A DNA stretch of 64,000 nucleotides from Pseudomonas sp. 8Z (GTDB taxonomy: Bacteria > Pseudomonadota > Gammaproteobacteria > Pseudomonadales > Pseudomonadaceae), in the NCBI RefSeq assembly GCF_902506535.1, contig NZ_LR733824.1, positions 596,317-660,316 of the forward strand, in the 5' to 3' direction. The notes below the pieces were generated by a model. It was given only the letters and a program-made list of their open reading frames with translations, was not told where the DNA came from and made no database searches. Of the stretch, positions 1 through 64,000 are shown piece by piece. The stretch's first letter is position 1; every line of letters begins with the position of its first letter. The translations under genes were made by a program, and so were the position numbers.

Positions 1-32
1 TCAGTGGCCAGTTGCAGGTCGAGCTCAAGCAT
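1..32 (-). CDS. ybeY: YbeY endoribonuclease, N-terminal fragment (runs off window)
   Basis: Only the first ten codons are visible (MLELDLQLAT), starting from an ATG at 32 on the minus strand and leaving the window. The start overlaps the 3' end of the phoH-like gene by 8 bases, the usual phoH-ybeY arrangement in gammaproteobacteria. YbeY is a metal-dependent RNase in 16S rRNA maturation and ribosome quality control. The call rests on the N-terminal sequence and on gene order; none of the catalytic histidines is in view. Confidence 0.75.
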   Translation of the reverse strand, partial: MLELDLQLAT

Positions 33-1017
33 CGTGGCTGTCGCCCTTGCCGTTCAGGCGTGCGTCGTGGCGCTCGTAGGCTTCGACGATACGTTGTACC
101 AGCGGGTGGCGCACGACGTCCTTGGGCTTGAAGTGGGTGAAGCTGATGCCGGGCACGTCACGCAGTACCTCGATGACATGCGCCAGGCCGCTCTTGGTGC
201 CGCGCGGCAGGTCGACCTGGGTGATGTCGCCGGTGATAACGGCGGTGGAGCCGAAACCGATACGGGTGAGGAACATCTTCATCTGCTCGACGGTGGTGTT
301 CTGACTTTCATCGAGAATGATGAAGCTGTTGTTAAGGGTGCGGCCACGCATATAGGCCAGCGGCGCAATCTCGATCACCTGTTTCTCGATCAGCTTGGCC
401 ACGTGCTCGAAACCGAGCATCTCGTACAGCGCGTCGTACAGCGGGCGCAGGTAGGGGTCGATCTTCTGCGCTAGATCGCCGGGCAGGAAGCCGAGCTTCT
501 CGCCAGCCTCGACTGCCGGGCGCACCAGCAGGATGCGTCGCACCTGCTCGCGCTCCAGTGCGTCGACCGCGCAGGCCACGGCCAGGTAGGTTTTGCCGGT
601 ACCGGCCGGGCCGATGCCGAAGTTGATGTCGTTGTCGAGGATCGCCTTGACGTAGCGCTGCTGGTTGGCGCCGCGCGGCTTGATCACGCCCTTCTTGGTG
701 CGCAACGTCACCTGCGGCAGGTTGCTCGGGTTGACCAGCTCTTCGACGCCGGATTCCTGCAAATACAGGTGCACCAGGTCGGGCGATAGCTCGGTGGCTT
801 TGGTTTCGCGGTACAGCTTGCGCAGCAGGGTCTCGGCGGCCTGGGTTTTATCGGCGGCGCCGAGCATCTCGAACTGATTGCCTCGGTTGCGGATTTCCAG
901 GCCGAGGCGCTCTTCGATCAGGCGCAGGTGCTCGTCGAACTGGCCGCAGAGGTTGGCGAAACGGCGGGCCTCGAAGGGTTCGAGGGTGAAGCGATGGGGT
1001 TCTAGGGAAGCGTTCAA
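25..1017 (-). CDS. ybeZ: PhoH-like ATPase (YbeZ)
   Basis: A 330-residue PhoH-family P-loop protein, close to the usual YbeZ length. The Walker A motif GPAGTGKTYLA is near residue 140 and the Walker B-like segment IILDESQNTT is near residue 235. The family is a predicted RNA-associated ATPase that works with YbeY. It lies downstream of miaB on the same strand and overlaps ybeY by 8 bases, so miaB-ybeZ-ybeY is likely one transcription unit for RNA maturation. The N-terminal 120 residues match the KH-like region typical of the family. The identification is secure; the precise cellular role is known only in outline. Confidence 0.93.
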   Translation of the reverse strand: MNASLEPHRFTLEPFEARRFANLCGQFDEHLRLIEERLGLEIRNRGNQFEMLGAADKTQAAETLLRKLYRETKATELSPDLVHLYLQESGVEELVNPSNLPQVTLRTKKGVIKPRGANQQRYVKAILDNDINFGIGPAGTGKTYLAVACAVDALEREQVRRILLVRPAVEAGEKLGFLPGDLAQKIDPYLRPLYDALYEMLGFEHVAKLIEKQVIEIAPLAYMRGRTLNNSFIILDESQNTTVEQMKMFLTRIGFGSTAVITGDITQVDLPRGTKSGLAHVIEVLRDVPGISFTHFKPKDVVRHPLVQRIVEAYERHDARLNGKGDSHDA

Positions 1018-1068
1018 GGTGATGGTGTGATCGTCACTTGGCTGGGTTGGAAAGGCAGCATAACGCTG

Positions 1069-1096
1069 GCCGCCGACAACGCAAAGTGTCGGCGGC
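1069..1096 (-). terminator. Hairpin between miaB and ybeZ
   Basis: A perfect 10-bp stem (GCCGCCGACA pairing with TGTCGGCGGC) with an 8-base loop lies just downstream of the miaB stop. There is no clear T-run, so it may attenuate transcription or process the miaB-ybeZ mRNA rather than terminate it strongly. Confidence 0.4.
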
Positions 1097-1103
1097 TGCG
1101 TCT

Positions 1104-2447
1104 TTAGTGGAGGGTGTCGGTATCGAGCAGGGTACCGCGCAGTGAGTGCGGCAGGGCGTCGTCGATGTGCACGTCGACGAACTGGCCGATCAGGCGCGGG
1201 TTATCGCAACGGAAGTTGACGATGCGGTTCTGCTCGGTGCGGCCCTGGAGCATACCCGGATCCTTCTTCGAGTAGTCGCTGACCAGGATGCGCTGCACCG
1301 TGCCGACCATGCGTCGGCTGTTTTCGAAGCCGTTCTGGTTGATGCGGTGCTGCAGCAGGGCCAGGCGCTGCTTTTTCACCTCTTCCGGGGTTTCATCGAC
1401 CAGATCGGCAGCCGGGGTGCCGGGGCGCGAGCTGTAGATGAAGGAGAAGGAGAAGTCGAAACCGACGTCTTCGATCAGCTTCATGGTCTGCTCGAAGTCT
1501 TTTTCGGTTTCGCCGGGGAAGCCGACGATGAAGTCCGAGCTGATCAGGATGTCCGGCACCGCCGCACGCAGCTTGCGGATGCGCGACTTGTATTCCAGCG
1601 CGGTGTGGTTGCGCTTCATTGCTGCGAGGATGCGATCCGAGCCCGATTGCACCGGCAGGTGCAGGTATTTCACCAACTGCGGGATCTCGGCATGGGCGGC
1701 GATGATCGCGTCGGAAAACTCTAGCGGGTGGCTGGTGGTGTAGCGGATGCGCTCGACGCCATCGAGCGCGGCCACGGCGTGCAGCAACTCGGCGAAATCA
1801 GCGATATGGCCATCCGGCGCTTGCCCGCGATAGCCGTTGACGTTCTGCCCGAGCAGGGTGATTTCTTTCACGCCCTTCTCGGTGAGGGAGGTGATTTCCA
1901 TTAGCACGTCGACCAGCGGGCGGCTGACTTCCTCGCCACGGGTATAGGGCACCACGCAGAAGGTGCAGTACTTGCTGCAGCCTTCCATGACCGAGACGAA
2001 GGCGCTGGGGCCATCGACGCGCGGCTCGGGCAGGCGGTCGAATTTCTCGATTTCGGGGAAGCTGATGTCCACCTGCGCGGTCTTGGTCACGCGCGCGGCG
2101 TCGATCATCTCCGGCAGACGGTGCAGGGTCTGCGGGCCGAATACCACGTCGACATAGGGCGCGCGATCACGAATCGCCGCGCCTTCCTGGCTGGCCACGC
2201 AGCCGCCGACACCGATCACCAGATCCGGGTTGGCCTGCTTCAGCTCGCGCCAGCGGCCGAGCTGGGAGAACACCTTGTCCTGCGCCTTCTCGCGGATCGA
2301 GCAGGTATTGAGCAGGATCACGTCGGCTTCTTCGGGTTTTTCCGTGACCTCCAGGGCCTGATGCTCGCCCAGCAGGTCGACCATGCGCGAGCTGTCGTAC
2401 TCGTTCATCTGGCAACCGTGGGTTTCGATATAGAGCTTCTTGGTCAT
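1104..2447 (-). CDS. miaB: tRNA-2-methylthio-N6-dimethylallyladenosine synthase MiaB
   Basis: Radical-SAM methylthiotransferase that adds the 2-methylthio group to i6A37 in tRNAs reading UNN codons. From the ATG at 2447 ([13 protein letters not shown]) the protein has 447 residues. The N-terminal UPF0004 domain carries the auxiliary-cluster cysteines C12, C49 and C83, the radical-SAM CxxxCxxC is C157/C161/C164, and a TRAM-like C-terminus follows. An upstream in-frame start at 2483 would add 12 residues with no family support, so 2447 is preferred. It leads the miaB-ybeZ-ybeY unit. All key residues are present. Confidence 0.96.
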
Positions 2448-2514
2448 GGCACTGTCTGAGGTGGTTAAAAAATGACCGCGCATTATAGGCGTGTGCCAAG
2501 GGCGATGCTACCGC

Positions 2515-3312
2515 TCAGCGCGTGCGCGAAAAATCTCGTTCGGGTATCAGTTCGTTGTCCTGCAGCAAATAGAGAGTATCGATCAGGTCGTAGGCGCTGC
2601 CGCCGTAGCAGTCGCGCCCTTCACCGGCCAGGCGCAGGCGGTATTGGCCGTCATTCTCTGCCACGCGCAATTCGTTGATACTGCAGCAGCGCGACGTATC
2701 GACGAGCGGGCTATCGATATCGGTCTTTACGGAGCGAATCTGGCGGATAGGTTTTCCCTGTTGCCATTGCTCAAGCTGAGGGCAGTTTGCCGCTTCTGCG
2801 CCAGGCATGAGCGCTAGGCAACCTCCTGCCGCGGTGGCAACGCTGGCCAGTGCGCCGCTTACGGGGTATGGGCAAGGCGTTGATGCATAAGCGCCAAGCC
2901 GTGCCTCATGAGCCGCGGTGCATAACCGCTGGTTGGTTTCCAGAGCGTGCTGCAGTCGGCCCGAGTCCTCCAGATTCTGCTGGATGATGTTCTGGGAGCT
3001 GGCCGGGTTGTCGATCAGTGGTGCGAGCAAGGCGAGGCAGTCCTGTTCGCGGCCGACCTTGAGGTAGGTGAAAGACAGATCGCTGCGCAGCCAATACCAA
3101 TTGGCATCCAGGGTCTCGGGATCGCAGGAATCCTGGCGTTGTTTGACCTGCTCCAGGCGATCGATCGCACTCTCGTAATCGCCCCTGGATACCAGGGCGT
3201 CGACCAGTGGGCGGCGCAGTGCCTCTGTCGAACAATCCTTTTCTGTGGCGTACGCGGGCAGTGCCAGGGCGACGCTGAGCAGCAAGGCGTGTGAAATACG
3301 ATGGCGTGGCAT
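2515..3312 (-). CDS. Uncharacterised exported protein
   Basis: I do not recognise the family. Starting at the ATG at 3312 the product is about 265 residues, with a clear N-terminal signal peptide (MPRHRISHALLLSVALALPAYA, cut after the alanine). The mature part is cysteine-containing and has a helical middle (residues roughly 30-110) that resembles a tetratricopeptide-like stretch, with DALVSRGDYESAIDRLEQV as one candidate helix pair. The C-terminal 80 residues look beta-rich. In-frame starts at 3339 and 3321 are possible, but the SD-like AAGGA fits 3312 best. It is probably periplasmic and transcribed alone, opposite to the next gene. Confidence 0.7.
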   Translation of the reverse strand: MPRHRISHALLLSVALALPAYATEKDCSTEALRRPLVDALVSRGDYESAIDRLEQVKQRQDSCDPETLDANWYWLRSDLSFTYLKVGREQDCLALLAPLIDNPASSQNIIQQNLEDSGRLQHALETNQRLCTAAHEARLGAYASTPCPYPVSGALASVATAAGGCLALMPGAEAANCPQLEQWQQGKPIRQIRSVKTDIDSPLVDTSRCCSINELRVAENDGQYRLRLAGEGRDCYGGSAYDLIDTLYLLQDNELIPERDFSRTR

Positions 3313-3422
3313 GGGGCTCATCCTTGATGGTCGTTGCATGTTATTCCAGTTGCGGGTGCGCGGTGTCGTTCGGCTGGGCTGTGCTATCCTGCGCGCCCCG
3401 TTTTTCCTGACTTCGAGTCTTC

Positions 3423-3746
3423 ATGAGCAAGCGCGATCCCATCTACAAGGTGATTTTCCTCAACCAGGGTCAGGTGTACGAGATGTATGCCAAGCAGATC
3501 TTTCAGAGCGATCTGTGGGGCTTTCTGGAAGTGGAGGAGTTCGTCTTCGGCGAGCGTAGCCAATTGGTGGTCGACCCCAGCGAAGAGAAGCTCAAGGCGC
3601 AGTTCGAGGGTGTGGTGCGCAGCTTCGTGCCGATGCACGCGATCATCCGCATCGACGAGGTGGAGCGCCTGGGCACGGCGAAGATCAGCGAAGCCAAGGG
3701 CGGCGGCAACGTGATGCCATTTCCCATGCCAATGCCGGACAAGTAA
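3423..3746 (+). CDS. DUF1820 family protein
   Basis: A 107-residue soluble protein starting MSKRDPIYKVIFLNQGQ, which I recognise as the DUF1820 family, conserved in Pseudomonas and related gammaproteobacteria. No catalytic motif is evident. The sequence has alternating strands (IYKVIFLNQGQVYEMYAK, then LWGFLEVEEFVF) and ends in a proline/methionine tail. It lies next to miaB, as in other pseudomonads, but is transcribed the other way. Function unknown. Confidence 0.85.
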   Translation: MSKRDPIYKVIFLNQGQVYEMYAKQIFQSDLWGFLEVEEFVFGERSQLVVDPSEEKLKAQFEGVVRSFVPMHAIIRIDEVERLGTAKISEAKGGGNVMPFPMPMPDK

Positions 3747-3769
3747 GCGTCTACACAGAAATGCTGGAA

Positions 3770-3869
3770 GTAGGGTGGGCTTCAGCCCACCAGTGAACGG
3801 TATCTTGGTGGGCTGAAGCCCACCCTACGGCCGAAACAGATTGCGGCCCACCCGAAGCCCACCCTACGG
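3770..3869. repeat. REP-like inverted repeat cluster
   Basis: Two arms of 23 bases (3770-3792 and 3806-3828) are perfect reverse complements; each arm also folds on itself around GTGGGCTTCAGCCCAC. A third, imperfect copy lies at about 3846-3869. It fills the gap between two convergent genes, so it may also act as a bidirectional terminator. Such palindromes are typical Pseudomonas REP elements. Confidence 0.7.
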
Positions 3870-3870
3870 G

Positions 3871-4419
3871 TCAGGGCAGCGGTGCGAAGGGTGAGCGGCT
3901 TTCGGCGGTCTGCAGTTCCAGTAGGTAGCTGCGGAAGATCTGCCCTAGCACCTGGCTGGCGATTTCCAGCTCATCACGGCGCATCTGTGCCGACACCAGG
4001 TCGGCGGTGTCCATGGCTTCGTCCGAGCCATTGACCGAGGCCATCTTCAGCACGATGTAAGCCTGCACGTTGTTGGCTGCTACGCCTTCACCCCGGAAAA
4101 ACATGGTGCCTAGACGCAGTTGCGCTTCGGCGTGGCCCTGCAGCGAGGCACGCTCGAACCAAGTCAGCGCCTGCTTGAGGTCGCGCGGGGTGCGTTTGCC
4201 GTCGTAATAGTATTCGCCGAGTTCGAAGGCGGCCTGGACGTTGCCGCTGCGCGCCATGTCCTGGCAACTGGCGAGTGCATCGGGCATTTCTTCGTTGGGG
4301 CCGTTCAGGGCGCAACTGCCGGTCGCCGGGATCAGCAGGGAGTTGCCGCCTGCAAGTGCAAACAGCGGGAGGAAAAGCAACAGGCAGCCCATGGACAGGG
4401 TGCGGCCGGTGCGAGTCAT
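3871..4419 (-). CDS. Exported Sel1-repeat protein
   Basis: A 182-residue protein with a signal peptide ending near residue 23 (LLLFLPLFALAGG) and one or two Sel1/TPR-like repeats between residues 55 and 110 (AAFELGEYYYDGKRTPRDLK, then AEAQLRLGTMFFRGEGVAAN). Sel1 repeats form short helical scaffolds for protein contacts, usually in the periplasm. The two cysteines of the mature N-terminus (CALNG, SCQDM) could form a disulfide. It stands alone, ending against the REP-like repeat. No specific partner can be inferred. Confidence 0.8.
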   Translation of the reverse strand: MTRTGRTLSMGCLLLFLPLFALAGGNSLLIPATGSCALNGPNEEMPDALASCQDMARSGNVQAAFELGEYYYDGKRTPRDLKQALTWFERASLQGHAEAQLRLGTMFFRGEGVAANNVQAYIVLKMASVNGSDEAMDTADLVSAQMRRDELEIASQVLGQIFRSYLLELQTAESRSPFAPLP

Positions 4420-4525
4420 CTGGATTACGGTGCCTCAGCGGTTCGGGGCGGGTCACAGGCCCGATCGGCGCGATACGTGCCGACCGGCGCATTATGGAAT
4501 AAACCGCGACAATCTTACAAAGCCT

Positions 4526-5158
4526 TTACCCGGCTTGTTGGGTGCGGATTCCCGGTAAGTTCAACAGTAGCCAGGCTAGCAGCGGGTAGCCCAGGGCGAG
4601 AAGCCCATGGAACAGGTCGATGTAGCGCACTGGGCCGAGCCTACCGTCATTCGCGCTCGCCAAACCCGCCAGGAGGAACACCCCGGTTGCTGCCAGGCTG
4701 ACAATCAGCGGCCCACGCCGTGGCCACTGCACCATGCCGGCGTAGGCAATCGCGGCGAGGCTCGCCAGGTGTAAGGCCAGGCGATATTCCTGCAGATGGC
4801 CGAACTGTCGGAACAATTCGAAGAAGGCACACAGCCCCAGCAGGATGCGTCCCCAGGTTGGGCGGCTCCATTGCCAACTACGGCCGAGCGCCAAAGCGGC
4901 GGCGCCCAGTAGCGGCAGACCGAGAAAACTGCTGGCTTGGGAAAGCCATAGGTGAGCCGCCTGCCAACTGGGATCGATACCGTAACGCAGCACGCCAATG
5001 CTTGCCGCTGCTGCGGGCATGAGCACACCCAGCAGCGCGCAGAACAGGGCCGGTTGATCGCCTTCGCTGTAACGTCCGCGCGCCTGGCCGATGAGTACGG
5101 CGCAGGCGGCGCAGGCGATGGCCAGCAAGGCATCGCTGAGCGCGGTGCTGTACTGCAT
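4526..5158 (-). CDS. Uncharacterised integral membrane protein
   Basis: A 210-residue, very hydrophobic protein with about six or seven predicted transmembrane helices (for example LLAIACAACAVLIG, FCALLGVLMPAAAA, FLGLPLLGAAALALG, LIVSLAATGVFLLAGL). Its start codon overlaps the hemL stop by one base (TGATG), so it is probably translationally coupled to hemL and expressed with thiD-thiE-hemL. I do not recognise a catalytic motif. Charged residues are few and lie in loops. A link to tetrapyrrole or thiamin metabolism is suggested only by position. Confidence 0.75.
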   Translation of the reverse strand: MQYSTALSDALLAIACAACAVLIGQARGRYSEGDQPALFCALLGVLMPAAAASIGVLRYGIDPSWQAAHLWLSQASSFLGLPLLGAAALALGRSWQWSRPTWGRILLGLCAFFELFRQFGHLQEYRLALHLASLAAIAYAGMVQWPRRGPLIVSLAATGVFLLAGLASANDGRLGPVRYIDLFHGLLALGYPLLAWLLLNLPGIRTQQAG

Positions 5159-6447
5159 CAGCCTTTTTTCAGCTCGGCAAAGGCGCGCTCGGCGGCCGCG
5201 AAGGTGATTTCCAGCTCCTTGTCGCCATGGGCGATGGAGGTAAAGCCCGCCTCGAAGGCGCTCGGCGCCAGGTACACGCCACCGTCCAGCATCAGGTGGA
5301 AGAAGCGGTTGAAGCGGGCGCTGTCGCTGGCCATCACGTCGGCGAAGGTGACGATATCGTCGGCGCCGCTGAAGTACAGGCCGAACATGGCGCCGGCTTG
5401 CGTGGTGACGAAGGGAATGCCGGCGGCATCGGCGCGCTCTTGCAGGCCGGCCAGCATGCGCGAGGTGTAGTCGCTCAGCTCGGCGTGGAACCCCGGACGG
5501 CTGATCAGCTTGAGCGTGGTCAGGCCAGCGGCCATCGCCAGCGGGTTACCGGACAGGGTACCGGCCTGGTAGACCGGGCCGAGCGGGGCGATGCAGCCCA
5601 TGATCTCGCGCTTGCCGCCGAAGCAGCCGACCGGCATGCCGCCGCCGACGATCTTGCCGAAGGTCGACAGATCCGGGGTGATGCCGTAGTGCGCCTGGGC
5701 GCCGCCGAGGGCGACGCGGAAGCCGGTCATCACTTCGTCGAAGATCAGCACCACGCCGTGCTGGTCGCACAGTGCGCGCAGACCTTCGAGAAAGCCCGGC
5801 GCTGGCGGCACGCAGTTCATGTTGCCGGCCACCGGCTCGACAATGATGCAGGCCACGTTCTGGCCGACTTCGCTCAGGGTCTGCTCGACCGCCGCGATGT
5901 CATTGAAGGGCAGGGTCAGGGTGTGTTTGGCGAAGTCCGCTGGCACCCCGGCCGAGCTTGGCACGCCCTGGGTCAGCAGGCCGGAACCGGCCTTGACCAG
6001 CAGGCTGTCGGAGTGACCGTGGTAGCAGCCCTCGAACTTGATGATGCTGTCGCGGCCTGTGTAACCACGTGCCAGGCGGATGGCGCTCATGGTCGCCTCG
6101 GTGCCGGAGCTGACCATACGCACCATCTCCATCGACGGCACCAGGCTGCACACCAGCTCGGCCATCTCGGTTTCCAGCGCAGTCGGCGCGCCGTAGGACA
6201 GGCCGTGTTCGAGCTGGCGACGTACCGAGTCGAGTACGTCCGGGTGGCTGTGGCCGAGGATCATCGGGCCCCAGGATCCGACGTAGTCGACGTAGCGTTT
6301 GTCGTCCTCATCCACCACATAAGCGCCTTCGGCGTGCTTGAAGAACAGCGGCGTGCCGCCGACGCTGCGGAAGGCGCGTACCGGCGAGTTGACGCCGCCA
6401 GGGATGTGTTTCTGAGCGTTGGCGAAGAGGATTTCGGAGCGGGACAT
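5158..6447 (-). CDS. hemL: Glutamate-1-semialdehyde 2,1-aminomutase
   Basis: PLP-dependent enzyme that converts glutamate-1-semialdehyde to 5-aminolevulinate, the committed precursor of heme, siroheme and cobalamin in the C5 pathway. The 429-residue protein starts at the ATG at 6447 ([12 protein letters not shown]). The PLP lysine is K265 in [10 protein letters not shown], and the gate-loop [19 protein letters not shown] is intact near residue 115. An in-frame start at 6474 would overlap thiE and adds no conserved sequence. It is downstream of thiD-thiE on the same strand and joined by a one-base overlap to the membrane-protein gene. Confidence 0.97.
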
Positions 6448-6470
6448 GTCAGGTTCTCTCTGCAAAATGA

Positions 6471-7097
6471 TCAATCGAACAGCGCGGCAAAGGCGCGGGC
6501 GCGGTCTTGCACCTCAAGGGCGGAGTCCGCAGCGAACAGGGCGTGGATCACGGCGACCAGGCTGGCGCCACGGGCGATCAGGCTGGGGGCGGTTTCCAGG
6601 GTCACGCCGCCGATGGCGACGATGGGTTGGGTGAAACGTGCGTGGGCCTGATCCAGCAACTCCACGGTAGCCGCCGGGGCGCCGGGTTTGGTGTTGGAGT
6701 TGAAGAAGCGGCCAAAGGCAATGTAGCTGGCGCCTTCGGCGACGGCGCGCTCGGCCAGCTCCAGTTGGGCATGGCAGGTGCCGCCGATCACGGCCTCGGT
6801 GCCGAGGCGGGCGCGGGCGGCGGTCAGCGAGCCGTCAGTCTGGCCCAGGTGCAGGCCGACGCCCAGGCGCGCAGCCAGCTCCAGATCATCGTTGATGATC
6901 AGCGTGGCGCCGTGGCGCTGGCACAGTTCGGCCAGGGCCTGGGCCTCATCGAAACGACGCCCGGCATCGGCGGATTTGTCGCGGTACTGCAACAGGCGCG
7001 CGCCGCCAATCAGCGCCGCCTCGGCGTAGGGCAGCAGCTTGCCACCAGCCAGCAGTGGTGTGTCGGTGATGGCGTAGAGGCCGCGTAGTGGCGTCAT
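6471..7097 (-). CDS. thiE: Thiamine-phosphate synthase
   Basis: Couples HMP-pyrophosphate and the thiazole phosphate to thiamin phosphate. The 208-residue TIM-barrel protein shows the family signatures [10 protein letters not shown] (phosphate/Mg site), [19 protein letters not shown], and [15 protein letters not shown] near residue 130. Length and motifs are standard. The start overlaps the thiD stop by 4 bases, so thiD and thiE are translationally coupled. No TPP riboswitch is apparent upstream of thiD. Confidence 0.96.
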
Positions 7098-7891
7098 TGG
7101 CCGTAGTCCAATGGCAGGCGGCGTGGCACGTACTGGCCGTGACCGGGCTGCTCGGCGTCACGCAGGGTGCACCAGGTGTAATCCAGGGCAGTTTTCACGG
7201 CGCTGACCAGTTCCTGGCCGAGCGCCAAGCGTCCGGCCAGGGTGCTGGCCAGGGTGCAGCCGGAGCCGTGGTAGCTGCCGGGCAGGCGCGCGCAGGTAAA
7301 GGTGTGGCGGCTGCCGTCGCGACAGTACAGGCGATTGTGCACCTCTGCTTCGTCGCCATGGCCGCCGGTAATCAGCAGGTGCTCGATGAAGTGCAGCAGC
7401 TTCTCGGCGCATTCGTCGGCTGTACCTTCCGGCAGTTCGGCGAGGATGCGCGCTTCCGGCAGGTTCGGCGTGGCGATGGTGGCAGCGGCGAACAGGCGCT
7501 CGCGCATGGCATAGCCAACGTCATCCTGGCCCAGCGAGCCGCCACCACCGGCGCGTAGCACCGGGTCGCAGACCAGCGGGATGCCAGGCAACTGGCTCAT
7601 CACGTCGAGCACGGTATCGACCATTTCCACCGAGCCGAGCATGCCCAGTTTGACGGCGGCCACTGGCATGTCGGTCATCACCGCGCGGGCCTGGGCCAGC
7701 ACCCAGTCGCGGTCGAGCACGCGAAAATCGGAGACGTTGACGGTGTCCTGCACGGTCAACGCGGTCACCGTCGGAGCGGCGTGACAGCCTTGAGCCAGCA
7801 GGGCTTCGATATCGGCTTGCAGACCGGCACCACCGCTGGGGTCGTGGCCGGACATGCAGAGCACTACGGGGCGGGAGTTTGGCGTTTTCAT
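7094..7891 (-). CDS. thiD: Hydroxymethylpyrimidine/phosphomethylpyrimidine kinase
   Basis: Ribokinase-fold enzyme that phosphorylates HMP and HMP-P for thiamin synthesis. From the ATG at 7891 ([20 protein letters not shown]) it has 265 residues, the family norm. The substrate-binding [14 protein letters not shown] is near residue 17, [10 protein letters not shown] near 112, and the catalytic/anion-hole [12 protein letters not shown] near 215. It is the first gene of thiD-thiE-hemL. An upstream start at 7909 is possible but not needed. Confidence 0.96.
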
Positions 7892-8103
7892 GGTGCGCGA
7901 GCTTATCACTAACCGCTTCTGTCGACCTCTCTACGCGTTGCCGCCGCCAGGCTGCACTGGCGTACCGAAAACGCCTGGCAAAGCGGCCCGGCAGCCCCTA
8001 GAGTATTGGCATTCGAATTAAGTCTGCCATGCGTGACGACATCATCGAGGGATTGAAGGGGGAATGGGATCCCGATGTTGTCCGACAGGGCTCGTGGGGT
8101 TGT

Positions 8104-10485
8104 ATGTACCGGCTGTTCCTGCTCTTCCTGGGCCTTGTTGTTTCTTCACTTGCAGGTGCCGTTACCTTCGACGAGCAAACGCGTGCGCTGCCGCTCGGGC
8201 AGAGCATGTACGTGTTCGAGGACGTGCGCGGTGATGCCAGCATCGACGACATCGTTTCGCCGGCGCTGGAGCGCAGCTTCGTGAGGCATGAGCGGCCCGT
8301 GCTCAATGCCGGCTATTCGCGCTCGGTGTTCTGGTTGCGCCTGGATCTGCAGTATCAACCACAGCAGCACAGAGGCCCGCGCCACTGGTTGCTGGAGCTG
8401 GCCTACCCACCGCTCGACCATCTGGAACTCTACAGTCGTGGTGCCGATGGGCGTTTCAGCCTGACCCAGCGCACCGGCGATGGCTTGCCCTTCGATAGCC
8501 GCCAGATCAAGCAAAACAACTACCTGTTCGAGCTCGACCTGCCGCCCGGTAAGCCGCAGCGTTTCTACCTGCGCCTGGAAAGCCAGGGCTCGATCCAGGC
8601 GCCGCTGACGTTGTGGGCGCCCAATGCCTATCTGGAGCAGCAGCCCGAGCGCATCTATGTGCTGGGTATCATCTACGGCGTGCTGCTGGTGATGTTGGTG
8701 TACAACCTGTTCATCTTCCTCAGCGTGCGCGACACCAGCTACCTCTATTACATCCTCTACATCGCTTCGTTCGGTCTGTACCAGGTGTCGGTCAACGGCG
8801 CGGGCATCGAATATCTGTGGCCCAACAGCCCCTGGTGGGCCAATGCCTCCACGCCGTTTCTGATCGGCTCGGCTGCGCTTTTCGGCTGCCAGTTTGCGCG
8901 TAGCTTCCTGCATACCCGCGAGCATAGCCCCTGGGTCGATCGCTGTTTGCTGGCGCTGGTGTTGTGTGGCGCCGTGGTGATGGGGCTGGCGTTGACCATC
9001 AGCTATGCCACCGCGCTACGTCTGGCCACCTATTTGGCGCTGGTGTTCACCGTAGTGATTTTCGCCGCCGGCATTCTGGCCTGGCTGCGTGGCATGCGTG
9101 TGGCGCGCTATTTCATCTTCGCCTGGACCACCTTCCTGGCCGGAGGGGTGATTAACACATTGATGGTGCTGGGCTACCTGCCCAATATGTTCCTCACCAT
9201 GTACGCCAGCCAGATTGGCTCGGCACTGGAGGTGGCCCTGCTGTCGTTGGCGCTGGCCGACCGCATCAACGCCATGAAGGAAGAGCGCACCCGCATCCTG
9301 CAGGACGCCGGGCACAAGCTGGAGGCGCTCAACCAGGAACTGGCCGACAGCAACCGCTTCAAGGACGAGTTTCTCGCCACGGTTACCCACGAGTTGCGCA
9401 CCCCGATGAATGGGGTAATCGGCTCGCTGGAGTTGATGCAAACGCTGAAGATGGACGTGGAGTTGGAGCAGTACCAAAAAACCGCTGCCTCCTCGGCGCG
9501 CGACATGATGCACATGGTCAATGACATCCTGGCAATGACCGAGCTGCAGGCCGGCAAACTGTACCCCCGTCGCGAGACCTTTAGCCTGCGCGGCCTGTTC
9601 GATGGCTTGCGCGCCCAATATGCGCCGCGTGCCGAAGATAAAAATCTGCGCTTTGAGCTCAATCTCGATGAAAGCCTGCCCGATGTGCTCGAAGGCGATG
9701 CCGGCAAGCTGGCACAGGCGCTTGGCTATCTGCTGGATAACGCCATCAAGTTCACCCACACCGGGCAGGTTAGCCTGGATGTTGGGCGCGCCGGCCAGAG
9801 CGCCGAAGGTTTACCCCTGAGCGTGGTGGTGAGCGATACCGGCATCGGCTTTGACCCGACGCAAAACCTGCTGTACCAGCGTTTTCGTCAGCTCGACGGC
9901 TCGATGACGCGTCAATATGGCGGCCTGGGTATCGGCCTGGCGTTGTGTCGGCAACTGGTCGATCTGCTCGGTGGCAGCCTGACGCACGACTCGGCGCCGG
10001 GCCAGGGCAGCCGCTTCCGTCTCGACGTACCGCTAACCCTGCCGCCGCAACCGCTGAGCGCGCCAGTGCGGTCTGCTCGCCCCGGCGCCGGGCAAGTACA
10101 GCGCACGCCGCAGCAATGCACGGTGCTGGTGGTCGAGGACAATGCCATCAACCAACTGGTGACGCGCGGCATGCTGCTCAAACTGGGCTATCGCGTTCGC
10201 ACCGCCGACAACGGTGCAGAGGCGCTGGATCTGCTGCGCAACGAGCAAGTGGACGCGGTGCTGCTCGATTGCCAGATGCCGGTCATGGATGGTTTTGCCA
10301 CTTGTCGAGCGCTACGCGCGCTGCCTGACTGCGCCGAGTTGCCGGTGCTGGCGATCACCGCCCACAGCCACAGCGGGGATCGCGAGCGCTGCCTGGCCGC
10401 CGGCATGAGCGATTACCTGGCCAAACCGGTGAAGTTCGACGAGCTGCGCGTGCTGCTGCATGACTGGGTACTCTGTCGCGCCTAA
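8104..10485 (+). CDS. ladS: LadS-type hybrid sensor histidine kinase
   Basis: From the ATG at 8104 the protein has 793 residues, very near the LadS length. Order of parts: signal peptide (MYRLFLLFLGLVVSSLAGA), 7TMR-DISMED2 sensor domain (about 30-170), seven-helix 7TMR-DISM membrane domain (about 185-390), dimerisation/phosphoacceptor domain with H429 in THELRTP, HATPase with GGLGIGLALCRQLV, and a receiver domain with the phosphoacceptor D722 in LLDCQMPVMDG. In P. aeruginosa LadS stimulates the GacS/GacA-Rsm pathway and promotes biofilm. The position beside thiD supports orthology. An upstream in-frame start at 8029 would hide the signal peptide and is rejected. Confidence 0.92.
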   Translation: MYRLFLLFLGLVVSSLAGAVTFDEQTRALPLGQSMYVFEDVRGDASIDDIVSPALERSFVRHERPVLNAGYSRSVFWLRLDLQYQPQQHRGPRHWLLELAYPPLDHLELYSRGADGRFSLTQRTGDGLPFDSRQIKQNNYLFELDLPPGKPQRFYLRLESQGSIQAPLTLWAPNAYLEQQPERIYVLGIIYGVLLVMLVYNLFIFLSVRDTSYLYYILYIASFGLYQVSVNGAGIEYLWPNSPWWANASTPFLIGSAALFGCQFARSFLHTREHSPWVDRCLLALVLCGAVVMGLALTISYATALRLATYLALVFTVVIFAAGILAWLRGMRVARYFIFAWTTFLAGGVINTLMVLGYLPNMFLTMYASQIGSALEVALLSLALADRINAMKEERTRILQDAGHKLEALNQELADSNRFKDEFLATVTHELRTPMNGVIGSLELMQTLKMDVELEQYQKTAASSARDMMHMVNDILAMTELQAGKLYPRRETFSLRGLFDGLRAQYAPRAEDKNLRFELNLDESLPDVLEGDAGKLAQALGYLLDNAIKFTHTGQVSLDVGRAGQSAEGLPLSVVVSDTGIGFDPTQNLLYQRFRQLDGSMTRQYGGLGIGLALCRQLVDLLGGSLTHDSAPGQGSRFRLDVPLTLPPQPLSAPVRSARPGAGQVQRTPQQCTVLVVEDNAINQLVTRGMLLKLGYRVRTADNGAEALDLLRNEQVDAVLLDCQMPVMDGFATCRALRALPDCAELPVLAITAHSHSGDRERCLAAGMSDYLAKPVKFDELRVLLHDWVLCRA

Positions 10486-10610
10486 GCACGCCGACCTGAG
10501 CGAGGAGGTGGCTGCTTTGATCCGTCGATTTGGCGCTATCGCCTCTTTGCTCCCGGTCTGAAGCTTGCTTCACTGCGGCCATGCGCCCTGGCCGCCAAGG
10601 AAGCTACGTG

Positions 10611-12260
10611 ATGACCCCAAATTTGCACGCCGAAACTCATGCCGTGTTCAACCAGGTGCCGAGCCTGGACGGCGCCAACCTCTATCGCCTCGACCTGCCG
10701 CTACAAGAATGGATTCGCCGCTATGACGGCGCCTGGGCCCATGAGCGCCTGCACGCCTATGGCGCGCTGGCCGGTGGCACGCTGATGCAAGCCGGCTTTC
10801 TCGCCAATGAGAACAAACCGGTGTTCAAGAGCCATGATCGGTATGGCAACCGCATTGATCTGGTCGAGTTTCACCCGGCCTACCATGAACTGATGCGTAC
10901 AGCGGTCGAGCACGGCCTGCCGTCGTTGCCCTGGACAGACCCACGCGCCGGCGCTCATGTCGCCCGCGCCGGGCTGACCTACCTGCACAGCCAGGCCGAG
11001 GCGGGCAGCGGCTGCCCGTTGACCATGACCTTCGCCGCCGTGCCCGCCATCCGTCTGCAGTCCAACGTGGCCGAACAGTGGCTGCCGAAGGTCCTCGCCA
11101 CCGAGTACGACCCGCGCAACCTGCCGATGGAGCAGAAGCTCGGCGTCACCATCGGCATGGCCATGACCGAGAAACAGGGTGGCACCGACGTACGCGCCAA
11201 CACCACCCGCGCCTACCCCATCGGCCAGGGCGGGCCAGGGCAGGGCTACGAGCTGGTCGGGCACAAATGGTTCTGCTCGGCGCCGATGTGCGACGCCTTC
11301 CTTACCCTGGCCCATACCGACAAGGGCCTGTCGTGCTTCCTGCTGCCGCGCCATCGCCCGGACGGCTCGCGTAATGCGTTCTATATCCAGCGCCTGAAAA
11401 ACAAATTGGGCAACTGGGCCAACGCCTCCAGCGAGGTGGAATATCGCGGCGCCTTTGCCTGGATGCTCGGCGAGGAAGGGCGCGGCGTGCCGACCATCAT
11501 CGAGATGGTGGCCATGACCCGCTTCGACTGTATGGTCGGCTCCAGCAGCCTGATGCGTCAGGCTCTGACCCAGGCCGCGCACCACTGCGCCCATCGCCAG
11601 GTGGGCGGCAAGCTGCTCGCCGACCAGTCGCTGATGCAGAACGTGCTCGCCGACCTGGCACTGGAGAGCGAAGCCGCATTGGCGCTTTGCATGCGTATGG
11701 GGCGCGCACTCGACCATTCGCATGATGCTCAGGAAGACAAGTTCGCCCGGCTGGTCACTGCCGTGGGCAAATACTGGATCTGCAAGCGCGCACCGGAAAT
11801 GATCTATGAGGCCAGCGAGTGCATGGGCGGCGCCGGTTACGTCGAGGAAACCATCATGCCGCGCCTGTACCGCGAGGCACCGGTCAACTCCATCTGGGAA
11901 GGCTCCGGCAACGTGCAATGCCTGGACGTGCTGCGCGCCCTGTCCAAGGAGCCAGGTGTGCTCGATGCACTGTTCGATGAGTTGGGCGATGGTCACGGCG
12001 ATGCCCGCCTCAAGGCACATATCCAGCGCCTGAAGGCCGATTTTGCCGATACCGCCGACATCCAGTACCGCGCCCGCCAACTCACCGAGGACATGGCCGT
12101 GGCCCTGCAGGCCAAGTTGCTGCTGGAGGCGGGCAACAGCGTGGTCAGCGATGCCTTTATCGCCAGCCGCCTGGAGGGCCGTGGCCGGGTCTACGGCACC
12201 CTGCCGCGTGGGGTCGACGTCGAGGCGTTACTGGCGCGCAGCACGCCGAATCTGTTTTGA
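10611..12260 (+). CDS. AidB-like acyl-CoA dehydrogenase
   Basis: A 549-residue FAD flavoprotein of the acyl-CoA dehydrogenase superfamily. Its length, and motifs such as MTEKQGGTDVRANTT, GHKWFCSAPMCDAF and the C-terminal YEASECMGGAGYVEE, point to the AidB branch rather than to the 380-residue beta-oxidation enzymes. In E. coli AidB is induced in the adaptive response to alkylation and binds DNA; whether this protein shares that is unknown. The ATG at 10611 is chosen over an upstream in-frame start at 10530. It sits after ladS, as in P. aeruginosa, but the regulator gene I expect between them is absent. It ends 8 bases before the array 1 leader. Confidence 0.88.
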   Translation: MTPNLHAETHAVFNQVPSLDGANLYRLDLPLQEWIRRYDGAWAHERLHAYGALAGGTLMQAGFLANENKPVFKSHDRYGNRIDLVEFHPAYHELMRTAVEHGLPSLPWTDPRAGAHVARAGLTYLHSQAEAGSGCPLTMTFAAVPAIRLQSNVAEQWLPKVLATEYDPRNLPMEQKLGVTIGMAMTEKQGGTDVRANTTRAYPIGQGGPGQGYELVGHKWFCSAPMCDAFLTLAHTDKGLSCFLLPRHRPDGSRNAFYIQRLKNKLGNWANASSEVEYRGAFAWMLGEEGRGVPTIIEMVAMTRFDCMVGSSSLMRQALTQAAHHCAHRQVGGKLLADQSLMQNVLADLALESEAALALCMRMGRALDHSHDAQEDKFARLVTAVGKYWICKRAPEMIYEASECMGGAGYVEETIMPRLYREAPVNSIWEGSGNVQCLDVLRALSKEPGVLDALFDELGDGHGDARLKAHIQRLKADFADTADIQYRARQLTEDMAVALQAKLLLEAGNSVVSDAFIASRLEGRGRVYGTLPRGVDVEALLARSTPNLF

Positions 12261-12268
12261 TGCCAGAG

Positions 12269-12344
12269 CGATCTTTAACAAGGAAAAGTTGGTAGATTTT
12301 TAGCGGCTGATTTTTCCCTTTGGGGACAATCGGTTACGCTAAGT
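12269..12344 (+). promoter_or_regulatory. CRISPR array 1 leader
   Basis: AT-rich leader immediately before the first repeat. It aligns over its whole length with the leader of array 2 (24304-24378): both contain CGATCTTTAACAAGG, GTTGGTAGATTTTTAGC and GGTTACGCTAAG near the repeat. This fixes the array direction as left to right and shows that both arrays can be served by the same Cas1-Cas2. In array 2 the first bases of the conserved block are the end of cas2. Confidence 0.8.
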
Positions 12345-13227
12345 GTGTTCCCCGCGCCAGCGGGGATGAACCGCGCAGCCAGTGGTCAGGTTCTAACTGG
12401 TCGACGTGTTCCCCGCGCCAGCGGGGATGAACCGTCAATAAGCTGCTGAGCCTCGCCGGTAATGTTGTGTTCCCCGCGCCAGCGGGGATGAACCGTGCTC
12501 AGCCGCCTCAAGCGCGACTTCGACTTCCGTGTTCCCCGCGCCAGCGGGGATGAACCGGCTGACTTTCGGAGCCTCTGGCTCAGTGGACAGTGTTCCCCGC
12601 GCCAGCGGGGATGAACCGAAATGCAGTCGCTGTACACTGATGGGAAGCACGTGTTCCCCGCGCCAGCGGGGATGAACCGTAGGCCCGACATCTACCGGAT
12701 CCGCTGGCCTTGTGTTCCCCGCGCCAGCGGGGATGAACCGTCACCCATTCCGAGCGTGGCAGGCATTAGCAGGTGTTCCCCGCGCCAGCGGGGATGAACC
12801 GCAGATGATCGAAATACGCTTTACATATAGGGCGTGTTCCCCGCGCCAGCGGGGATGAACCGTGTGGAACGCCTGCAAAGGCCTCGATGTGCTGGTGTTC
12901 CCCGCGCCAGCGGGGATGAACCGCCATGGTTTTTGAGGCTTGGTGGCAGGATGTTGTGTTCCCCGCGCCAGCGGGGATGAACCGTACGGGGCAAAAACCT
13001 AGTTGCGCCACTAATGGTGTTCCCCGCGCCAGCGGGGATGAACCGGGCGTGCTGGGCCAGACCATGACCGCCGACGAGTGTTCCCCGCGCCAGCGGGGAT
13101 GAACCGTCCTGCGCGGCCAGCTCGATAGCGGCGCTGAAGTGTTCCCCGCTCAGCGGGGATGAACCGCCTTCGCGCAGATCGTGCTTCAGGTACTTGAAGT
13201 GTTCCCCGCGCCAGCGGGGATGGAGCG
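12345..13227 (+). CRISPR. Type I-E CRISPR array 1 (15 repeats, 14 spacers)
   Basis: 29-bp repeats starting GTGTTCCCCGCGCC and ending GGGGATGAACCG alternate with 32-bp spacers, one of which (12496-12528) is 33 bp. Repeat starts are 12345, 12406, 12467, 12529, 12590, 12651, 12712, 12773, 12834, 12895, 12956, 13017, 13078, 13139 and 13199. Repeat 14 is 28 bp, having lost a base in the loop, and repeat 15 has a changed end (GGAGCG), which is the usual decay at the leader-distal side. The repeat is the E. coli-like I-E type with a GC stem, cut by Cas6e. By eye no spacer is shared with array 2 or matches elsewhere in the window. Confidence 0.98.
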
Positions 13228-13388
13228 CAATGGCAAATTCAAGGAGTCGCTCGAAGTGAGGCCTTGTAGCGGCTGTCGGCGCGGCCTTTGTGGGGGGCTT
13301 GCTCCTAGCGACTGTTGAGCACGCTGCGGTGCTCGTTGAATTGTGGTCGAGGGATGCTTCTGCGCTGGTGAGTGTGATCGTGCAGTTG

Positions 13389-13721
13389 TCAGGCATGTGC
13401 CTCGCGATCCAGCACGTCCACCACCCATTGATTGATACTTTTGTGAGCCAATTCGGCTTTCACGGCGACCGACGCATGAAGCGCGGGCTCCAGGCGCAGG
13501 CTGAGTTTGCCGGAGTAGGGTTTTTGTGGCGAGCGCTCTAGTTTGGCGCAGGTTTCGAGGTAATCGTCGACAGCTTCTTCAAAGGCACCGCGAAGTTCTT
13601 TTACCGACTCACCATGGAAACCCACTACATCGCGAATCCCTGCGATATGGCCAATGAAGAGACCATCTTCATCGCTGTATTCGATGCGAGCGGCATAACC
13701 TTTGTAATTCATTGCGTTCAT
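13389..13721 (-). CDS. hicB: HicB-family antitoxin
   Basis: A 110-residue protein with the partial RNase H-like HicB fold at the N-terminus (YKGYAARIEYSDEDGLFIGH, then FHGESVKELRGAFEEAVDDY) and a C-terminal ribbon-helix-helix segment (GKLSLRLEPALHASVAVKAE). HicB neutralises HicA and represses its own promoter. Its start overlaps the hicA stop by 4 bases. An internal ATG three codons later is an alternative start. The pair is transcribed away from cas3, toward the end of array 1. It is a complete antitoxin by length and motif. Confidence 0.92.
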   Translation of the reverse strand: MNAMNYKGYAARIEYSDEDGLFIGHIAGIRDVVGFHGESVKELRGAFEEAVDDYLETCAKLERSPQKPYSGKLSLRLEPALHASVAVKAELAHKSINQWVVDVLDREAHA

Positions 13722-13972
13722 GGGGTGACTCCTGCTTGCTCAAGGAAGGCCCGAGCATCACGAACCTGGTAGGGCTTGGCTTCCTTGTCGGGGTGGGGGC
13801 GGTGAAAGGTGCCGATCACGCCGTTCAGCTCAAAGCGCTCTCTGGAGCCATTGCCCTCGATAGTCCTGGCGCCAGCCGCTATAAAAAGAGACTCAATGCG
13901 AGCCCATTCAAGCGAACTGGAGGCTGGCTTGGCGAAGATGGCTTGCAGAGTGTTTTTCGGTTTATTGTTCAT
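13718..13972 (-). CDS. hicA: HicA-family mRNA interferase toxin
   Basis: An 84-residue protein starting MNNKPKNTLQAIF at the ATG at 13972. The double-stranded-RNA-binding-like HicA fold is recognisable (LEWARIESLFIAAGARTIEG, then the histidine-bearing GVIGTFHRPHPDKE). HicA toxins cleave mRNA when free of HicB. The longer in-frame start at 14227 would swallow the intergenic region and has no family match. The gene order toxin then antitoxin with a 4-base overlap is standard for hicAB. The module lies between array 1 and cas3 on the opposite strand. Confidence 0.9.
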   Translation of the reverse strand: MNNKPKNTLQAIFAKPASSSLEWARIESLFIAAGARTIEGNGSRERFELNGVIGTFHRPHPDKEAKPYQVRDARAFLEQAGVTP

Positions 13973-14198
13973 GGTATCGAACTTTAATACCGCGGTGAGT
14001 GCGCTACAAGTATTTGCATGGTCCTGCTTGAGTCGCAGGTGGTGACTTCCTGCTATTCGCATTTGCAGGGATGAGTGCCGCAGCGCTGCACCGCCTCTGG
14101 CGGCTCTACACATTCCTGCTAACGGGGCAAGTGCTGCACTGATTTTCTTGCAGCAGCGATGCATTTTCGATGCCTGCGATTGTCTGTCGCTGGCGATG

Positions 14199-14210
14199 GT
14201 GGCACTTTGT
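14199..14210 (+). promoter_or_regulatory. GTGGCACTTTGT motif upstream of cas3
   Basis: The same 12 bases occur at 17666-17677 upstream of cas8e. Here the motif ends 34 bases before the cas3 ATG. The copy resembles the -24 half of a sigma-54 promoter (TGGCAC), but the -12 half reads TTTCA rather than TTGCA. It could instead be a shared regulator site. The rest of the 13973-14244 gap, between the divergent hicA and cas3 starts, shows nothing else clear. Confidence 0.4.
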
Positions 14211-14244
14211 TTCAAGTCGAGTTTCATGATGCAAGGAGTGCCAG

Positions 14245-16920
14245 ATGAAAGGATTCGCCGATCTCAGCGACCAGGCCCGCCGCCTCTGGGCCAAGAGTGG
14301 TGAAGGCTACGGCCATGGTGTGCTGGCGCATTTGCTGGACGTGGCTGCGGTGGCCGAGCGGATGCTGGCTCATGAGCCTCCGAGCACACTGGATTGGGCC
14401 GCTCAGGCGTTGGGCCTGGGGCGTGAGCATGTTGCGCGTTGGGTTGCCTGCCTGGTAGGCCTGCATGACTTCGGCAAGGCCATCCCCGGCTTTCAGGACA
14501 AGTGGTTCGAAGGGCGACAGGCCGGTGAGGCGCTTGGGCTGGCCTTTCCCGACCGTGCCCTGGGTGTTACCGACCATGCTTGCGCCAGTGCAGCGTTGCT
14601 CTGGGAGCACTTGCCTGGCCAGGGTATCGGCCATCTGTTGTGGATTCGCCATGTGTTGCAGGCCATCAGCGCCCACCATGGCTACAACTTCAACCAAAGC
14701 GAATTCAATCGGGCCAAACCGGCGTTCGAGCCACCGGCCTGGAGCGAGGCGCGTCGGCAGATATTCGCGGCTTACTGGGGCGTATTGGCGCCACAGGGCA
14801 CTCCGCAGACCGAGGCCTTGTCGCAGCCAGCGGTGCAATGGCTGGCAGGCTTGACCAGCGTGGCTGACTGGATTGGCTCCAACCCCGAATGGTTTCCCTT
14901 GGGCGAGCGCCACGCGCTGCTGGCCGAGCATCATGTTGATGCCTGCTTACGCGCGGATCAGGCATTGCAGCAGATCGGTTGGCGAGTCTTTCAGCCTTTG
15001 TTGAAAGACTCGTCCACAGCGGATCATCTGATCGCACAGATCGTCCAGCGCCCGAAGCTGACGGCGCGACCTTTGCAGCGCGAGGCTGATCGCTTGCTCG
15101 GTGGTGTACAAGGCCCGGCACTGCTGCTGGTCGAGGCGCCGATGGGTGAGGGCAAGACCGAGCTGGCCTTTCTCGCTCACCTGCGGCTGCAGGCGGCCAA
15201 CCAACATCGTGGCCTGTATGTCGCGCTGCCGACGCAGGCCACAGGCAATGCATTGTTCAACCGTGCTTTGACCTTTCTCCATGGCTTCTCGGGCGATACG
15301 GCGCTGGACGTGCAACTGGTACATGGTGGCGCCGGGCTTAACGAACAGGTGCTGGCGCTACGGGGCATTTATGGTGCCGAGGGCGAGAGCGTGTCCTCGT
15401 CGGCCTGGTTCTCTCAGCGCCGCCGCCCGCTGCTATCGCCTTATGGCGTTGGCACTGTGGATCAGGCGCTGTTCGCCACACTCAACGTCAAACACCATTT
15501 CGTGCGCTTGTGGGGTTTGAGCAACCGCGTGGTGGTGCTCGATGAAGTACATGCCTACGACACCTACACCAGCGGCCTGATCGAAGCCTTGCTGCGTTGG
15601 CTCAAGGCGATGGGCAGTTCGGTAGTGTTGATGAGCGCTACCTTGCCGGCGCCGCGTCGCGATGCCTTGCTACGTGCCTGGGGCGTTGCCCCGGAGAGCG
15701 CGCCCGATCTGAGCTATCCGCGTCTGTTGTTGGCCGATGATCGTGGCCTCAAGGGTGGCACCTGTGCTTCGCGGCCACTGCCGCCGATTCACCTGCAGGC
15801 CGTGGCGGAAGATGTCGACAGCCTGATCGCCAAGGCCTGTGTGCTGGTGCAGCAAGGTGGTTGCGGCGCGCTGATCGTCAATACCGTGGATCGCGCGCAA
15901 AGCCTTTACCTAAAACTCAAGGCTGAACTGGGCGATGAGGTTTCGCTGCTGCTCTTTCATGCGCGCTTCCCGGCCAATCAGCGCAGCGAGCAGGAAAAGG
16001 CCGTGCTGGCGCGTTTTGGTGAGGGTGGCGCGCGCCCGGCCAGGGCTTTGCTGATCGCCACCCAGGTGGCCGAGCAGAGCCTGGATATCGACTTCGACTT
16101 CATGCTTACTGACCTAGCGCCGGTGGATCTGATTCTGCAGCGCGCCGGTCGTCTGCATCGCCACCAGCGCGAGCGCCCCGAGGCACATCGGCAGGCGACC
16201 TTGTATGTGGCGGGGCTGGCGCCCGAAGCCTTGCCCGATCTCAAGAGCACGGCCTGGGAATACGTCTATGAGCCCTACATCCTTGGGCGCACCTGGGCGT
16301 TGCTGTCGCGTGAGCAGGAATTACACCTGCCACAGGACATCGACCGGCTGGTGCAGGCGGTGTATGACTGCGAGGATTTACCGGCGGATCTGGCCGAGGC
16401 GGATCGTGCCTTTATCGAGGATGAGGCCTACGGCAGTTACTTGGGCAAACGGCAGACCGAGCGCATGATGGCCCGCAACGTCGCCATCGACCCCGAGGCC
16501 GAACCGCAGAACGCCTACACCCAGAAAAATCGCGGTTATGAAGAGGGCGAGGAAGGCTTGGGGCTGCCCAATTACACCCGCCTCGGTGACGACTCGGTAA
16601 CGCTGATACCCGTGCATGAAGTGCCCGGTGGCTGGAGCCTGACACCAGGTGGCGAGGCCTTCGACCCCGATCAGCCGCTGCCCAACGCGCTGGCCAAACA
16701 GCTCCATGCCCGCCAGCTAAAAACCTCACGCACCGCTTTGGTCAAGCATACGCAGGCGTTGGAGTCGCGGCGGTCGTTCAATGAGCATCCGTTGCTGCGT
16801 CATCTCAAGCCGCTGGTACTGATCGATGGCTGCCTGCAGATCGGGCGTTTGACGGTGCGTCTGGAGGATGAATTGGGCTTGGTCTATCAGCGCGGCGCAG
16901 CTAGTGGCTTGCCCGAATGA
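14245..16920 (+). CDS. cas3: Type I-E CRISPR-associated nuclease-helicase Cas3
   Basis: The effector nuclease-helicase recruited by target-bound Cascade; it nicks and degrades the displaced strand. The 891-residue protein starts with an HD nuclease domain: H24 or H29, H74-D75 in GLHDFGK, DHACASAALL, and the double histidine in SAHHG. An SF2 helicase follows: Walker A EAPMGEGKTE at about 297-306, DEVH at 433-436, LMSATLPA, and motif VI QRAGRLHRHQ. Cas3 and HD are fused, as in E. coli. An SD-like AAGGAG precedes the ATG. It is separated from the Cascade genes by a toxin-antitoxin pair. All catalytic motifs are present. Confidence 0.97.
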   Translation: MKGFADLSDQARRLWAKSGEGYGHGVLAHLLDVAAVAERMLAHEPPSTLDWAAQALGLGREHVARWVACLVGLHDFGKAIPGFQDKWFEGRQAGEALGLAFPDRALGVTDHACASAALLWEHLPGQGIGHLLWIRHVLQAISAHHGYNFNQSEFNRAKPAFEPPAWSEARRQIFAAYWGVLAPQGTPQTEALSQPAVQWLAGLTSVADWIGSNPEWFPLGERHALLAEHHVDACLRADQALQQIGWRVFQPLLKDSSTADHLIAQIVQRPKLTARPLQREADRLLGGVQGPALLLVEAPMGEGKTELAFLAHLRLQAANQHRGLYVALPTQATGNALFNRALTFLHGFSGDTALDVQLVHGGAGLNEQVLALRGIYGAEGESVSSSAWFSQRRRPLLSPYGVGTVDQALFATLNVKHHFVRLWGLSNRVVVLDEVHAYDTYTSGLIEALLRWLKAMGSSVVLMSATLPAPRRDALLRAWGVAPESAPDLSYPRLLLADDRGLKGGTCASRPLPPIHLQAVAEDVDSLIAKACVLVQQGGCGALIVNTVDRAQSLYLKLKAELGDEVSLLLFHARFPANQRSEQEKAVLARFGEGGARPARALLIATQVAEQSLDIDFDFMLTDLAPVDLILQRAGRLHRHQRERPEAHRQATLYVAGLAPEALPDLKSTAWEYVYEPYILGRTWALLSREQELHLPQDIDRLVQAVYDCEDLPADLAEADRAFIEDEAYGSYLGKRQTERMMARNVAIDPEAEPQNAYTQKNRGYEEGEEGLGLPNYTRLGDDSVTLIPVHEVPGGWSLTPGGEAFDPDQPLPNALAKQLHARQLKTSRTALVKHTQALESRRSFNEHPLLRHLKPLVLIDGCLQIGRLTVRLEDELGLVYQRGAASGLPE

Positions 16921-16954
16921 TGATCAGGCGTATCATGTAGGCATGTTTCTACAT
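16909..16954 (+). promoter_or_regulatory. Promoter and operator of the Phd/PIN module
   Basis: A candidate promoter overlaps the end of cas3: TTGCCC (16909-16914), 16 bases, then TATCAT (16931-16936). Overlapping its -10 is a perfect inverted repeat, ATGTAG (16935-16940) and CTACAT (16949-16954), placed where an autoregulatory antitoxin would bind. It suggests that the pair keeps its own control within the cas region. Confidence 0.5.
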
Positions 16955-16967
16955 TTCTAGGTGCGCC

Positions 16968-17219
16968 ATGCAAACCATCCTTACCAGTCGCGAGTTCAAT
17001 CAGGACACCAGTGGCGCCAAGCGCGCTGCTAATCGGGGGCCGGTCTTTATCACGGATCGTGGCAAGCTGGCCCATGTGCTGCTGAGCATCGAGCAATACC
17101 AGCGTCTGACCGGCGGCCCCGGCAGCATCATCGATCTGCTGGCCATGCCGACAGTCGAGGACATTGAGTTCGAGGCGCCGCGTGCGCAAGGTTTGTCGCG
17201 CCCGGCGGACTTGAGCTGA
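16968..17219 (+). CDS. Phd/YefM-family antitoxin
   Basis: An 83-residue protein: an N-terminal Phd-like DNA-binding fold (MQTILTSREFNQDTSGAKRA, then GPVFITDRGKLAHVLLSIEQY) and an acidic, flexible C-terminal tail (VEDIEFEAPRAQG) of the kind that wraps around a PIN toxin. Its stop overlaps the toxin ATG by one base (TGATG). The family both neutralises its toxin and represses the operon; the inverted repeat just upstream is a likely target. It lies 47 bases after cas3. Confidence 0.9.
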   Translation: MQTILTSREFNQDTSGAKRAANRGPVFITDRGKLAHVLLSIEQYQRLTGGPGSIIDLLAMPTVEDIEFEAPRAQGLSRPADLS

Positions 17220-17644
17220 TGTTCGTCCTCGACACCAATGTCGTGTCCGAACTGCGCAAGGCCAAGAGTGGCAAGGCCGACCCGCGCCTGGCGGCCTGGG
17301 CTCAGCGTCTGGTGCCGGGGCAGTTGTTTATTTCCGCTATCACCGTGCTTGAGCTGGAAACCGGCGTTTTGCTGGTGGAAAGACGCGACCCGCAGCAGGG
17401 CAGCCTGCTGCGCTCCTGGCTCGATGGCCACGTATTACCTGGCTTCGCCGGTCGCATCCTGCCGGTCGACGCCGCCGTGGCGCAGCGCTGCGCGCAATTG
17501 CACGTTCCCGACCCTCGGGCCGAACGCGACGCGCTGATCGCGGCCACGGCATTGGTGCATGGCATGACGGTCGCCACACGCAACGTGGCGGACTTTCTGC
17601 CCACGGGCGTGGCACTGGTCAACCCCTGGGAGTTTGCCGGTTGA
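17219..17644 (+). CDS. VapC/FitB-type PIN-domain toxin
   Basis: A 141-residue PIN-domain ribonuclease with the acidic metal-binding set D5 (FVLDTNV), E45 (VLELETG), D104 (ERDALIAATA) and D125 (RNVADF). Such toxins cut tRNA or rRNA when the antitoxin is lost. It is complete and most like the FitB branch. It follows its antitoxin with a one-base overlap and precedes cas8e by 106 bases, so the pair divides the cas3 and Cascade transcription units. All catalytic acids are present, so it is probably active. Confidence 0.92.
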   Translation: MFVLDTNVVSELRKAKSGKADPRLAAWAQRLVPGQLFISAITVLELETGVLLVERRDPQQGSLLRSWLDGHVLPGFAGRILPVDAAVAQRCAQLHVPDPRAERDALIAATALVHGMTVATRNVADFLPTGVALVNPWEFAG

Positions 17645-17666
17645 ATTGATTTGACTCATGCCGTAG

Positions 17667-17681
17667 TGGCACTTTGTCTGC
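17667..17681 (+). promoter_or_regulatory. Sigma-54-like -24/-12 element upstream of cas8e
   Basis: TGGCACTTTGTCTGC has GG and GC at the spacing of a sigma-54 promoter (consensus TGGCAC, five to six bases, TTGC). Transcription would start near 17693, about 58 bases before the cas8e ATG. The first 11 bases are part of the 12-mer also found before cas3. No enhancer-binding protein gene or upstream activator site is evident nearby. Confidence 0.4.
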
Positions 17682-17750
17682 TTTACTGCAGGCCTGTTAG
17701 ATTCAGGGAGAGGGATATGGAATCGTGGCAACAGGGAATGGGGGATAGGC

Positions 17751-19292
17751 ATGAGTGAGTCTTTCAATCTGCTCGACGAGCCATGGCTGGCGGTACGGAT
17801 GCACGATGGGCAGGTGCGTGAGCTGGGCTTGTTGGCGCTCTTCGAACAGGCCGGCGAGATCAGTGCCCTGGCGGAAACCTCGCCGCCGGGCCTGATCGCT
17901 CAATACCGGCTGTTGCTGGCTATTACCCACCGCGCCATCAGCCAGGCGCAAGGGCGCTGGACGGATGCCGAGCGTGTGCGCTGGTATCAGAACGGGCTGC
18001 CGCTGGCCGCCATTCGCGACTATCTGCAGCATTGGCGCGAGCGCTTTTGGTTGTTCCATCCGCAGTACCCCTTCATGCAGGTGGCGGCACTGGCTGACGC
18101 CGACGAAACCCGCGACAAGCTCAAACCCTGGACGCAAATCTCCCTGGCCAGCGCCAACGGCAATGCGCCGGTGGTGTTCGATCACTCCTGTGACCTGGCG
18201 CCGCGCAGCATCGCAGCCGCCGATGCGCTGCGTACCTTGCTGGGCTTTCTGCAATTCACGCCCGGCGGCCTGGTCAAGACGCTGCGCGACTCCGACAAGG
18301 CAGGCGCCTTGGCCAATACGGCAGCGGTAATGCCGGTGGGCGATTCACTGGGGCAAAGCTTGTGCCTGGCTCTGCACCCGCCGACTCAAACAGGGCATGA
18401 AGACCTGCCCGCCTGGGAGCGCAACGCGCCGAGCATTGCCCAGTTGCGTGGCGACCCTGAGGTGGCGACTGGCCCCAATGATCGCTACACCCGGCAAAGC
18501 CGAGCAGTTTTGCTATTGGCGGACGATGAACAGCGTGTGCAGTGGATTCGCTTTGCCGCTGGTTTGGCTCTGGGCGACGACGTGCAGGCCCCCGACCCAA
18601 TGGCCAGCTACCGGGCCGGCAGCAATAGCCTGGTGCGCCTGAGCTTCAGCGAAGGCCGTGCCTTGTGGCGCGACTTACCCGCGTTGTTGCCGGATGCCGA
18701 AGGCAAGACCTCGCAGCCTGCGGCGGTGCTGGAGTGGGCGGCCAATCTGCAACTTTTCCTGGGCAGCGGTGTGCAACCGTTGCTGATCGCAGGCTTGGCC
18801 AGCGATCAGGCCAAATTGCTGCGCTGGCGCTCCGAACGCATCGCACTGCCGTCCAAATTGCTGGCTTCCGCCGATCACGCCAACGAGCTGCGCCGCTATG
18901 TGCGCGATGCCGAAGAGTTGTTTACCGCCTTGCGCAAGCTGGCCACCGGCATGCTCGCCGAAACCCTGCCCGACCCCGGCAGCAAGGACACCTGGGCTCG
19001 TGCCCGTAGCCTGATCGATGCCGGGCCAGCGGGCGCCTTGTACTTCGCCAGTGCCGAGCGCCATCTGGGCCATGCCATGGCGCTGTTGGGCAACGACGAA
19101 CTGGACGAGGCCGAAGCACTCTGGCGCCAGAGCCTGCATGACGCCGCCCGTGATGCCTGGCAGGCCGTGTTGGCCGGCTTGGGCCGAGGCGCCAAAGCTC
19201 TACGTGCCGAGGCACGTCATCATTCACGTCTGCTGGGGCTGCTTGCCCCGTTGCGGGCGACTCCCACACCTGACAAGGAGGTTCGCGCATGA
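17751..19292 (+). CDS. cas8e: Type I-E Cascade large subunit Cas8e (Cse1/CasA)
   Basis: A 513-residue Cse1 protein. The N-terminus (SESFNLLDEPWLAVRMHDGQ) is the family signature; Cse1 recognises the PAM, helps open the target and recruits Cas3. It heads the Cascade operon, overlapping cse2 by 4 bases. The length is like that of E. coli CasA (502). The start ATG follows a purine-rich GGGGGAT. The helical C-terminal bundle is visible from about residue 370 (ELFTALRKLATGMLAETLPD). No truncation is seen. Confidence 0.96.
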   Translation: MSESFNLLDEPWLAVRMHDGQVRELGLLALFEQAGEISALAETSPPGLIAQYRLLLAITHRAISQAQGRWTDAERVRWYQNGLPLAAIRDYLQHWRERFWLFHPQYPFMQVAALADADETRDKLKPWTQISLASANGNAPVVFDHSCDLAPRSIAAADALRTLLGFLQFTPGGLVKTLRDSDKAGALANTAAVMPVGDSLGQSLCLALHPPTQTGHEDLPAWERNAPSIAQLRGDPEVATGPNDRYTRQSRAVLLLADDEQRVQWIRFAAGLALGDDVQAPDPMASYRAGSNSLVRLSFSEGRALWRDLPALLPDAEGKTSQPAAVLEWAANLQLFLGSGVQPLLIAGLASDQAKLLRWRSERIALPSKLLASADHANELRRYVRDAEELFTALRKLATGMLAETLPDPGSKDTWARARSLIDAGPAGALYFASAERHLGHAMALLGNDELDEAEALWRQSLHDAARDAWQAVLAGLGRGAKALRAEARHHSRLLGLLAPLRATPTPDKEVRA

Positions 19293-19831
19293 GTGAGTTC
19301 GCGCAGAGCTTTATCGCCCATTTGCAGCGCCTGCAAGAGCGTGACCGGGGCGCCATCGCCACCTTGCGCCGCAGCCTGAGCTTCGAGCCGGGTAGCTATC
19401 CGCCGGCTTATCCCTATGTGGAGCGCTTCGTCGCGGTCGAGCGGCATGCTCAGGACGCTTCGCGCCTGGCGCTGTATCTGACGGCGGGCCTATACGCCGC
19501 TCATCCTCATCATGGTGCGCGAAGCCTGGCTGCCAGCCTTGGCGAACTGATGCGCAAGCGTGAAAGCGCCAGCATCGAGCAACGCTTCGTCGCCTTGCTC
19601 GGTGCCGATGCGGAAAACCTGGCGGTGTATCTGCGCCAGATCATCAGCCTGTTGGCCGCCGATGATCGCCCGCTGGACTACGCCGTGCTGCTGCGCGACC
19701 TGAGCGTCTGGCTCAACCCCTATATCGATGCCGAGCGCCGCGACAACGTACGCCAGCGCTGGGCGCGGGACTTCTATCGTGCGCTGGCGACGCCTGCTGC
19801 CGAATCCACCGAACAAGCTGTCAACGACTGA
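19289..19831 (+). CDS. cse2: Type I-E Cascade small subunit Cse2 (CasB)
   Basis: A 180-residue helical protein with the Cse2 signature around residues 15-35 (QERDRGAIATLRRSLSFEPG). Two copies in Cascade stabilise the R-loop and bind the displaced strand through basic residues. It overlaps cas8e by 4 bases and is 10 bases before cas7, so it is part of one operon. The length is normal. Confidence 0.95.
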   Translation: MSEFAQSFIAHLQRLQERDRGAIATLRRSLSFEPGSYPPAYPYVERFVAVERHAQDASRLALYLTAGLYAAHPHHGARSLAASLGELMRKRESASIEQRFVALLGADAENLAVYLRQIISLLAADDRPLDYAVLLRDLSVWLNPYIDAERRDNVRQRWARDFYRALATPAAESTEQAVND

Positions 19832-19841
19832 GAGGGACATC

Positions 19842-20984
19842 ATGAGTCTGTTTGTCGAGTTTCACCTGATCCAGAACTTCGCCCCATCCAACCTCAACCG
19901 CGATGACACCGGTGCGCCCAAGGATGCTCTGTTCGGTGGTCATCGCCGTGCGCGGGTCAGCAGCCAGTGCTTCAAGCGCGCCATTCGCCTGGCGGCGCAG
20001 GAGCATGAGCTGGTCGCCCCGGAGTATCGCGGCGTGCGTACCAAGAAGCTCAAGGCGCTGTTGCTGGAGCGTCTGGTTGGGCGTGATCCGCTGGAAGCCG
20101 AAGGCAAGATCGAAGTTGCCCTGGCCGCTGCTGGTCTCAAGCTCAAAGACGACGGCAAGACCGAGTACCTGCTGTTTCTCGGCGAAGCCGAAATCGCGGG
20201 TTTCGCTGCGCTGATCGAACAGCACTGGGACGAACTGGCCGGAGCCCCGGCGGGTGGCGAGAAGAAAGGCAAGAAGGAAGCCAAGGCCAGCGCCCCGGCA
20301 GATGTGGTGAAAAAGGCCAAGGCCCTGCTCGACGGCGGCAAGGCCGTGGACGTGGCGCTGTTCGGGCGCATGCTCGCCGACATGCCGGAGGTCAACCAGG
20401 ACGCTGCCTGCCAGGTCGCCCATGCCATCAGTACTCATCGCGTGGAGCGTGAGTTCGACTACTTCACCGCCGTCGACGACAAAGGCGGGCCGGACGAAAC
20501 CGGCGCCGGCATGATCGGCCAGGTGGAGTTCAACTCCGCCACCTTGTACCGCTATGCCGTGGTCGATGCTGGCAAGCTGCTCGGCAACCTGCAGCAGGAT
20601 CGCGAACTGACCCTGTCCGCCCTAGAGGCTTTCACCCAAGCCGTGGTGCGCGCCATCCCAACGGGCAAGCAGAACACCTTCGCCGCACATAACCTGCCGA
20701 GTTTCGTCGGCGTTTGTCTGCGCCACGCCGGCCCGCTGAACCTGGCCAATGCCTTCGAGAAACCCATCGCTGCCCGTCAGGATGCATCGTTGACTGGGCT
20801 GTCGGTCAGCGAGTTGGCCAAGCATGAGGGCAAGCTGGCGGCGGTCTATGCCGATGCCCGCGATCAGTGGGCGTATCTCGATCTGAGCGACGCCTGGCCT
20901 GCGCAGAAGGGCACTCAGGTGCAGAACCTGAGTGAGCTGGCGGCCTGGGTACGCACGCAGGTTGCCGCGCAACTGGAGGGTTGA
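19842..20984 (+). CDS. cas7: Type I-E Cascade backbone Cas7 (Cse4/CasC)
   Basis: A 380-residue RAMP protein; six copies form the crRNA-binding backbone of Cascade. It starts at the ATG at 19842 (MSLFVEFHLIQNFAPSNLNR), after a good GAGGGA; a longer in-frame start at 19728 lies inside cse2 and is discounted. The signature DALFGGHRRARVSSQCFKRA is present, and so are the conserved PTGKQNTFAAHN region near residue 275 and a lysine-rich insertion (about 140-160) in the thumb or finger region. Confidence 0.96.
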   Translation: MSLFVEFHLIQNFAPSNLNRDDTGAPKDALFGGHRRARVSSQCFKRAIRLAAQEHELVAPEYRGVRTKKLKALLLERLVGRDPLEAEGKIEVALAAAGLKLKDDGKTEYLLFLGEAEIAGFAALIEQHWDELAGAPAGGEKKGKKEAKASAPADVVKKAKALLDGGKAVDVALFGRMLADMPEVNQDAACQVAHAISTHRVEREFDYFTAVDDKGGPDETGAGMIGQVEFNSATLYRYAVVDAGKLLGNLQQDRELTLSALEAFTQAVVRAIPTGKQNTFAAHNLPSFVGVCLRHAGPLNLANAFEKPIAARQDASLTGLSVSELAKHEGKLAAVYADARDQWAYLDLSDAWPAQKGTQVQNLSELAAWVRTQVAAQLEG

Positions 20985-20986
20985 GC

Positions 20987-21649
20987 ATGGCCACCCTGTT
21001 GCTGCGTTTGCAGGGGCCGATGCAATCCTGGGGCACCACCAGCCGCTTCGATGAGCGCGATACCCAGTTGGAGCCTTCCAAATCGGGTGTGCTTGGGCTG
21101 GTCTGTGCGGCCCTGGGGCGGGATCGGCATGAGCCGGTCGAGGATTTGGCGGCCCTGCGCATGGGCGTGCGTGTCGACCATGAAGGCGCGCCCATGCGCG
21201 ATTACCAGACAGCGACCGGCGTATTGATCGCCACGGGTAAGTCGGACTTGCGACGCACCGTGGTCAGCCCGCGCTATTACCTGTCGGATGCGGCCTTTCT
21301 GGTCGGTCTGGAAGGGGCGGATGAAGACCTGCTGACGCGCATTCACGCCGCCTTGCGCGCCCCGCACTGGCCGTTGGCGCTGGGACGCAAGAGCTTCGCG
21401 CCGGGCATGCCTGTCTGGCTGCCCGATGGCTTGTCGCCCCTGCCGCTGGAGACAGCGCTGGCGCAATACCCAAGGCTAAGCAGTGCGCGCCGAGACGACT
21501 CACAGCCAACCCTGCGTTGCCTGCTGGAAGATGCTCAGGAAGGCGCCGTCCGCCTGGATCAGCCGGTCGCGCCTTTTGCCGAACGTCGTTTCGGCCCACG
21601 TTACGTGAAATCGGGAGTGCTACATGTACCTGACCAGACTGACGCTTGA
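20987..21649 (+). CDS. cas5e: Type I-E Cascade subunit Cas5e (CasD)
   Basis: A 220-residue Cas5 protein starting MATLLLRLQGPMQSWG at the ATG at 20987, two bases after the cas7 stop. The LLRLQGPMQSWGTTSRF N-terminus is the family hallmark; Cas5e caps the 5' handle of the crRNA and contacts Cas8e. A TTG two codons upstream is possible but unlikely. It overlaps cas6e by 26 bases. The length agrees with E. coli CasD (224). Confidence 0.96.
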   Translation: MATLLLRLQGPMQSWGTTSRFDERDTQLEPSKSGVLGLVCAALGRDRHEPVEDLAALRMGVRVDHEGAPMRDYQTATGVLIATGKSDLRRTVVSPRYYLSDAAFLVGLEGADEDLLTRIHAALRAPHWPLALGRKSFAPGMPVWLPDGLSPLPLETALAQYPRLSSARRDDSQPTLRCLLEDAQEGAVRLDQPVAPFAERRFGPRYVKSGVLHVPDQTDA

Positions 21650-22238
21650 CCCGCGCAGCGCCCAGGCGCGGCGTGACCTGGCCGATGCCTACGAGATGCA
21701 CCGTACGCTGGCCCGTGCCTTCGTGCCCGATGAGCAGAGTACTCCGGCGCGTTTTCTCTGGCGTCTGGAAGCGGGCAGTAATGCCTGGGCAAGCCCTGTG
21801 GTGCTGGTGCAATCGGCGCAGGCTGGCGACTGGTCGGCCTTGCAGGTGCTGCCCAATTACCTGCAGCGCGAGATCGAAAGCAAACCGCTCGATCTCCAAT
21901 CCTGGGTCGAGGGCGGGGTGCGCTACCGCTTTCGTCTGTTGGCCAATCCAACCGTGACGCGCCAGGGCAAACGCTATGGCCTGGTGGGCGAGCAGGAGCA
22001 ACTTGCCTGGTTGAGTCGTCAGGGCGAGCGCCATGGTTTCGCGGTCGAAGCGGCCCTGGTCACGGCCAGCGATATGCTGGCAAGCCGCAAGGGTGACAGC
22101 CGCATCAGCTTGCAACGGGTGTGCTTCGAGGGGCGCTTGCAGGTGCGCGAACTGGCGGCCTTCAGTCGTGCGCTTGAACAAGGCATCGGCCCGGGCAAGG
22201 CATTCGGCTGTGGGCTGCTCAGCGTGGGGCGCGGCTGA
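21624..22238 (+). CDS. cas6e: Type I-E crRNA-processing endoribonuclease Cas6e (CasE)
   Basis: A 204-residue Cas6e protein that cuts the pre-crRNA within each repeat and stays bound to the 3' hairpin. It shows MYLTRLTLDPRS at the start, the catalytic-helix region with H26 (YEMHRTLARAF), and the C-terminal glycine-rich loop GIGPGKAFGCGLLSV. The length and motifs match E. coli CasE (199). It is coupled to cas5e by the overlap. The next gene is not cas1, as would be expected, but a KilA-N protein 25 bases downstream. Confidence 0.96.
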   Translation: MYLTRLTLDPRSAQARRDLADAYEMHRTLARAFVPDEQSTPARFLWRLEAGSNAWASPVVLVQSAQAGDWSALQVLPNYLQREIESKPLDLQSWVEGGVRYRFRLLANPTVTRQGKRYGLVGEQEQLAWLSRQGERHGFAVEAALVTASDMLASRKGDSRISLQRVCFEGRLQVRELAAFSRALEQGIGPGKAFGCGLLSVGRG

Positions 22239-22263
22239 TTCTGGAGCAGAAATGGAGGGCTGC

Positions 22264-23085
22264 ATGAAAGCCAAGCTGCAGGTGCTTGAGCAGGACATCA
22301 ATACGCATATCAAGGATGGGGTTGAGTACATCTCCATAACGGATATCGCGCGATACAAAAACGCGGATCGAATTGATGACTTGATCCGCAACTGGTTGCG
22401 TAATCGCAATACCCTCGAGTTTCTGGGGATCTGGGAGCAACTCAATAACCCCGATTTTAAACCCGTCGAATTCGACGGGTTTAGAAAGCAGGCAGGGCTT
22501 AATAGCTTCACCCTGACCCCCAAGCAGTGGATCGAGCAGACCGGTGCTGTTGGCTTGGTTTCCAAAGCTGGGCGTTATGGTGGCACCTTTGCCCAAAAGG
22601 ATATTGCCTTCGAGTTTGCCAGTTGGATTTCGGTGGAGTTCAAGCTCTACCTGATCAAGGAGTTTCAGCGGCTCAAGGAGCAAGAGTTTCAGCAGTTGGG
22701 TTGGGATATTCGCCGCAACCTAGCCAAGGTCAACTACCTGATCCATACCGATGCCATTCGCGAGAATCTGATTCCCGAAACCTTGAGCGCACAGCAGATC
22801 AGCTTCGTTTATGCCAGTGAGGCCGACCTGTTGAACGTGGCATTGTTCGGCGTCACCGCTCGACAATGGCGTGATGCCAACCCAGGACTGAAAGGCAATC
22901 TGCGTGATCATGCCGACGTCCATCAATTGGTCTGTCTGGCCAACCTGGAATCGATGAACGCGCACTTCATCAGTGAAGGGCTGCCCCAGTCCGAGCGCCT
23001 GCTGAAATTGAACGAGCTGGCTATTCGGCAAATGCGCGTATTGGTCGAAGCTACTCGGCAGCCATTGCTCGATGAAGGCGTCTGA
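22264..23085 (+). CDS. KilA-N-domain DNA-binding protein inside the cas operon
   Basis: A 273-residue protein. The N-terminal region (about 15-130) has the KilA-N fold typical of phage antirepressors and some standalone bacterial proteins: ISITDIARYKNADRIDDLIR, NWLRNRNTLEFLGIWEQLNN, and the signature GRYGGTFAQKDIAFEFASWI with EFKLYLIKEFQRLKEQE. The C-terminal half (about 150-273) is helical and not recognised. The ATG at 22264 has a good GGAGGG 4-5 bases away; the in-frame ATG at 22252 lacks one. It starts 25 bases after cas6e and stops 2 bases before cas1, whose SD lies in its last codons, so it is embedded in the operon. It is not a known Cas subunit. Confidence 0.88.
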   Translation: MKAKLQVLEQDINTHIKDGVEYISITDIARYKNADRIDDLIRNWLRNRNTLEFLGIWEQLNNPDFKPVEFDGFRKQAGLNSFTLTPKQWIEQTGAVGLVSKAGRYGGTFAQKDIAFEFASWISVEFKLYLIKEFQRLKEQEFQQLGWDIRRNLAKVNYLIHTDAIRENLIPETLSAQQISFVYASEADLLNVALFGVTARQWRDANPGLKGNLRDHADVHQLVCLANLESMNAHFISEGLPQSERLLKLNELAIRQMRVLVEATRQPLLDEGV

Positions 23086-23087
23086 AC

Positions 23088-24378
<1,291 letters not shown>

Positions 24379-25688
24379 GTGTTCCCCGCGCCAGCGGGGA
24401 TGAACCGTCCGCCAGTCTAAAACCCACATGGCCCGACTGGTGTTCCCCGCGCCAGCGGGGATGAACCGTTCATGCTCACAATCATGTATGAGGAAATTTT
24501 GTGTTCCCCGCGCCAGCGGGGATGAACCGAGATTGCTCAGAAGTGGGCGCGCAATAAGGCGGTGTTCCCCGCGCCAGCGGGGATGAACCGCCCATATGTA
24601 GCTACCGCGCTCTGGAACCTTCGTGTTCCCCGCGCCAGCGGGGATGAACCGTCTACGGGTGATAATTGCGGTGCTGATAGCTAGTGTTCCCCGCGCCAGC
24701 GGGGATGAACCGCAACGCCCCTCCCCTTGGAGCTGCTGCTGGTGGTGTTCCCCGCGCCAGCGGGGATGAACCGGCAAGATCATTGTCGAGTGCTACGGCA
24801 AATCGGTGTTCCCCGCGCCAGCGGGGATGAACCGCTCGAAATGTGGCGCGGCGCGGGCATGGACGGGTGTTCCCCGCGCCAGCGGGGATGAACCGTCAGG
24901 GAACTTGGCCCAGGCGTCGAGCTGTGCGTGTTCCCCGCGCCAGCGGGGATGAACCGTTGGGATAGTGCTCCAGGACGTAGCAGACAGCGTGTTCCCCGCG
25001 CCAGCGGGGATGAACCGCCAGAGAATTGACTCCGGCTCTTGCTGGTACGGTGTTCCCCGCGCCAGCGGGGATGAACCGCCATCCGTACCGGCCTTAGCCG
25101 CGAACAGACAGTGTTCCCCGCGCCAGCGGGGATGAACCGAAAACGGCGATTTGATCCGCGCAGGCGGTGAGGTGTTCCCCGCGCCAGCGGGGATGAACCG
25201 CCGGTGAGGATGTTGGATGCGATGTCTGCGGTGTGTTCCCCGCGCCAGCGGGGATGAACCGTTCGATAAGGACAATCGCCAGCACCAGCAGCAGTGTTCC
25301 CCGCGCCAGCGGGGATGAACCGCAAAGGCCGTGGTTTTCTCAAACTTAGGCAATGTGTTCCCCGCGCCAGCGGGGATGAACCGGCACGCAAGCGCAGCGT
25401 ACTGCGGCTGCCGAGGTGTTCCCCGCGCCAGCGGGGATGAACCGTTCGCTTCTATAAAGTCAGCAGTCTGCCGGGCGTGTTCCCCGCGCCAGCGGGGATG
25501 AACCGTCCGCAGTCGGTCATCATGTCAAAGTTAAGCTGTGTTCCCCGCGCCAGCGGGGATGAACCGAAGCTGAAAGCACTTGGCTTTGAAATGGCCAAGT
25601 GTTCCCCGCGCCAGCGGGGATGAACCGGGGGCGAAAGTAGCACGCCGCGTACTCTCCACGTGTTCCCCGCGCCAGCGGCGATGAACCA
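24379..25688 (+). CRISPR. Type I-E CRISPR array 2 (22 repeats, 21 spacers)
   Basis: Repeats identical to those of array 1 recur with an exact 61-bp period from 24379 to 25660, giving 21 spacers of 32 bp. Only the last repeat (25660-25688) is altered (GGCGATGAACCA), marking the leader-distal end. The uniform period and intact repeats suggest an active, younger array. I saw no spacer repeated within the array or shared with array 1. Confidence 0.98.
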
Positions 25689-25736
25689 AGCTTGCCGCCC
25701 AGACGTGCTGTTTTTTCCCTGGTCAGGCGCGTAATC

Positions 25737-25920
25737 TGGCGCGCGATGGTTCTGCGTGCACGTACGTGACGCGGATGAAAAGGGAACAGGGTGCGGCGAA
25801 TTCCGCCAATGCCCTGGCTGCCCCCGCAACTGTAAGCGGCGAACGATGCCCCTATGCCACTGACTTTGGTTGGGAAGGTGGGCGAAGTGCCAAGCCGTGA
25901 GCCAGGAGACCTGCCATCGA
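25737..25920 (+). promoter_or_regulatory. Cobalamin (B12) riboswitch
   Basis: The conserved parts of the cobalamin aptamer are present in order: GATGAAAAGGGAACAGGGTG from 25774, the B12-box-like CCCCGCAACTGTAAGCGG near 25821-25838, ATGCCACTG at 25854-25862, and AAGCCGTGAGCCAGGAGACC from 25892. A short GGGCGTTGTGCCC hairpin follows and may form part of the expression platform. It precedes the CbiM-like gene by about 65 bases and presumably shuts it off when B12 is plentiful. Confidence 0.93.
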
Positions 25921-25984
25921 CAACGGGCGTTGTGCCCACCCTCCATCCGAATCGTCGCGCGGTGGGCGCGGCCAAGGAACTTGC

Positions 25985-26665
25985 ATGCATATCGAACCGG
26001 GTGTCGTTGAAGGCGCCAAGATCTTTCTCAGCTACGCAACGGCAGTCGGCGCCTTTGGCCTGACGGCCAAACTGGCGCGTGATGCCATTCGTGACAACGG
26101 CGGGGTAAGCGCTCTGGCGCTGCGCAGCTTGCTGACCTCGGCGCTGGTGTTCTGCTTTTTCGAGGTATTGCCGCACCATGCGGTGGGCGTTTCCGAGGTG
26201 CACCTGATCCTCGGTTCGACCTTGCTGCTGTTGTTTGGCGCTGGTGCTACTGCCATTGGCCTGGCAGCGGGTCTGCTGTTGCAGGGCTTGCTGTTCGCAC
26301 CGTTCGACTTGCCGCAGTACGGCATGAATGTCACCACGCTGCTGGTGCCGTTGTGGGCGATCAGCGTGCTGGCCAAGCGCGTTGTCTCACCTGGCACCGC
26401 TTATGTCGAGCTGTCCTATAAGCAGGCGCTGGCGCTGTCGAGCGTCTATCAGGGCGGCATCGTCGCCTGGGTCGGCTTCTGGGCCTTCTACGGCCACGGC
26501 TTCACCAGCGATAACCTGGCTGCGGTGGGCAGCTTCGGCCTGGCCTATATGAGCGTGATTCTGCTTGAACCGCTGATCGATCTGGGCGTACTGGCGGCGG
26601 CCAAGAGCTTGTCAGGTTTTAGCCGGGGCCCGCTGTTCAACGTGCGTTTGCACCAGGCGGCCTGA
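25985..26665 (+). CDS. CbiM-like energy-coupling-factor cobalt permease
   Basis: A 226-residue membrane protein starting MHIEPGVVEGAKIFLSYATA. The N-terminal Met-His pair and the 5-7 hydrophobic helices (for example LILGSTLLLLFGAGATAIGL and LAAGLLLQGLLFAPF) match the CbiM/energy-coupling-factor S-component family for Co(II) uptake. Control by a cobalamin riboswitch supports a role in cobalt or corrinoid supply. No ATPase or CbiQ-like gene follows; the next gene is amn, so the partners must lie elsewhere. SD AAGGAA precedes the ATG. Confidence 0.8.
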   Translation: MHIEPGVVEGAKIFLSYATAVGAFGLTAKLARDAIRDNGGVSALALRSLLTSALVFCFFEVLPHHAVGVSEVHLILGSTLLLLFGAGATAIGLAAGLLLQGLLFAPFDLPQYGMNVTTLLVPLWAISVLAKRVVSPGTAYVELSYKQALALSSVYQGGIVAWVGFWAFYGHGFTSDNLAAVGSFGLAYMSVILLEPLIDLGVLAAAKSLSGFSRGPLFNVRLHQAA

Positions 26666-26764
26666 TGATGGCGGTGTGGCGACCGACTCGCTCGGTCGCC
26701 ACGCTATGTTTTGCCATGCAGTTACAGGCAAGATAGAGGCGTTCGTTCAGCCAGGAAGACGCCT

Positions 26765-28237
26765 GTGAAAGCCTGCTCCGATGATTTTGTCGTTGTCCAC
26801 ACTCCCGAAGAGGCGGTCGATCGCCTTGCCGCGTTGTACCACGAGGCCACTGGGGCGCTGAGCCATGCGCTCAAGCGTTATCTCAAGGCGCGCGTGAGCC
26901 CGGATGCCAGCGAGCATTGCCTGTTCCGTTACCCTGAACTGCGTTTGATCTACCTGTGCCAGGGTGAGGTGCCGACCACTGTGCGTGCCTACGCCAAGGT
27001 GCAGGTGCCGGGTACTTACGCGATTACCGTGACCCAGCCGTCGGCGTTTCGCAAATACCTGCTGGAGCAACTGCGCCCGCTGATGAATGACTTCACCTTG
27101 CGTGTGGAGGTCGGTCGCAGCCAGCAGAATATTCCCTATCCGTATGTGGTCGAGGGCGGCGATGAGCTGGCTGGCAGCGGCGTGACTGCTGCCGAGCTGG
27201 CGCGGGTGTTCCCCAGCACCGACCTGTCTGCCGCCACCGATGGCACGGCCGATGGCCTGTATGACTGGGAGAATATCGACCCGCTGCCGCTGGCGCTGTT
27301 CGACGCCGCGCGTACCGACTTTTCGCTCAAGCGCATTCAGCACTACACCGGCAGCGATTGGCGCCATGTGCAGCCGTGGATTCTGCTGACCAACTATCAC
27401 CGTTACGTCGACCAGTTCATTCGCCATGGCCTGGACATGCTGGTGGGCGACTCGCGCTTCACGCGCATGGTGTTGCCGGGCAATGTGGTGATTGAGCGCG
27501 GCATGAACGAAGGCGAGATGCAGGCGATCATCGAGAATGTGGTCTGGCATCGTTACCAGATGCCGGCCTATCACCTGCAGGCTGCCGATGGCCACGGCAT
27601 CACCCTGGTCAATATTGGCGTCGGCCCGTCCAATGCCAAGAACATCACCGACCACCTGGCCGTGCTGCGCCCCAACTGCTGGTTGATGATTGGTCACTGC
27701 GGCGGCTTGCGTCAGTCGCAGACCATCGGCGACTACGTGCTGGCCCACGCCTACATGCGCCGCGACGGCATTCTCGACCGCGTGCTGCCGCCGCACATTC
27801 CGCTGCCGGCGTTGGCCGAGGTGCAGCAGGCGCTGCAGGAGGCTGCCAAGTTGATCACCGGCGAAGAGGGCGATGAGCTGAAAAAGCGCCTGCGCACCGG
27901 CACCGTGCTGACCTATGACGACCGCAACTGGGAGCTGCGCTGGGCCCAGGAGCGACCGCTGATCAACCTGTCACGCGCCGTAGCGGTGGATATGGAGAGT
28001 GGCACCATCGCCGCCCAGGGCTATCGCCTGCGGGTGCCCTACGGCACGCTGCTGTGCGTGTCGGATAAACCGCTGCACAGCGAGATCAAGCTGCCGGGGG
28101 CGGCGGGCGCCTTCTACGAGCGTGCGGTGACGCAGCACCTGCATATCGGCATCGCCGCCCTGGAGCTGATGCGCAGCCAGCTCAACTCGCTGCATTCGCG
28201 CAAGCTGCGCAGCTTCGACGAGCCGCCGTTCCGCTGA
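26765..28237 (+). CDS. amn: AMP nucleosidase
   Basis: Hydrolyses AMP to adenine and ribose 5-phosphate, thereby regulating AMP levels. The 490-residue protein (E. coli Amn: 484) has an N-terminal regulatory domain and a C-terminal nucleoside phosphorylase-fold domain (GVGPSNAKNITDHLAVLRP, then IGHCGGLRQ and AVDMESGTIAAQG, which bears the ribose/acid residues). The GTG at 26765 is preferred because it has an AGGA SD; an in-frame ATG at 26711 has none. Position matches P. aeruginosa amn. Confidence 0.93.
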   Translation: MKACSDDFVVVHTPEEAVDRLAALYHEATGALSHALKRYLKARVSPDASEHCLFRYPELRLIYLCQGEVPTTVRAYAKVQVPGTYAITVTQPSAFRKYLLEQLRPLMNDFTLRVEVGRSQQNIPYPYVVEGGDELAGSGVTAAELARVFPSTDLSAATDGTADGLYDWENIDPLPLALFDAARTDFSLKRIQHYTGSDWRHVQPWILLTNYHRYVDQFIRHGLDMLVGDSRFTRMVLPGNVVIERGMNEGEMQAIIENVVWHRYQMPAYHLQAADGHGITLVNIGVGPSNAKNITDHLAVLRPNCWLMIGHCGGLRQSQTIGDYVLAHAYMRRDGILDRVLPPHIPLPALAEVQQALQEAAKLITGEEGDELKKRLRTGTVLTYDDRNWELRWAQERPLINLSRAVAVDMESGTIAAQGYRLRVPYGTLLCVSDKPLHSEIKLPGAAGAFYERAVTQHLHIGIAALELMRSQLNSLHSRKLRSFDEPPFR

Positions 28238-28244
28238 TGTTTTT

Positions 28245-28409
28245 AGAACCTGTTCACCAGGTTCGTCGGTTTTGGCAGTTTGGTGAAAGCGGCCGCTCGC
28301 GATCTTGTAGGAGCGGCTTACCCAAATAAAGCTCGGGGCTGAAGCCCCTCCTACATGTTCATCAACTGCTTTTGCCTTTTCAGGTGCATAAAGATCGTGA
28401 ACAGGTTCT
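28245..28409. repeat. REP-like palindrome bounded by a 13-bp inverted repeat
   Basis: AGAACCTGTTCAC (28245-28257) and its perfect complement GTGAACAGGTTCT (28397-28409) flank 139 bases. Inside lies a REP-like palindrome with outer arms TGTAGGAG (28306-28313) and CTCCTACA (28348-28355) around GGGGCTGAAGCCCC. The whole fills the amn-to-next-gene gap. It may be a small non-autonomous element or only nested palindromes. Confidence 0.6.
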
Positions 28410-28509
28410 GAGGGGCGTGGCCTGACGCACAATCTGGCCACGCCCTGGCGGCGCTGGTCGGTGCTCTGGTTTAGACTCGCCCTCGTCATGGATGAAGGAG
28501 GTAATACGC

Positions 28510-29319
28510 ATGGAACAGGCCCGTCTGCTGCTCACCGCTTTGTGGCAGCCCTTCAGTTTCTTCAGTCTTTTTTCTTGCATCGCCCTGGCTCTGCTACTGG
28601 GTGCGGCTGGCGGGTTGCTGCTGGCATTCAAACTGCACCACTCGGGCTGGTTGGCGCGCAACGCGTCCTGGCACCATGGGCTGCTCAAACTCTACTTTTT
28701 GCTCTTGCCGCTGGCTGGAGGTCTTCTCGGCCTGCAGGGCGGCCTGTTGTACGGCAGTCAGCAGCAGCTCTATCGCCATCTCGACAGTTTTACGCCCGCG
28801 CTGCAGGTGTTGGCCGATGATACCTGGCGTGATTTTCAGGCGTATGTCGAGGTTCAGGATGAGCAGAGTCTGATGGTGCTACGCGGCAGTAGCATTCAGG
28901 ACGTGCTCAACCAGATGGCGCGTGATTATCTGCACCGCGAACGTCTGCTGGCCGCGAGCGAACGTGCCGATGCATCGATGCTGGAGCATATGGCGTTGGA
29001 GCTGTTCGACCGCTTGCAGGTGAGTTTGCTGGGTAAGGCCATCGGTGAGTTGGTGGTCGACAAAAGCTCAGCTTACAGCGGGCTCAACAAGCAGGTGCTG
29101 ACGCAGGTACTGGATGCGCGTATCGAACAGTTGTTTCAGGCCGAGTTTCTCCTGGCGCTGCTCAAGCGCCAGCTCACTCAAATTTTCAAGCCGTTGTACA
29201 TGGCTCTGTTGCTCCAGATCGGCTTGCTGCTGGTGCTGATAGCGGCAGAGTGGGGCGTGTCGCGCGGGTTGCGGCAGACGCCCACTCGTCGTTCAGCGGG
29301 GCCTGTGTCGTTGCTCTGA
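28510..29319 (+). CDS. Uncharacterised membrane protein
   Basis: A 269-residue protein I do not recognise. It has two N-terminal hydrophobic helices (FFSLFSCIALALLLGAAGGL and LYFLLLPLAGGLLGLQGG), a long soluble helical middle (about 90-230), and one C-terminal hydrophobic helix (MALLLQIGLLLVLIAAEWGV). The ATG at 28510 has a strong AAGGAGG nine bases upstream, better than the in-frame ATG at 28492. It is probably an inner-membrane protein with a periplasmic or cytoplasmic helical domain. Stops 1 base before the convergent PLP gene stop. Confidence 0.75.
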   Translation: MEQARLLLTALWQPFSFFSLFSCIALALLLGAAGGLLLAFKLHHSGWLARNASWHHGLLKLYFLLLPLAGGLLGLQGGLLYGSQQQLYRHLDSFTPALQVLADDTWRDFQAYVEVQDEQSLMVLRGSSIQDVLNQMARDYLHRERLLAASERADASMLEHMALELFDRLQVSLLGKAIGELVVDKSSAYSGLNKQVLTQVLDARIEQLFQAEFLLALLKRQLTQIFKPLYMALLLQIGLLLVLIAAEWGVSRGLRQTPTRRSAGPVSLL

Positions 29320-29320
29320 G

Positions 29321-30289
29321 TCAGGCGACTACGGCCTCGCCGCGCAGTAGTTCGGCCAGGGCCGCGCGATCGATATTGGCGCCGCTGAGCACGACCGCCA
29401 CGCGCTCGCCGACATTGCGCTCGCGTTCTTGCATCAGGGCGGCCAGAGCCGCCGCACCAGCCCCTTCGGCGAGGTTGTGGGTGTCCTCGTGGTAGGCGCG
29501 GATGGCGCAGCGAATCTCCTCGTCATCAACCCGCACGATACGCGCGGCACCGGTGCGGATGATGTCCAGCGCCAGTTGCTGCGGCTGGCGGCAGGCCATG
29601 CCGTCGGCCAGGGTCTCGGCGCGTTCGGTTTGCACCAGGCGGCCTTGCTCGAAGCTGCGTGCATAGGCGTCGGCGCCGCTGGCGACCACGCCGATGATCT
29701 CGGTGTCGAGGCCAAGCAGGTCGCGAGTGCGGATCATCCCGCAAATGCCCGAGCCTAGGCCGATGGGCACATAGACCCGGCGCAGACTTGGCACCGCTTC
29801 CAGCAGCTCCAGGGCGTAGGTGGCTACGCCGCGCACCAGATCCTCATGCAGCGATGGCACCCCGTGCAGGCCGTCGCGTTCTGCGATGCGCGCGGCCTCG
29901 GCGCGGGCCTCGTCGAAGTCACGGCCATGCTCGATCACCTCGGCGCCGAGGGCGCGCATGGCGGCGTTCTTTTCACGTGCATTGCCGTGCGGTACCAGAA
30001 TGCGAATAGCCAGGCCCGCGGCGCGCGCCGCCAGCGCCAGGCTTTGACCATGATTGCCACGGGTGGCGGTGACCAAGCCGCGCACCTGCGGCTCGCGGCG
30101 TAGCAGGGCATCGATATACACCAGCCCGCCGCGCACCTTGAAGGCGGCGGTGGGCGCGTGGTTCTCATGCTTGACCCAGACCTCGCAGCCCAGCCGTTGG
30201 CTCAACAGCGGCCAGGCCAGTTGCGCAGTGGCGGCCATATGGCGGTGAACCAGTTCAGCGCTTTGGCGCAGTTGGGCAAGGTCGAACAT
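29321..30289 (-). CDS. Threonine/serine dehydratase-like PLP enzyme
   Basis: A 322-residue fold-type II PLP enzyme starting MFDLAQLRQSAE. The PLP-lysine motif is HAPTAAFKVRGG with K51, the phosphate-binding loop is GLGSGICGM (usual glycine-rich GGGGL type) near residue 170, and TRGNHGQSLA near residue 80 is typical. The family deaminates threonine or serine to 2-oxo acids. The missing C-terminal ACT domain marks it as a catabolic type. A MocR-type regulator is transcribed divergently 80 bases away. Substrate is not certain. Confidence 0.85.
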   Translation of the reverse strand: MFDLAQLRQSAELVHRHMAATAQLAWPLLSQRLGCEVWVKHENHAPTAAFKVRGGLVYIDALLRREPQVRGLVTATRGNHGQSLALAARAAGLAIRILVPHGNAREKNAAMRALGAEVIEHGRDFDEARAEAARIAERDGLHGVPSLHEDLVRGVATYALELLEAVPSLRRVYVPIGLGSGICGMIRTRDLLGLDTEIIGVVASGADAYARSFEQGRLVQTERAETLADGMACRQPQQLALDIIRTGAARIVRVDDEEIRCAIRAYHEDTHNLAEGAGAAALAALMQERERNVGERVAVVLSGANIDRAALAELLRGEAVVA

Positions 30290-30333
30290 GACGGGCACTC
30301 CGGGTGGCGTTGACCATGATGCTAGTGCGGCGC

Positions 30334-30363
30334 ATTGTATGGGTAAATCTTTATATTGCATGG
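30334..30363 (+). promoter_or_regulatory. Candidate MocR operator (direct repeats)
   Basis: ATTGTATGG (30334-30342) and ATTGCATGG (30355-30363) are direct repeats whose starts are 21 bases apart, two helical turns, so both lie on the same face. MocR-family regulators typically bind such direct repeats. They lie between the divergent dehydratase and the regulator, the latter starting at 30370. Confidence 0.5.
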
Positions 30364-30369
30364 CAAGCA

Positions 30370-31713
30370 ATGTGGCTCCCAGACCTTAGCGACAGCCCCT
30401 TACCCACCTATTTGGCACTGGTCGAGGCCATTGCCAGCGCGATTGGTCGCGGCGATCTGCTGCCCGGTGAACGCCTGCCGCCGCAACGGCGCCTGGCCTG
30501 GACGCTGGGCATCAACCCGAGCACGGTGATGCTCGCCTACCGTGAGGCGGCGCGTCGGCATTTGGTGTCCGGTGAGGTTGGCCGTGGCACCTATGTGCTG
30601 GCCAGCAGCCGCGAAGCGAGTTTGTTTCGCCTCAAGCAATCGAGCGCAAAGGGCGCGCTGATCGACCTGTCGACTAACGTGCCAGTGCATGATCCGAGCA
30701 ACCGTGACCTATCCGCCTGCCTCGCTGATTTGGCGGCGCGTGGCGAATTGGATGCACTGCAGGCTTACCCTTCGGCGGCGCTGGTCGAGCGCACGCACCT
30801 GGCCGCTGCCGCCTGGCTGCGCCGACGTGATCTGGAGTTGGCGCCAGGCGGCCTGTTGCTCTGTGCGGGCGCGCAGCAGGGGGTGTCGGCGGCGTTGCTG
30901 GCGCTGTGCGAGGCCGGTGAGCCGATTCTGGTGGAGCGCTACACCGCGCCGGGGATCAAGGCCGCCGCGCGGCAGTTGCGTCTGCCGCTGCATGGCGTGG
31001 CGATGGACGCGCACGGCATCCTGCCCGATGACCTAGACCGCCAGGCCAGGGCCACCGGCGCGCGCGTGGTGGTACTGACGCCCTGTCTGCAAAACCCCAC
31101 CGGCGCCTGCCTGGATGCCGAGCGCCGCGCGGCCATTGCCGAGGTGGCGCGGCGTCGCCGTTTGTGGGTCATCGAGGATGATGTCTACGGCGTGCTTGGC
31201 AGCGAGGCGCCGTTGGCGGTGCAACTGCCCGAGCGCTGTCTGCTGATCAGCAGCCTGTCCAAGAGTGTCGCACCAGGCTTGCGTCTGGGATTTATCGCCG
31301 GGGCGCCTGAGTTGCTCGAACGTATCGACTGCGAGGCGCAGGCCACGCGCTGGGCGGTGACGCCGTTGAGCCTGGCGCTGGCCTGTGAGTGGATCGAAAG
31401 CGGCGTGGCGCAGCAGCGCCTGGCCTGGCAGGTCGAGGAGTTGCAGCAGCGCTGGCGCTTGGCCGCGCGCGTGCTGGGGCCGCGTATGCCGCAGGGCAGG
31501 GCGGTGGCGCCGCATCTGTGGCTGGATGTCGAGACGCCCGCCGGGTTGGCTGATGCTTGCCGGTTGCAGGGGGTGGACGTGGTGCCGGCTGAGGTCTTCG
31601 CGGTCGAGGCTAATCCAATACGCGCGGTACGCGTTAGCCTGGCCGCTGCGGCCAGCCGGGTTGAGCTCAAGCAGGCGCTGGAGGGGATCGTCGCGGCCTG
31701 GCCTATAGCCTGA
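30370..31713 (+). CDS. MocR/GabR-like regulator (GntR wHTH fused to aminotransferase fold)
   Basis: A 447-residue fusion: a GntR-type winged helix at residues 1-75 (YLALVEAIASAIGRGDLLPG, then LGINPSTVMLAYREA) and a fold-type I aminotransferase-like domain from about 95 to the end. The PLP lysine is probably K in SSLSKSVAPGLR near residue 300; NPTGACLD near 245 is typical. Such proteins sense an amino acid or PLP species and control a divergent metabolic gene, here the dehydratase. The ATG at 30370 is close to the direct-repeat operator; upstream starts would overlap it. Confidence 0.88.
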   Translation: MWLPDLSDSPLPTYLALVEAIASAIGRGDLLPGERLPPQRRLAWTLGINPSTVMLAYREAARRHLVSGEVGRGTYVLASSREASLFRLKQSSAKGALIDLSTNVPVHDPSNRDLSACLADLAARGELDALQAYPSAALVERTHLAAAAWLRRRDLELAPGGLLLCAGAQQGVSAALLALCEAGEPILVERYTAPGIKAAARQLRLPLHGVAMDAHGILPDDLDRQARATGARVVVLTPCLQNPTGACLDAERRAAIAEVARRRRLWVIEDDVYGVLGSEAPLAVQLPERCLLISSLSKSVAPGLRLGFIAGAPELLERIDCEAQATRWAVTPLSLALACEWIESGVAQQRLAWQVEELQQRWRLAARVLGPRMPQGRAVAPHLWLDVETPAGLADACRLQGVDVVPAEVFAVEANPIRAVRVSLAAAASRVELKQALEGIVAAWPIA

Positions 31714-31767
31714 TGCCGCACGTCTGCCCCCGCCAACTAGCCGGGGCAGACGCGTTCAGCCGTGCGC

Positions 31768-32800
31768 TTAGCGGCTGGCGTCGAGTACCACGCGGTAGCG
31801 CGCCTTGCCGCTGCGCAGGTGGTCGATGGCTTCGTTCACCTGGCTCATGGGGAACTGCTCGACCTGCGGCAGAATCTGGTGCCGCGCGCAGAATTCGAGC
31901 ATGGTCGCCATGTTTTTCGGCGAGCCCACGGGGGAGCCGGACAGGCTCTTTTGCTGCGGGATCAGGTTGAACACGTGCACCGGGATGGCGCTGGGCACGA
32001 TGCCGACAAAGTGCAGGCGGCCCTTGCCGCGCAGGGTCGCGATCAGCGTGGGCCAATCGAGGTCGGCGCTGGCGGTGACCAGCAGAAAATCCAGGGTACC
32101 GGCAATCGCCTGCATCGCCGCGCTATCGGTGGAGGCCACCACATTGTGCGCGCCCAGGCGCTTGGCCTCATCCTGCTTGTTCAGCGATGAGGTGAAGGCC
32201 GTGACCTCGCAGCCCCAGGCGTTGAGAAAGCGCAGCGCCAGGTGACCGAGGCCGCCGATGCCAACCACGCCAACGCGGTCGGTGGGCTTGATATCGAACT
32301 CCAGTAGCGGGCTGAACACCGTGGAACCGGCGCAAAACAGCGGGCCGACCAGTGCCGGATCGAGCCCTTCGGGCAGCGGTATGGCCCAGGCCCAGTGCGA
32401 GCGCAGGCGGTCGGCGAAGCCGCCATGGCTGCCCCACGATGGTCGGTTTCACCGAACGGCATAGCTGGTGCGAGCCTTCCATGCACGAGCCGCAGTGCAT
32501 GCAACTGCCTTTGTACCAGCCGATGCCCACGCGCTGGCCGAGCTTCAGGCCACGCGCATTTTCGCCCAGGCGCACGATGGTGCCGACCACTTCATGGCCG
32601 GGGATGAAGGGATAGCGCGCATTGCCCCATTCGTTGTCGATCATCGACTGATCGGAATGGCAGATGCCGCAGTATTCCACGGCCACTTCGACCTCTTCGG
32701 CGCCGAGCGGGCCTGGGTCGTAACTCAGGCGCTGCAGGGGCGCCTTGGGCTCGGTGGCGGCCCAGCCTGTGAAAGTAGCGAGTTCGGCACTGTTGCTCAT
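31768..32800 (-). pseudogene. Zinc-dependent alcohol dehydrogenase with a frameshift
   Basis: The N-terminal half (from the ATG at 32800) reads MSNSAELATFTGWAATEPK and carries the zinc-site GHEVVGT and the structural-zinc cysteines of CMHCGSCMEGSHQLC. The reading frame is lost after VKPTIVG. The rest, from GGFADRLRS on through the Rossmann GIGGLGHLAL to the end at 31768, is in another frame. One extra base in a run of four C (32432-32435; G on the coding strand) explains the shift. The family is cinnamyl-alcohol-dehydrogenase-like (YahK/AdhC). It may be a true pseudogene or a homopolymer sequencing error. Confidence 0.85.
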
Positions 32801-32922
32801 GGTGGCTCCTGCTTGCAAAGGACGGACGAGCAGATTAGCCGCTGTGATGCTGCGTGGAAATACCATCAGCGCCGCTTATCGTGGGGTACACTGCGCCGTC
32901 ATGTTTCATCGAACCGCGCCGT

Positions 32923-33543
32923 ATGTCCCGTCCTCGCCCTCCTACCAATCGTCGCCCCGCCGCTCCTCGTCGAGTAGCCAAGACGCCGCCTGTGCAGCCG
33001 CGTCTGCTGCTGCTGAACAAACCGTTCGACGTGCTTACCCAGTTCAACGATGACCAGGGCCGCGCCACGCTCAAGGACTTCGTCGATGTGCCTGGCATTT
33101 ACCCGGCTGGACGTTTGGATCGTGACAGTGAAGGCTTGTTGTTGCTGACCAACGATGGCCGCCTGCAAGCGCGTATCGCTGACCCCAAGCACAAGCTGCC
33201 GAAGACCTACTGGGTACAGGTCGAAGGTGAGCCGAACGAAGCGCAACTGCAGCAATTGCGCGATGGCGTGACGCTCAATGACGGCCCCACACTACCGGCC
33301 GAGGCGCATCTGCTGGACGAGCCCGAGCTGTGGCCGCGCAACCCGCCGGTACGTTTTCGCAAGAGTGTGCCGACCGCCTGGCTGGAATTGGTGATTCGCG
33401 AGGGACGCAACCGCCAGGTGCGGCGCATGACGGCTGCCGTAGGCCTGCCCACGCTGCGTTTGGTGCGGGTGGCCATCGGCCCTTGGCATCTGCAGCAATT
33501 GCAGCCTGGGCAGTGGCGCGAAGTCCCGGCCCGCCTGGATTAG
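32923..33543 (+). CDS. rluE: 23S rRNA pseudouridine synthase, RluE-type
   Basis: A 206-residue RsuA/RluE-family protein. After a basic N-terminus ([20 protein letters not shown]) the catalytic motif [16 protein letters not shown] contains the essential aspartate, and KTYWVQVEG and [11 protein letters not shown] are the usual downstream motifs. RluE modifies U2457 of 23S rRNA. It lacks an S4 domain, which fits RluE rather than RluB/RsuA. The start at 32923 is preferred over an in-frame start at 32854. Divergent from the alcohol dehydrogenase. Confidence 0.88.
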
Positions 33544-33553
33544 GCCGCTGGCA

Positions 33554-33772
33554 TCAGCCGTGGATGCCGCGTGTGACCTCGATGATGTAGGTGATGATGG
33601 GCTTGGCCAGGAAGGCGACCAGGCACAGCCCGAGGCCAAGGAACAAAATGGCGGTGCCCAGGCGGCCTGCTTTGGACTTCTTGGCCAGATCCCAGATGAT
33701 GAAGAACATGAACAGAATCAGCCCGCCCACCAGGACGTACATCATCAGGGCTTCGAATTGTTCGGTTTCCAT
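33554..33772 (-). CDS. Small membrane protein (DUF2788-like)
   Basis: A 72-residue protein with two hydrophobic helices (ALMMYVLVGGLILFMFFIIW and GTAILFLGLGLCLVAFLAKP) separated by a basic loop (DLAKKSKAGRLG). I recall this as a DUF2788 family member of Pseudomonas, but am not certain of the name. It is convergent with rluE and follows the Lrp-type gene on the same strand at some distance. Function unknown. Confidence 0.75.
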   Translation of the reverse strand: METEQFEALMMYVLVGGLILFMFFIIWDLAKKSKAGRLGTAILFLGLGLCLVAFLAKPIITYIIEVTRGIHG

Positions 33773-33911
33773 GACAGCCTCATGCGCCTGCTACCACCAG
33801 GGCGAAAACCCTGGCGCCGGATGACGATACTTCTCCGCGAGCACCGAGCGGCACCACGCAAAGTGCGGGCGCAGAGTATACGCCTGCACCCTGGCGCTAC
33901 GTGTGCGTCGA

Positions 33912-34391
33912 TCAGCCGCGTAGATGCTGCAGGGGCAACTGGGTGCTGGAGAGAATCTGCTGCAGCACGAAGCTCGACCGGACGCTGGCAACCCCGTCGA
34001 TCCGCGTCAGCGTGCCCAGCAGCAGCTTCTGGTAATGATCCATGTCCGGCACCACTACCTTGAGTTGATAGTCGGCGTCCATCCCGGTCACCAGGCAGCA
34101 TTCCAGCACCTCGGGGCACTTGAGGATCACCTCCTGAAAATGCTCGAAGCGCTCCGGCGTGTGCCGGTCCATACCGATCAGCACATAGGCGGTCAGGCTC
34201 AGGCCGAGTTTCTTACGGTCGAGCAGGGCGACCTGGCCGGTGATATAGCCGTCGTCTTCTAGCTGCTTGACCCGGCGCGAACAGGGCGAGGGCGATAGAC
34301 CAATGCGTTCGGCAAGCTCCTGATTGGACAGGGAAGCGTTGCGCTGCAATTCGGCGAGAATGTTCAGGTCGTAGCGGTCGAGTTTGTCCAT
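33912..34391 (-). CDS. Lrp/AsnC-family transcriptional regulator
   Basis: A 159-residue Lrp-type protein from the ATG at 34391 (MDKLDRYDLNILAELQRN). The N-terminal helix-turn-helix (NQELAERIGLSPSPCSRRVK) is followed by the RAM ligand domain (SLTAYVLIGMDRHTPERF through VVVPDMDHYQKL). These proteins sense amino acids and often control themselves; the palindrome and GCAAT repeats upstream are likely sites. The longer frame from 34436 is less likely. Synteny matches PA3965 of P. aeruginosa. Confidence 0.9.
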   Translation of the reverse strand: MDKLDRYDLNILAELQRNASLSNQELAERIGLSPSPCSRRVKQLEDDGYITGQVALLDRKKLGLSLTAYVLIGMDRHTPERFEHFQEVILKCPEVLECCLVTGMDADYQLKVVVPDMDHYQKLLLGTLTRIDGVASVRSSFVLQQILSSTQLPLQHLRG

Positions 34392-34444
34392 TTCTTCATT
34401 GTTCTGTTGCTGGATTGCGCTAGATATTGCTCTCATGGTGGATC

Positions 34445-34454
34445 ATTGCGCAAT
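34445..34454. promoter_or_regulatory. Candidate Lrp-type operator
   Basis: The perfect palindrome ATTGCGCAAT lies about 55 bases upstream of the regulator start. GCAAT/ATTGC half-sites recur on both sides (ATTGC near 34417, ACGCAATATTCGCAATC at 34467-34483). Such an array of half-sites is the usual context for Lrp-family autoregulation and control of a divergent promoter. Confidence 0.45.
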
Positions 34455-34499
34455 GAGTAAATATGCACGCAATATTCGCAATCTTCTGTCGGCGTGGCA

Positions 34500-34700
34500 G
34501 GCGTAAGCTTTCTCTCAGTTTCACGGCCCGGACGAAATGTCCTACCGGCCTCGCCCAATCAGGCGAGTCGGCGCCGACGATCCCACCGGATCGTACCGGC
34601 TCCCGGGTCCGCACTGCCCAACCAGGCAGGCGAAGAAAGCGGCGACAACATCGCCAGTACCGGACAGATCCGAGGGGGCCGCAAGGCCCCTTTCTCGTTT
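34500..34700 (+). ncRNA. Candidate structured RNA with terminator
   Basis: This gap has no convincing gene but a run of perfect small hairpins: GGAC-GAAAT-GTCC, CTCGCC-CAATCA-GGCGAG, ACGATCC-CACC-GGATCGT, CTGCC-CAACCA-GGCAG and GGCGA-CAACA-TCGCC. It ends in a terminator-like hairpin (34674-34690) and a T-rich tract. Several GGA triplets occur in or next to loops, as in Rsm-binding RNAs. It may be a small RNA or the leader of a lost gene. I do not match it to a known family. Confidence 0.5.
34674..34700 (+). terminator. Rho-independent terminator of the candidate RNA
   Basis: GGGGCC, loop GCAA, GGCCCC, followed by TTTCTCGTTT. It is a strong plus-strand terminator and the only clear stop signal before the toxin segment. 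Confidence 0.75.
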
Positions 34701-34733
34701 ATGCCACCTTTGCGATGTCGCCATGGTTTGGAG

Positions 34734-34991
34734 ATGGCTAAACGCTTTTCGCTTGATGGAGGCAGACTCTACACGTACGACACGAGGATTGGATTTCGAG
34801 CGTCAAACCCACCGTTCTACGGCAGCTATAGCAGCTCAGCAGTGGCCACTTATCCGAATGGCTATTATGCGCCGCCCCGTACGGCGAGAAACCTTTTGAA
34901 TGCGGTCAGGCGAGGCTATTATGACGTCGATGACTATTCCTGCCCCAGGGCCAGTGGAGACGTACATGCCGAAGAAGAAATCCCTCAGTGA
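34734..34991 (+). CDS. Small hypothetical protein (doubtful)
   Basis: An 85-residue frame starting MAKRFSLDGGRLYTYDTRIG and rich in tyrosine, serine and asparagine. The composition looks more like that of a protein than a shadow frame, but the SD is too close to the ATG (GGAG one base away) and the last 26 bases overlap the next gene. It is unlike its GC-rich neighbours and may be the remains of a transferred gene. No family recognised. Confidence 0.3.
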   Translation: MAKRFSLDGGRLYTYDTRIGFRASNPPFYGSYSSSAVATYPNGYYAPPRTARNLLNAVRRGYYDVDDYSCPRASGDVHAEEEIPQ

Positions 34992-35214
34992 GAAGGAAAT
35001 TGCGAAGCTGGAGAGCATGATTCCAGATGTCGCCGTTCGTGCAACGCGGTCGGCGCATTCTCGTGCCCTCTCCACAGGTATGGCCGTAATGGGCGTTCTG
35101 GGCCGTGACCTAGTTGAAACTAGCGCAGATGGTAGTGTCCGCATCGTCGGCAAAGCCAAGCCGCGACGGAAAGTAACCGTAGGGCAAGTTGTCACCGTGC
35201 AGCGTATGGCTTAG
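34966..35214 (+). CDS. Putative antitoxin of the zeta-type toxin
   Basis: An 82-residue protein starting MPKKKSLSEKEIAKLESMIP, 12 bases before the toxin gene, with a GGAGA SD five bases upstream. It has a basic N-terminus, a helical middle (VRATRSAHSRALSTGMAVMG), and a C-terminus rich in strands (GSVRIVGKAKPRRKVTVGQV). It is not the classical epsilon antitoxin by sequence, but size and position fit a partner. In-frame ATGs at 34921 and 34900 could extend it. Function by context only. Confidence 0.55.
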   Translation: MPKKKSLSEKEIAKLESMIPDVAVRATRSAHSRALSTGMAVMGVLGRDLVETSADGSVRIVGKAKPRRKVTVGQVVTVQRMA

Positions 35215-35226
35215 GCCTTTTCGCCT

Positions 35227-35970
35227 GTGACTACTCCTAGACTCCGCGTTTTTGCAGGCCCTAATGGGTCAGGCAAGAGCACCATCAAGGGGCTAGTTCC
35301 CCTCGAATTGATCAACATTTACGTCAACGCCGACGATATCGAGAAGGCTGCCAAGGAGACTGGCTTCGTTGATCTTCGCGCCTATGGCATCGTCTCGACG
35401 ACTGCGGCCCTTCGAGTGTTCTTTGAGCAGCACCACCTCACCGTCAAGGAGGGGCTCCAGGCAGAGTCGCGATGCTTGGTAATGGATGAGGGGCGGATCG
35501 ATTTCCGCAAGATCAAGAAAATAAATTCCTATCATGCGTCAGTGCTTGCTGACTTCATCAGGCAACGGCTGCTCAATCAGAAGCAATCTTTTACCTTCGA
35601 AACCGTGATGTCTCACGAGAGCAAGGTCGAATTTATGCGCGATGCGCAGCTACGTGGCTACCGAACCTACCTATATTTCGTCGCGACTGAAGATCCAGAA
35701 ATCAACATCAACCGGGTGGCCATCAGGGTTAAAGAAAATGGGCACGATGTTGATGCTGACAAGATCGTAAAGCGCTACTACAAGACATTGGCTCTGTTGC
35801 CATCTGCTGTTGCTGCTTCGAATCGCGCCTATATCTTCGATAACTCCGGCGAAGAGTCTGTTTGGCTGGCCGAGATTACCGATGGCACTTCTCTTGAGTA
35901 CCGAAGCGAAGAGATCCCGGAGTGGTTCTTTGATGCCTACATTGATCAGGTGACTTCGCCAGGCGTTTAA
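35227..35970 (+). CDS. Zeta-toxin-family kinase
   Basis: A 247-residue P-loop protein starting at a GTG (TTPRLRVFAGPNGSGKST). Walker A is at residues 10-18; VNADDIEKAAKE near 35 fits the Walker-like acidic loop, and SFTFETVMSHESKVEF near 120 is the zeta/AAA_33 substrate-loop motif. Zeta toxins phosphorylate UDP-N-acetylglucosamine; more distant relatives may modify other small molecules. It shows lower GC than its neighbours. The ordering antitoxin then toxin is inferred. No further gene follows before fieF. Confidence 0.85.
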   Translation: MTTPRLRVFAGPNGSGKSTIKGLVPLELINIYVNADDIEKAAKETGFVDLRAYGIVSTTAALRVFFEQHHLTVKEGLQAESRCLVMDEGRIDFRKIKKINSYHASVLADFIRQRLLNQKQSFTFETVMSHESKVEFMRDAQLRGYRTYLYFVATEDPEININRVAIRVKENGHDVDADKIVKRYYKTLALLPSAVAASNRAYIFDNSGEESVWLAEITDGTSLEYRSEEIPEWFFDAYIDQVTSPGV

Positions 35971-36110
35971 AGTGAGCAGGAGGACTTTCAGCGTCTTTCG
36001 ACCTGAGTGGCGCCTCATCCTTGTCGATACAAACCCTGCAAACGCCAGAACTACAAAGATCCGTCGTCACCAACTGCTTTTATGCCTGGGATTTTTGCTG
36101 TCGGTTGCGC

Positions 36111-36992
36111 TCAGTGCCGCACCACTTCCTGTGGGTCGGCATGCACCAGCACTTCGGCGCGTGGGTAGTGTTGATGGATGGCTTGTTCCACCGCTTCGCA
36201 ATGCGCGTGGGCTTCGCTTAGGCTCATCTGGCCGGGCAACTCCAGGTGCAGTTGCACGAACCAGCGCGTGCCGGAAATGCGCGTGCGCAGGTCATGTACA
36301 CCGAGCACGCCCGGTACGGCGCTAGCCACTTGCTGCATGTGTTGCGAGGTTTCGCTGGGCAGCTCTTCGTCCATCAGCACGGCAACGGCGCCGCGCACGA
36401 TGCTGATGGCGCTCCAGAAGATGTAAAGCGCGATGCCGAGGGCGAACAGCGCATCCATCTGTTGCCAGCCAAAGTGGGTCAACAGCAGGGCGACGAGAAT
36501 GCTGCTATTGAGCAGGATGTCGGAGCGGTAATGCAGCGAGTCGGCGTGGATGGCTGTGGAGCCGGTTTCACGCACCACTTTGCGTTGCAAGCTCAGCAAG
36601 GCGACGGTCAGGGCCAACGACAGCAGCATCACGGCGATGCCCGCGCCTTCCGCATCGAGTGCCTGCGGAGAGCGCAGCCGTTCGAGGCCTTGCAGCGCGA
36701 TAACAATGGCACTGATGCCAATGAACAGCGCCTGGGCCAGCCCAGCCAGCGCTTCGGCCTTGCCATGACCGTAGCGATGGTCCTCGTCAGCCGGGCGCAG
36801 GGCGAAGTGCACGGCGACCAGGTTGATCAGTGAGGCAGCACTGTCGAGCAACGAGTCGGTCAGCCCTGCCAACAGGCTGACCGAACCGCTGAGCCACCAG
36901 GCGATGGCCTTGGCCAGCACCAGGGTCAGCGCTACGGCCAGCGCTGCCCGTGTGGCCAGGCGCATCAGCCTGGCATGCTGCTGATCCTGCAT
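36111..36992 (-). CDS. fieF: Cation diffusion facilitator, FieF/YiiP type
   Basis: A 293-residue CDF exporter for Fe(II)/Zn(II). The six-helix membrane domain carries the metal-site aspartates in TDSLLDSAASL (near 45-49) and HADSLHYRSD (near 150-158), and a C-terminal soluble metal-binding domain follows (VHDLRTRISGTRWFVQLHLE). It ends MIGHT-like near the histidine-rich tail HADPQEVVRH. Synteny matches PA3963. Stops 4 bases from the next gene in the same direction would place it in one unit with the upstream lipoprotein gene; here the lipoprotein gene ends just before the fieF start, on the same strand. Confidence 0.92.
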   Translation of the reverse strand: MQDQQHARLMRLATRAALAVALTLVLAKAIAWWLSGSVSLLAGLTDSLLDSAASLINLVAVHFALRPADEDHRYGHGKAEALAGLAQALFIGISAIVIALQGLERLRSPQALDAEGAGIAVMLLSLALTVALLSLQRKVVRETGSTAIHADSLHYRSDILLNSSILVALLLTHFGWQQMDALFALGIALYIFWSAISIVRGAVAVLMDEELPSETSQHMQQVASAVPGVLGVHDLRTRISGTRWFVQLHLELPGQMSLSEAHAHCEAVEQAIHQHYPRAEVLVHADPQEVVRH

Positions 36993-36996
36993 GGGC

Positions 36997-37416
36997 TCAG
37001 GCGGCCGGGCGCAGGCCGTAAGCGGCCAGTTGCTCGGCGCTGCCGCTGTGCTGGATCAGGCGTGGGTCATCAAGCGGCAGTTGTTGGCCGCTGCTGGTTT
37101 CGATCAGTTGCTTGAGCGCCAGTTGATCGACCTTGCCGTCTGCACCGATGACTTGCTTGAGCTGCTGTGGGTCGACTTGTGCGGTTTTGCCCTCCGGCAG
37201 GTAGATGGCGCCGGTGGCGAAGTCCACGGCGAAAGCGATCAAGCCGGGGATGACGAAAAACAGGATGCCGATGGCGTCGGCAGCGACGATAACCGGGTCG
37301 ACCTTGCCTTCGATCTGACCACGCCGATCCGGGTAGAAAATCGTGCCGCAGGCCGACAGTTGAGTGAGTAGGGTAGCGGCGACAACGCCAGCGATAACGC
37401 GGGATCTCGTGCTCAT
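36997..37416 (-). CDS. Lipoprotein, uncharacterised
   Basis: From the ATG at 37416 (SD GGAGG five bases upstream) a 139-residue precursor with lipobox QLSAC, modified at C23. The mature part has a GTIFYPDRRGQ motif, a hydrophobic helix (ILFFVIPGLIAFAVDFATGA), and a polar, glutamine-rich C-terminus. It resembles small Pseudomonas envelope lipoproteins of the type next to fieF in P. aeruginosa (PA3962). It lies 4 bases upstream of fieF. Longer in-frame start at 37494 is unlikely. Confidence 0.8.
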   Translation of the reverse strand: MSTRSRVIAGVVAATLLTQLSACGTIFYPDRRGQIEGKVDPVIVAADAIGILFFVIPGLIAFAVDFATGAIYLPEGKTAQVDPQQLKQVIGADGKVDQLALKQLIETSSGQQLPLDDPRLIQHSGSAEQLAAYGLRPAA

Positions 37417-37635
37417 GAGCACCTCCAGAGAAAGTGGCGCAACTATAGCATTCTGATATTGCATGCCCCGATAGCGCCGATGCGGTTGCGCCAAAAATTC
37501 TCTTCGCGTCGGCCATCTCGGTTTTTCTCAGACCGACGCAGGCGCTGGCGGTTCGCCGCTATTGAGCGCAGTACGAGCCCAGTGCGGGTGAGTGAGGCAA
37601 GTGCCCTATAATCGCCGACCGACTGTGGAGACCTC

Positions 37636-40170
37636 ATGAACGTACTGCCCATCGATGCTCTGTTGCCCGCTCTGGGCGATGCTTTGTCTGCCCGCCATGA
37701 GGTGGTGCTGGAAGCGCCGCCCGGCGCCGGCAAGACCACCCGTGTGCCGCTGGCATTGCTCGATGCGCCGTGGCTCGCCGGGCAAAGCATCCTTATGCTC
37801 GAACCACGCCGCCTGGCTGCGCGCGCGGCGGCTGAGCGCCTGGCCAGCGAGCTGGGCGAGCGGGTTGGTGAGACGGTCGGCTATCGCATTCGCTTAGACA
37901 GCAAAGTGGGGCCCAACACCCGTATCGAGGTGGTCACCGAAGGCATTCTGGCGCGCCGTCTGCAGGATGACCCGGCGCTGGAGGGCGTCGGCCTGGTGAT
38001 ATTCGATGAATTTCATGAACGCAGCCTCGACGCCGATCTGGCCCTGGCGCTGACCCTCAATGGCCGCGCCATGTTTCGCGGCGCAGACAGCGGCGAGCGG
38101 CCACTCAAAGTGCTGCTGATGTCCGCCACGCTGGAAGGCGAGCGCCTGGCTGCGCTACTGGGCGAGGCGCCGGTGCTGCGCAGCGAAGGGCGCATGTTCG
38201 CGGTGGATATTCGCTGGGGCGCGCCGTTTCAGGCCGGTGAATGGATCGAGCCGCGTGTGCTGCAGACGGTGCAGCAGGCACTGGTCGACGAGCCCGGCAG
38301 TCTGCTGGTATTCCTGCCGGGCCAGGCCGAGATTCGCCGCGTGGCCGAGCAACTGGGCGAGGCGCTGGCGGGGCGTGATGACATCCTGCTCTGCCCGCTG
38401 CACGGTGAGCTGGATCTGACCGCCCAGCGTGCGGCCATCGATCCGGCCCCGGCAGGCAAGCGTAAGGTGGTACTGGCCACCAATATCGCCGAAACCAGCC
38501 TGACCATCGACGGCGTGCGCGTGGTGATCGATGCCGGCCTGGCGCGGGTGCCACGCTTCGACCCGGCCAGCGGCATGACGCGCCTCGACACCCAGCGCAT
38601 CTCCCGCGCTTCGGCCACGCAGCGTGCCGGTCGGGCAGGGCGTCTGGAGCCGGGCGCCTGCTATCGGCTGTGGTCGCAGGCGCAGCACGAACAGCTCAGC
38701 GCCTATTCCAGCGCTGAAATTCTCCAGGCCGATCTCGCCGCTCTGGCTCTGCAACTGCTGCGCTGGGGCGTGACGCCGCAGGAGCTGAGCTGGCTCGACG
38801 TGCCGCCAGCAGCGGCTTACGCCCAGGCCGTCGACCTGCTGGCTCGTCTTGGCGCGCTGGATGAGCGTGGTGCGCTCAATGCCCATGGCCAGGCCATGGC
38901 CGAGCTGCCCAGCCACCCGCGTATCGCCCATCTGCTGCTACGTGGCCAGGCGCTGGGCCTCGGTGCGCTGGCCTGCGACCTGGCCGCACTGCTGGCCGAG
39001 CGCGATATTCTGCGTGGTGGCGGCGCCGATCTGCACAGCCGCCTGACCTTGCTCAGTGGTGAAAGCCGCGCTGGGCGTGGCGCGCAAGGCGCTGTGCAGC
39101 GTGCACGACAGTTGGCGCGACAGTTCTCGGGGCTGCTCAGAGGGCGAGCCATCACACAGGCCGTGAGCGATCCTGAGCACCCGCGCTGGCTTGGCTGCTT
39201 GCTGGCCTGCGCCTACCCGGATCGCATCGCCCAGCAACGCCGCACCGGTGGCGCCGACTACCGCCTGGCCAATGGTCGCGCCGCGCAGTTTGGCGAAGCC
39301 GACGCGCTGATGAAGCACGAATGGCTGGTGGTCGCTGATCTGGGTAGCCGCCAGGGCCAGCGCGAAGAGCGCATCTATCTCGCCGCCGACCTCGACCCAG
39401 CATTGTTCGAGCGTGAGTTGGCCGAGCAGGTGCAGACGCTGGAGGTGCTCGACTGGGACGAGCGCGAAGGCGTGCTGCGCGCCGAGCGCCAGTGCAAGGT
39501 CGGCGAACTGGTGCTGGAGCGCCAGGCCTTGGCCGCGCTGGACGAAGACGCCCGCTGCCGCGCGTTGGTCGGCCTGGTGCGGCGCAAGGGCCTGGAACTG
39601 CTGCCGTGGACGCCCGAACTGCGCCAATGGCAGGCGCGCGTGGCGCTGCTGCGCGAGCTGGACATGCAGCAACAGGGGCAGAGCGAGTGGCCGGACTTGT
39701 CCGATAGCGCGCTGCTGGCCAGCCTCGATCAGTGGCTGACGCCGTTCCTGAGCAAGGTCAACCGCCTCAGCCACTTCGCCAACCTCGACCTGTCGTCGAT
39801 CCTGCAAACCCTGCTGCCCTGGCCGTTGCCGCAACGCCTCGACGAACTGGCGCCGCGTACCCTGGCCGTGCCGTCTGGCTCGCGTATCGCCATCGACTAC
39901 ACGGAGAACCCGCCAGTGCTCGCCGTGCGCCTTCAGGAACTGTTCGGCCTGGCCGCCACGCCGCGCATTGCCGGTGGCCGCCTTGGCCTCAAGCTGCACC
40001 TGCTATCACCGGCGCGCCGCCCGGTGCAGGTGACGCAGGATCTGGCCAGCTTCTGGGCCAACACCTATATCGAGGTGAAGAAGGATTTGAAGGGCCGATA
40101 CCCCAAGCACTACTGGCCGGATGATCCCTTGATTGCCGAACCGACGGCGCGGGCCAAACCGCGCAAGTGA
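37636..40170 (+). CDS. hrpB: ATP-dependent RNA helicase HrpB
   Basis: An 844-residue DEAH-box-family helicase with the HrpB domain order. Walker A is EAPPGAGKTTRV near 31-42, motif II is IFDEFHERS near 127-135 (DEFH), and motif III is LMSATLEG. Motif VI is in SATQRAGRAGRLEPG near 335, and the HrpB C-terminal domain is present to the end. HrpB is thought to act on RNA; its function is still incompletely known. Gene order agrees with PA3961. Complete. Confidence 0.95.
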   Translation: MNVLPIDALLPALGDALSARHEVVLEAPPGAGKTTRVPLALLDAPWLAGQSILMLEPRRLAARAAAERLASELGERVGETVGYRIRLDSKVGPNTRIEVVTEGILARRLQDDPALEGVGLVIFDEFHERSLDADLALALTLNGRAMFRGADSGERPLKVLLMSATLEGERLAALLGEAPVLRSEGRMFAVDIRWGAPFQAGEWIEPRVLQTVQQALVDEPGSLLVFLPGQAEIRRVAEQLGEALAGRDDILLCPLHGELDLTAQRAAIDPAPAGKRKVVLATNIAETSLTIDGVRVVIDAGLARVPRFDPASGMTRLDTQRISRASATQRAGRAGRLEPGACYRLWSQAQHEQLSAYSSAEILQADLAALALQLLRWGVTPQELSWLDVPPAAAYAQAVDLLARLGALDERGALNAHGQAMAELPSHPRIAHLLLRGQALGLGALACDLAALLAERDILRGGGADLHSRLTLLSGESRAGRGAQGAVQRARQLARQFSGLLRGRAITQAVSDPEHPRWLGCLLACAYPDRIAQQRRTGGADYRLANGRAAQFGEADALMKHEWLVVADLGSRQGQREERIYLAADLDPALFERELAEQVQTLEVLDWDEREGVLRAERQCKVGELVLERQALAALDEDARCRALVGLVRRKGLELLPWTPELRQWQARVALLRELDMQQQGQSEWPDLSDSALLASLDQWLTPFLSKVNRLSHFANLDLSSILQTLLPWPLPQRLDELAPRTLAVPSGSRIAIDYTENPPVLAVRLQELFGLAATPRIAGGRLGLKLHLLSPARRPVQVTQDLASFWANTYIEVKKDLKGRYPKHYWPDDPLIAEPTARAKPRK

Positions 40171-40208
40171 GGCGGGTGCCCGCTTGATGGCCGGTGTTGG
40201 AGGGCGCT

Positions 40209-40646
40209 TCAGCGGTCGATCCGCGTGGACAGGATGATCGACGACATGGTGCGCTCGACGCCGTCTAGTGCGCCGATACGGTCGAGCAGGGCGTCCAGGT
40301 CGCTGATCGACAGGGCTTCTACGACCACGATCATGTCGAATTGCCCGCTGACCGAATGCAGCGTTTTCACTTCTTCGATTTTTTCCAATGCCTGGACGAC
40401 CTGGTGGGAGAGTTTGGGTAGCGCTGTTACCAGCACGTGGGCGCGCACCAGGGATTGGGCATAGCTGTCCGATACCTTGATCGAGTAGCCGGTGATGATG
40501 CCTTGCTGCTCCAGCCGTTCGATACGGCTTTGCACGGTGCTGCGCGAGACGCCCAGGCTGCGAGCCAGTTCGGAAACCGGGGCGCGCGCGTTGGCGCGCA
40601 GCAGGTTCAGCAGGCTGGCATCGGTATTTTTCGTCATATTGCTCAT
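40209..40646 (-). CDS. AsnC/Lrp-family regulator, divergent to davBA
   Basis: A 145-residue Lrp-type protein, with an N-terminal helix-turn-helix (VSELARSLGVSRSTVQSRIE) and a RAM domain (RAHVLVTALPKLSHQVVQAL and SGQFDMIVVVEA). It is transcribed away from davB across 180 bases, the classic layout of a local amino-acid-responsive activator or repressor. Lysine is the probable effector by context. An in-frame ATG at residue 4 is an alternative start. Confidence 0.88.
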   Translation of the reverse strand: MSNMTKNTDASLLNLLRANARAPVSELARSLGVSRSTVQSRIERLEQQGIITGYSIKVSDSYAQSLVRAHVLVTALPKLSHQVVQALEKIEEVKTLHSVSGQFDMIVVVEALSISDLDALLDRIGALDGVERTMSSIILSTRIDR

Positions 40647-40825
40647 TTGGCTTGTCGAATTGATTGAAATTAGTCGTCAATCTTGCAGTTTGCCGGGTTC
40701 ATTTCAACACCCCGCTTTGCAATAGTGTTGCGCACGGCGAGCGCTTGGCGTTGGCCATCCATTCACGAGCGCAGCGCTTTTTATACTCTTGCGTTGCCCT
40801 GTTGTTGAACGAGCGGGAGAGCCCC

Positions 40826-42505
40826 ATGCACCAGCGTCACCCTCATACGCCCGGCAAAAAGCCTGTGACGCTGTTCGGGCCGGATTTTCCCTTCGCCTAC
40901 GATGACTGGCTTGAACATCCCGCCGGGCTCGGCAGCATTCCCAGTGGGCAATATGGTCAGGAAGTGGCGATTGTCGGGGCGGGGATTGCCGGGTTGGTGG
41001 CGGCCTACGAGCTGATGAAGCTGGGGCTCAAACCCGTGGTGTATGAGGCTTCGAAGATGGGCGGGCGTTTGCGCTCGGAGCGTTTCGAGGGCGCCGCAGG
41101 TGTGATCGCCGAGCTGGGCGGTATGCGCTTTCCGGTGTCCAGCACGGCCTTTTATCACTATGTCGACAAGCTGGGGCTGGAGACGCGACCCTTCCCCAAT
41201 CCGCTGACCCCGGCCTCGGGCAGCACGGTGGTGGATCTGGAAGGCACCAGCCATTACGCCGAGACGCTCGATGACCTGCCGGAAATCTTCCGTGAGGTCG
41301 CGCAGGCCTGGGCCGATGCCCTGGAAGATGGCGCGCGCTTCTCCGAAATTCAGGATGCCATTCGCGAGCGCGATGCGGCCAAACTCAAGGCGTTGTGGAA
41401 TGAGCTGGTGCCGATCTGGGATGACCGCACCTTCTATGACTTCGTGGCCAGTTCCAAGGCTTTCTCCCGTTTGAGCTACCGGCATCGCGAGATCTTCGGC
41501 CAGGTTGGCTTCGGCACTGGCGGCTGGGATTCGGATTTTCCCAACTCGATGCTGGAGATCTTTCGCGTGGTGATGACCAACTGCGACGATCACCAGCATC
41601 TGGTCGTCGGCGGCGTCGAGCAGGTACCGTGTGGTATCTGGAGTCACGTCCCGCAGCAGTGCGCGCACTGGCCGGCGGGCACCTCGCTGGCCAGTTTGCA
41701 CCACGGCGCGCCGCGCCCTGGGGTGAAGAAAATCGCCCGCGCCAGCAGCGGTAATCTCGCCGTGACCGATTACTGGGGCGATACCCGCGAGTACGCCGCC
41801 GTACTGACGACCTGCCAGAGCTGGCTGTTGACCACGCAGATCGAGTGCGAGGAGGCGTTGTTCTCGCAGAAGATGTGGATGGCGCTGGATCGCACCCGTT
41901 ATATGCAGTCTTCGAAAACCTTCGTCATGGTGGATCGGCCCTTCTGGAAGGACAAGGATCCGCAAACCGGGCGTGACGTGATGAGCATGACCCTGACCGA
42001 CCGCCTGACTCGCGGCACCTATCTGCTCGATAACGGCGACGACAAGCCCGGCGTCATCTGCCTTTCCTATTCGTGGATGGGCGATGCCATGAAGATGCTG
42101 CCGCATCCGGTGGAAAAACGCGTCCAGCTTGCCCTCAGCGCGTTGCAGAAGGTCTACCCGAAGGTCGATATCGCCGGGCATATCATCGGCAATCCCATCA
42201 CCGTGTCCTGGGAGGCCGATCCGCATTTTCTCGGCGCTTTCAAGGGCGCGCTGCCGGGCCATTACCGCTACAACCAGCGCATGTACGCGCACTTCATGCA
42301 GGACGAGATGCCTGCTGAGCAGCGCGGCATGTTTATCGCGGGCGATGATGTGTCGTGGACGCCAGCCTGGGTCGAGGGCGCGGTGCAGACGTCGCTCAAT
42401 GCCGTGTGGGGCATCATGCGTCACTTCGGCGGCGCCACCCATGCGCAAAACCCAGGGCCGGGGGATTGCTTTGCCGAGCTGGGGCCGATGCAATTGCCGG
42501 ACTGA
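40826..42505 (+). CDS. davB: L-lysine 2-monooxygenase DavB
   Basis: A 559-residue flavin amine oxidase-family protein starting MHQRHPHTPGKKPVTLFGPD; it is close to my recollection of the 560-residue P. putida DavB. It oxidatively decarboxylates L-lysine to 5-aminovaleramide. The FAD-binding GAGIAGLVAAYELMKLGLKP is near residue 50, GGMRFPVSSTAFYHYVD near 95, and the C-terminal FAD contact GDDVSWTPAWVEGAVQ near 510. davA follows in the same direction. A longer in-frame start at 40664 has no support. Confidence 0.95.
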   Translation: MHQRHPHTPGKKPVTLFGPDFPFAYDDWLEHPAGLGSIPSGQYGQEVAIVGAGIAGLVAAYELMKLGLKPVVYEASKMGGRLRSERFEGAAGVIAELGGMRFPVSSTAFYHYVDKLGLETRPFPNPLTPASGSTVVDLEGTSHYAETLDDLPEIFREVAQAWADALEDGARFSEIQDAIRERDAAKLKALWNELVPIWDDRTFYDFVASSKAFSRLSYRHREIFGQVGFGTGGWDSDFPNSMLEIFRVVMTNCDDHQHLVVGGVEQVPCGIWSHVPQQCAHWPAGTSLASLHHGAPRPGVKKIARASSGNLAVTDYWGDTREYAAVLTTCQSWLLTTQIECEEALFSQKMWMALDRTRYMQSSKTFVMVDRPFWKDKDPQTGRDVMSMTLTDRLTRGTYLLDNGDDKPGVICLSYSWMGDAMKMLPHPVEKRVQLALSALQKVYPKVDIAGHIIGNPITVSWEADPHFLGAFKGALPGHYRYNQRMYAHFMQDEMPAEQRGMFIAGDDVSWTPAWVEGAVQTSLNAVWGIMRHFGGATHAQNPGPGDCFAELGPMQLPD

Positions 42506-42560
42506 GACGTGGCACCCCGTGGCGTGCGCGCAGATCGTATAGCGATTGAAGGAGCAGATG

Positions 42561-43349
42561 ATGAAACTGGCTCTCTACCAGTGCCGCCCTGGCCCGAGTG
42601 ACGTAGACAGCAACCTGCAGCGCCTGGAGCGCTTCGCCCGCCAGGCGGCGCATAGCGGCGCGCAGCTACTGGTGCTGCCGGAGATGTTTCTCAGTGGCTA
42701 CAACATTGGCGCCGAGCGTGTCGCGGCGCTGGCGCAGGCGGCTGATGGCCCGGCGGCCGCGCGGATTGCCGCCATCGCCCGCGAGCTGGGCCTGGGCATT
42801 CTTTATGGCTACCCGGAGCGTGACGCTGACGGCCGCCTGTTCAACAGCGTGCAACTGATCGATAACCACGGCGTGGCGCTCGCCAACTATCGCAAGACGC
42901 ACCTGTACGGGGTGCTCGATCAGCAACAGTTCAGCGCTGCGGATGCGCTGGCGCAGGTCTTCACGTTCAACGGCTGGCAGATCGGCCTGCTGATTTGCTT
43001 CGACGTGGAGTTTCCCGAGAGCGTCCGCAGTCTGGCGTTGGCCGGTGCCGAATTGGTGTTGGTGCCGACCGCCAATATGCGCCCCTTCGAGTTCGTCGCC
43101 GAGACGCTGATCGCGACGCGCGCCTACGAGAATCAGCTTTTCGTCGCCTACGCCAATTACACGGGACGCGAGGGGGAGCTGGAGTATTGCGGCTTGAGCA
43201 GCGTGGCCGCGCCTGATGGTCAGGTGCTGAGCCGGGCGGGGGATGAGCAAGAGCTGCTGCTGGTGACACTGGAGCACGACGCCATCGCAGAGGCCCGGCA
43301 GGCATTTGAATATGTGCGTTTGCGGCGTCCAGACCTTTACCGCAGCTAG
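42561..43349 (+). CDS. davA: 5-aminovaleramidase DavA
   Basis: A 262-residue nitrilase-superfamily amidase that hydrolyses 5-aminovaleramide to 5-aminovalerate. The Glu-Lys-Cys triad is in VLPEMFLSGY, YRKTHLYG and LICFDVEFPE. It starts MKLALYQCRPGP at 42561, with GGAG six bases away; an ATG at 42558 is too close. It is 55 bases after davB. Later steps of the pathway (davT, davD) are not in this window. Confidence 0.93.
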   Translation: MKLALYQCRPGPSDVDSNLQRLERFARQAAHSGAQLLVLPEMFLSGYNIGAERVAALAQAADGPAAARIAAIARELGLGILYGYPERDADGRLFNSVQLIDNHGVALANYRKTHLYGVLDQQQFSAADALAQVFTFNGWQIGLLICFDVEFPESVRSLALAGAELVLVPTANMRPFEFVAETLIATRAYENQLFVAYANYTGREGELEYCGLSSVAAPDGQVLSRAGDEQELLLVTLEHDAIAEARQAFEYVRLRRPDLYRS

Positions 43350-43359
43350 GGCCTTGGCG

Positions 43360-43380
43360 GGCGCGCCTGAGCGGCGCGCC
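43360..43380. terminator. Hairpin between the davA and ABC-ATPase stops
   Basis: Perfect 8-bp stem GGCGCGCC on both sides with loop TGAGC, between convergent genes. It is GC-rich with no T-run; a likely bidirectional terminator. Confidence 0.5.
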
Positions 43381-43391
43381 GTGTCAGGTTT

Positions 43392-44189
43392 TCAGGCGGG
43401 CGTTGGCGCCGAGGCGTTGCTGCCATAGAAGTGGCTGAGGAAGTTGCGCGTGGCTTCGCACGTGGGGTTGTCGATGACCACCGAGGGCGGCCCGGCTTCG
43501 ACCACCACGCCGTCTTTCATGAAGATCACCTTGTCCGCCACCTCGCGGGCGAAGGCGATTTCATGGGTGACCAGAATCATGGTCATGCCTTCGCTGGCCA
43601 GTGACTTCATCACGCTCAGCACTTCGCCGACAAGCTCCGGGTCCAGGGCCGAGGTGGCCTCGTCGAAAAGCATCACCGCCGGCTCCATGGCCAGCGCTCG
43701 GGCGATGGCCACGCGCTGCTTCTGCCCGCCGGAGAGCATGTCCGGGTAGTAGTCGGCGCGGTCGCCCAGGCCGACCTTGCCCAACAGGTTCAAGGCCAGG
43801 GCCTTGGCCTGATCCTTAGGCATCTTCTTGACCGTCACCGGCCCTTCCATGACGTTCTGCAGCACGCTCATGTGCGGGAACAGGTTGAACTGCTGGAAGA
43901 CCATGCCGGTGTTGGCGCGAAACTGTGCCAGCGCCTTGTCCTTGGGCAGCTTGGAGTGCTTGCCCTGGGCAAAGGACAGGCTGCTGTCGTTGACCTGAAT
44001 CGAGCCGCCATCAGGGATGGTCAGCAGGTTCAGGCAGCGCAGCAGGGTGGACTTGCCGGAGCCCGAAGGCCCGAGCAGTGCCACCACTTCGGCCTTGTTG
44101 ACCTCAAGCGAGACATCCTTGAGCACCGACAGTTGGCCGAAGGACTTCTTCAGGTTGTTAACGCTGATGATCGGCGATGTCATGTTCAA
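43392..44189 (-). CDS. Polar amino-acid ABC transporter ATPase
   Basis: A 265-residue GlnQ/HisP-type ATPase. Walker A is [17 protein letters not shown], the signature is [17 protein letters not shown], Walker B is [15 protein letters not shown], and the H-loop is in [14 protein letters not shown]. It overlaps the permease gene by 4 bases and ends the operon. Together with the permease and binding protein it forms a type I importer. Substrate predicted from the neighbouring catabolic genes only. Confidence 0.93.
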
Positions 44190-44860
44190 GCTCCTGTGTT
44201 GCTGCTCAAGCGGGTTTCCAGGCGCTTGGACAACATGGTGGCTGGCAGAAGGATGATGAAGTAGATCACCGCGATCGCCGAATAGACCTCAAGCGGGCGA
44301 TAGGTGTCGTGGGCGATGATCTGGCCTTGATAGAGCAGATCCGGCAACGCCAGCACAGACAGCAGCGAGGTGTTCTTCAACTGCATGATCGATTGGTTGA
44401 CCAGCGGTGGCACCATCCGTTTGAGCGCTTGGGGTAGCACCACGCGGCGCATCACCTGGCCTTGTCGCATACCCAGAGCCTTGGCTGCTTCGCTTTGCCC
44501 TTCATCGACCGAGATGATGCCGCCCCGGAAAATCTCGGAGTAGAACGAGCCGCCGTACAGCGACAGGCACAACACCGCCGCCGTCGTGGCCGAGATCTGG
44601 ATACCGGTCAGCACCGGCAGTGCGTAGTAGAACCACACCAACTGCACCAGCACCGGCGTGCAACGAAAAACCTCCACGTAGGCCCGAAAGGGCGCGCGCA
44701 CCCAGATGTTGCTGGACAGGCGCGGCAAGGCCGTCAGCACGCCGATCAACATGCCCAGCAGCACGCAGATCAGGGTGAACAGCAGGGTATAACCAATCCC
44801 TGTCAGCAGCAGCGGGCTGTAATTGGCGAGGAAGGTGAAATCCCAGGTATACGAAGGCAT
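44186..44860 (-). CDS. Polar amino-acid ABC transporter permease
   Basis: A 224-residue HisM/GlnP-type permease with about five membrane helices ([39 protein letters not shown]). The coupling EAA-like loop is [20 protein letters not shown] near residue 130. It is alone, so it probably forms a homodimer. It overlaps the ATPase gene and follows the binding-protein gene by 5 bases. Confidence 0.92.
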
Positions 44861-44865
44861 AGCGA

Positions 44866-45705
44866 CTACTCGAACTTGACCGAAGCGGGGAAGGACTCAG
44901 GCTCGACACCGGCGAGCTTCTGCATGTTGTCCAGCACCACTTGGCGCACGGCGCCGCTCTTCTGCTCCTTGGCCAGCCAGTTGTTCACCGCATCGCGAAA
45001 ACCGTTGTCGGCTTCCTTCTGCATGCCGATGGTAACGGGCGCCGACAGCACGGGCTCAGGCACCTGGATGCTGCCGATGTTGGGCAGCTTTTTCAGCAGC
45101 GGTTGGGCCAGCAGCACCACCAGTACCTGGCAGTCGACGCGCCCGGATTGCAGCGCCATGGTCGCTGCGCTGGTGTTCTCCAGGCGCGAGATGTTGGCTT
45201 TGGGCAGCATGCTGGTCACGAAGTTATCCATGGATGAGCCAACATCGACGGAAATCTTCGCATCCGGCGCGTTGAACTGTTCCCAGGTTTTTTCCGGGTA
45301 GCCCGGCTTGCACACCATGGTGTAGGTGTTCTGGAAAATCGGCTTGGAGAAGTTGACCATCTCCTTGCGCGCCGGGGTTTCGGCCATGCCGAACATCACG
45401 TCGATCTTGTTCGATTGCAGATCCAGTACGGCGTTGCCCCAGGTGGTTTCAACGTATTCGACCTTCACGCCCATTTCGTCGGCGAGATTCTTGGCGAAGT
45501 CCGGGCCGAACCCGGCCCACTCACCGCTGACCAGGTTCTTGCTGAAATAGGGCACGGCGCCGTTGACCGCACCGACGCGCAGCGTCTTGGTGCGCTCGAC
45601 GCGGGCCAGGGAGGTTTCGCTATCGGCGAGTGCCGAATCGACGTTGGCAAACAGGATCAAGGCGGCGCCCAGCACTGCACTGAAGGATGGAAAAGGAAGC
45701 TTCAT
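44866..45705 (-). CDS. Amino-acid ABC transporter periplasmic binding protein
   Basis: From the ATG at 45705 (MKLPFPSFSAVLGAALILFA) a 279-residue SBP_bac_3 protein with signal peptide ending near ANVDSALA. Ligand-lobe motifs: LRVGAVNGAVPYFS, SGEWAGFGPDFAKNLAD, FGMAETPARKEM. The family binds polar or charged amino acids. It precedes the permease in the operon and is 155 bases downstream of the D-amino-acid dehydrogenase-like gene. An upstream in-frame start at 45765 is unlikely. Confidence 0.92.
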   Translation of the reverse strand: MKLPFPSFSAVLGAALILFANVDSALADSETSLARVERTKTLRVGAVNGAVPYFSKNLVSGEWAGFGPDFAKNLADEMGVKVEYVETTWGNAVLDLQSNKIDVMFGMAETPARKEMVNFSKPIFQNTYTMVCKPGYPEKTWEQFNAPDAKISVDVGSSMDNFVTSMLPKANISRLENTSAATMALQSGRVDCQVLVVLLAQPLLKKLPNIGSIQVPEPVLSAPVTIGMQKEADNGFRDAVNNWLAKEQKSGAVRQVVLDNMQKLAGVEPESFPASVKFE

Positions 45706-45860
45706 TTTGCTGACCCTCGGTTGTTTGGATGAGTTGTTTTCGAGGCAGTAACAGAGTGTTCGCACGGCCTGTTGTTGTCATTTCGCGCCATGCGCAGGCT
45801 TGGTTTTGTATTCGTTCCCTCTGGCGACACAGGTTTGTCGGGCGTCCATTGCATGGTGGT

Positions 45861-47099
45861 TCAGTAAAAACGCTCGACCCTATAGTCGGCGTAGGTTGCC
45901 TTGTTGTGCATCAGCGCGACCAGCAGCTCGGCGGTTTTCGGTGCCGATGCCAGGCCGATATGACCATGGCCGAAGGCATAGAAAATTCGCGGTGAGGCGC
46001 GCGATTGGGAAATCACCGGCAGGCCGTCGGCCACGGACGGGCGTTTGCCCATCCAGCGAGTCATGCGCGCCGGGTCGAATACCTTGTCCTTGATCGCCGG
46101 GTAGGTGCTTGCCGCGTGCCGCAGCAAAATATCGCTGCGCTGCCAGTTCGGGGCGGCGGCTTCATCGGCCAGTTCGACCTGGCCGGAAAAGCGCAGCCCT
46201 TCGTTGGTCGAGGTATTGGCCATCTTGCCGTCGCTGGGCATGACCGGCATGGGCAGCTCGAAACCCGGCTCCTTGATGACGATGTTGTAACCGCGCTCAC
46301 TGCGCATGGGGATGTCGTCGCCGAGCATCTTGCACAGCTCGCCGGAGCCGATGCCGCAGGCAATCACGATTCTGTCTGTCGGCAGCACCTGGCCGTTGAT
46401 CGTCAGGTTGCCTTGCTTGTCGATATGGCTCACGGTGCCGCTAATGAAGTTGGCGCCCTGGGCGATGGCATAGTCGACCAGGCCGCGCACATAGGCGCCG
46501 GGGTTCAGGCAGTGGGCGCCGTCCTCGACCCAGGCGCCGAAGCCGTATTTGTCCGCCAGTTGCGGCACCTTGTGGCGGAGGGTGGCCGCTCCCCACTCCT
46601 GCCAGCGCACGCCATTGAGGCGGCGCAGCCGCCAGGCCAGGCTTTCGGCTTCGAAGGCGGCCTTGTCCGGGTAGGCATAGAGCAAGCCGTTGTGGCTGAT
46701 CAGGTGTTCGAGGCCGGCCTCCTTGGCCAGTTGGCGATGCCGTTCAGGCGCGTCGCGCAGCAGTCGGCTGAGTGAGCGGGCTGTCTGTTCGACCTTCTCC
46801 AGCGTCGAGCCAGCACGGGTAAAACGCCACAGCCAGGGCGCCAGACCCGGCAAGGACGAGAGCCGGATCGTCAGCGGGCCACTTTTATCCAGCAGATAGC
46901 CGGGCACCTTTTTCCACAGACCAGGGGTGGACATGGGCACCACCGAGGCGGGGCTCAGCCACGCGCCGTTGCCATGGCTGGCTGCTTGCTCGCCGCCGGG
47001 CGGGCCCGCGTCGATCAGGGTGACGCGGGCACCGCTCTTGAGCAGCTCAAGCGCTGCACAGGCGCCGACAATGCCTGCTCCCACGACGATTACGTTCAT
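45861..47099 (-). CDS. D-amino-acid dehydrogenase-like FAD oxidoreductase
   Basis: A 412-residue DAO-family flavoprotein starting MNVIVVGAGIVGACAALELL, with the FAD motif at residues 5-11 and DGAHCLNPGAYVRGL in the middle, as in DadA. The C-terminal FAD contact FYAFGHGHIGLASAPKTA is present near 385. Such enzymes oxidise D-amino acids to 2-oxo acids and feed electrons to the respiratory chain. It overlaps or abuts the racemase gene, so L-to-D conversion followed by oxidation is plausible. The preferred ATG at 47099 lies 18 bases after the racemase stop. Confidence 0.85.
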   Translation of the reverse strand: MNVIVVGAGIVGACAALELLKSGARVTLIDAGPPGGEQAASHGNGAWLSPASVVPMSTPGLWKKVPGYLLDKSGPLTIRLSSLPGLAPWLWRFTRAGSTLEKVEQTARSLSRLLRDAPERHRQLAKEAGLEHLISHNGLLYAYPDKAAFEAESLAWRLRRLNGVRWQEWGAATLRHKVPQLADKYGFGAWVEDGAHCLNPGAYVRGLVDYAIAQGANFISGTVSHIDKQGNLTINGQVLPTDRIVIACGIGSGELCKMLGDDIPMRSERGYNIVIKEPGFELPMPVMPSDGKMANTSTNEGLRFSGQVELADEAAAPNWQRSDILLRHAASTYPAIKDKVFDPARMTRWMGKRPSVADGLPVISQSRASPRIFYAFGHGHIGLASAPKTAELLVALMHNKATYADYRVERFY

Positions 47100-47116
47100 A
47101 TGCGGTTCCCGTGTCG

Positions 47117-47818
47117 TCACAGTGTGGTGGCGGCATGCCGCCGCTCAGCGCTGACGCTGGCCAGGGCGGAGAAAATGTCATAGACCGGCAGGCCGAAGCG
47201 TTTTTCCACCGCCTGGCGGTAAGGCGGCAGATTGGTGCATTCGAAGACGATGGCCTGGCTGCCAGGGTGCTGTTCGAGCACCTGGGCGACGCTGTGCAGC
47301 ACGTCCTGTTCGGCCAGGTGAGCATCGAGCTGAGGGCGATCGTGCTTGATCACCGGGTACAGCTCCTGGCCGTTCTCGATGCCCTGGATGACCACATTGT
47401 CAGCCCAGAAACGACCGAAATGGCGCTTGGACAATACCCGCCCGTCGTAGGTGATGACCGGCAGTGGCGTGTCTGCGCCCAGTTGCCCGACCAGCGCCGG
47501 AATCATATTGAGCGCCGAGGAGACGAACGGCACGGCGATGGCGCGCTCCAGTTCATCGTGAATCGCACAGGCAAAACCGCAAGAGGTGGTGATCAGCTCG
47601 CAGCCGCGTTCGACGAGAATCTGGGCGCCATCGATAAAGCCCTGCACGACCTGCGGCGCGATGGCCTCGCGGCTGACCACCGTGCCGGGCGTGGCCGCAG
47701 GCACGGTGAGAAACTCCACCGGCTGGGCGAACGAGCCAGGGTTGCCGATATCACCTAGCGGCCGCGGGAAATGGGTGTTCAGCATGAGCACGCCGAGCTT
47801 GTGTGCATTGTTTGGCAC
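47117..47818 (-). CDS. Asp/Glu/hydantoin racemase-family protein
   Basis: A 233-residue protein with the paired cysteines of the racemase superfamily: LITTSCGFACAIH (near 80) and AIVFECTNLPPYRQ (near 190). The two cysteines act as acid-base pair in amino-acid racemases; related members are maleate isomerases and arylmalonate decarboxylases. It leads the cluster with the D-amino-acid dehydrogenase-like gene and the ABC transporter. Substrate unknown. Confidence 0.82.
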   Translation of the reverse strand: MPNNAHKLGVLMLNTHFPRPLGDIGNPGSFAQPVEFLTVPAATPGTVVSREAIAPQVVQGFIDGAQILVERGCELITTSCGFACAIHDELERAIAVPFVSSALNMIPALVGQLGADTPLPVITYDGRVLSKRHFGRFWADNVVIQGIENGQELYPVIKHDRPQLDAHLAEQDVLHSVAQVLEQHPGSQAIVFECTNLPPYRQAVEKRFGLPVYDIFSALASVSAERRHAATTL

Positions 47819-48089
47819 TCATGACTCCTTGGATGAGGCGCAGGCCTGGGCCACGCGTTTCAGCATCTTGGCGAACACTGTAGGGGAGGGCAAGTGAGTA
47901 TAAGTTGCTTGCTGATGACTTTTAGTCATTGCATGCCGGGCGCGAAAAAGCCTTTGCAGAAACCCGCTTGTGCTGGCTTTGCTACCCGCATTTTCTGGTG
48001 TGTCGCTACTGCGCAGTGGCCTTTTGCAACTGTTTGCTGCACGGGATCAATCATGACGAAAAGTGTCATGCAGGCCGTGAAGCCTGCTT

Positions 48090-49016
48090 TCAGATCGAGG
48101 TGTGCAGCCACTCGGGGATGACGGCGACGTCCTTGCGCGCCTGCTGGATCAACCAGTCGCGAAAGTCCAGGGCATGCTTTTTATGCAGCTTGCGTTCGGG
48201 GCTGATGACCCAGTACGAATCGCTGGATTGAGTCGGCGCGCCGAATGGCAGGTGCAGTTCGCCACGTTCCAGTTCCTTGCTCACGTAGTGCAGCGGCACC
48301 ACTGCCAGGCCCAGACCGCTGATGGCGGCGCTGATCAGCATTTCGCTGTGGGAAAACCGGGCGCCCTGAATATGCCCGGTGTGCGCCACTCCTGTGGCCC
48401 TGAGCCACTGCAACCAGAGGCTTGGCCTGCTGGAGTTCTGCAAGGTCGGGATGCGGTCGAAATCCAGGTGCTGCAGTTTCGTGTGCAGCGGCACCAGCTT
48501 GGGCGAGGCCACGACCACCAGCTTTTCGGTGAACAGTTCGAGGGCGCGGGCGCCGGTCCAGGCACCGGCGCCACGGGCGATGGCAATGTCGATGGCGCTG
48601 GTTTGAAAGTCGATCTCACCGGCAATCGGGAACACATCGATTGGCACGCCTGGCACCAGCTCGAAAAAGCTGTCCAGACGCGGAATCAGCCAGCGCGACA
48701 GGAAGGTCGGGTTGGCGCCGATCATCAGCGACATATCGGCCTTGCGCCCACGCACCAGATCGATGGTCACTTCTTCCAGTTGGTTGAGCATGTGGTCGAC
48801 ATCGCGCAGGTAGGTTTTGCCCGCGTCGGTCAGGATCAGGCGCGAGCCTGAGCGCTGGAACAGCTCCACGCCCAGTTGCCGTTCAAGATTGGCAATTTGC
48901 CGACTGATGCCACTCTGGGTGATTTGCAGGTCTTCTGCCGCGCGGGTGAAGCTCAGGTGGCGCGCGGCGGCTTCGAATGCTTGCAGTGCCGACAAGGAAG
49001 GAAGAAAGCGACGCAT
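48090..49016 (-). CDS. LysR-family regulator (GcvA-like)
   Basis: A 308-residue LysR-type protein from the ATG at 49016. The helix-turn-helix (FEAAARHLSFTRAAEDLQIT, then QSGISRQIANLE) is followed by the periplasmic-binding-like effector domain. It is most like GcvA-type members (PSLSALQAFEAAARHLSFT). It lies upstream of, and in the same direction as, the racemase operon across a 271-base gap, and probably controls it. The gap contains CATGACGAAAAGTGTCATG (48053-48071), a near-palindrome that could be its site. Confidence 0.88.
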   Translation of the reverse strand: MRRFLPSLSALQAFEAAARHLSFTRAAEDLQITQSGISRQIANLERQLGVELFQRSGSRLILTDAGKTYLRDVDHMLNQLEEVTIDLVRGRKADMSLMIGANPTFLSRWLIPRLDSFFELVPGVPIDVFPIAGEIDFQTSAIDIAIARGAGAWTGARALELFTEKLVVVASPKLVPLHTKLQHLDFDRIPTLQNSSRPSLWLQWLRATGVAHTGHIQGARFSHSEMLISAAISGLGLAVVPLHYVSKELERGELHLPFGAPTQSSDSYWVISPERKLHKKHALDFRDWLIQQARKDVAVIPEWLHTSI

Positions 49017-49094
49017 ATCAGGGCCATGGAGCAGCGAGAAGAGTCCGCCACTATACCTGTGGCGTGCGCCTGCGATCATGCTTGCCGGGGGCGA

Positions 49095-50114
49095 TCAGCG
49101 ACACAGCAACTGGCCCAGCTCGCTCGGCACCCGCCCCGTCCAGCGCTTGAACGAGCGGCGCAAGTTGGTGGTGTCGTTGAAGCCCAGGCGCTGCGCCACT
49201 TCATCGTTGCTACACCCTTTGACCTGATACAGGTACAGGGCCAGGTCGCGGCGGGCCAGGTCGAGCTGTTCCTGAAAATGCGTGCCGTGCTTGCCCAGCT
49301 TGCGCTTGAGCGTCGCCGGGCTGGTGGCGAAGGCGCTGGCGACGCGCTCCAGGCTCAGGGGGTGGCAGATCTGTGTACTGAGGTGCTCGTGCAGCGCGTC
49401 GAGCAGGCTGCAGTGCCAACCCCAGGTTTGCAGTTGTTCGTTGCAGGCCTGGCGGGCGACCCGTGCGCTCGTTGTGCCGCCGTTCGGCCAGGGGCGCAGC
49501 AGGTATTCGCGCGGCAGGCTCATGAGCGTCGATGGGCGCTCGAAGCTCAAGGCGTCACCCAGGTGCACCCAGTATTGCTCGACATAACTCGGCTCGGCGT
49601 AGGCGAACTGGAAGCGCCACGGCAGGCGCTCGTTGCATTGGCGGCGGGCGAGGGCAACCACGGCGGTCATGCTCGCTTCCAGTAAAAAGGGCAGCAGAGC
49701 CGCGGCGCCGCAACTGTCGCGCCAGTACAGGTGCAGGTAGTGCTCATCCAGGTGCAGCACCGGCGTGAGCAACGGCGAGAGCAGGGCGCGGTAGGTGGTC
49801 AGATCCTCCAGCGCTTGCAACAGGTGGTCGGCCTGCTCCAGCAAATGGCTGCCAGCGCCGTAGTGCCCCGGCCACAGGCGCTGGCCGAAGAGGAAGCTGC
49901 TGTCCGGCGCATCCAGCAGGCGCTGAGCGTTGCCGATCAGGCGCAGGAACTGGCTGGGGCTGATGTGGGCCTGGCCGGTGACGATGTCCTCATAGAACAG
50001 CTCGCAACCACGCAGCAGGTGATGGCTGTCGATGCCGCGCGAATGGGCCAGGTCAATCAGCACCGCCGGCAGATGGTGCGCGGCGATGAAACGGCTGTCG
50101 CATTCGTAGCCCAT
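49095..50114 (-). CDS. AraC-family regulator (OruR-like)
   Basis: A 339-residue AraC-type protein with an Arabinose_bd-like N-terminal domain and two C-terminal helix-turn-helix motifs (LERVASAFATSPATLKRKLG, DEVAQRLGFNDTTNLRRSFK). The ornithine-utilisation regulator OruR has this layout, but the regulated genes here are unclear. The ATG at 50114 is used; a GTG at 50123 would overlap the next gene. It lies next to the GGDEF gene with a 4-base spacing or overlap. Confidence 0.85.
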   Translation of the reverse strand: MGYECDSRFIAAHHLPAVLIDLAHSRGIDSHHLLRGCELFYEDIVTGQAHISPSQFLRLIGNAQRLLDAPDSSFLFGQRLWPGHYGAGSHLLEQADHLLQALEDLTTYRALLSPLLTPVLHLDEHYLHLYWRDSCGAAALLPFLLEASMTAVVALARRQCNERLPWRFQFAYAEPSYVEQYWVHLGDALSFERPSTLMSLPREYLLRPWPNGGTTSARVARQACNEQLQTWGWHCSLLDALHEHLSTQICHPLSLERVASAFATSPATLKRKLGKHGTHFQEQLDLARRDLALYLYQVKGCSNDEVAQRLGFNDTTNLRRSFKRWTGRVPSELGQLLCR

Positions 50115-50119
50115 GGCGG

Positions 50120-51034
50120 TCACGCGCTGCGCGCCAGGCGTGGTTTGGCGCGGGCCAGGGCCAGGTTGAGGCGTTTGAGCAGTTGCCCTTCGTCCTCATC
50201 CAGGGCCATCACTGCGGCGACCGTGGCGCGCAGTTGCAGGCGTTCGCCGTGGCGTTGGCTGCGGTGGGCGAGGCTGGCGATGCTCTGGCGCAGTTCGTCT
50301 GCCATGCCCTGCGCCTGCTGCTCGCCGGTGTTGGGCAGCACGGCGACGAAGCGGTCGCCGGCCAGGCGGCAGAGTATGTCCTGCTGGCGCAGATTGAGCA
50401 GCAGCAGGTGGGCGACGGCCTGTAGCACCTGATCGCCCTCGTCCTGCCCGTAGCGCTGGTTGATCTGGCTGAAGTCATCCAGATCGATGGCCAACAGCGA
50501 CAGCGGCTGTTGCTCGGCACGGGCCTGCAGCAGGGCTTGCTGCAGATGCAGGCGCAGGTACTGGGCGCCGGATAGCGGGGTGAGCTTGTCGAATAGGCGG
50601 TGGTCGCGCAGTACGTGCTCGCGTTTGCGCATTTGCTCGCTGATGGCGCGCTGCTCCTGCTGCAGGTGATACATGCCCAGCGTCAGCAGCAGCATGCCCA
50701 CGGGCATGGGCGCGGTTTCCAGCCAGTTGTCCCAGAGCACCTCGCTCGGCAACTGGATGAACTCGTCGAGGCTGTCCATCCACATCGAGAAGGCAATGCA
50801 GCTCAGGCCCAGTGACAGCAGGCGGGTGACGTGCCCGGCTGGGCGCCCGTGCAGCAGCATGAGCAGCCAGCCGCAGAGAATCAGGCAGGTGCCACCTTCA
50901 CCGACCACATCCATCCAGTCGATCTTGCTCCAGGGCTTGATCTGGCCTGCCGCCAGATAAATCAGCAGGCCTGCGTTGGCGGCCAGCAGCAGGCCGGCCA
51001 GCGTCATGCCGTGCAGTTTCAGTAATGACTTCAT
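50120..51034 (-). CDS. Membrane GGDEF-domain protein with a degenerate active site
   Basis: A 304-residue protein with four or five membrane helices (MTLAGLLLAANAGLLIYLAA to VGMLLLTLGMYHLQ) and a C-terminal GGDEF domain. The metal-site motif DLDDFSQINQRYGQDEGDQ is normal, but the signature is AGDRF instead of GGDEF, losing the first glycine and the catalytic glutamate. The domain is therefore probably not a diguanylate cyclase. No RxxD inhibitory site is evident. It may sense through GTP or partner binding. It lies beside the AraC gene. Confidence 0.85.
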   Translation of the reverse strand: MKSLLKLHGMTLAGLLLAANAGLLIYLAAGQIKPWSKIDWMDVVGEGGTCLILCGWLLMLLHGRPAGHVTRLLSLGLSCIAFSMWMDSLDEFIQLPSEVLWDNWLETAPMPVGMLLLTLGMYHLQQEQRAISEQMRKREHVLRDHRLFDKLTPLSGAQYLRLHLQQALLQARAEQQPLSLLAIDLDDFSQINQRYGQDEGDQVLQAVAHLLLLNLRQQDILCRLAGDRFVAVLPNTGEQQAQGMADELRQSIASLAHRSQRHGERLQLRATVAAVMALDEDEGQLLKRLNLALARAKPRLARSA

Positions 51035-51491
51035 CGGTTCTCCTTGCGCCCGTGCGTGTAGGCCAGCATGCCTGCGCAATGTCTCAATCCAATGACGCGC
51101 GGCGGTGATATGGCGATGCACTGTGCTGGCTCACGTAAGCAAAGGCGCATGACGCTTCGATGACTGGCAGGGGGGTCGATTCGGCTCAGGCAATCGTTGC
51201 CTGAGCCGAGCGTTTTTCGCCCGTGGCAAATGGCGGCGAGCGCATGGCCAGGCCGATAACGCCTGCCAGGCGGCGCATTGGCGCCGTAGCGGGGCGTTTG
51301 CAGGGCCGCCAGGCGGCGCTCTGGCTGCGTTTAGCGCGCGCTTGGGCGAGGTCAATTCAGCTCAAAACAGGTCGTAACCCGCTGTTTTCGGGTCTTGCGC
51401 GCTGGGTCTGTCATGCAAGTGCCACAAAGGATTTCTAGCGTTCGCTGCCATTGCCTGGTGTGCCAGGGACCATTGCAACGAGGAACTCAAG
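51035..51491. other. 457-base gap with one terminator-like hairpin
   Basis: No gene is supported. A perfect 13-bp hairpin (51181-51193 with 51197-51209, loop TCG) is followed by GCGTTTTT on the plus strand and so points right. No plus-strand gene lies upstream of it, so it may end a small RNA. The second half holds short GC palindromes and the presumed promoter of the TonB-receptor gene. Confidence 0.5.
51181..51217 (+). terminator. Orphan rho-independent terminator
   Basis: Stem TCGGCTCAGGCAA pairing with TTGCCTGAGCCGA, then GCGTTTTT. Strong in sequence, but no plus-strand reading frame ends before it within 4 kb. Confidence 0.65.
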
Positions 51492-53966
51492 GTGGCAAAG
51501 CCATTGCGTCAAATCCGTAATGCCAGCTTTCACGTCAGCGTGTTGGCCCTGGCGATCAGCACCGCGCCTGCCTGGGCGCAAGAGGCAATCGAGCGTGTCG
51601 AGGTGATCGGCCAGGCGGCCAGCATCGATAACGCCCTGCAGGAGCAGAAGAACTCCGACAGCATCGAGAGCGTGGTGCACGCCGATGCCGTTGGCCAGTT
51701 GCCGGACGACAACGCTGCCGAGGCGCTGCAGCGCATCCCCGGCTTGTCGGTGGAGCGCGATCAGGGCGAAGGGCGCTTCGTCAGTGTGCGCGGCATCGCC
51801 CCGGATCTGAACAGCGTGACCATCAACGGCACCTTGGTGCCCGCGCCGGAGAGCGACCGCCGCGCGGTGGCGCTGGATGTGTTGCCATCGGAGCTGGTGC
51901 AGTCGCTGTCGGTGGTCAAGAGCCTGACCCCGGACATGGACGCCAACTCCCTGGGCGGCACCATCGAGGTGGAAAGCCTATCGGCCTTCGACCATGACGG
52001 CCTGTTCTACACCCTGTCCGGCGAGGCCAGTCACGACACCAATGTCAGCAAAAACAGCCCCAAGCTTTCCGGCGCCATCAGCGACCGCTTCAGCCTGGGC
52101 GATGGTGTGGACAACTTCGGCGTGGCCGCGGCCTTCAGTTGGCAGGATCGCAAGTTTGGCTCGGACAACGTCGAAACCGGTGGCGATTGGGAGTTCGACA
52201 ATGGCGCACGGCTGAAGAAACTCGAACAGCGCGACTACGCCATCACCCGTGAACGCAGCGGTTTTGGTTTGAACTTCGACTATCAGCCCGATGACCTCTC
52301 CAACTACTACCTGCGCACCCTGTACAGCAAGTTCAAGGACACCGAAACGCGCAACTCGGCGGGGCTCAAGCTGGACGATGCCCAGGCACCGGGCGAGCGC
52401 GGTAATGGCGAGGGCTGGCGCGCGTTGAAGTCACGCGAAGAGACGCAGGAAATCCAGTCCTACGTGTTCGGCGGTGAGCGCATGATCGACCTGTGGACGA
52501 TCAGCGGCCAGGCCGGTTACAGCCAGGCCTCGGAGACGAATCCGGGCGGCATCGCCAGCGCCAAATTCGTCGGTGACTTTACCGGCATCGGTTTCGATGG
52601 CACGCGCAAACCGGCGCTGAGCGTGGGCAGCGGGTTCTACGATCCGTCGTCCTTCGACCTCGACGAAGTGAAGTGGGAGGAGTCCGACAGCCAGGATCAG
52701 GAAAAGAACATCCGTCTGGATTTGGCCCGCGACTACGCGCTGGACGGCAACGCCGCCCAGGTCAAATTTGGCGGCAAGCTCAGCCGCCGCACCAAGACCA
52801 GCGACACCGAAACCTGGGTCTATGACAACTTCAGCGGCGTTGACCTAAGCGGCTTCCAGAGCGGCAGGGTCGATTACGCCCTGGGCAATTTCGGCAATGG
52901 CATCAGTGCGGGCGCGATCAAGGATCTGATCGGCGGGCTGGATCGCAATTCGTTCTATGACGAGGAAGATTCGCGCATCAATGACTTCGACATGCACGAA
53001 GACATCAACGCCGCCTACCTGATGAACACCCTGGACGTGGACGACTGGCGCTTTATCGCCGGCCTGCGTTACGAGGGCACCGAGTTCGAGGCCAAGGGTA
53101 CTGGCCAGCGTGACGGCGTGTACCAGAACACCGAGAGCAAGAACCGCTACGACCACTGGCTGCCAGGCCTGCATGCGCGCTATCAGTTGTCGCCATCGAC
53201 CGCGATTCGTGCCGCCTGGACCAACACCGTGGTGCGCCCGACCTTCGGCCAACTGGCGCCGGGTTTCGCCATCGACGGCAACGACGCCTCGTTCGGTAAC
53301 CCCGACCTGAAGCCCTTGGAATCGATGAATTTCGACCTCGGCATCGAGCACTACATGGGCCGCGCCGGGGTGGTTTCGGCTTTCGCCTTCTACAAGGACA
53401 TCGACAACTTCATCTACAACACCGACCTCGCCGGTTCTGGCGCCTGGGCGGGCTTTGACGAGGCGCTGAGTTTTGCCAATGGCAGTGGCGCCAAACTGTA
53501 TGGCCTGGAGTTGGCCTACTCGCAGAAGTTCGACTGGCTGCCAGCGCCCTGGAACGGCCTGCTGGTGGGCTCCAACCTGACCTTGAGCCGCTCCGATGCG
53601 AGCATCGAAGGGCAGGGCGCCAAGCGCTCCATCGATCTGCCGAATCAGTCCGACACCGTCGGTAACTTCATGGTCGGTTGGGAGAACGAGCGCTTCAGCC
53701 TGCGCGTGGCGGCCAACTACAAATCCAGCTACCTGAACCAGATCGGCTCGGTGCAGGACAAGCGCCAGGATCTGTACGTGGACGACCAACTGTTCGTCGA
53801 CATCAAGGCCGGCTACTTCATCACCCCAGAACTGCAGTTGAGCTTGGAGGCGCAGAACATCACCGACGAGTCCTACTACGTCTACAACGGCCGCCCCGGC
53901 TACAACGCCCAGTACGAGGAGTATGGCCCGACGTACAAGATCGGCCTGACGCTGACCCATTTTTGA
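51492..53966 (+). CDS. TonB-dependent outer-membrane receptor
   Basis: An 824-residue TonB-dependent receptor beginning at a GTG after AAGG. Signal peptide to about AWAQE, TonB box-like IERVEVIGQ, plug domain with GLSVERDQGEGRFVSVRGIA, and a beta-barrel ending in the aromatic YKIGLTLTHF. The sequence looks like the TonB-Xanth-Caul branch often found with carbohydrate or phosphate hydrolases. A lipoprotein phytase gene follows 265 bases downstream, so the receptor probably imports phytate or its products. Complete. Confidence 0.93.
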   Translation: MAKPLRQIRNASFHVSVLALAISTAPAWAQEAIERVEVIGQAASIDNALQEQKNSDSIESVVHADAVGQLPDDNAAEALQRIPGLSVERDQGEGRFVSVRGIAPDLNSVTINGTLVPAPESDRRAVALDVLPSELVQSLSVVKSLTPDMDANSLGGTIEVESLSAFDHDGLFYTLSGEASHDTNVSKNSPKLSGAISDRFSLGDGVDNFGVAAAFSWQDRKFGSDNVETGGDWEFDNGARLKKLEQRDYAITRERSGFGLNFDYQPDDLSNYYLRTLYSKFKDTETRNSAGLKLDDAQAPGERGNGEGWRALKSREETQEIQSYVFGGERMIDLWTISGQAGYSQASETNPGGIASAKFVGDFTGIGFDGTRKPALSVGSGFYDPSSFDLDEVKWEESDSQDQEKNIRLDLARDYALDGNAAQVKFGGKLSRRTKTSDTETWVYDNFSGVDLSGFQSGRVDYALGNFGNGISAGAIKDLIGGLDRNSFYDEEDSRINDFDMHEDINAAYLMNTLDVDDWRFIAGLRYEGTEFEAKGTGQRDGVYQNTESKNRYDHWLPGLHARYQLSPSTAIRAAWTNTVVRPTFGQLAPGFAIDGNDASFGNPDLKPLESMNFDLGIEHYMGRAGVVSAFAFYKDIDNFIYNTDLAGSGAWAGFDEALSFANGSGAKLYGLELAYSQKFDWLPAPWNGLLVGSNLTLSRSDASIEGQGAKRSIDLPNQSDTVGNFMVGWENERFSLRVAANYKSSYLNQIGSVQDKRQDLYVDDQLFVDIKAGYFITPELQLSLEAQNITDESYYVYNGRPGYNAQYEEYGPTYKIGLTLTHF

Positions 53967-54049
53967 TGGCGGGGTTTTGAACGCCTGCGCCTTATCCGCC
54001 AGGGATTGGCGAGTGAAAGGTGAAGCTGCCGGCTGGCTGAATGAGTGAT

Positions 54050-54108
54050 GTAGGAGGGGCTTTAGTCGCGAGCTTTTATCCAGACGCCAAAGGCTCGCGG
54101 CTAAAGCC
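54050..54108. repeat. REP-like palindrome
   Basis: GGCTTTAGTCGCGAGC (54058-54073) and GCTCGCGGCTAAAGCC (54093-54108), with a GTAGGAGG leader, form an imperfect palindrome. It lies between the receptor and the phytase genes and may attenuate read-through. It is of the common Pseudomonas GTAGGAG type. Confidence 0.65.
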
Positions 54109-54231
54109 TAATCCACACGATCACCGCCATATCGCAGGCAGTTTTGGGAAAAACGCAAAGCTGTATCCGGCGACCTGGAACACATTTCAGGTCACTGCAA
54201 CCCGGTAATTGATCCAGGAAATTCTCAATCT

Positions 54232-56145
54232 ATGCGACTGTTCAATCTGCCCCTGCTGGGGCTCTGTATCACCCTGGCCGCGTGCCAGAGTAACGAGGCG
54301 CCGCAGGCCGCTGCCGCTGCGCCTGCGCTGACCATCAGCGATCATCTGATCGCCACTGAAAACACCCAGTGGCTGGCGCCGCTGCCGTTTCTGGGCGGTG
54401 CCGAACGCTTGCAGATCAGCGCCAAGAGCCTGCAGTTGATCGATCAAGACGGGCAGGTCGTCAGTGAACTGCCGGGGCGTTTCGCCGCGCTCGACCATCG
54501 CGCCGACGTCGAGGGCGTGCTGGTCGCCACTGTCGACAAGAAACGCCAGCAAGCCCTGCTGACAAGGCTCGACGGGCAGCGGCAATGGAGCGCGCCGCGC
54601 TACCTGCCCAAGACCGATTTCGCCATCGAGGGGCTGTGTTTGTATCGCGATGAGGCGCGCAATGACTTGCTGTTTCTGGTCGGCGAGGAGGGTATTGGCG
54701 AGCAGTGGCTGGTGGCCGAGCGCGGCCAGCCCCTGGCGCAGGCGCGGCGCGTGCGTGCTTTGAGCTTGCCGCCGAGCAGCAGCCGCTGCCAGGTCGACGA
54801 CCGTTCGGCCAGCCTCTACGTCAACGAAGAGGGCGTGGGGCTGTGGCGCTACGAGGCGGGCGCCGAAGCCCCCTTGCAGCGTGAACCCGTGGAAATGGTC
54901 ACGCCGTTCGGTGCGCTGCAGGCATCTGCCGATGGCATGGCGGTGCTGCCTGATGCCTTGTTGCTGCTCGATGCCCACGCCGCCAATCTGCACCTGTTCC
55001 AGCGCCACGCCGAGCAGTGGCAGCGTGCCGGTGTACTCAGCCTGGCCAGCCTCGACAAGCCCGAGGGCATCAGCGCGCGGGCTTCGGCGCAAGGCCTCGA
55101 CCTGCTGCTGGTCGACGAACAGGGCGCCCGCAGCGCCTCGCTGAACTGGCAACCGCACAAGAGCCCTGCGCCGCCGCTGATCCCGATGCTCACGCCGCAG
55201 GTGCAAACCGACGTGGCGCCGAGCCTGGGCGATGCCGCCGATGATCCGGCGATCTGGGTCAACCCGACTCACCCCGAGCGCAGTCGTGTGCTAGGCACCG
55301 ACAAGCAGGGCGGCTTGCTGGTCTATGACCTGGCCGGCAAGCAGGTGCAGGACTTACGCGTCGGGCGCCTGAACAATGTCGACCTGCGCCCAGGTTTTAC
55401 CCTGGGTAGCCGCCAGGTCGATCTGGCTGTGGCCAGCAACCGAGATACCAACAGCCTGCACCTGTTCGCCATCGACCGCAGCAGCGGCGTGCTTGCCGAC
55501 ATCGGCCAGGTCGCCACGCCGCTCAAGGAAATCTACGGCCTGTGCCTGTTCCAGAATCGCGACGGCGCCATCGATGCCATCGTCAACGACAAGGACGGCA
55601 CCTTCCTGCAATACCGCTTGAGCGGCACGCATGGCAAGGCTCGCGGCGAGCTGCTGCGGCGCTTCAACACTGCCAGCCAACCCGAGGGCTGCGTTGCCGA
55701 TGACCGCAATCAGCGCCTGTACATCGGCGAGGAAGACGTAGCGGTGTGGGCGCTGGATGCCCGCGCCGAGGCGCCAGCCACTTTCACCCAGGTGATCGCC
55801 GTGGGTGGCCCGCTCAAGGACGACATCGAAGGCTTGGGCCTCTATCACGGCGACACGCGCGACTACCTGGTGATCTCCAGTCAGGGCAACGACAGCTACG
55901 TGGTGGTCGAGGCGCAGGCGCCGTATCGGCTGCGCGGCAGTTTTCGCATCGGCCTCAATGCCGCACGCGGCATCGACGGCGCTTCGGAAACCGACGGCCT
56001 AGACATCAGCTCCGCCAACCTCGGCGGCCCATGGAGCAAGGGGCTGCTGGTTGTACAGGACGGTCGCAAGCGCATGCCCGAAGACAACCAGAACTACAAA
56101 TACGTGCCCTGGACAGCGGTTGCCGCCGCGCTGGGGCTGGAGTGA
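54232..56145 (+). CDS. Lipoprotein beta-propeller phytase with tandem domains
   Basis: A 637-residue lipoprotein (lipobox TLAAC, C18) of the beta-propeller phytase family. The complete C-terminal domain (about 320-637) has the phytase signatures DDPAIWVNPTHPERSRVLGT, GLLVYDLAGKQVQDLRVGR, NNVDLRPGF, and DIEGLGLYHG; the N-terminal half (about 30-310) looks like an incomplete or diverged propeller. Tandem-domain BPPs are known in soil bacteria. The enzyme releases phosphate from calcium phytate. It is probably anchored in the outer membrane next to the receptor. Confidence 0.88.
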   Translation: MRLFNLPLLGLCITLAACQSNEAPQAAAAAPALTISDHLIATENTQWLAPLPFLGGAERLQISAKSLQLIDQDGQVVSELPGRFAALDHRADVEGVLVATVDKKRQQALLTRLDGQRQWSAPRYLPKTDFAIEGLCLYRDEARNDLLFLVGEEGIGEQWLVAERGQPLAQARRVRALSLPPSSSRCQVDDRSASLYVNEEGVGLWRYEAGAEAPLQREPVEMVTPFGALQASADGMAVLPDALLLLDAHAANLHLFQRHAEQWQRAGVLSLASLDKPEGISARASAQGLDLLLVDEQGARSASLNWQPHKSPAPPLIPMLTPQVQTDVAPSLGDAADDPAIWVNPTHPERSRVLGTDKQGGLLVYDLAGKQVQDLRVGRLNNVDLRPGFTLGSRQVDLAVASNRDTNSLHLFAIDRSSGVLADIGQVATPLKEIYGLCLFQNRDGAIDAIVNDKDGTFLQYRLSGTHGKARGELLRRFNTASQPEGCVADDRNQRLYIGEEDVAVWALDARAEAPATFTQVIAVGGPLKDDIEGLGLYHGDTRDYLVISSQGNDSYVVVEAQAPYRLRGSFRIGLNAARGIDGASETDGLDISSANLGGPWSKGLLVVQDGRKRMPEDNQNYKYVPWTAVAAALGLE

Positions 56146-56230
56146 GACGAGCGGCGTTGCACCTGTCATCGGTATGCAACGTCGCGGTTTTCCAATGAGA
56201 GCCCGAGGGCTCAAGCCATTGAAGGAAAGC

Positions 56231-56950
56231 ATGATGCAAAACCAAGCCCATTTCGAACACATGACCATCTGGGGACTGATCAGTGATGCCAGCATCGTCG
56301 TACAGGTGGTGATGCTCTGCCTGCTGCTGGCCTCGTTGCTCAGTTGGTATCTGATCGTCCAGCGCGGCGCGGTGCTGCGCCGCAGCGAGCAAATGGCCAA
56401 GGCCTTCCTCAAGCGTTTTCGCACCGATGAAATCAGCGCCCTGTACCGCGAAGGCAGCCAACAAGAGCTGCCAAACGATGCCGCCCTGCAGCGTATCTTC
56501 CTGGCGGGTTACCAGAGCTTCAGCCAACTGCAGCCCTATGCCGCTGGCAGCCCGGACAGCGTGCTCGACGGCGTTGAACGCAGCCTGGCGGTGGCCATCG
56601 CCGAGCAGGAAGAACGTCTGGAAAAGGGCCTGCCGTTTCTCGCCACCGTCGGTTCGGTGAGTCCCTATATCGGCCTGTTCGGCACCGTGTGGGGGATCAT
56701 GAATTCCTTCCTCGGCTTGTCCCAGGTGCAGCAGGCGACGTTGTCCACCGTGGCGCCGGGCATCGCCGAAGCACTGATCGCCACCGCCATCGGCCTGTTC
56801 GCGGCGATCCCGGCGGTGATGGCCTACAACCGCTTCTCGGCGCGCAGCCAGACGCTCATTGCCCGCTATTACGCCTTCGGCAACGAGCTGCAGGGCCGTC
56901 TGCATCGCCGCCTCAATGGCGCGGCGCCGAACGTCGCCGCCGCAGCCTGA
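56231..56950 (+). CDS. TolQ/ExbB-family proton channel protein
   Basis: A 239-residue MotA/TolQ/ExbB-type protein with three helices: VVMLCLLLASLLSWYLI near 28, then the conserved pair with GLFGTVWGIMNSFLGL near 150 and IGLFAAIPAVMAYNRFS near 195. It resembles TolQ more than ExbB (VGSVSPYIGLFGTVWGIM). It heads a three-gene unit with a TolR-like protein and a TonB-like protein, following the phytase gene by 86 bases. It likely energises the receptor. The Met at 56231 follows GGAAAG; 56234 is an alternative. Confidence 0.9.
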   Translation: MMQNQAHFEHMTIWGLISDASIVVQVVMLCLLLASLLSWYLIVQRGAVLRRSEQMAKAFLKRFRTDEISALYREGSQQELPNDAALQRIFLAGYQSFSQLQPYAAGSPDSVLDGVERSLAVAIAEQEERLEKGLPFLATVGSVSPYIGLFGTVWGIMNSFLGLSQVQQATLSTVAPGIAEALIATAIGLFAAIPAVMAYNRFSARSQTLIARYYAFGNELQGRLHRRLNGAAPNVAAAA

Positions 56951-56963
56951 GGAGGATCGCACG

Positions 56964-57407
56964 ATGCTGGTTCGACCGACGCACAAGCACGGCCTGAAGG
57001 CCGAAATGAATGTGGTGCCTTATATCGACGTGATGCTGGTGCTGCTGGTGATCTTCATGGTCACCGCGCCGATGCTGGTGCAGGGCGTGCAGATCGAGCT
57101 GCCCAAGGTGGCCGCCGAGGCGCTGCCGACGCCGGGTGAGCAGCGCATCGTCACCCTCTCGGTGAAAGCCGATGGCAGCTTCTACTGGAACCTGGGCAGC
57201 GAGGTGAACATCGAGGCGCAGACCGACAGCGCCGTGGACAAAGACGAAATGCGCGAGAAGATCGCCGCTTTGGTCGCCGCCAGGCCCGATACCCAGGTGT
57301 ATGTGCGCGCCGATCAGCATGCCGATTACGCCGCCGTGGTGGCCGGTATCGCCGAGCTGCAGCGCGGCGGCGTCAGCCACCTGGGCCTTATCACCGAGGC
57401 GCCCTGA
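56964..57407 (+). CDS. TolR/ExbD-family protein
   Basis: A 147-residue TolR-type protein. The single N-terminal helix holds the conserved proton-site aspartate in PYIDVMLVLLVIFMVTAP (D23 region). The periplasmic domain follows, with RADQHADYAAVVAGIAELQ. SD GGAGGA precedes the ATG at 56964, 13 bases after the tolQ-like stop. It stops 1 base before the tonB-like start. It forms the stator with the TolQ-like protein. Start upstream at 56859 is not supported. Confidence 0.92.
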   Translation: MLVRPTHKHGLKAEMNVVPYIDVMLVLLVIFMVTAPMLVQGVQIELPKVAAEALPTPGEQRIVTLSVKADGSFYWNLGSEVNIEAQTDSAVDKDEMREKIAALVAARPDTQVYVRADQHADYAAVVAGIAELQRGGVSHLGLITEAP

Positions 57408-57408
57408 A

Positions 57409-58236
57409 ATGAGCAGCCTGACCCTGGAGATGCCCGCGTCCACTGCAGTCTGGCCGGCCTGGCGTGAACATGGCGTTGCCTTTGGCGTGGCGCTGGCCCT
57501 GCATGTTGGCCTGGCTTATGTGCTGTTCAGCCTGAGCCAGCCAATCACGCTGCCTACGCCCGTGGCCAAGGTGTTGACCACGCAACTGATTACCTTGCCT
57601 GCGCCTGTGCCACCAACCCCGGAGCCCGTCGCGATGCAGCCGCCTGTTCCCGCTCCGGCACCAGCACCGGCGCCCATACCTGAGCCGATAGTTGCCGCGC
57701 CGCCGCTGGAACAGGCCGATCTGGCCTTCAAACGGATGGAACAGCAGCGTGAGGAAAAGGTGCAGAAGCAGGCGCGTGAACGCCAGCAGCGCCGGGAAGA
57801 GGCGCAGCGCCAGGAACGACTGGCACGTGAAGCGCGCGCCCGAGAAGAACAGGCGCGTCAGGCGCAGCTCAAGGCGCAGCAACTGGCCCAGGCGCGCCAG
57901 GCCGCAGCCGAACGCCAGGCCGCGCAGGATGCCGCCGCCGCTGCCCGTGCCGAAGCCGAGGCGGCCAGTCGGCAATATCTGCCCATCGCCAAGCAGGCGC
58001 CGGACTACCCGGCCAAAGCGCTGCAACGCAGGATCGAGGGCGAATGCACCGTGGCCTACACGGTCAATGCCGCGGGCCGGGTGGAAGATCCGCGCGTGGT
58101 CGGCGACTGCCACCCACTGTTCGTCAAACCCTCGCTGGCGGCGGCCAAGACCTTTCGTTATCAGCCGCGCGTGGTCAACGGCCATGCCGTGGCCGTGGCC
58201 AACGTGAAAAACACCTTCAGCTACACGATTCAGTGA
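57409..58236 (+). CDS. TonB-like protein with TolA-like coiled-coil linker
   Basis: A 275-residue protein: N-terminal helix (FGVALALHVGLAYVLFSLSQ), a Pro/Val-rich stretch (about 65-100, PAPAPAPAPIPEP), a long Glu/Arg/Gln/Ala coiled coil (about 105-205), and a TonB C-terminal domain (about 210-275; YPAKALQRRIEGECTVAYTV, DPRVVGDCHPLFV). The coiled-coil middle resembles TolA, while the end is TonB. It is the last gene of the receptor-phytase-TolQ-TolR-TonB unit. Two cysteines in the C-terminal domain could pair. Confidence 0.9.
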   Translation: MSSLTLEMPASTAVWPAWREHGVAFGVALALHVGLAYVLFSLSQPITLPTPVAKVLTTQLITLPAPVPPTPEPVAMQPPVPAPAPAPAPIPEPIVAAPPLEQADLAFKRMEQQREEKVQKQARERQQRREEAQRQERLAREARAREEQARQAQLKAQQLAQARQAAAERQAAQDAAAAARAEAEAASRQYLPIAKQAPDYPAKALQRRIEGECTVAYTVNAAGRVEDPRVVGDCHPLFVKPSLAAAKTFRYQPRVVNGHAVAVANVKNTFSYTIQ

Positions 58237-58254
58237 GGTCGACGATGATCGCGG

Positions 58255-59346
58255 CTACTGCCCGTGCGGCAGGAAGAAGCGGCCAATGACCGGCAGATGG
58301 TCGGAGATCGACAGCGTGTCGTGCTGGCGAACCTGGCTGCTGAAGGGCGTCAGTTGCTGGCTGTAGAACAGATAGTCGAGGGTGCGATCCGGGCCGCTGG
58401 CCGCCGGGTCGTTGGGGAAGTGGGTGTACCACTGCGCCTGCTCGCTACCATTGGCCTGCGACAGGCTGGGGATCATCGGGTAGCGGCTGGCCAGAGCCAG
58501 CAACTCACTGTCGGCGGTGTACCAGCCGCGTTGGCTTGGCGGCAGATGCTCAAACTGACCGGGCGGCAGCAGGTTAAGGTCGCCGCCGAGCAGCCAGGGC
58601 GCGTCCGTTTTCTGCAATTGCTGCAGCAGCTCATCGGTCATCGCCACCTGGCGCTGCATGGTGTCATCGCCCTGGGCGAAGGCATCGAAGTGCGTGTTGA
58701 TGGCCACCAGCTCGCCGCCGCCACGGATCGGCAGGTAACTGACCAGCAGCGCGCGCTTGAGCTGGAATAAATGGCTGATCGGATTGCTGGGCGGCTCCGG
58801 CAGTTGCAGGCGCTCGGCGCGGGCGATCTGGAAGCGGCTCAGGGTGGCCAGCTTCATGCCGACGCTGCCGAGAATATGCGGGTGCGGGACGAAGCCCGCC
58901 TTCCAATAGAGGGCCTGGCTGGCGCAGGGATAAAGGTCGCCCAGGCGCTCTTGTAGCAGGGCGAGCTGATCCTGATAGTCGCTGGCGCGTGCTCCGTCGT
59001 GCACCTCCTGCAGCAGCACCACATCGGGCTTTTCATCCAGCAGGATGCGTACCACCTCATCGAGGGTGGTGGCCAGATCCTCACTGCTCGGGCGCTCGTC
59101 CGGGCCATCGCCACCGGGCAGGTCATACCAGAACACATAGTGCTTGCCCGCCAGGTACTGCACGTTCCAGGTCATCACCTTGAGCGCCTGGCCCGGCTGT
59201 AGCGGCGGCACCTGGCCGTTGCAGGCACTCGGCGCCTGCTCGCGCGCTTGCGGCTGCCAGGTCAGTGCATAAATCAGCGCACACAACGCGCCGAGCAGCA
59301 GCACCAGAGTGAGTGCGAACAGGCGGGCAAAGCGAGGCAAGGACAT
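58255..59346 (-). CDS. Endonuclease/exonuclease/phosphatase-family protein
   Basis: A 363-residue EEP-fold hydrolase with an N-terminal membrane anchor (LFALTLVLLLGALCALIYAL). The catalytic elements are KVMTWNVQYLAG (Asn), DVVLLQEVHDG (Glu), INTHFDA, LLGGDLNLLPPG (Asp-Asn), and ISDHLPVIGRF (Asp-His). The fold covers nucleases, sphingomyelinases and phosphatases; the exact substrate is not clear. Membrane-anchored and probably periplasmic. It ends 18 bases from the tonB-like stop, convergent. A role in phosphate release beside the phytase is speculative. Confidence 0.82.
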   Translation of the reverse strand: MSLPRFARLFALTLVLLLGALCALIYALTWQPQAREQAPSACNGQVPPLQPGQALKVMTWNVQYLAGKHYVFWYDLPGGDGPDERPSSEDLATTLDEVVRILLDEKPDVVLLQEVHDGARASDYQDQLALLQERLGDLYPCASQALYWKAGFVPHPHILGSVGMKLATLSRFQIARAERLQLPEPPSNPISHLFQLKRALLVSYLPIRGGGELVAINTHFDAFAQGDDTMQRQVAMTDELLQQLQKTDAPWLLGGDLNLLPPGQFEHLPPSQRGWYTADSELLALASRYPMIPSLSQANGSEQAQWYTHFPNDPAASGPDRTLDYLFYSQQLTPFSSQVRQHDTLSISDHLPVIGRFFLPHGQ

Positions 59347-59468
59347 GGCAGTGGCGACGACTATGCTGGGAAGGTGGCGAGGATACCCGAGCGCGAGGCT
59401 GTGGCCCAGGCTGGGGCAATCTGGCATGTTCATGCTGTAGGCAGACAGGGTTGAAGGGGAGTGCGCAG

Positions 59469-60305
59469 ATGCATCGCAAAGTATTCGCCAACAAGGTCTT
59501 CGAACGCAAAGTGGTGCTGGTCACGGGCGGCTGTGCCGGTATCGGACGTGCGCTGGTCATGCGGATGGCCCAGGCCGGTGCGCGCCTGGTCATCCTCGAC
59601 CTCGACCAAGCCGCGCTCGATAGCCTGGTGCAGCACCTGGCCGACCACCACAATGCCGAGGCGCTCGGCCTGCTCTGCGACGTGGCTGACGCCGCTGCGG
59701 TGCAACGCGCGGTGGCGCTGACGATCGAGCACTTCGGCGGCATCGACGTACTGGTCAACAATGCTGGCGTCACCCACCGCAGCGCCTTCGCCGACACCCG
59801 CCAGGAGGTGTTTCAGCGGATCATGGCAGTCAACTACTTCGGCGCCCTGCATTGCACCCAGGCGGCCCTGCCCAGCCTCATCGCCCGCAGCGGCCAAATC
59901 ATCGTACTCAGTTCACTGTCGGGCATCGCCCCGTTGCTCTACCGCAGCGCCTACAACGCCAGCAAGCATGCCCTGCATGGCCTGTTCGAAACCCTGCGCT
60001 ACGAACTCAAGGGCTCGGGCGTGAACGTCATGCTGGTGTGCCCCGGCTTCACCGCCACCGACCTGCGCAAGAACGCCCTGGTCGGCGACGGCTCGGTGGC
60101 GGCGCAGCCTGCACTGGCGATGGGCAAAGTGGCCTCGCCACAAGACGTCGCCGAAGCGATCTACCACGGCGCGCTCAAGCGCAAGCGCCTGCTGGTACTG
60201 TCCAACGTCGACTGGCGTGCGCGGGTGCTGGCGCGCTTCTTCCCAAGACTGTTCGAGCGAGCGCTGCTGCCGCGTTTGTCCGGGCTCAAACCGTCGCGCT
60301 CCTGA
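59469..60305 (+). CDS. Short-chain dehydrogenase/reductase
   Basis: A 278-residue SDR starting MHRKVFANKVFERKVVLVTG. The NAD(P)-binding glycine motif VTGGCAGIGRALV, the NNAG motif VLVNNAGVTHRS, and the catalytic Ser-Tyr-Lys with YRSAYNASKHAL are complete. The C-terminal hydrophobic or basic tail (RARVLARFFPRLFERALLPR) may touch the membrane. Substrate unknown. It is the last backbone gene before the cassette array. Confidence 0.9.
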   Translation: MHRKVFANKVFERKVVLVTGGCAGIGRALVMRMAQAGARLVILDLDQAALDSLVQHLADHHNAEALGLLCDVADAAAVQRAVALTIEHFGGIDVLVNNAGVTHRSAFADTRQEVFQRIMAVNYFGALHCTQAALPSLIARSGQIIVLSSLSGIAPLLYRSAYNASKHALHGLFETLRYELKGSGVNVMLVCPGFTATDLRKNALVGDGSVAAQPALAMGKVASPQDVAEAIYHGALKRKRLLVLSNVDWRARVLARFFPRLFERALLPRLSGLKPSRS

Positions 60306-60667
60306 ATGTGCGTAAGACTGCTTGATGCGGGCGTGGCCCGTTTATGTGCAGGTGGCTCTGCTGCACGTTATGACATGCCGTGCTTGTTGCGGCTGCCCTG
60401 GGGGTCGCCTTTGTGCGAGTTAAGGCTTTCGCCAGCAAGTAGCGAGCAGGCACAGCAAACGGCGGATGGGAAAGCGCCATCCATCGACGCTGTACCCAGC
60501 GCCATGCTGGAGCAAAAAGAAGAGGTCAAGCGAATACGTTGGCAAGTCAGTTGAGGCGCGATAAGGTATTGATTTAAATAGATTTGCTTTGTGGTGGGAA
60601 TGACGATGGTGCGGAGTTAGATGGAAGGCTCTACTATCGCGTTAGTACCGCCTTCCATCTAATCACT
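60306..60667. other. Gap between the SDR gene and the first cassette
   Basis: No gene is supported. A perfect 13-bp inverted repeat, TTAGATGGAAGGC (60617-60629) and GCCTTCCATCTAA (60650-60662), with a 20-base loop lies just before the first cassette junction. It is not an ordinary attC, since no GCCTAAC lies upstream. No integrase gene is seen. It might be an attI remnant or a terminator. Confidence 0.5.
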
Positions 60668-60674
60668 GTTAGGC
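60668..60674 (+). other. Integron recombination core GTTAGGC, left cassette boundary
   Basis: GTTAGGC is the same core that ends both downstream attC sites. It opens the first cassette 27 bases before its ATG. It marks either an attI junction or the end of a lost attC. Confidence 0.6.
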
Positions 60675-60700
60675 ATCAAAACAAACCATACGAGGAACGC

Positions 60701-61204
60701 ATGAAAAAACCTTTGCTATTAATTGCCGGCGCAATTGCGTTTATAGCAACAATATTCTTTTCGCCACTTATCTTCCTATGGTTAACCCTATTAGGGCTTT
60801 GGCTATTCTATCTAATGTTTCGCGGAGCAATATACCGGTTGAATCACGGAAAAACCGAGCTAGAAGCACTCATTGAGGCACAAGACCAGAAATACAACAC
60901 AAAATTCTCTACCAATAAACTGGGCTTCGGTACATTCTCAACCGGATATATTTGTTTTGATGCAGAAAATAAAAAAATCCTACTAATAAAATCCAAAGAC
61001 AATATAAAAATTGTCGATTACCAATACATGAAATCCTGGCAACTCCATTACACCGAAGTATCAAAAAACGGTGTGCTTTCACACAGAGATGTACACTTCC
61101 AATTTTCTACGACCGACATAAACAATCCAACCGTGCGCATAGGCGTCCCATCCAAACGCTTTGGCGAAGACTGGAATAACAGACTAGATATAATATTTGG
61201 CTGA
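60701..61204 (+). CDS. Cassette gene 1: membrane protein of unknown function
   Basis: A 167-residue AT-rich gene, unlike the GC-rich backbone. Two N-terminal helices (LLIAGAIAFIATIFFSPLIF and LWLTLLGLWLFYLMF) are followed by a soluble domain rich in strands (STGYICFDAENKKILLIKSK, then YTEVSKNGVLSHRDVHFQFS). SD GAGGAA precedes the ATG. The domain may resemble a PH-like or DUF4755-type fold, but I cannot confirm that. The stop ends on the first base of the IS target duplication, so the gene is intact. It lies directly behind the cassette boundary. Confidence 0.75.
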   Translation: MKKPLLLIAGAIAFIATIFFSPLIFLWLTLLGLWLFYLMFRGAIYRLNHGKTELEALIEAQDQKYNTKFSTNKLGFGTFSTGYICFDAENKKILLIKSKDNIKIVDYQYMKSWQLHYTEVSKNGVLSHRDVHFQFSTTDINNPTVRIGVPSKRFGEDWNNRLDIIFG

Positions 61205-61246
61205 CACGGTAATCCCCCCATTTTTAGTACCTGGCAGAAGTAGAGG

Positions 61247-62074
61247 TCAGGCCGCGAGGGCCAACTTCTGTTTGGGAGTGATACCTCCCAAGGCCATGTT
61301 TGGCCGTTCGTGATTGTATGTCCACACCCAGCGAGTTGCATGCTCCTGCACCTCGACGATGGACTCGAACAAGTAATGTCCCAGCCAGTCGTAACGCACC
61401 GTACGGTTGTAGCGTTCGACATAGGCGTTCTGCTGCGGATTGCCTGGTTGGATATGCTCCAGGCGGATGCCATGCTTTTCTGCCCAGAGAACGAGCTTGC
61501 TGCTGATGTATTCCGGGCCGTTGTCGCTGCGAATGGCTTGCGGCTTGCCGCGCCATTCGATGACTTGATCCAGTGCGCGCACTACTCGCTCCGTCGGCAG
61601 TGACAAGTCGATATCCATGGCCAGGGCTTCCCGGTTGAAGTCGTCGATCAGATTGAACAGGCGGAAGCTACGACCGTCGGCCAACTGGTCATGCATGAAA
61701 TCCATCGACCAGCAGTGATTGATCGCTTCTGGCACCGCCAGCGGTTCGGGCTTCTCCCGCACGATGCGTTTGCGCGGCTTGATCCGCAGGTTCAGCTCCA
61801 GCTCCCGATAGATCCGGTACACCCGCTTGTGATTCCAGCGATAACCTTTCACGTTGCGCAGGTACAGGAAGCACAGGCCGAAACCCCAGTTGCGCTGGTT
61901 GTGCGTGAGGCGAATCAGGTGGTCGGCAATCTCTGCATTCTCCGAAGACAACTGCGACTGGTAGCGATAGCAGGTGACGCTAACTCCGAAGGCCTGGCAC
62001 GCTAGCTTGATGCTGACTCGGCCCGAGCGAACTGCGCGCTGCGCCATCTCTCGACGCCGAGATGGCTTCACCAC
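61247..62074 (-). CDS. IS3-family transposase OrfB
   Basis: A 275-residue integrase-fold domain with the DDE triad: D in [10 protein letters not shown] in IRSDNGPEY, and E in [10 protein letters not shown]. The upstream HTH_21-like region ([20 protein letters not shown]) is present. OrfB is normally made as OrfAB by a -1 shift at A6G in the overlap with orfA (CTTTTTT at 62074-62080 on plus). Complete, so the element may still be mobile. Confidence 0.95.
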
Positions 62075-62334
62075 TTTTTTGCTATCGCTTCCTGAATGAT
62101 CTCGGCCTTTAGGCGCTCCTCGGCATACATCTTCTTAAGGCGACGGTTCTCCTCCTCCAGCTCACGCAGCCGGGTCATCAACGAGGCGTCCATGCCGCCG
62201 AACTTGGCGCGCCACTTATAGAAAGTCGCCGAGCTGATGCCATGCTCGCGGCACAGCTCGGGGACTGGGCTGCCGGCTTCGGCCTGCTTGAGGATGGCGA
62301 TGATCTGGCTGTCCGAAAAACGCGATGTCTTCAC
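62068..62334 (-). CDS. IS3-family OrfA
   Basis: An 88-residue protein with a helix-turn-helix ([20 protein letters not shown], then [13 protein letters not shown]) and a C-terminal leucine-zipper-like helix ([20 protein letters not shown]). It binds the ends and regulates transposition. It overlaps orfB by 7 bases with an A6G slip site at the junction. Confidence 0.94.
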
Positions 62335-62433
62335 GCAAAATTTCCTTGATCCGATTAGGAGAAAATTCTACTTCTGACGAGTACTGATTTCAGTGGGGAT
62401 TACCACACTCAATCAAACATCAGCGTGTTGAAC

Positions 62434-62509
62434 GCCTAACAACTGGTTCAAATCGTTCGCTGCGCTCACTGGGACGGGCTAAAGCCCGCCCCTTAACCAA
62501 ACGTTAGGC
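62434..62509 (+). other. attC site 1 (76 bp)
   Basis: It runs from GCCTAAC to GTTAGGC with an internal palindrome (GGGACGGGCTAAAGCCCGCCCC) and TCGCTGCGCTCA in the loop. 76 bases with this core fits the conserved attC class of Pseudomonas chromosomal cassettes. It ends the first cassette, now split by the IS, and starts the second. Confidence 0.9.
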
Positions 62510-62521
62510 AATCAAGAAAGA

Positions 62522-62842
62522 ATGACCAACCTTGAATTAGTGGCCGCACTCAAAGCACTTCCAGATGAAGATCTGGCGTTGGTACTCGGAATGGTGCTCC
62601 CAGAGCGTAATCCGTTCTCTAAAGAGCCAGAAGTGGTTAGATCCAGAATGTTTCTTGGCATATACACGGAGTACACGGATGAAAGCTCAATTAGCATCGT
62701 GGCCTACCCAAAGGATGGCGAGCGCGGGCCTTATTGGGGCTTTTGCCAATCTACTGAGTCACCAATTTCAGGCATAAACTTCGTTTCTCCCCAGAAGCAA
62801 GCTATATCGCCTCTAGACGAAACAAGAATAAATCTTACATAG
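62522..62842 (+). CDS. Cassette gene 2: unknown small protein
   Basis: A 106-residue soluble protein starting MTNLELVAALKALPDEDLAL, 12 bases after the attC core. Its last base is the first base of attC 2. An N-terminal helical part is followed by strands (VRSRMFLGIYTEYTDESSIS, then GPYWGFCQSTESPIS). I recognise no family. AT-rich and typical of an integron cassette gene. There is no promoter of its own in view. Confidence 0.75.
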   Translation: MTNLELVAALKALPDEDLALVLGMVLPERNPFSKEPEVVRSRMFLGIYTEYTDESSISIVAYPKDGERGPYWGFCQSTESPISGINFVSPQKQAISPLDETRINLT

Positions 62843-62917
62843 CCTAACAACAGATTCAAATCGTTCGCTGCGCTCACTGGGACGGGCTAAAGCCCGCCCC
62901 TTAACCAAACGTTAGGC
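62842..62917 (+). other. attC site 2 (76 bp)
   Basis: It differs from attC 1 at only two positions near the left end (ACAGATT for ACTGGTT). The same GCCTAAC and GTTAGGC cores are present. Near-identity of neighbouring attC sites is the mark of one chromosomal cassette array. Confidence 0.9.
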
Positions 62918-62926
62918 AAATCAAAT

Positions 62927-63511
62927 ATGATCGAAGTCCCCGCCTCTGCCATTACAGGCTCTTTAAGGGTTGGCCTACAGGTTGTTAGCAACTACAAGCG
63001 GCCAGTGCTTGAGGTATATCATCAGGTTTGCAACAGATTTGGCCCGGAGCAGGAGTTCGACATCCCTAACGGCTCTAATGGCGCACTTACAAAGCACAAG
63101 ACACGATTTCAAGATATTTTTATTCAGTTTACGCTCATAAACATTGGCGGCGTTCGCGCAGAAAATGTGAACATAACTATTGAGGGCAACTTAAAGCGAA
63201 ATTCTCCGAGAGAAACAATCGGAGGCCTCATAAATCAAACAGTCGCACAATTCGCGCCAGGTCAATCTCAACTTCTTTTTAAGTTCGACAATAACGATTT
63301 ACTTGAATACGCAGAAGGCGGCGGCCTGCCACTGGGCCTGAAGAACCAGACATTCACATTAAATATTTACTATGACGCGCCGCCGGGAATCATTAACTGG
63401 TTATTATCTTTACCAAACAAGCTGCGCGGTAAAAAGAGATTCCACACCTCGTACATTTTCTCACCAAACACAGTATCCGGCGATCTTCCTCCCCCAGAAT
63501 ATGTTGCATAG
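62927..63511 (+). CDS. Cassette gene 3: unknown protein
   Basis: A 194-residue AT-rich gene starting MIEVPASAITGSLRVGLQVV 9 bases after the attC core. Middle strands (FQDIFIQFTLINIGGVRAEN, then VNITIEGNLKRN) suggest an immunoglobulin-like or beta-sandwich domain with a C-terminal amphipathic part (NWLLSLPNKLRGKKRF). No signal peptide is evident. I recognise no family. It is complete, ending 3 bases before attC 3. Confidence 0.75.
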   Translation: MIEVPASAITGSLRVGLQVVSNYKRPVLEVYHQVCNRFGPEQEFDIPNGSNGALTKHKTRFQDIFIQFTLINIGGVRAENVNITIEGNLKRNSPRETIGGLINQTVAQFAPGQSQLLFKFDNNDLLEYAEGGGLPLGLKNQTFTLNIYYDAPPGIINWLLSLPNKLRGKKRFHTSYIFSPNTVSGDLPPPEYVA

Positions 63512-63514
63512 AAT

Positions 63515-63528
63515 GCCTAACAACTGGT
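63515..63528 (+). other. attC site 3, interrupted
   Basis: GCCTAACAACTGGT matches the first 14 bases of attC 1 and then the similarity stops. The rest of the site is displaced by the element that follows. Confidence 0.75.
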
Positions 63529-64000
63529 ATATGGACTCTCCCCACAAGTAGTGAGCAATAGCTTTTCGAACCTGTCGTCAGCGCGGTTGCATTCGTATAT
63601 CCGGCCTGTTGTGGGCGCTCACGCCCTGGCCATTCTGTAGTTCGCGCAGCGGGGGCCAAGCGTTCAATCGATCACGGGGATCACACTTGTTATCGGCCTT
63701 GTTCCGCTGCAGGACTCGCCTGTTCCGACAGTTTCGCTATTCACCACAACCACAAGAAAACCATCACACCTTTCTGATTACCCCCGCCGTCAGGCGGGCT
63801 TTACGCTCTGCCAATTGCCATTGAAGCGCCGCTCATGGCACCACACCGCCCAGCAGATCCGCACCAGTTTGTTGGCCAGGGCCACCGCTGCCTTGTTGTG
63901 GCCGATACGCTCTGCCGTCTGCACAGCCCAGCGCTGTAACTGCGTCAGCTTTTCCGGTGTACGGGCCTGGCAGCGTCGTGCTGCCAGCAAAGCTGCACGT
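63529..64000 (-). mobile_element. IS110/IS1111-type element inserted in attC (runs off window)
   Basis: It begins where attC 3 is cut and contains the 3' end of an IS110-family transposase on the minus strand, with a 260-base terminal region. IS1111-attC elements are known to target attC sites in pseudomonad integrons without a target duplication. The other end and the rest of attC 3 are outside the window. Confidence 0.75.
63790..64000 (-). CDS. IS110-family transposase, C-terminal fragment (partial)
   Basis: The visible 70 codons are open to the window edge. HNKAAVALANKLVRICWAVW and CHERRF match the C-terminal Transposase_20 region of IS110/IS1111 transposases, which have a DEDD RuvC-like N-terminal domain, here out of view. 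The stop is at 63790. Confidence 0.85.
   Translation of the reverse strand, partial: RAALLAARRCQARTPEKLTQLQRWAVQTAERIGHNKAAVALANKLVRICWAVWCHERRFNGNWQSVKPA

Follow-up and report, generated by a model that had tools for sequence, protein, structure and literature searches.

A gene for a KilA-N domain protein stands directly in front of cas1-cas2 in the type I-E CRISPR-Cas operon of Pseudomonas sp. 8Z, and the clade to which it belongs occupies this place recurrently, is under purifying selection and forms a constant cassette with cas1 and cas2 around which the effector genes change. We tentatively propose that this gene is a dedicated accessory of the I-E adaptation (spacer-acquisition) module, whose product, predicted to be a dimeric DNA-binding protein, may hold or bridge broken DNA for Cas1-Cas2; this reading is possible, but we stop short of calling it probable. 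The protein family itself, PADLOC PDC-S22, is known, and it is the position before cas1 that we rate as new.

The KilA-N gene in its type I-E operon

The window, which is the whole stretch of 64,000 nucleotides that was analyzed, contains a complete type I-E system with cas3, cse1, cse2, cas7, cas5, cas6e, the KilA-N gene, cas1 and cas2. The operon is assigned to type I-E because its cse1, cas7, cas5, cas6, cas1 and cas2 products all scored above the cut-offs of the I-E NCBIfam models. The features are as follows:

14245..16920, + strand: cas3 (Pfam Cas3_HD and Cas3 C-terminal models)
17751..19292, + strand: cse1 (cas8e) (NCBIfam TIGR02547)
19289..19831, + strand: cse2 (Pfam PF09485)
19728..20984, + strand: cas7e (NCBIfam TIGR01869; homology starts near 19850)
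20981..21649, + strand: cas5e (NCBIfam TIGR01868)
21624..22238, + strand: cas6e (NCBIfam TIGR01907)
22254..22258, + strand: GGAGG, probable ribosome-binding site 5′ of the KilA-N ATG (from sequence)
22264..23085, + strand: KilA-N gene, 273 aa, PADLOC PDC-S22 family (open reading frame, Pfam and profile match)
22318..22680, + strand: KilA-N domain, residues 19-139
22681..23058, + strand: C-terminal all-helical domain, about residues 140-265
23074..23078, + strand: GAAGG, probable ribosome-binding site of cas1 within the 3′ end of the KilA-N gene (from sequence)
23088..24014, + strand: cas1, type I-E (NCBIfam TIGR03638, 381.6 bits)
24014..24313, + strand: cas2, type I-E (NCBIfam TIGR01873)
24319..24378, + strand: leader between cas2 and the downstream CRISPR array
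24379..25627, + strand: downstream I-E CRISPR array with a 61-base period and at least 21 repeats by a strict pattern count, a looser repeat search suggesting one more

The initial annotation had placed the gene 25 bases after cas6e and 2 bases before cas1, with the cas1 ribosome-binding site inside its 3′ end. The open reading frame and the coordinates confirmed this spacing (cas6e stop at 22238, KilA-N gene at 22264-23085, cas1 start at 23088), and GAAGG does precede the cas1 ATG. A consensus scan found no promoter-like site in 21500-24400, and from its sequence setting the gene is likely transcribed jointly with the cas operon. In a search of the source genome, this gene was the sole KilA-N match, and the Cas1 family matched only the cas1 of the window, in two stretches.

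The operon is flanked by two CRISPR arrays. The second array (12344-13234) lies 5′ of cas3 on the same strand as the downstream one, and the leader-repeat starts of the two (12285-12373 and 24319-24407) are 93% identical over 89 bases. Two gene pairs of other families were also noticed in this region: a HicA-HicB toxin-antitoxin pair (13389-14227, − strand) between the upstream array and cas3, and a Phd/YefM-type antitoxin (34.9 bits) with a PIN-domain gene (16968-17644, + strand) between cas3 and cse1. The latter pair has a counterpart with 94-96% identity in L001-L003, and no match was found in L004.

Recurrence in front of cas1 and other genes at the junction

The genome-contig scan of species-level genomes returned 243 relatives of the KilA-N protein, of which the best 80 were kept, and the Cas proteins of the window were mapped onto all of these 80. 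The gene was found directly 5′ of I-E cas1-cas2 in 34 of the best 80 of the 243 relatives. These 34 loci are among the best 36 relatives, the two exceptions being L033 and L027, a truncated stray gene whose neighbors read by eye as flagellar. It follows cas6e in 31 of the 34 loci and cse1 in three (L010, L020 and L024) whose operon is rearranged, and the best match in bacterial I-E loci has 95% identity. The genera named for these loci include Pseudomonas, Stutzerimonas, Halopseudomonas, Reinekea, Gilvimarinus, Hahella, Methylophaga, Marinomonas, Alteromonas, Marisediminitalea, Rheinheimera, Shewanella, Amphritea and Aliidiomarina. In one further I-E locus, L044, the KilA-N gene lies between cas3 and cse1. 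The initial annotation had held that a recurrent position in distant strains would support a role and that a single-genome occurrence would argue for chance; such recurrence was found, and the gene at the cas6e-cas1 junction is not a one-genome accident.

Samples of genomes that were not chosen by KilA-N point the same way for the Pseudomonadaceae. Among 248 genomes of this family, 30 had a Cas1 match and 28 I-E loci were counted, two weak Cas1 matches of 32-35% identity, next to which cas6 was not detected, being set aside as non-I-E. KilA-N matched in 17 of the 248 genomes, and all 14 full-length copies are directly 5′ of I-E cas1, which is more than chance would give; the co-occurrence of KilA-N and I-E cas1 has p = 1.5e-15 when relatedness is ignored. 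One of the three shorter matches is the remnant in L085, and the other two are in genomes without an I-E cas1 match (G015 and G044). The 28 junctions comprise 14 with the full gene, two with remnants (L085 and L086) and 12 that are empty, cas6e and cas1 being joined. The initial annotation had named directly joined cas6e-cas1 in close relatives, with the gene elsewhere and unlinked, as an observation that would speak against its proposal. The first half of this was observed in the 12 empty junctions, but the second was not, as no KilA-N relative was found elsewhere in these 12 genomes at E up to 1e-20.

In the genus sample (179 genomes), I-E cas1 was present in two genomes and KilA-N in the same two, one of the two copies (L248 in G1075) being a 48-residue KilA-N remnant at the junction. 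By eye, the 5′ end of cas1 appears in two copies, one on either side of this remnant, an arrangement that is perhaps the trace of a cassette entering an empty cas6e-cas1 junction. The class sample (369 genomes) contained 25 genomes with a Cas1 match, of which 23, including the source genome, were counted as I-E and two with weak matches (40-46%) were not. Some KilA-N match occurred in 21 genomes of this sample, and only in the source genome was it at I-E cas1; in G508, the KilA-N and Cas1 matches are about 220 kb apart, and G485 holds an I-C-like locus, apparently on the same contig as L041. The phylum sample added 13 further I-E loci, which were judged by the junction gap alone; cas6e and cas1 are joined in 12 of them, and the 353-base gap of the other is too short for the gene. 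One locus (L144, in G611) present in both the class and the phylum samples was counted once. A full-length KilA-N gene was therefore found at 14 of 28 Pseudomonadaceae loci, one of 23 class loci (the source genome) and none of 13 phylum loci. The earlier statement that KilA-N proteins lie outside the I-E core agrees with these counts, as the gene is not near-universal in I-E operons. Thus, this KilA-N clade is strongly associated with I-E systems, whereas I-E systems have only a limited association with the clade.

The junction also receives other genes. At the 22 other I-E loci of the class sample, all gammaproteobacterial, the place before cas1 is empty in eight, holds what we take to be toxin-antitoxin-type genes in 12 (L130-L133, L135 and L137-L143; assigned by Pfam match and the general character of the families, some sets being partial) and is occupied otherwise in two. 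The toxin-antitoxin-type sets comprise MazE or RHH with PIN, HigBA-like Gp49 with HTH_37, UPF0175 with DUF3368, DUF433 with DUF5615, Phd with ParE, a nucleotidyltransferase with or without a weak HepT match, PIN with a small open reading frame without a family, and a HipA fragment. The two others are open reading frames without a family (L129) and a 3.6-kb stretch with CRISPR-like repeats (L134/L213). Across 17 wider loci, most large gaps between cas matches are at two places, 5′ of cas1 and from cas3 to cse1, with a few at cse1-cse2/cas7. The effector-adaptation boundary is thus a recurrent slot, and the boundary before I-E cas1 is possibly a general hot spot for toxin-antitoxin-type genes. 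This recurrent slot lends some weight to readings of the KilA-N gene as a self-contained anti-phage effector or as a passenger, which are weighed below.

A conserved cassette among exchanged effector genes

For the best segment of each gene, median identity to the window across these 34 loci was 81.6% for KilA-N (minimum 73.6%), 77.8% for cas1 and 69.6% for cas2, compared to 37.7% for cas7, 35.0% for cas5, 30.9% for cas6 and 30.8% for cas3. Cse1 and cse2 were detectable in only 11 loci each, with 65 and 59% identity, respectively. Given that KilA-N, cas1 and cas2 are conserved while the effector genes diverge, the three genes form a cassette that has been combined with very different effector modules. 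In the three rearranged operons, the order is cas3-cas6e-cse2-cas7-cas5-cse1, and the KilA-N gene still directly precedes cas1.

The KilA-N tree, which was built from 102 relatives and excluded L085 and L086 as too short, contains one clade of 40 rows (SH-aLRT 99) with 38 members from I-E junctions, the I-C-like L041 and the stray L027; the relatives associated with restriction-modification (R-M) genes and L044 fall outside it. Thirty-nine of the 40 members are beside adaptation genes. The KilA-N gene of L041 is divergent in its tail, and this locus is arranged as cas5-(771-aa open reading frame)-cas7-cas3-KilA-N-cas4-BroN-cas1, followed by a 97-aa open reading frame where cas2 would be; the Cas1 of the locus satisfies the I-C model with 504 bits, and its Cas5 and Cas7 are below the I-C cut-offs. 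The Bro-N domain gene of this locus (L041:11486-12355) lies between cas4 and cas1, with KilA-N before cas4, so that two phage-type domains, KilA-N and Bro-N, are found in one I-C-like adaptation module.

On the cas1 tree, for which the loci with KilA-N had in part been chosen for having it, the presence of KilA-N requires 13 changes, at least four of which are forced by well-supported branches. I-E loci have therefore acquired and lost KilA-N on repeated occasions, with a CRISPR context in almost every case. Such turnover, the KilA-N remnants and the other guests at the same slot are what would be expected if the cas6e-cas1 junction were merely permissive and a mobile or addictive gene profited from the operon without serving it. 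Against this passenger reading, which we consider quite improbable, nearly all of the clade remained with the adaptation genes despite the exchange of the rest of the operon, and its members are under purifying selection in the range of cas1: relative to the window, dN/dS was 0.04-0.10 for KilA-N in 11 of 12 loci, those giving a finite value, and ranged over 0.02-0.10 for cas1. The effector genes rose to 0.3-0.5 in distant loci with saturated dS; for cas5, cas6 and cas7, the constraint in the closest loci (L001-L004) is about that on KilA-N. A dedicated clade that stays beside cas1-cas2 while the effector genes are exchanged is what would be expected of an adaptation accessory, and to this extent, together with its recurrent position, the suggestion of an auxiliary factor of adaptation in the initial annotation is supported.

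The CRISPR arrays were compared between loci with and without the gene. The leader-proximal array had a median of 47 repeats with KilA-N and 15 without (p = 0.066; 11 and 11 loci), these values being picked by hand and G074, G186 and G239 (with the gene) and G111 (without it) being excluded as arrays cut by contig ends. Total repeats were 35 vs. 20.5 (p = 0.105), and the longest array had 31 vs. 14 repeats (p = 0.135; 26 loci). Two loci with remnants, G143 (3 and 5 repeats) and G043 (79 repeats), were placed outside both arms. The direction, longer arrays with the gene, fits a role in adaptation; the differences are not significant and are suggestive only.

Predicted fold, the wider family and possible functions

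The 273-aa protein matched Pfam KilA-N (PF04383) with 69.4 bits against a cut-off of 23.8 as its sole Pfam domain, no nuclease domain being found, and the PADLOC PDC-S22 profile over its full length (436 bits, residues 3-265). The predicted model consists of the KilA-N domain and a helical domain. Among solved structures, its best fold match, for both the whole model and the C-terminal domain alone, is DdrC, a DNA-damage protein of Deinococcus, and the model has a DdrC-like domain order and C-terminal fold; its N-terminal domain matches the DNA-binding domain of Mbp1. DdrC of Deinococcus radiodurans is a radiation-induced chromosomal protein and, unlike the KilA-N gene, is found outside immune operons. 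Identity to DdrC in the fold alignments is 18% or less, and a search with profiles A1 and A2 matched no PDB chain up to E = 10. Seven matches in the viral fold library had E < 0.001, the best at 2e-8; their TM-scores do not exceed 0.55, and those with a name are phage KilA-N proteins.

KilA-N proteins are typical of phages, and the initial annotation had also considered a trapped phage gene. We rejected this on the basis of the phage and viral-contig searches and the separate CRISPR clade. The phage records held 19 relatives, the best full-length match having 59.6% identity, and the pattern-based viral-contig scan found five, the best having 73%; these are below the 95% reached in bacterial I-E loci, and cas genes lie on both sides of the gene.

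A DNA-binding domain just 5′ of the second half of an operon, in mod-KilA-N-res as in cas6e-KilA-N-cas1, also invites the view that the protein is a regulator, which would bind the cas operon or the leader and adjust expression of the operon or of cas1-cas2; the match to Mbp1 would suit it. The evidence gathered gives no direct support to this earlier proposal, and we regard it as rather unlikely. The junction is devoid of promoter-like sites, and a crude exact-arm scan from the most upstream in-frame start found no inverted repeat 5′ of cas3 shared among 33 operons, so that an operon operator was rejected on evidence that weighs lightly. A leader-specific factor was rejected as well, since the leaders after cas2 in Pseudomonadaceae loci (60-70 bases in most) are alike by eye with and without the gene. 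One operator would also hardly serve such different operons and hosts.

The relatives outside CRISPR loci place the family in a wider setting. Among the other 46 of the best 80 relatives, 24 are inside or beside R-M genes, notably in the order mod-KilA-N-res: 13 at a type III mod/res pair (L033, L039, L042, L043, L048, L050, L051, L057, L061, L064, L068, L070 and L074), 10 in the vicinity of type I hsd genes and a single one, L047, at a type IIG-like pair, with R-M neighbors assigned by tblastn with few query proteins, so that some may be missed. The hosts of the type III loci belong to several bacterial phyla and to the archaea. The distance from mod to the start of KilA-N is at most 14 bases in 11 of the 13, overlaps of a few bases included; likewise, in 11 of the 13, res starts 5-38 bases past the end of the KilA-N match. 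No direct R-M or CRISPR link was found for the remaining 20 of the best 80; R-M genes are 4-7 kb distant in L038 and L055, and the neighbors tested among the 20 include sulfatase, glycosyltransferase, Fic, HerA, AlkZ-like and DUF4268 genes. Separately, the relatives in L054, L065 and L078 adjoin genes for DUF1016/YhcG-type nucleases, and that of L054 matches PADLOC PDC-S02, another defence candidate.

The protein could also be a self-contained anti-phage effector that is lodged in multi-gene defence operons, so as to be expressed together with them, and that acts as a guard or by abortive infection once the main system has been blocked. Its presence in R-M operons of types III and I and in I-E operons would suit this reading. 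PADLOC lists the family as a defence candidate, and other I-E loci carry toxin-antitoxin-type genes at this junction. A precedent for a guard module is PrrC, encoded within a type I R-M operon, and the CRISPR-repressed toxins CreTA and CrePA are further analogs, being toxin genes tied to a CRISPR locus. A review describes CreP as typically containing KilA-N (PMC12737573). The promoter of CrePA is repressed via the crRNA-like CreA, whereas the gene in the window has 25 bases upstream and reads as a member of the cas operon; a CrePA-type toxin was therefore rejected, as there is no room for creA or a promoter of its own. BstA is described as an abortive-infection protein of about 300 aa with a KilA-N-like N-terminal domain and a two-domain build (PMC8585504). 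By this description it resembles the window protein, but it is encoded by prophages, with cognate self-immunity (PMC8585504), while the window gene is in a cas operon. The guard reading is further weakened by the lack of a partner antitoxin, a single 273-aa open reading frame filling the junction in place of the two adjacent small genes of a type II toxin-antitoxin pair, by conservation stronger than one might expect of a phage-facing effector and by the fact that KilA-N tracks cas1 and not the effector genes, the usual target of anti-CRISPRs. We consider it unlikely.

For the adaptation-accessory reading, a parallel is offered by Cas4, an accessory of Cas1-Cas2 in several subtypes. The KilA-N gene resembles cas4 in being a third gene that travels with cas1-cas2, and in L041 it adjoins cas4 itself, but the proteins are unrelated. 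We suggest that the KilA-N domain would bind DNA, with a preference for ends or nicks, and that the helical domain may dimerize the protein, by analogy with DdrC, so that a dimer could hold or bridge broken DNA. The tie of the CRISPR clade to the cas1-cas2 genes suggests that the protein of this clade may hold DNA ends or fragments for spacer capture by Cas1-Cas2, on which it might thereby act. In R-M operons, which also break DNA by a helicase-nuclease, other members of the family would have a comparable task. A DNA-breaking helicase-nuclease is present in each of the recurrent settings (I-E and the R-M systems of types III and I), and a DdrC-like break-binding protein would fit all of them. 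That KilA-N/PDC-S22 proteins as a whole are a DdrC-like break-binding immune class in operons of Cas3, HsdR and type III Res, with one clade as a dedicated third I-E adaptation protein holding DNA ends for Cas1-Cas2, seems doubtful at present.

In PADLOC, PDC-S22 is a single-gene defence candidate without a description, and PDC entries are unvalidated candidates according to PMC12813430. In the open-licence literature, we found nothing on a KilA-N gene at cas1 and no link of PDC-S22 to cas1-cas2, a mechanism or a CRISPR-specific clade. The results thus supply a setting for a defence candidate that is unvalidated and is also found repeatedly within restriction operons of types III and I, and the cas6e-cas1 slot, filled by toxin-antitoxin-type genes or by KilA-N, provides a comparative handle on insertions in CRISPR operons. 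Type I-E is a reference system for spacer acquisition, which to our knowledge has been described as needing only Cas1-Cas2 plus host factors. A clade that stands beside cas1-cas2 in more than a dozen named gammaproteobacterial genera would predict an acquisition factor that has been overlooked.
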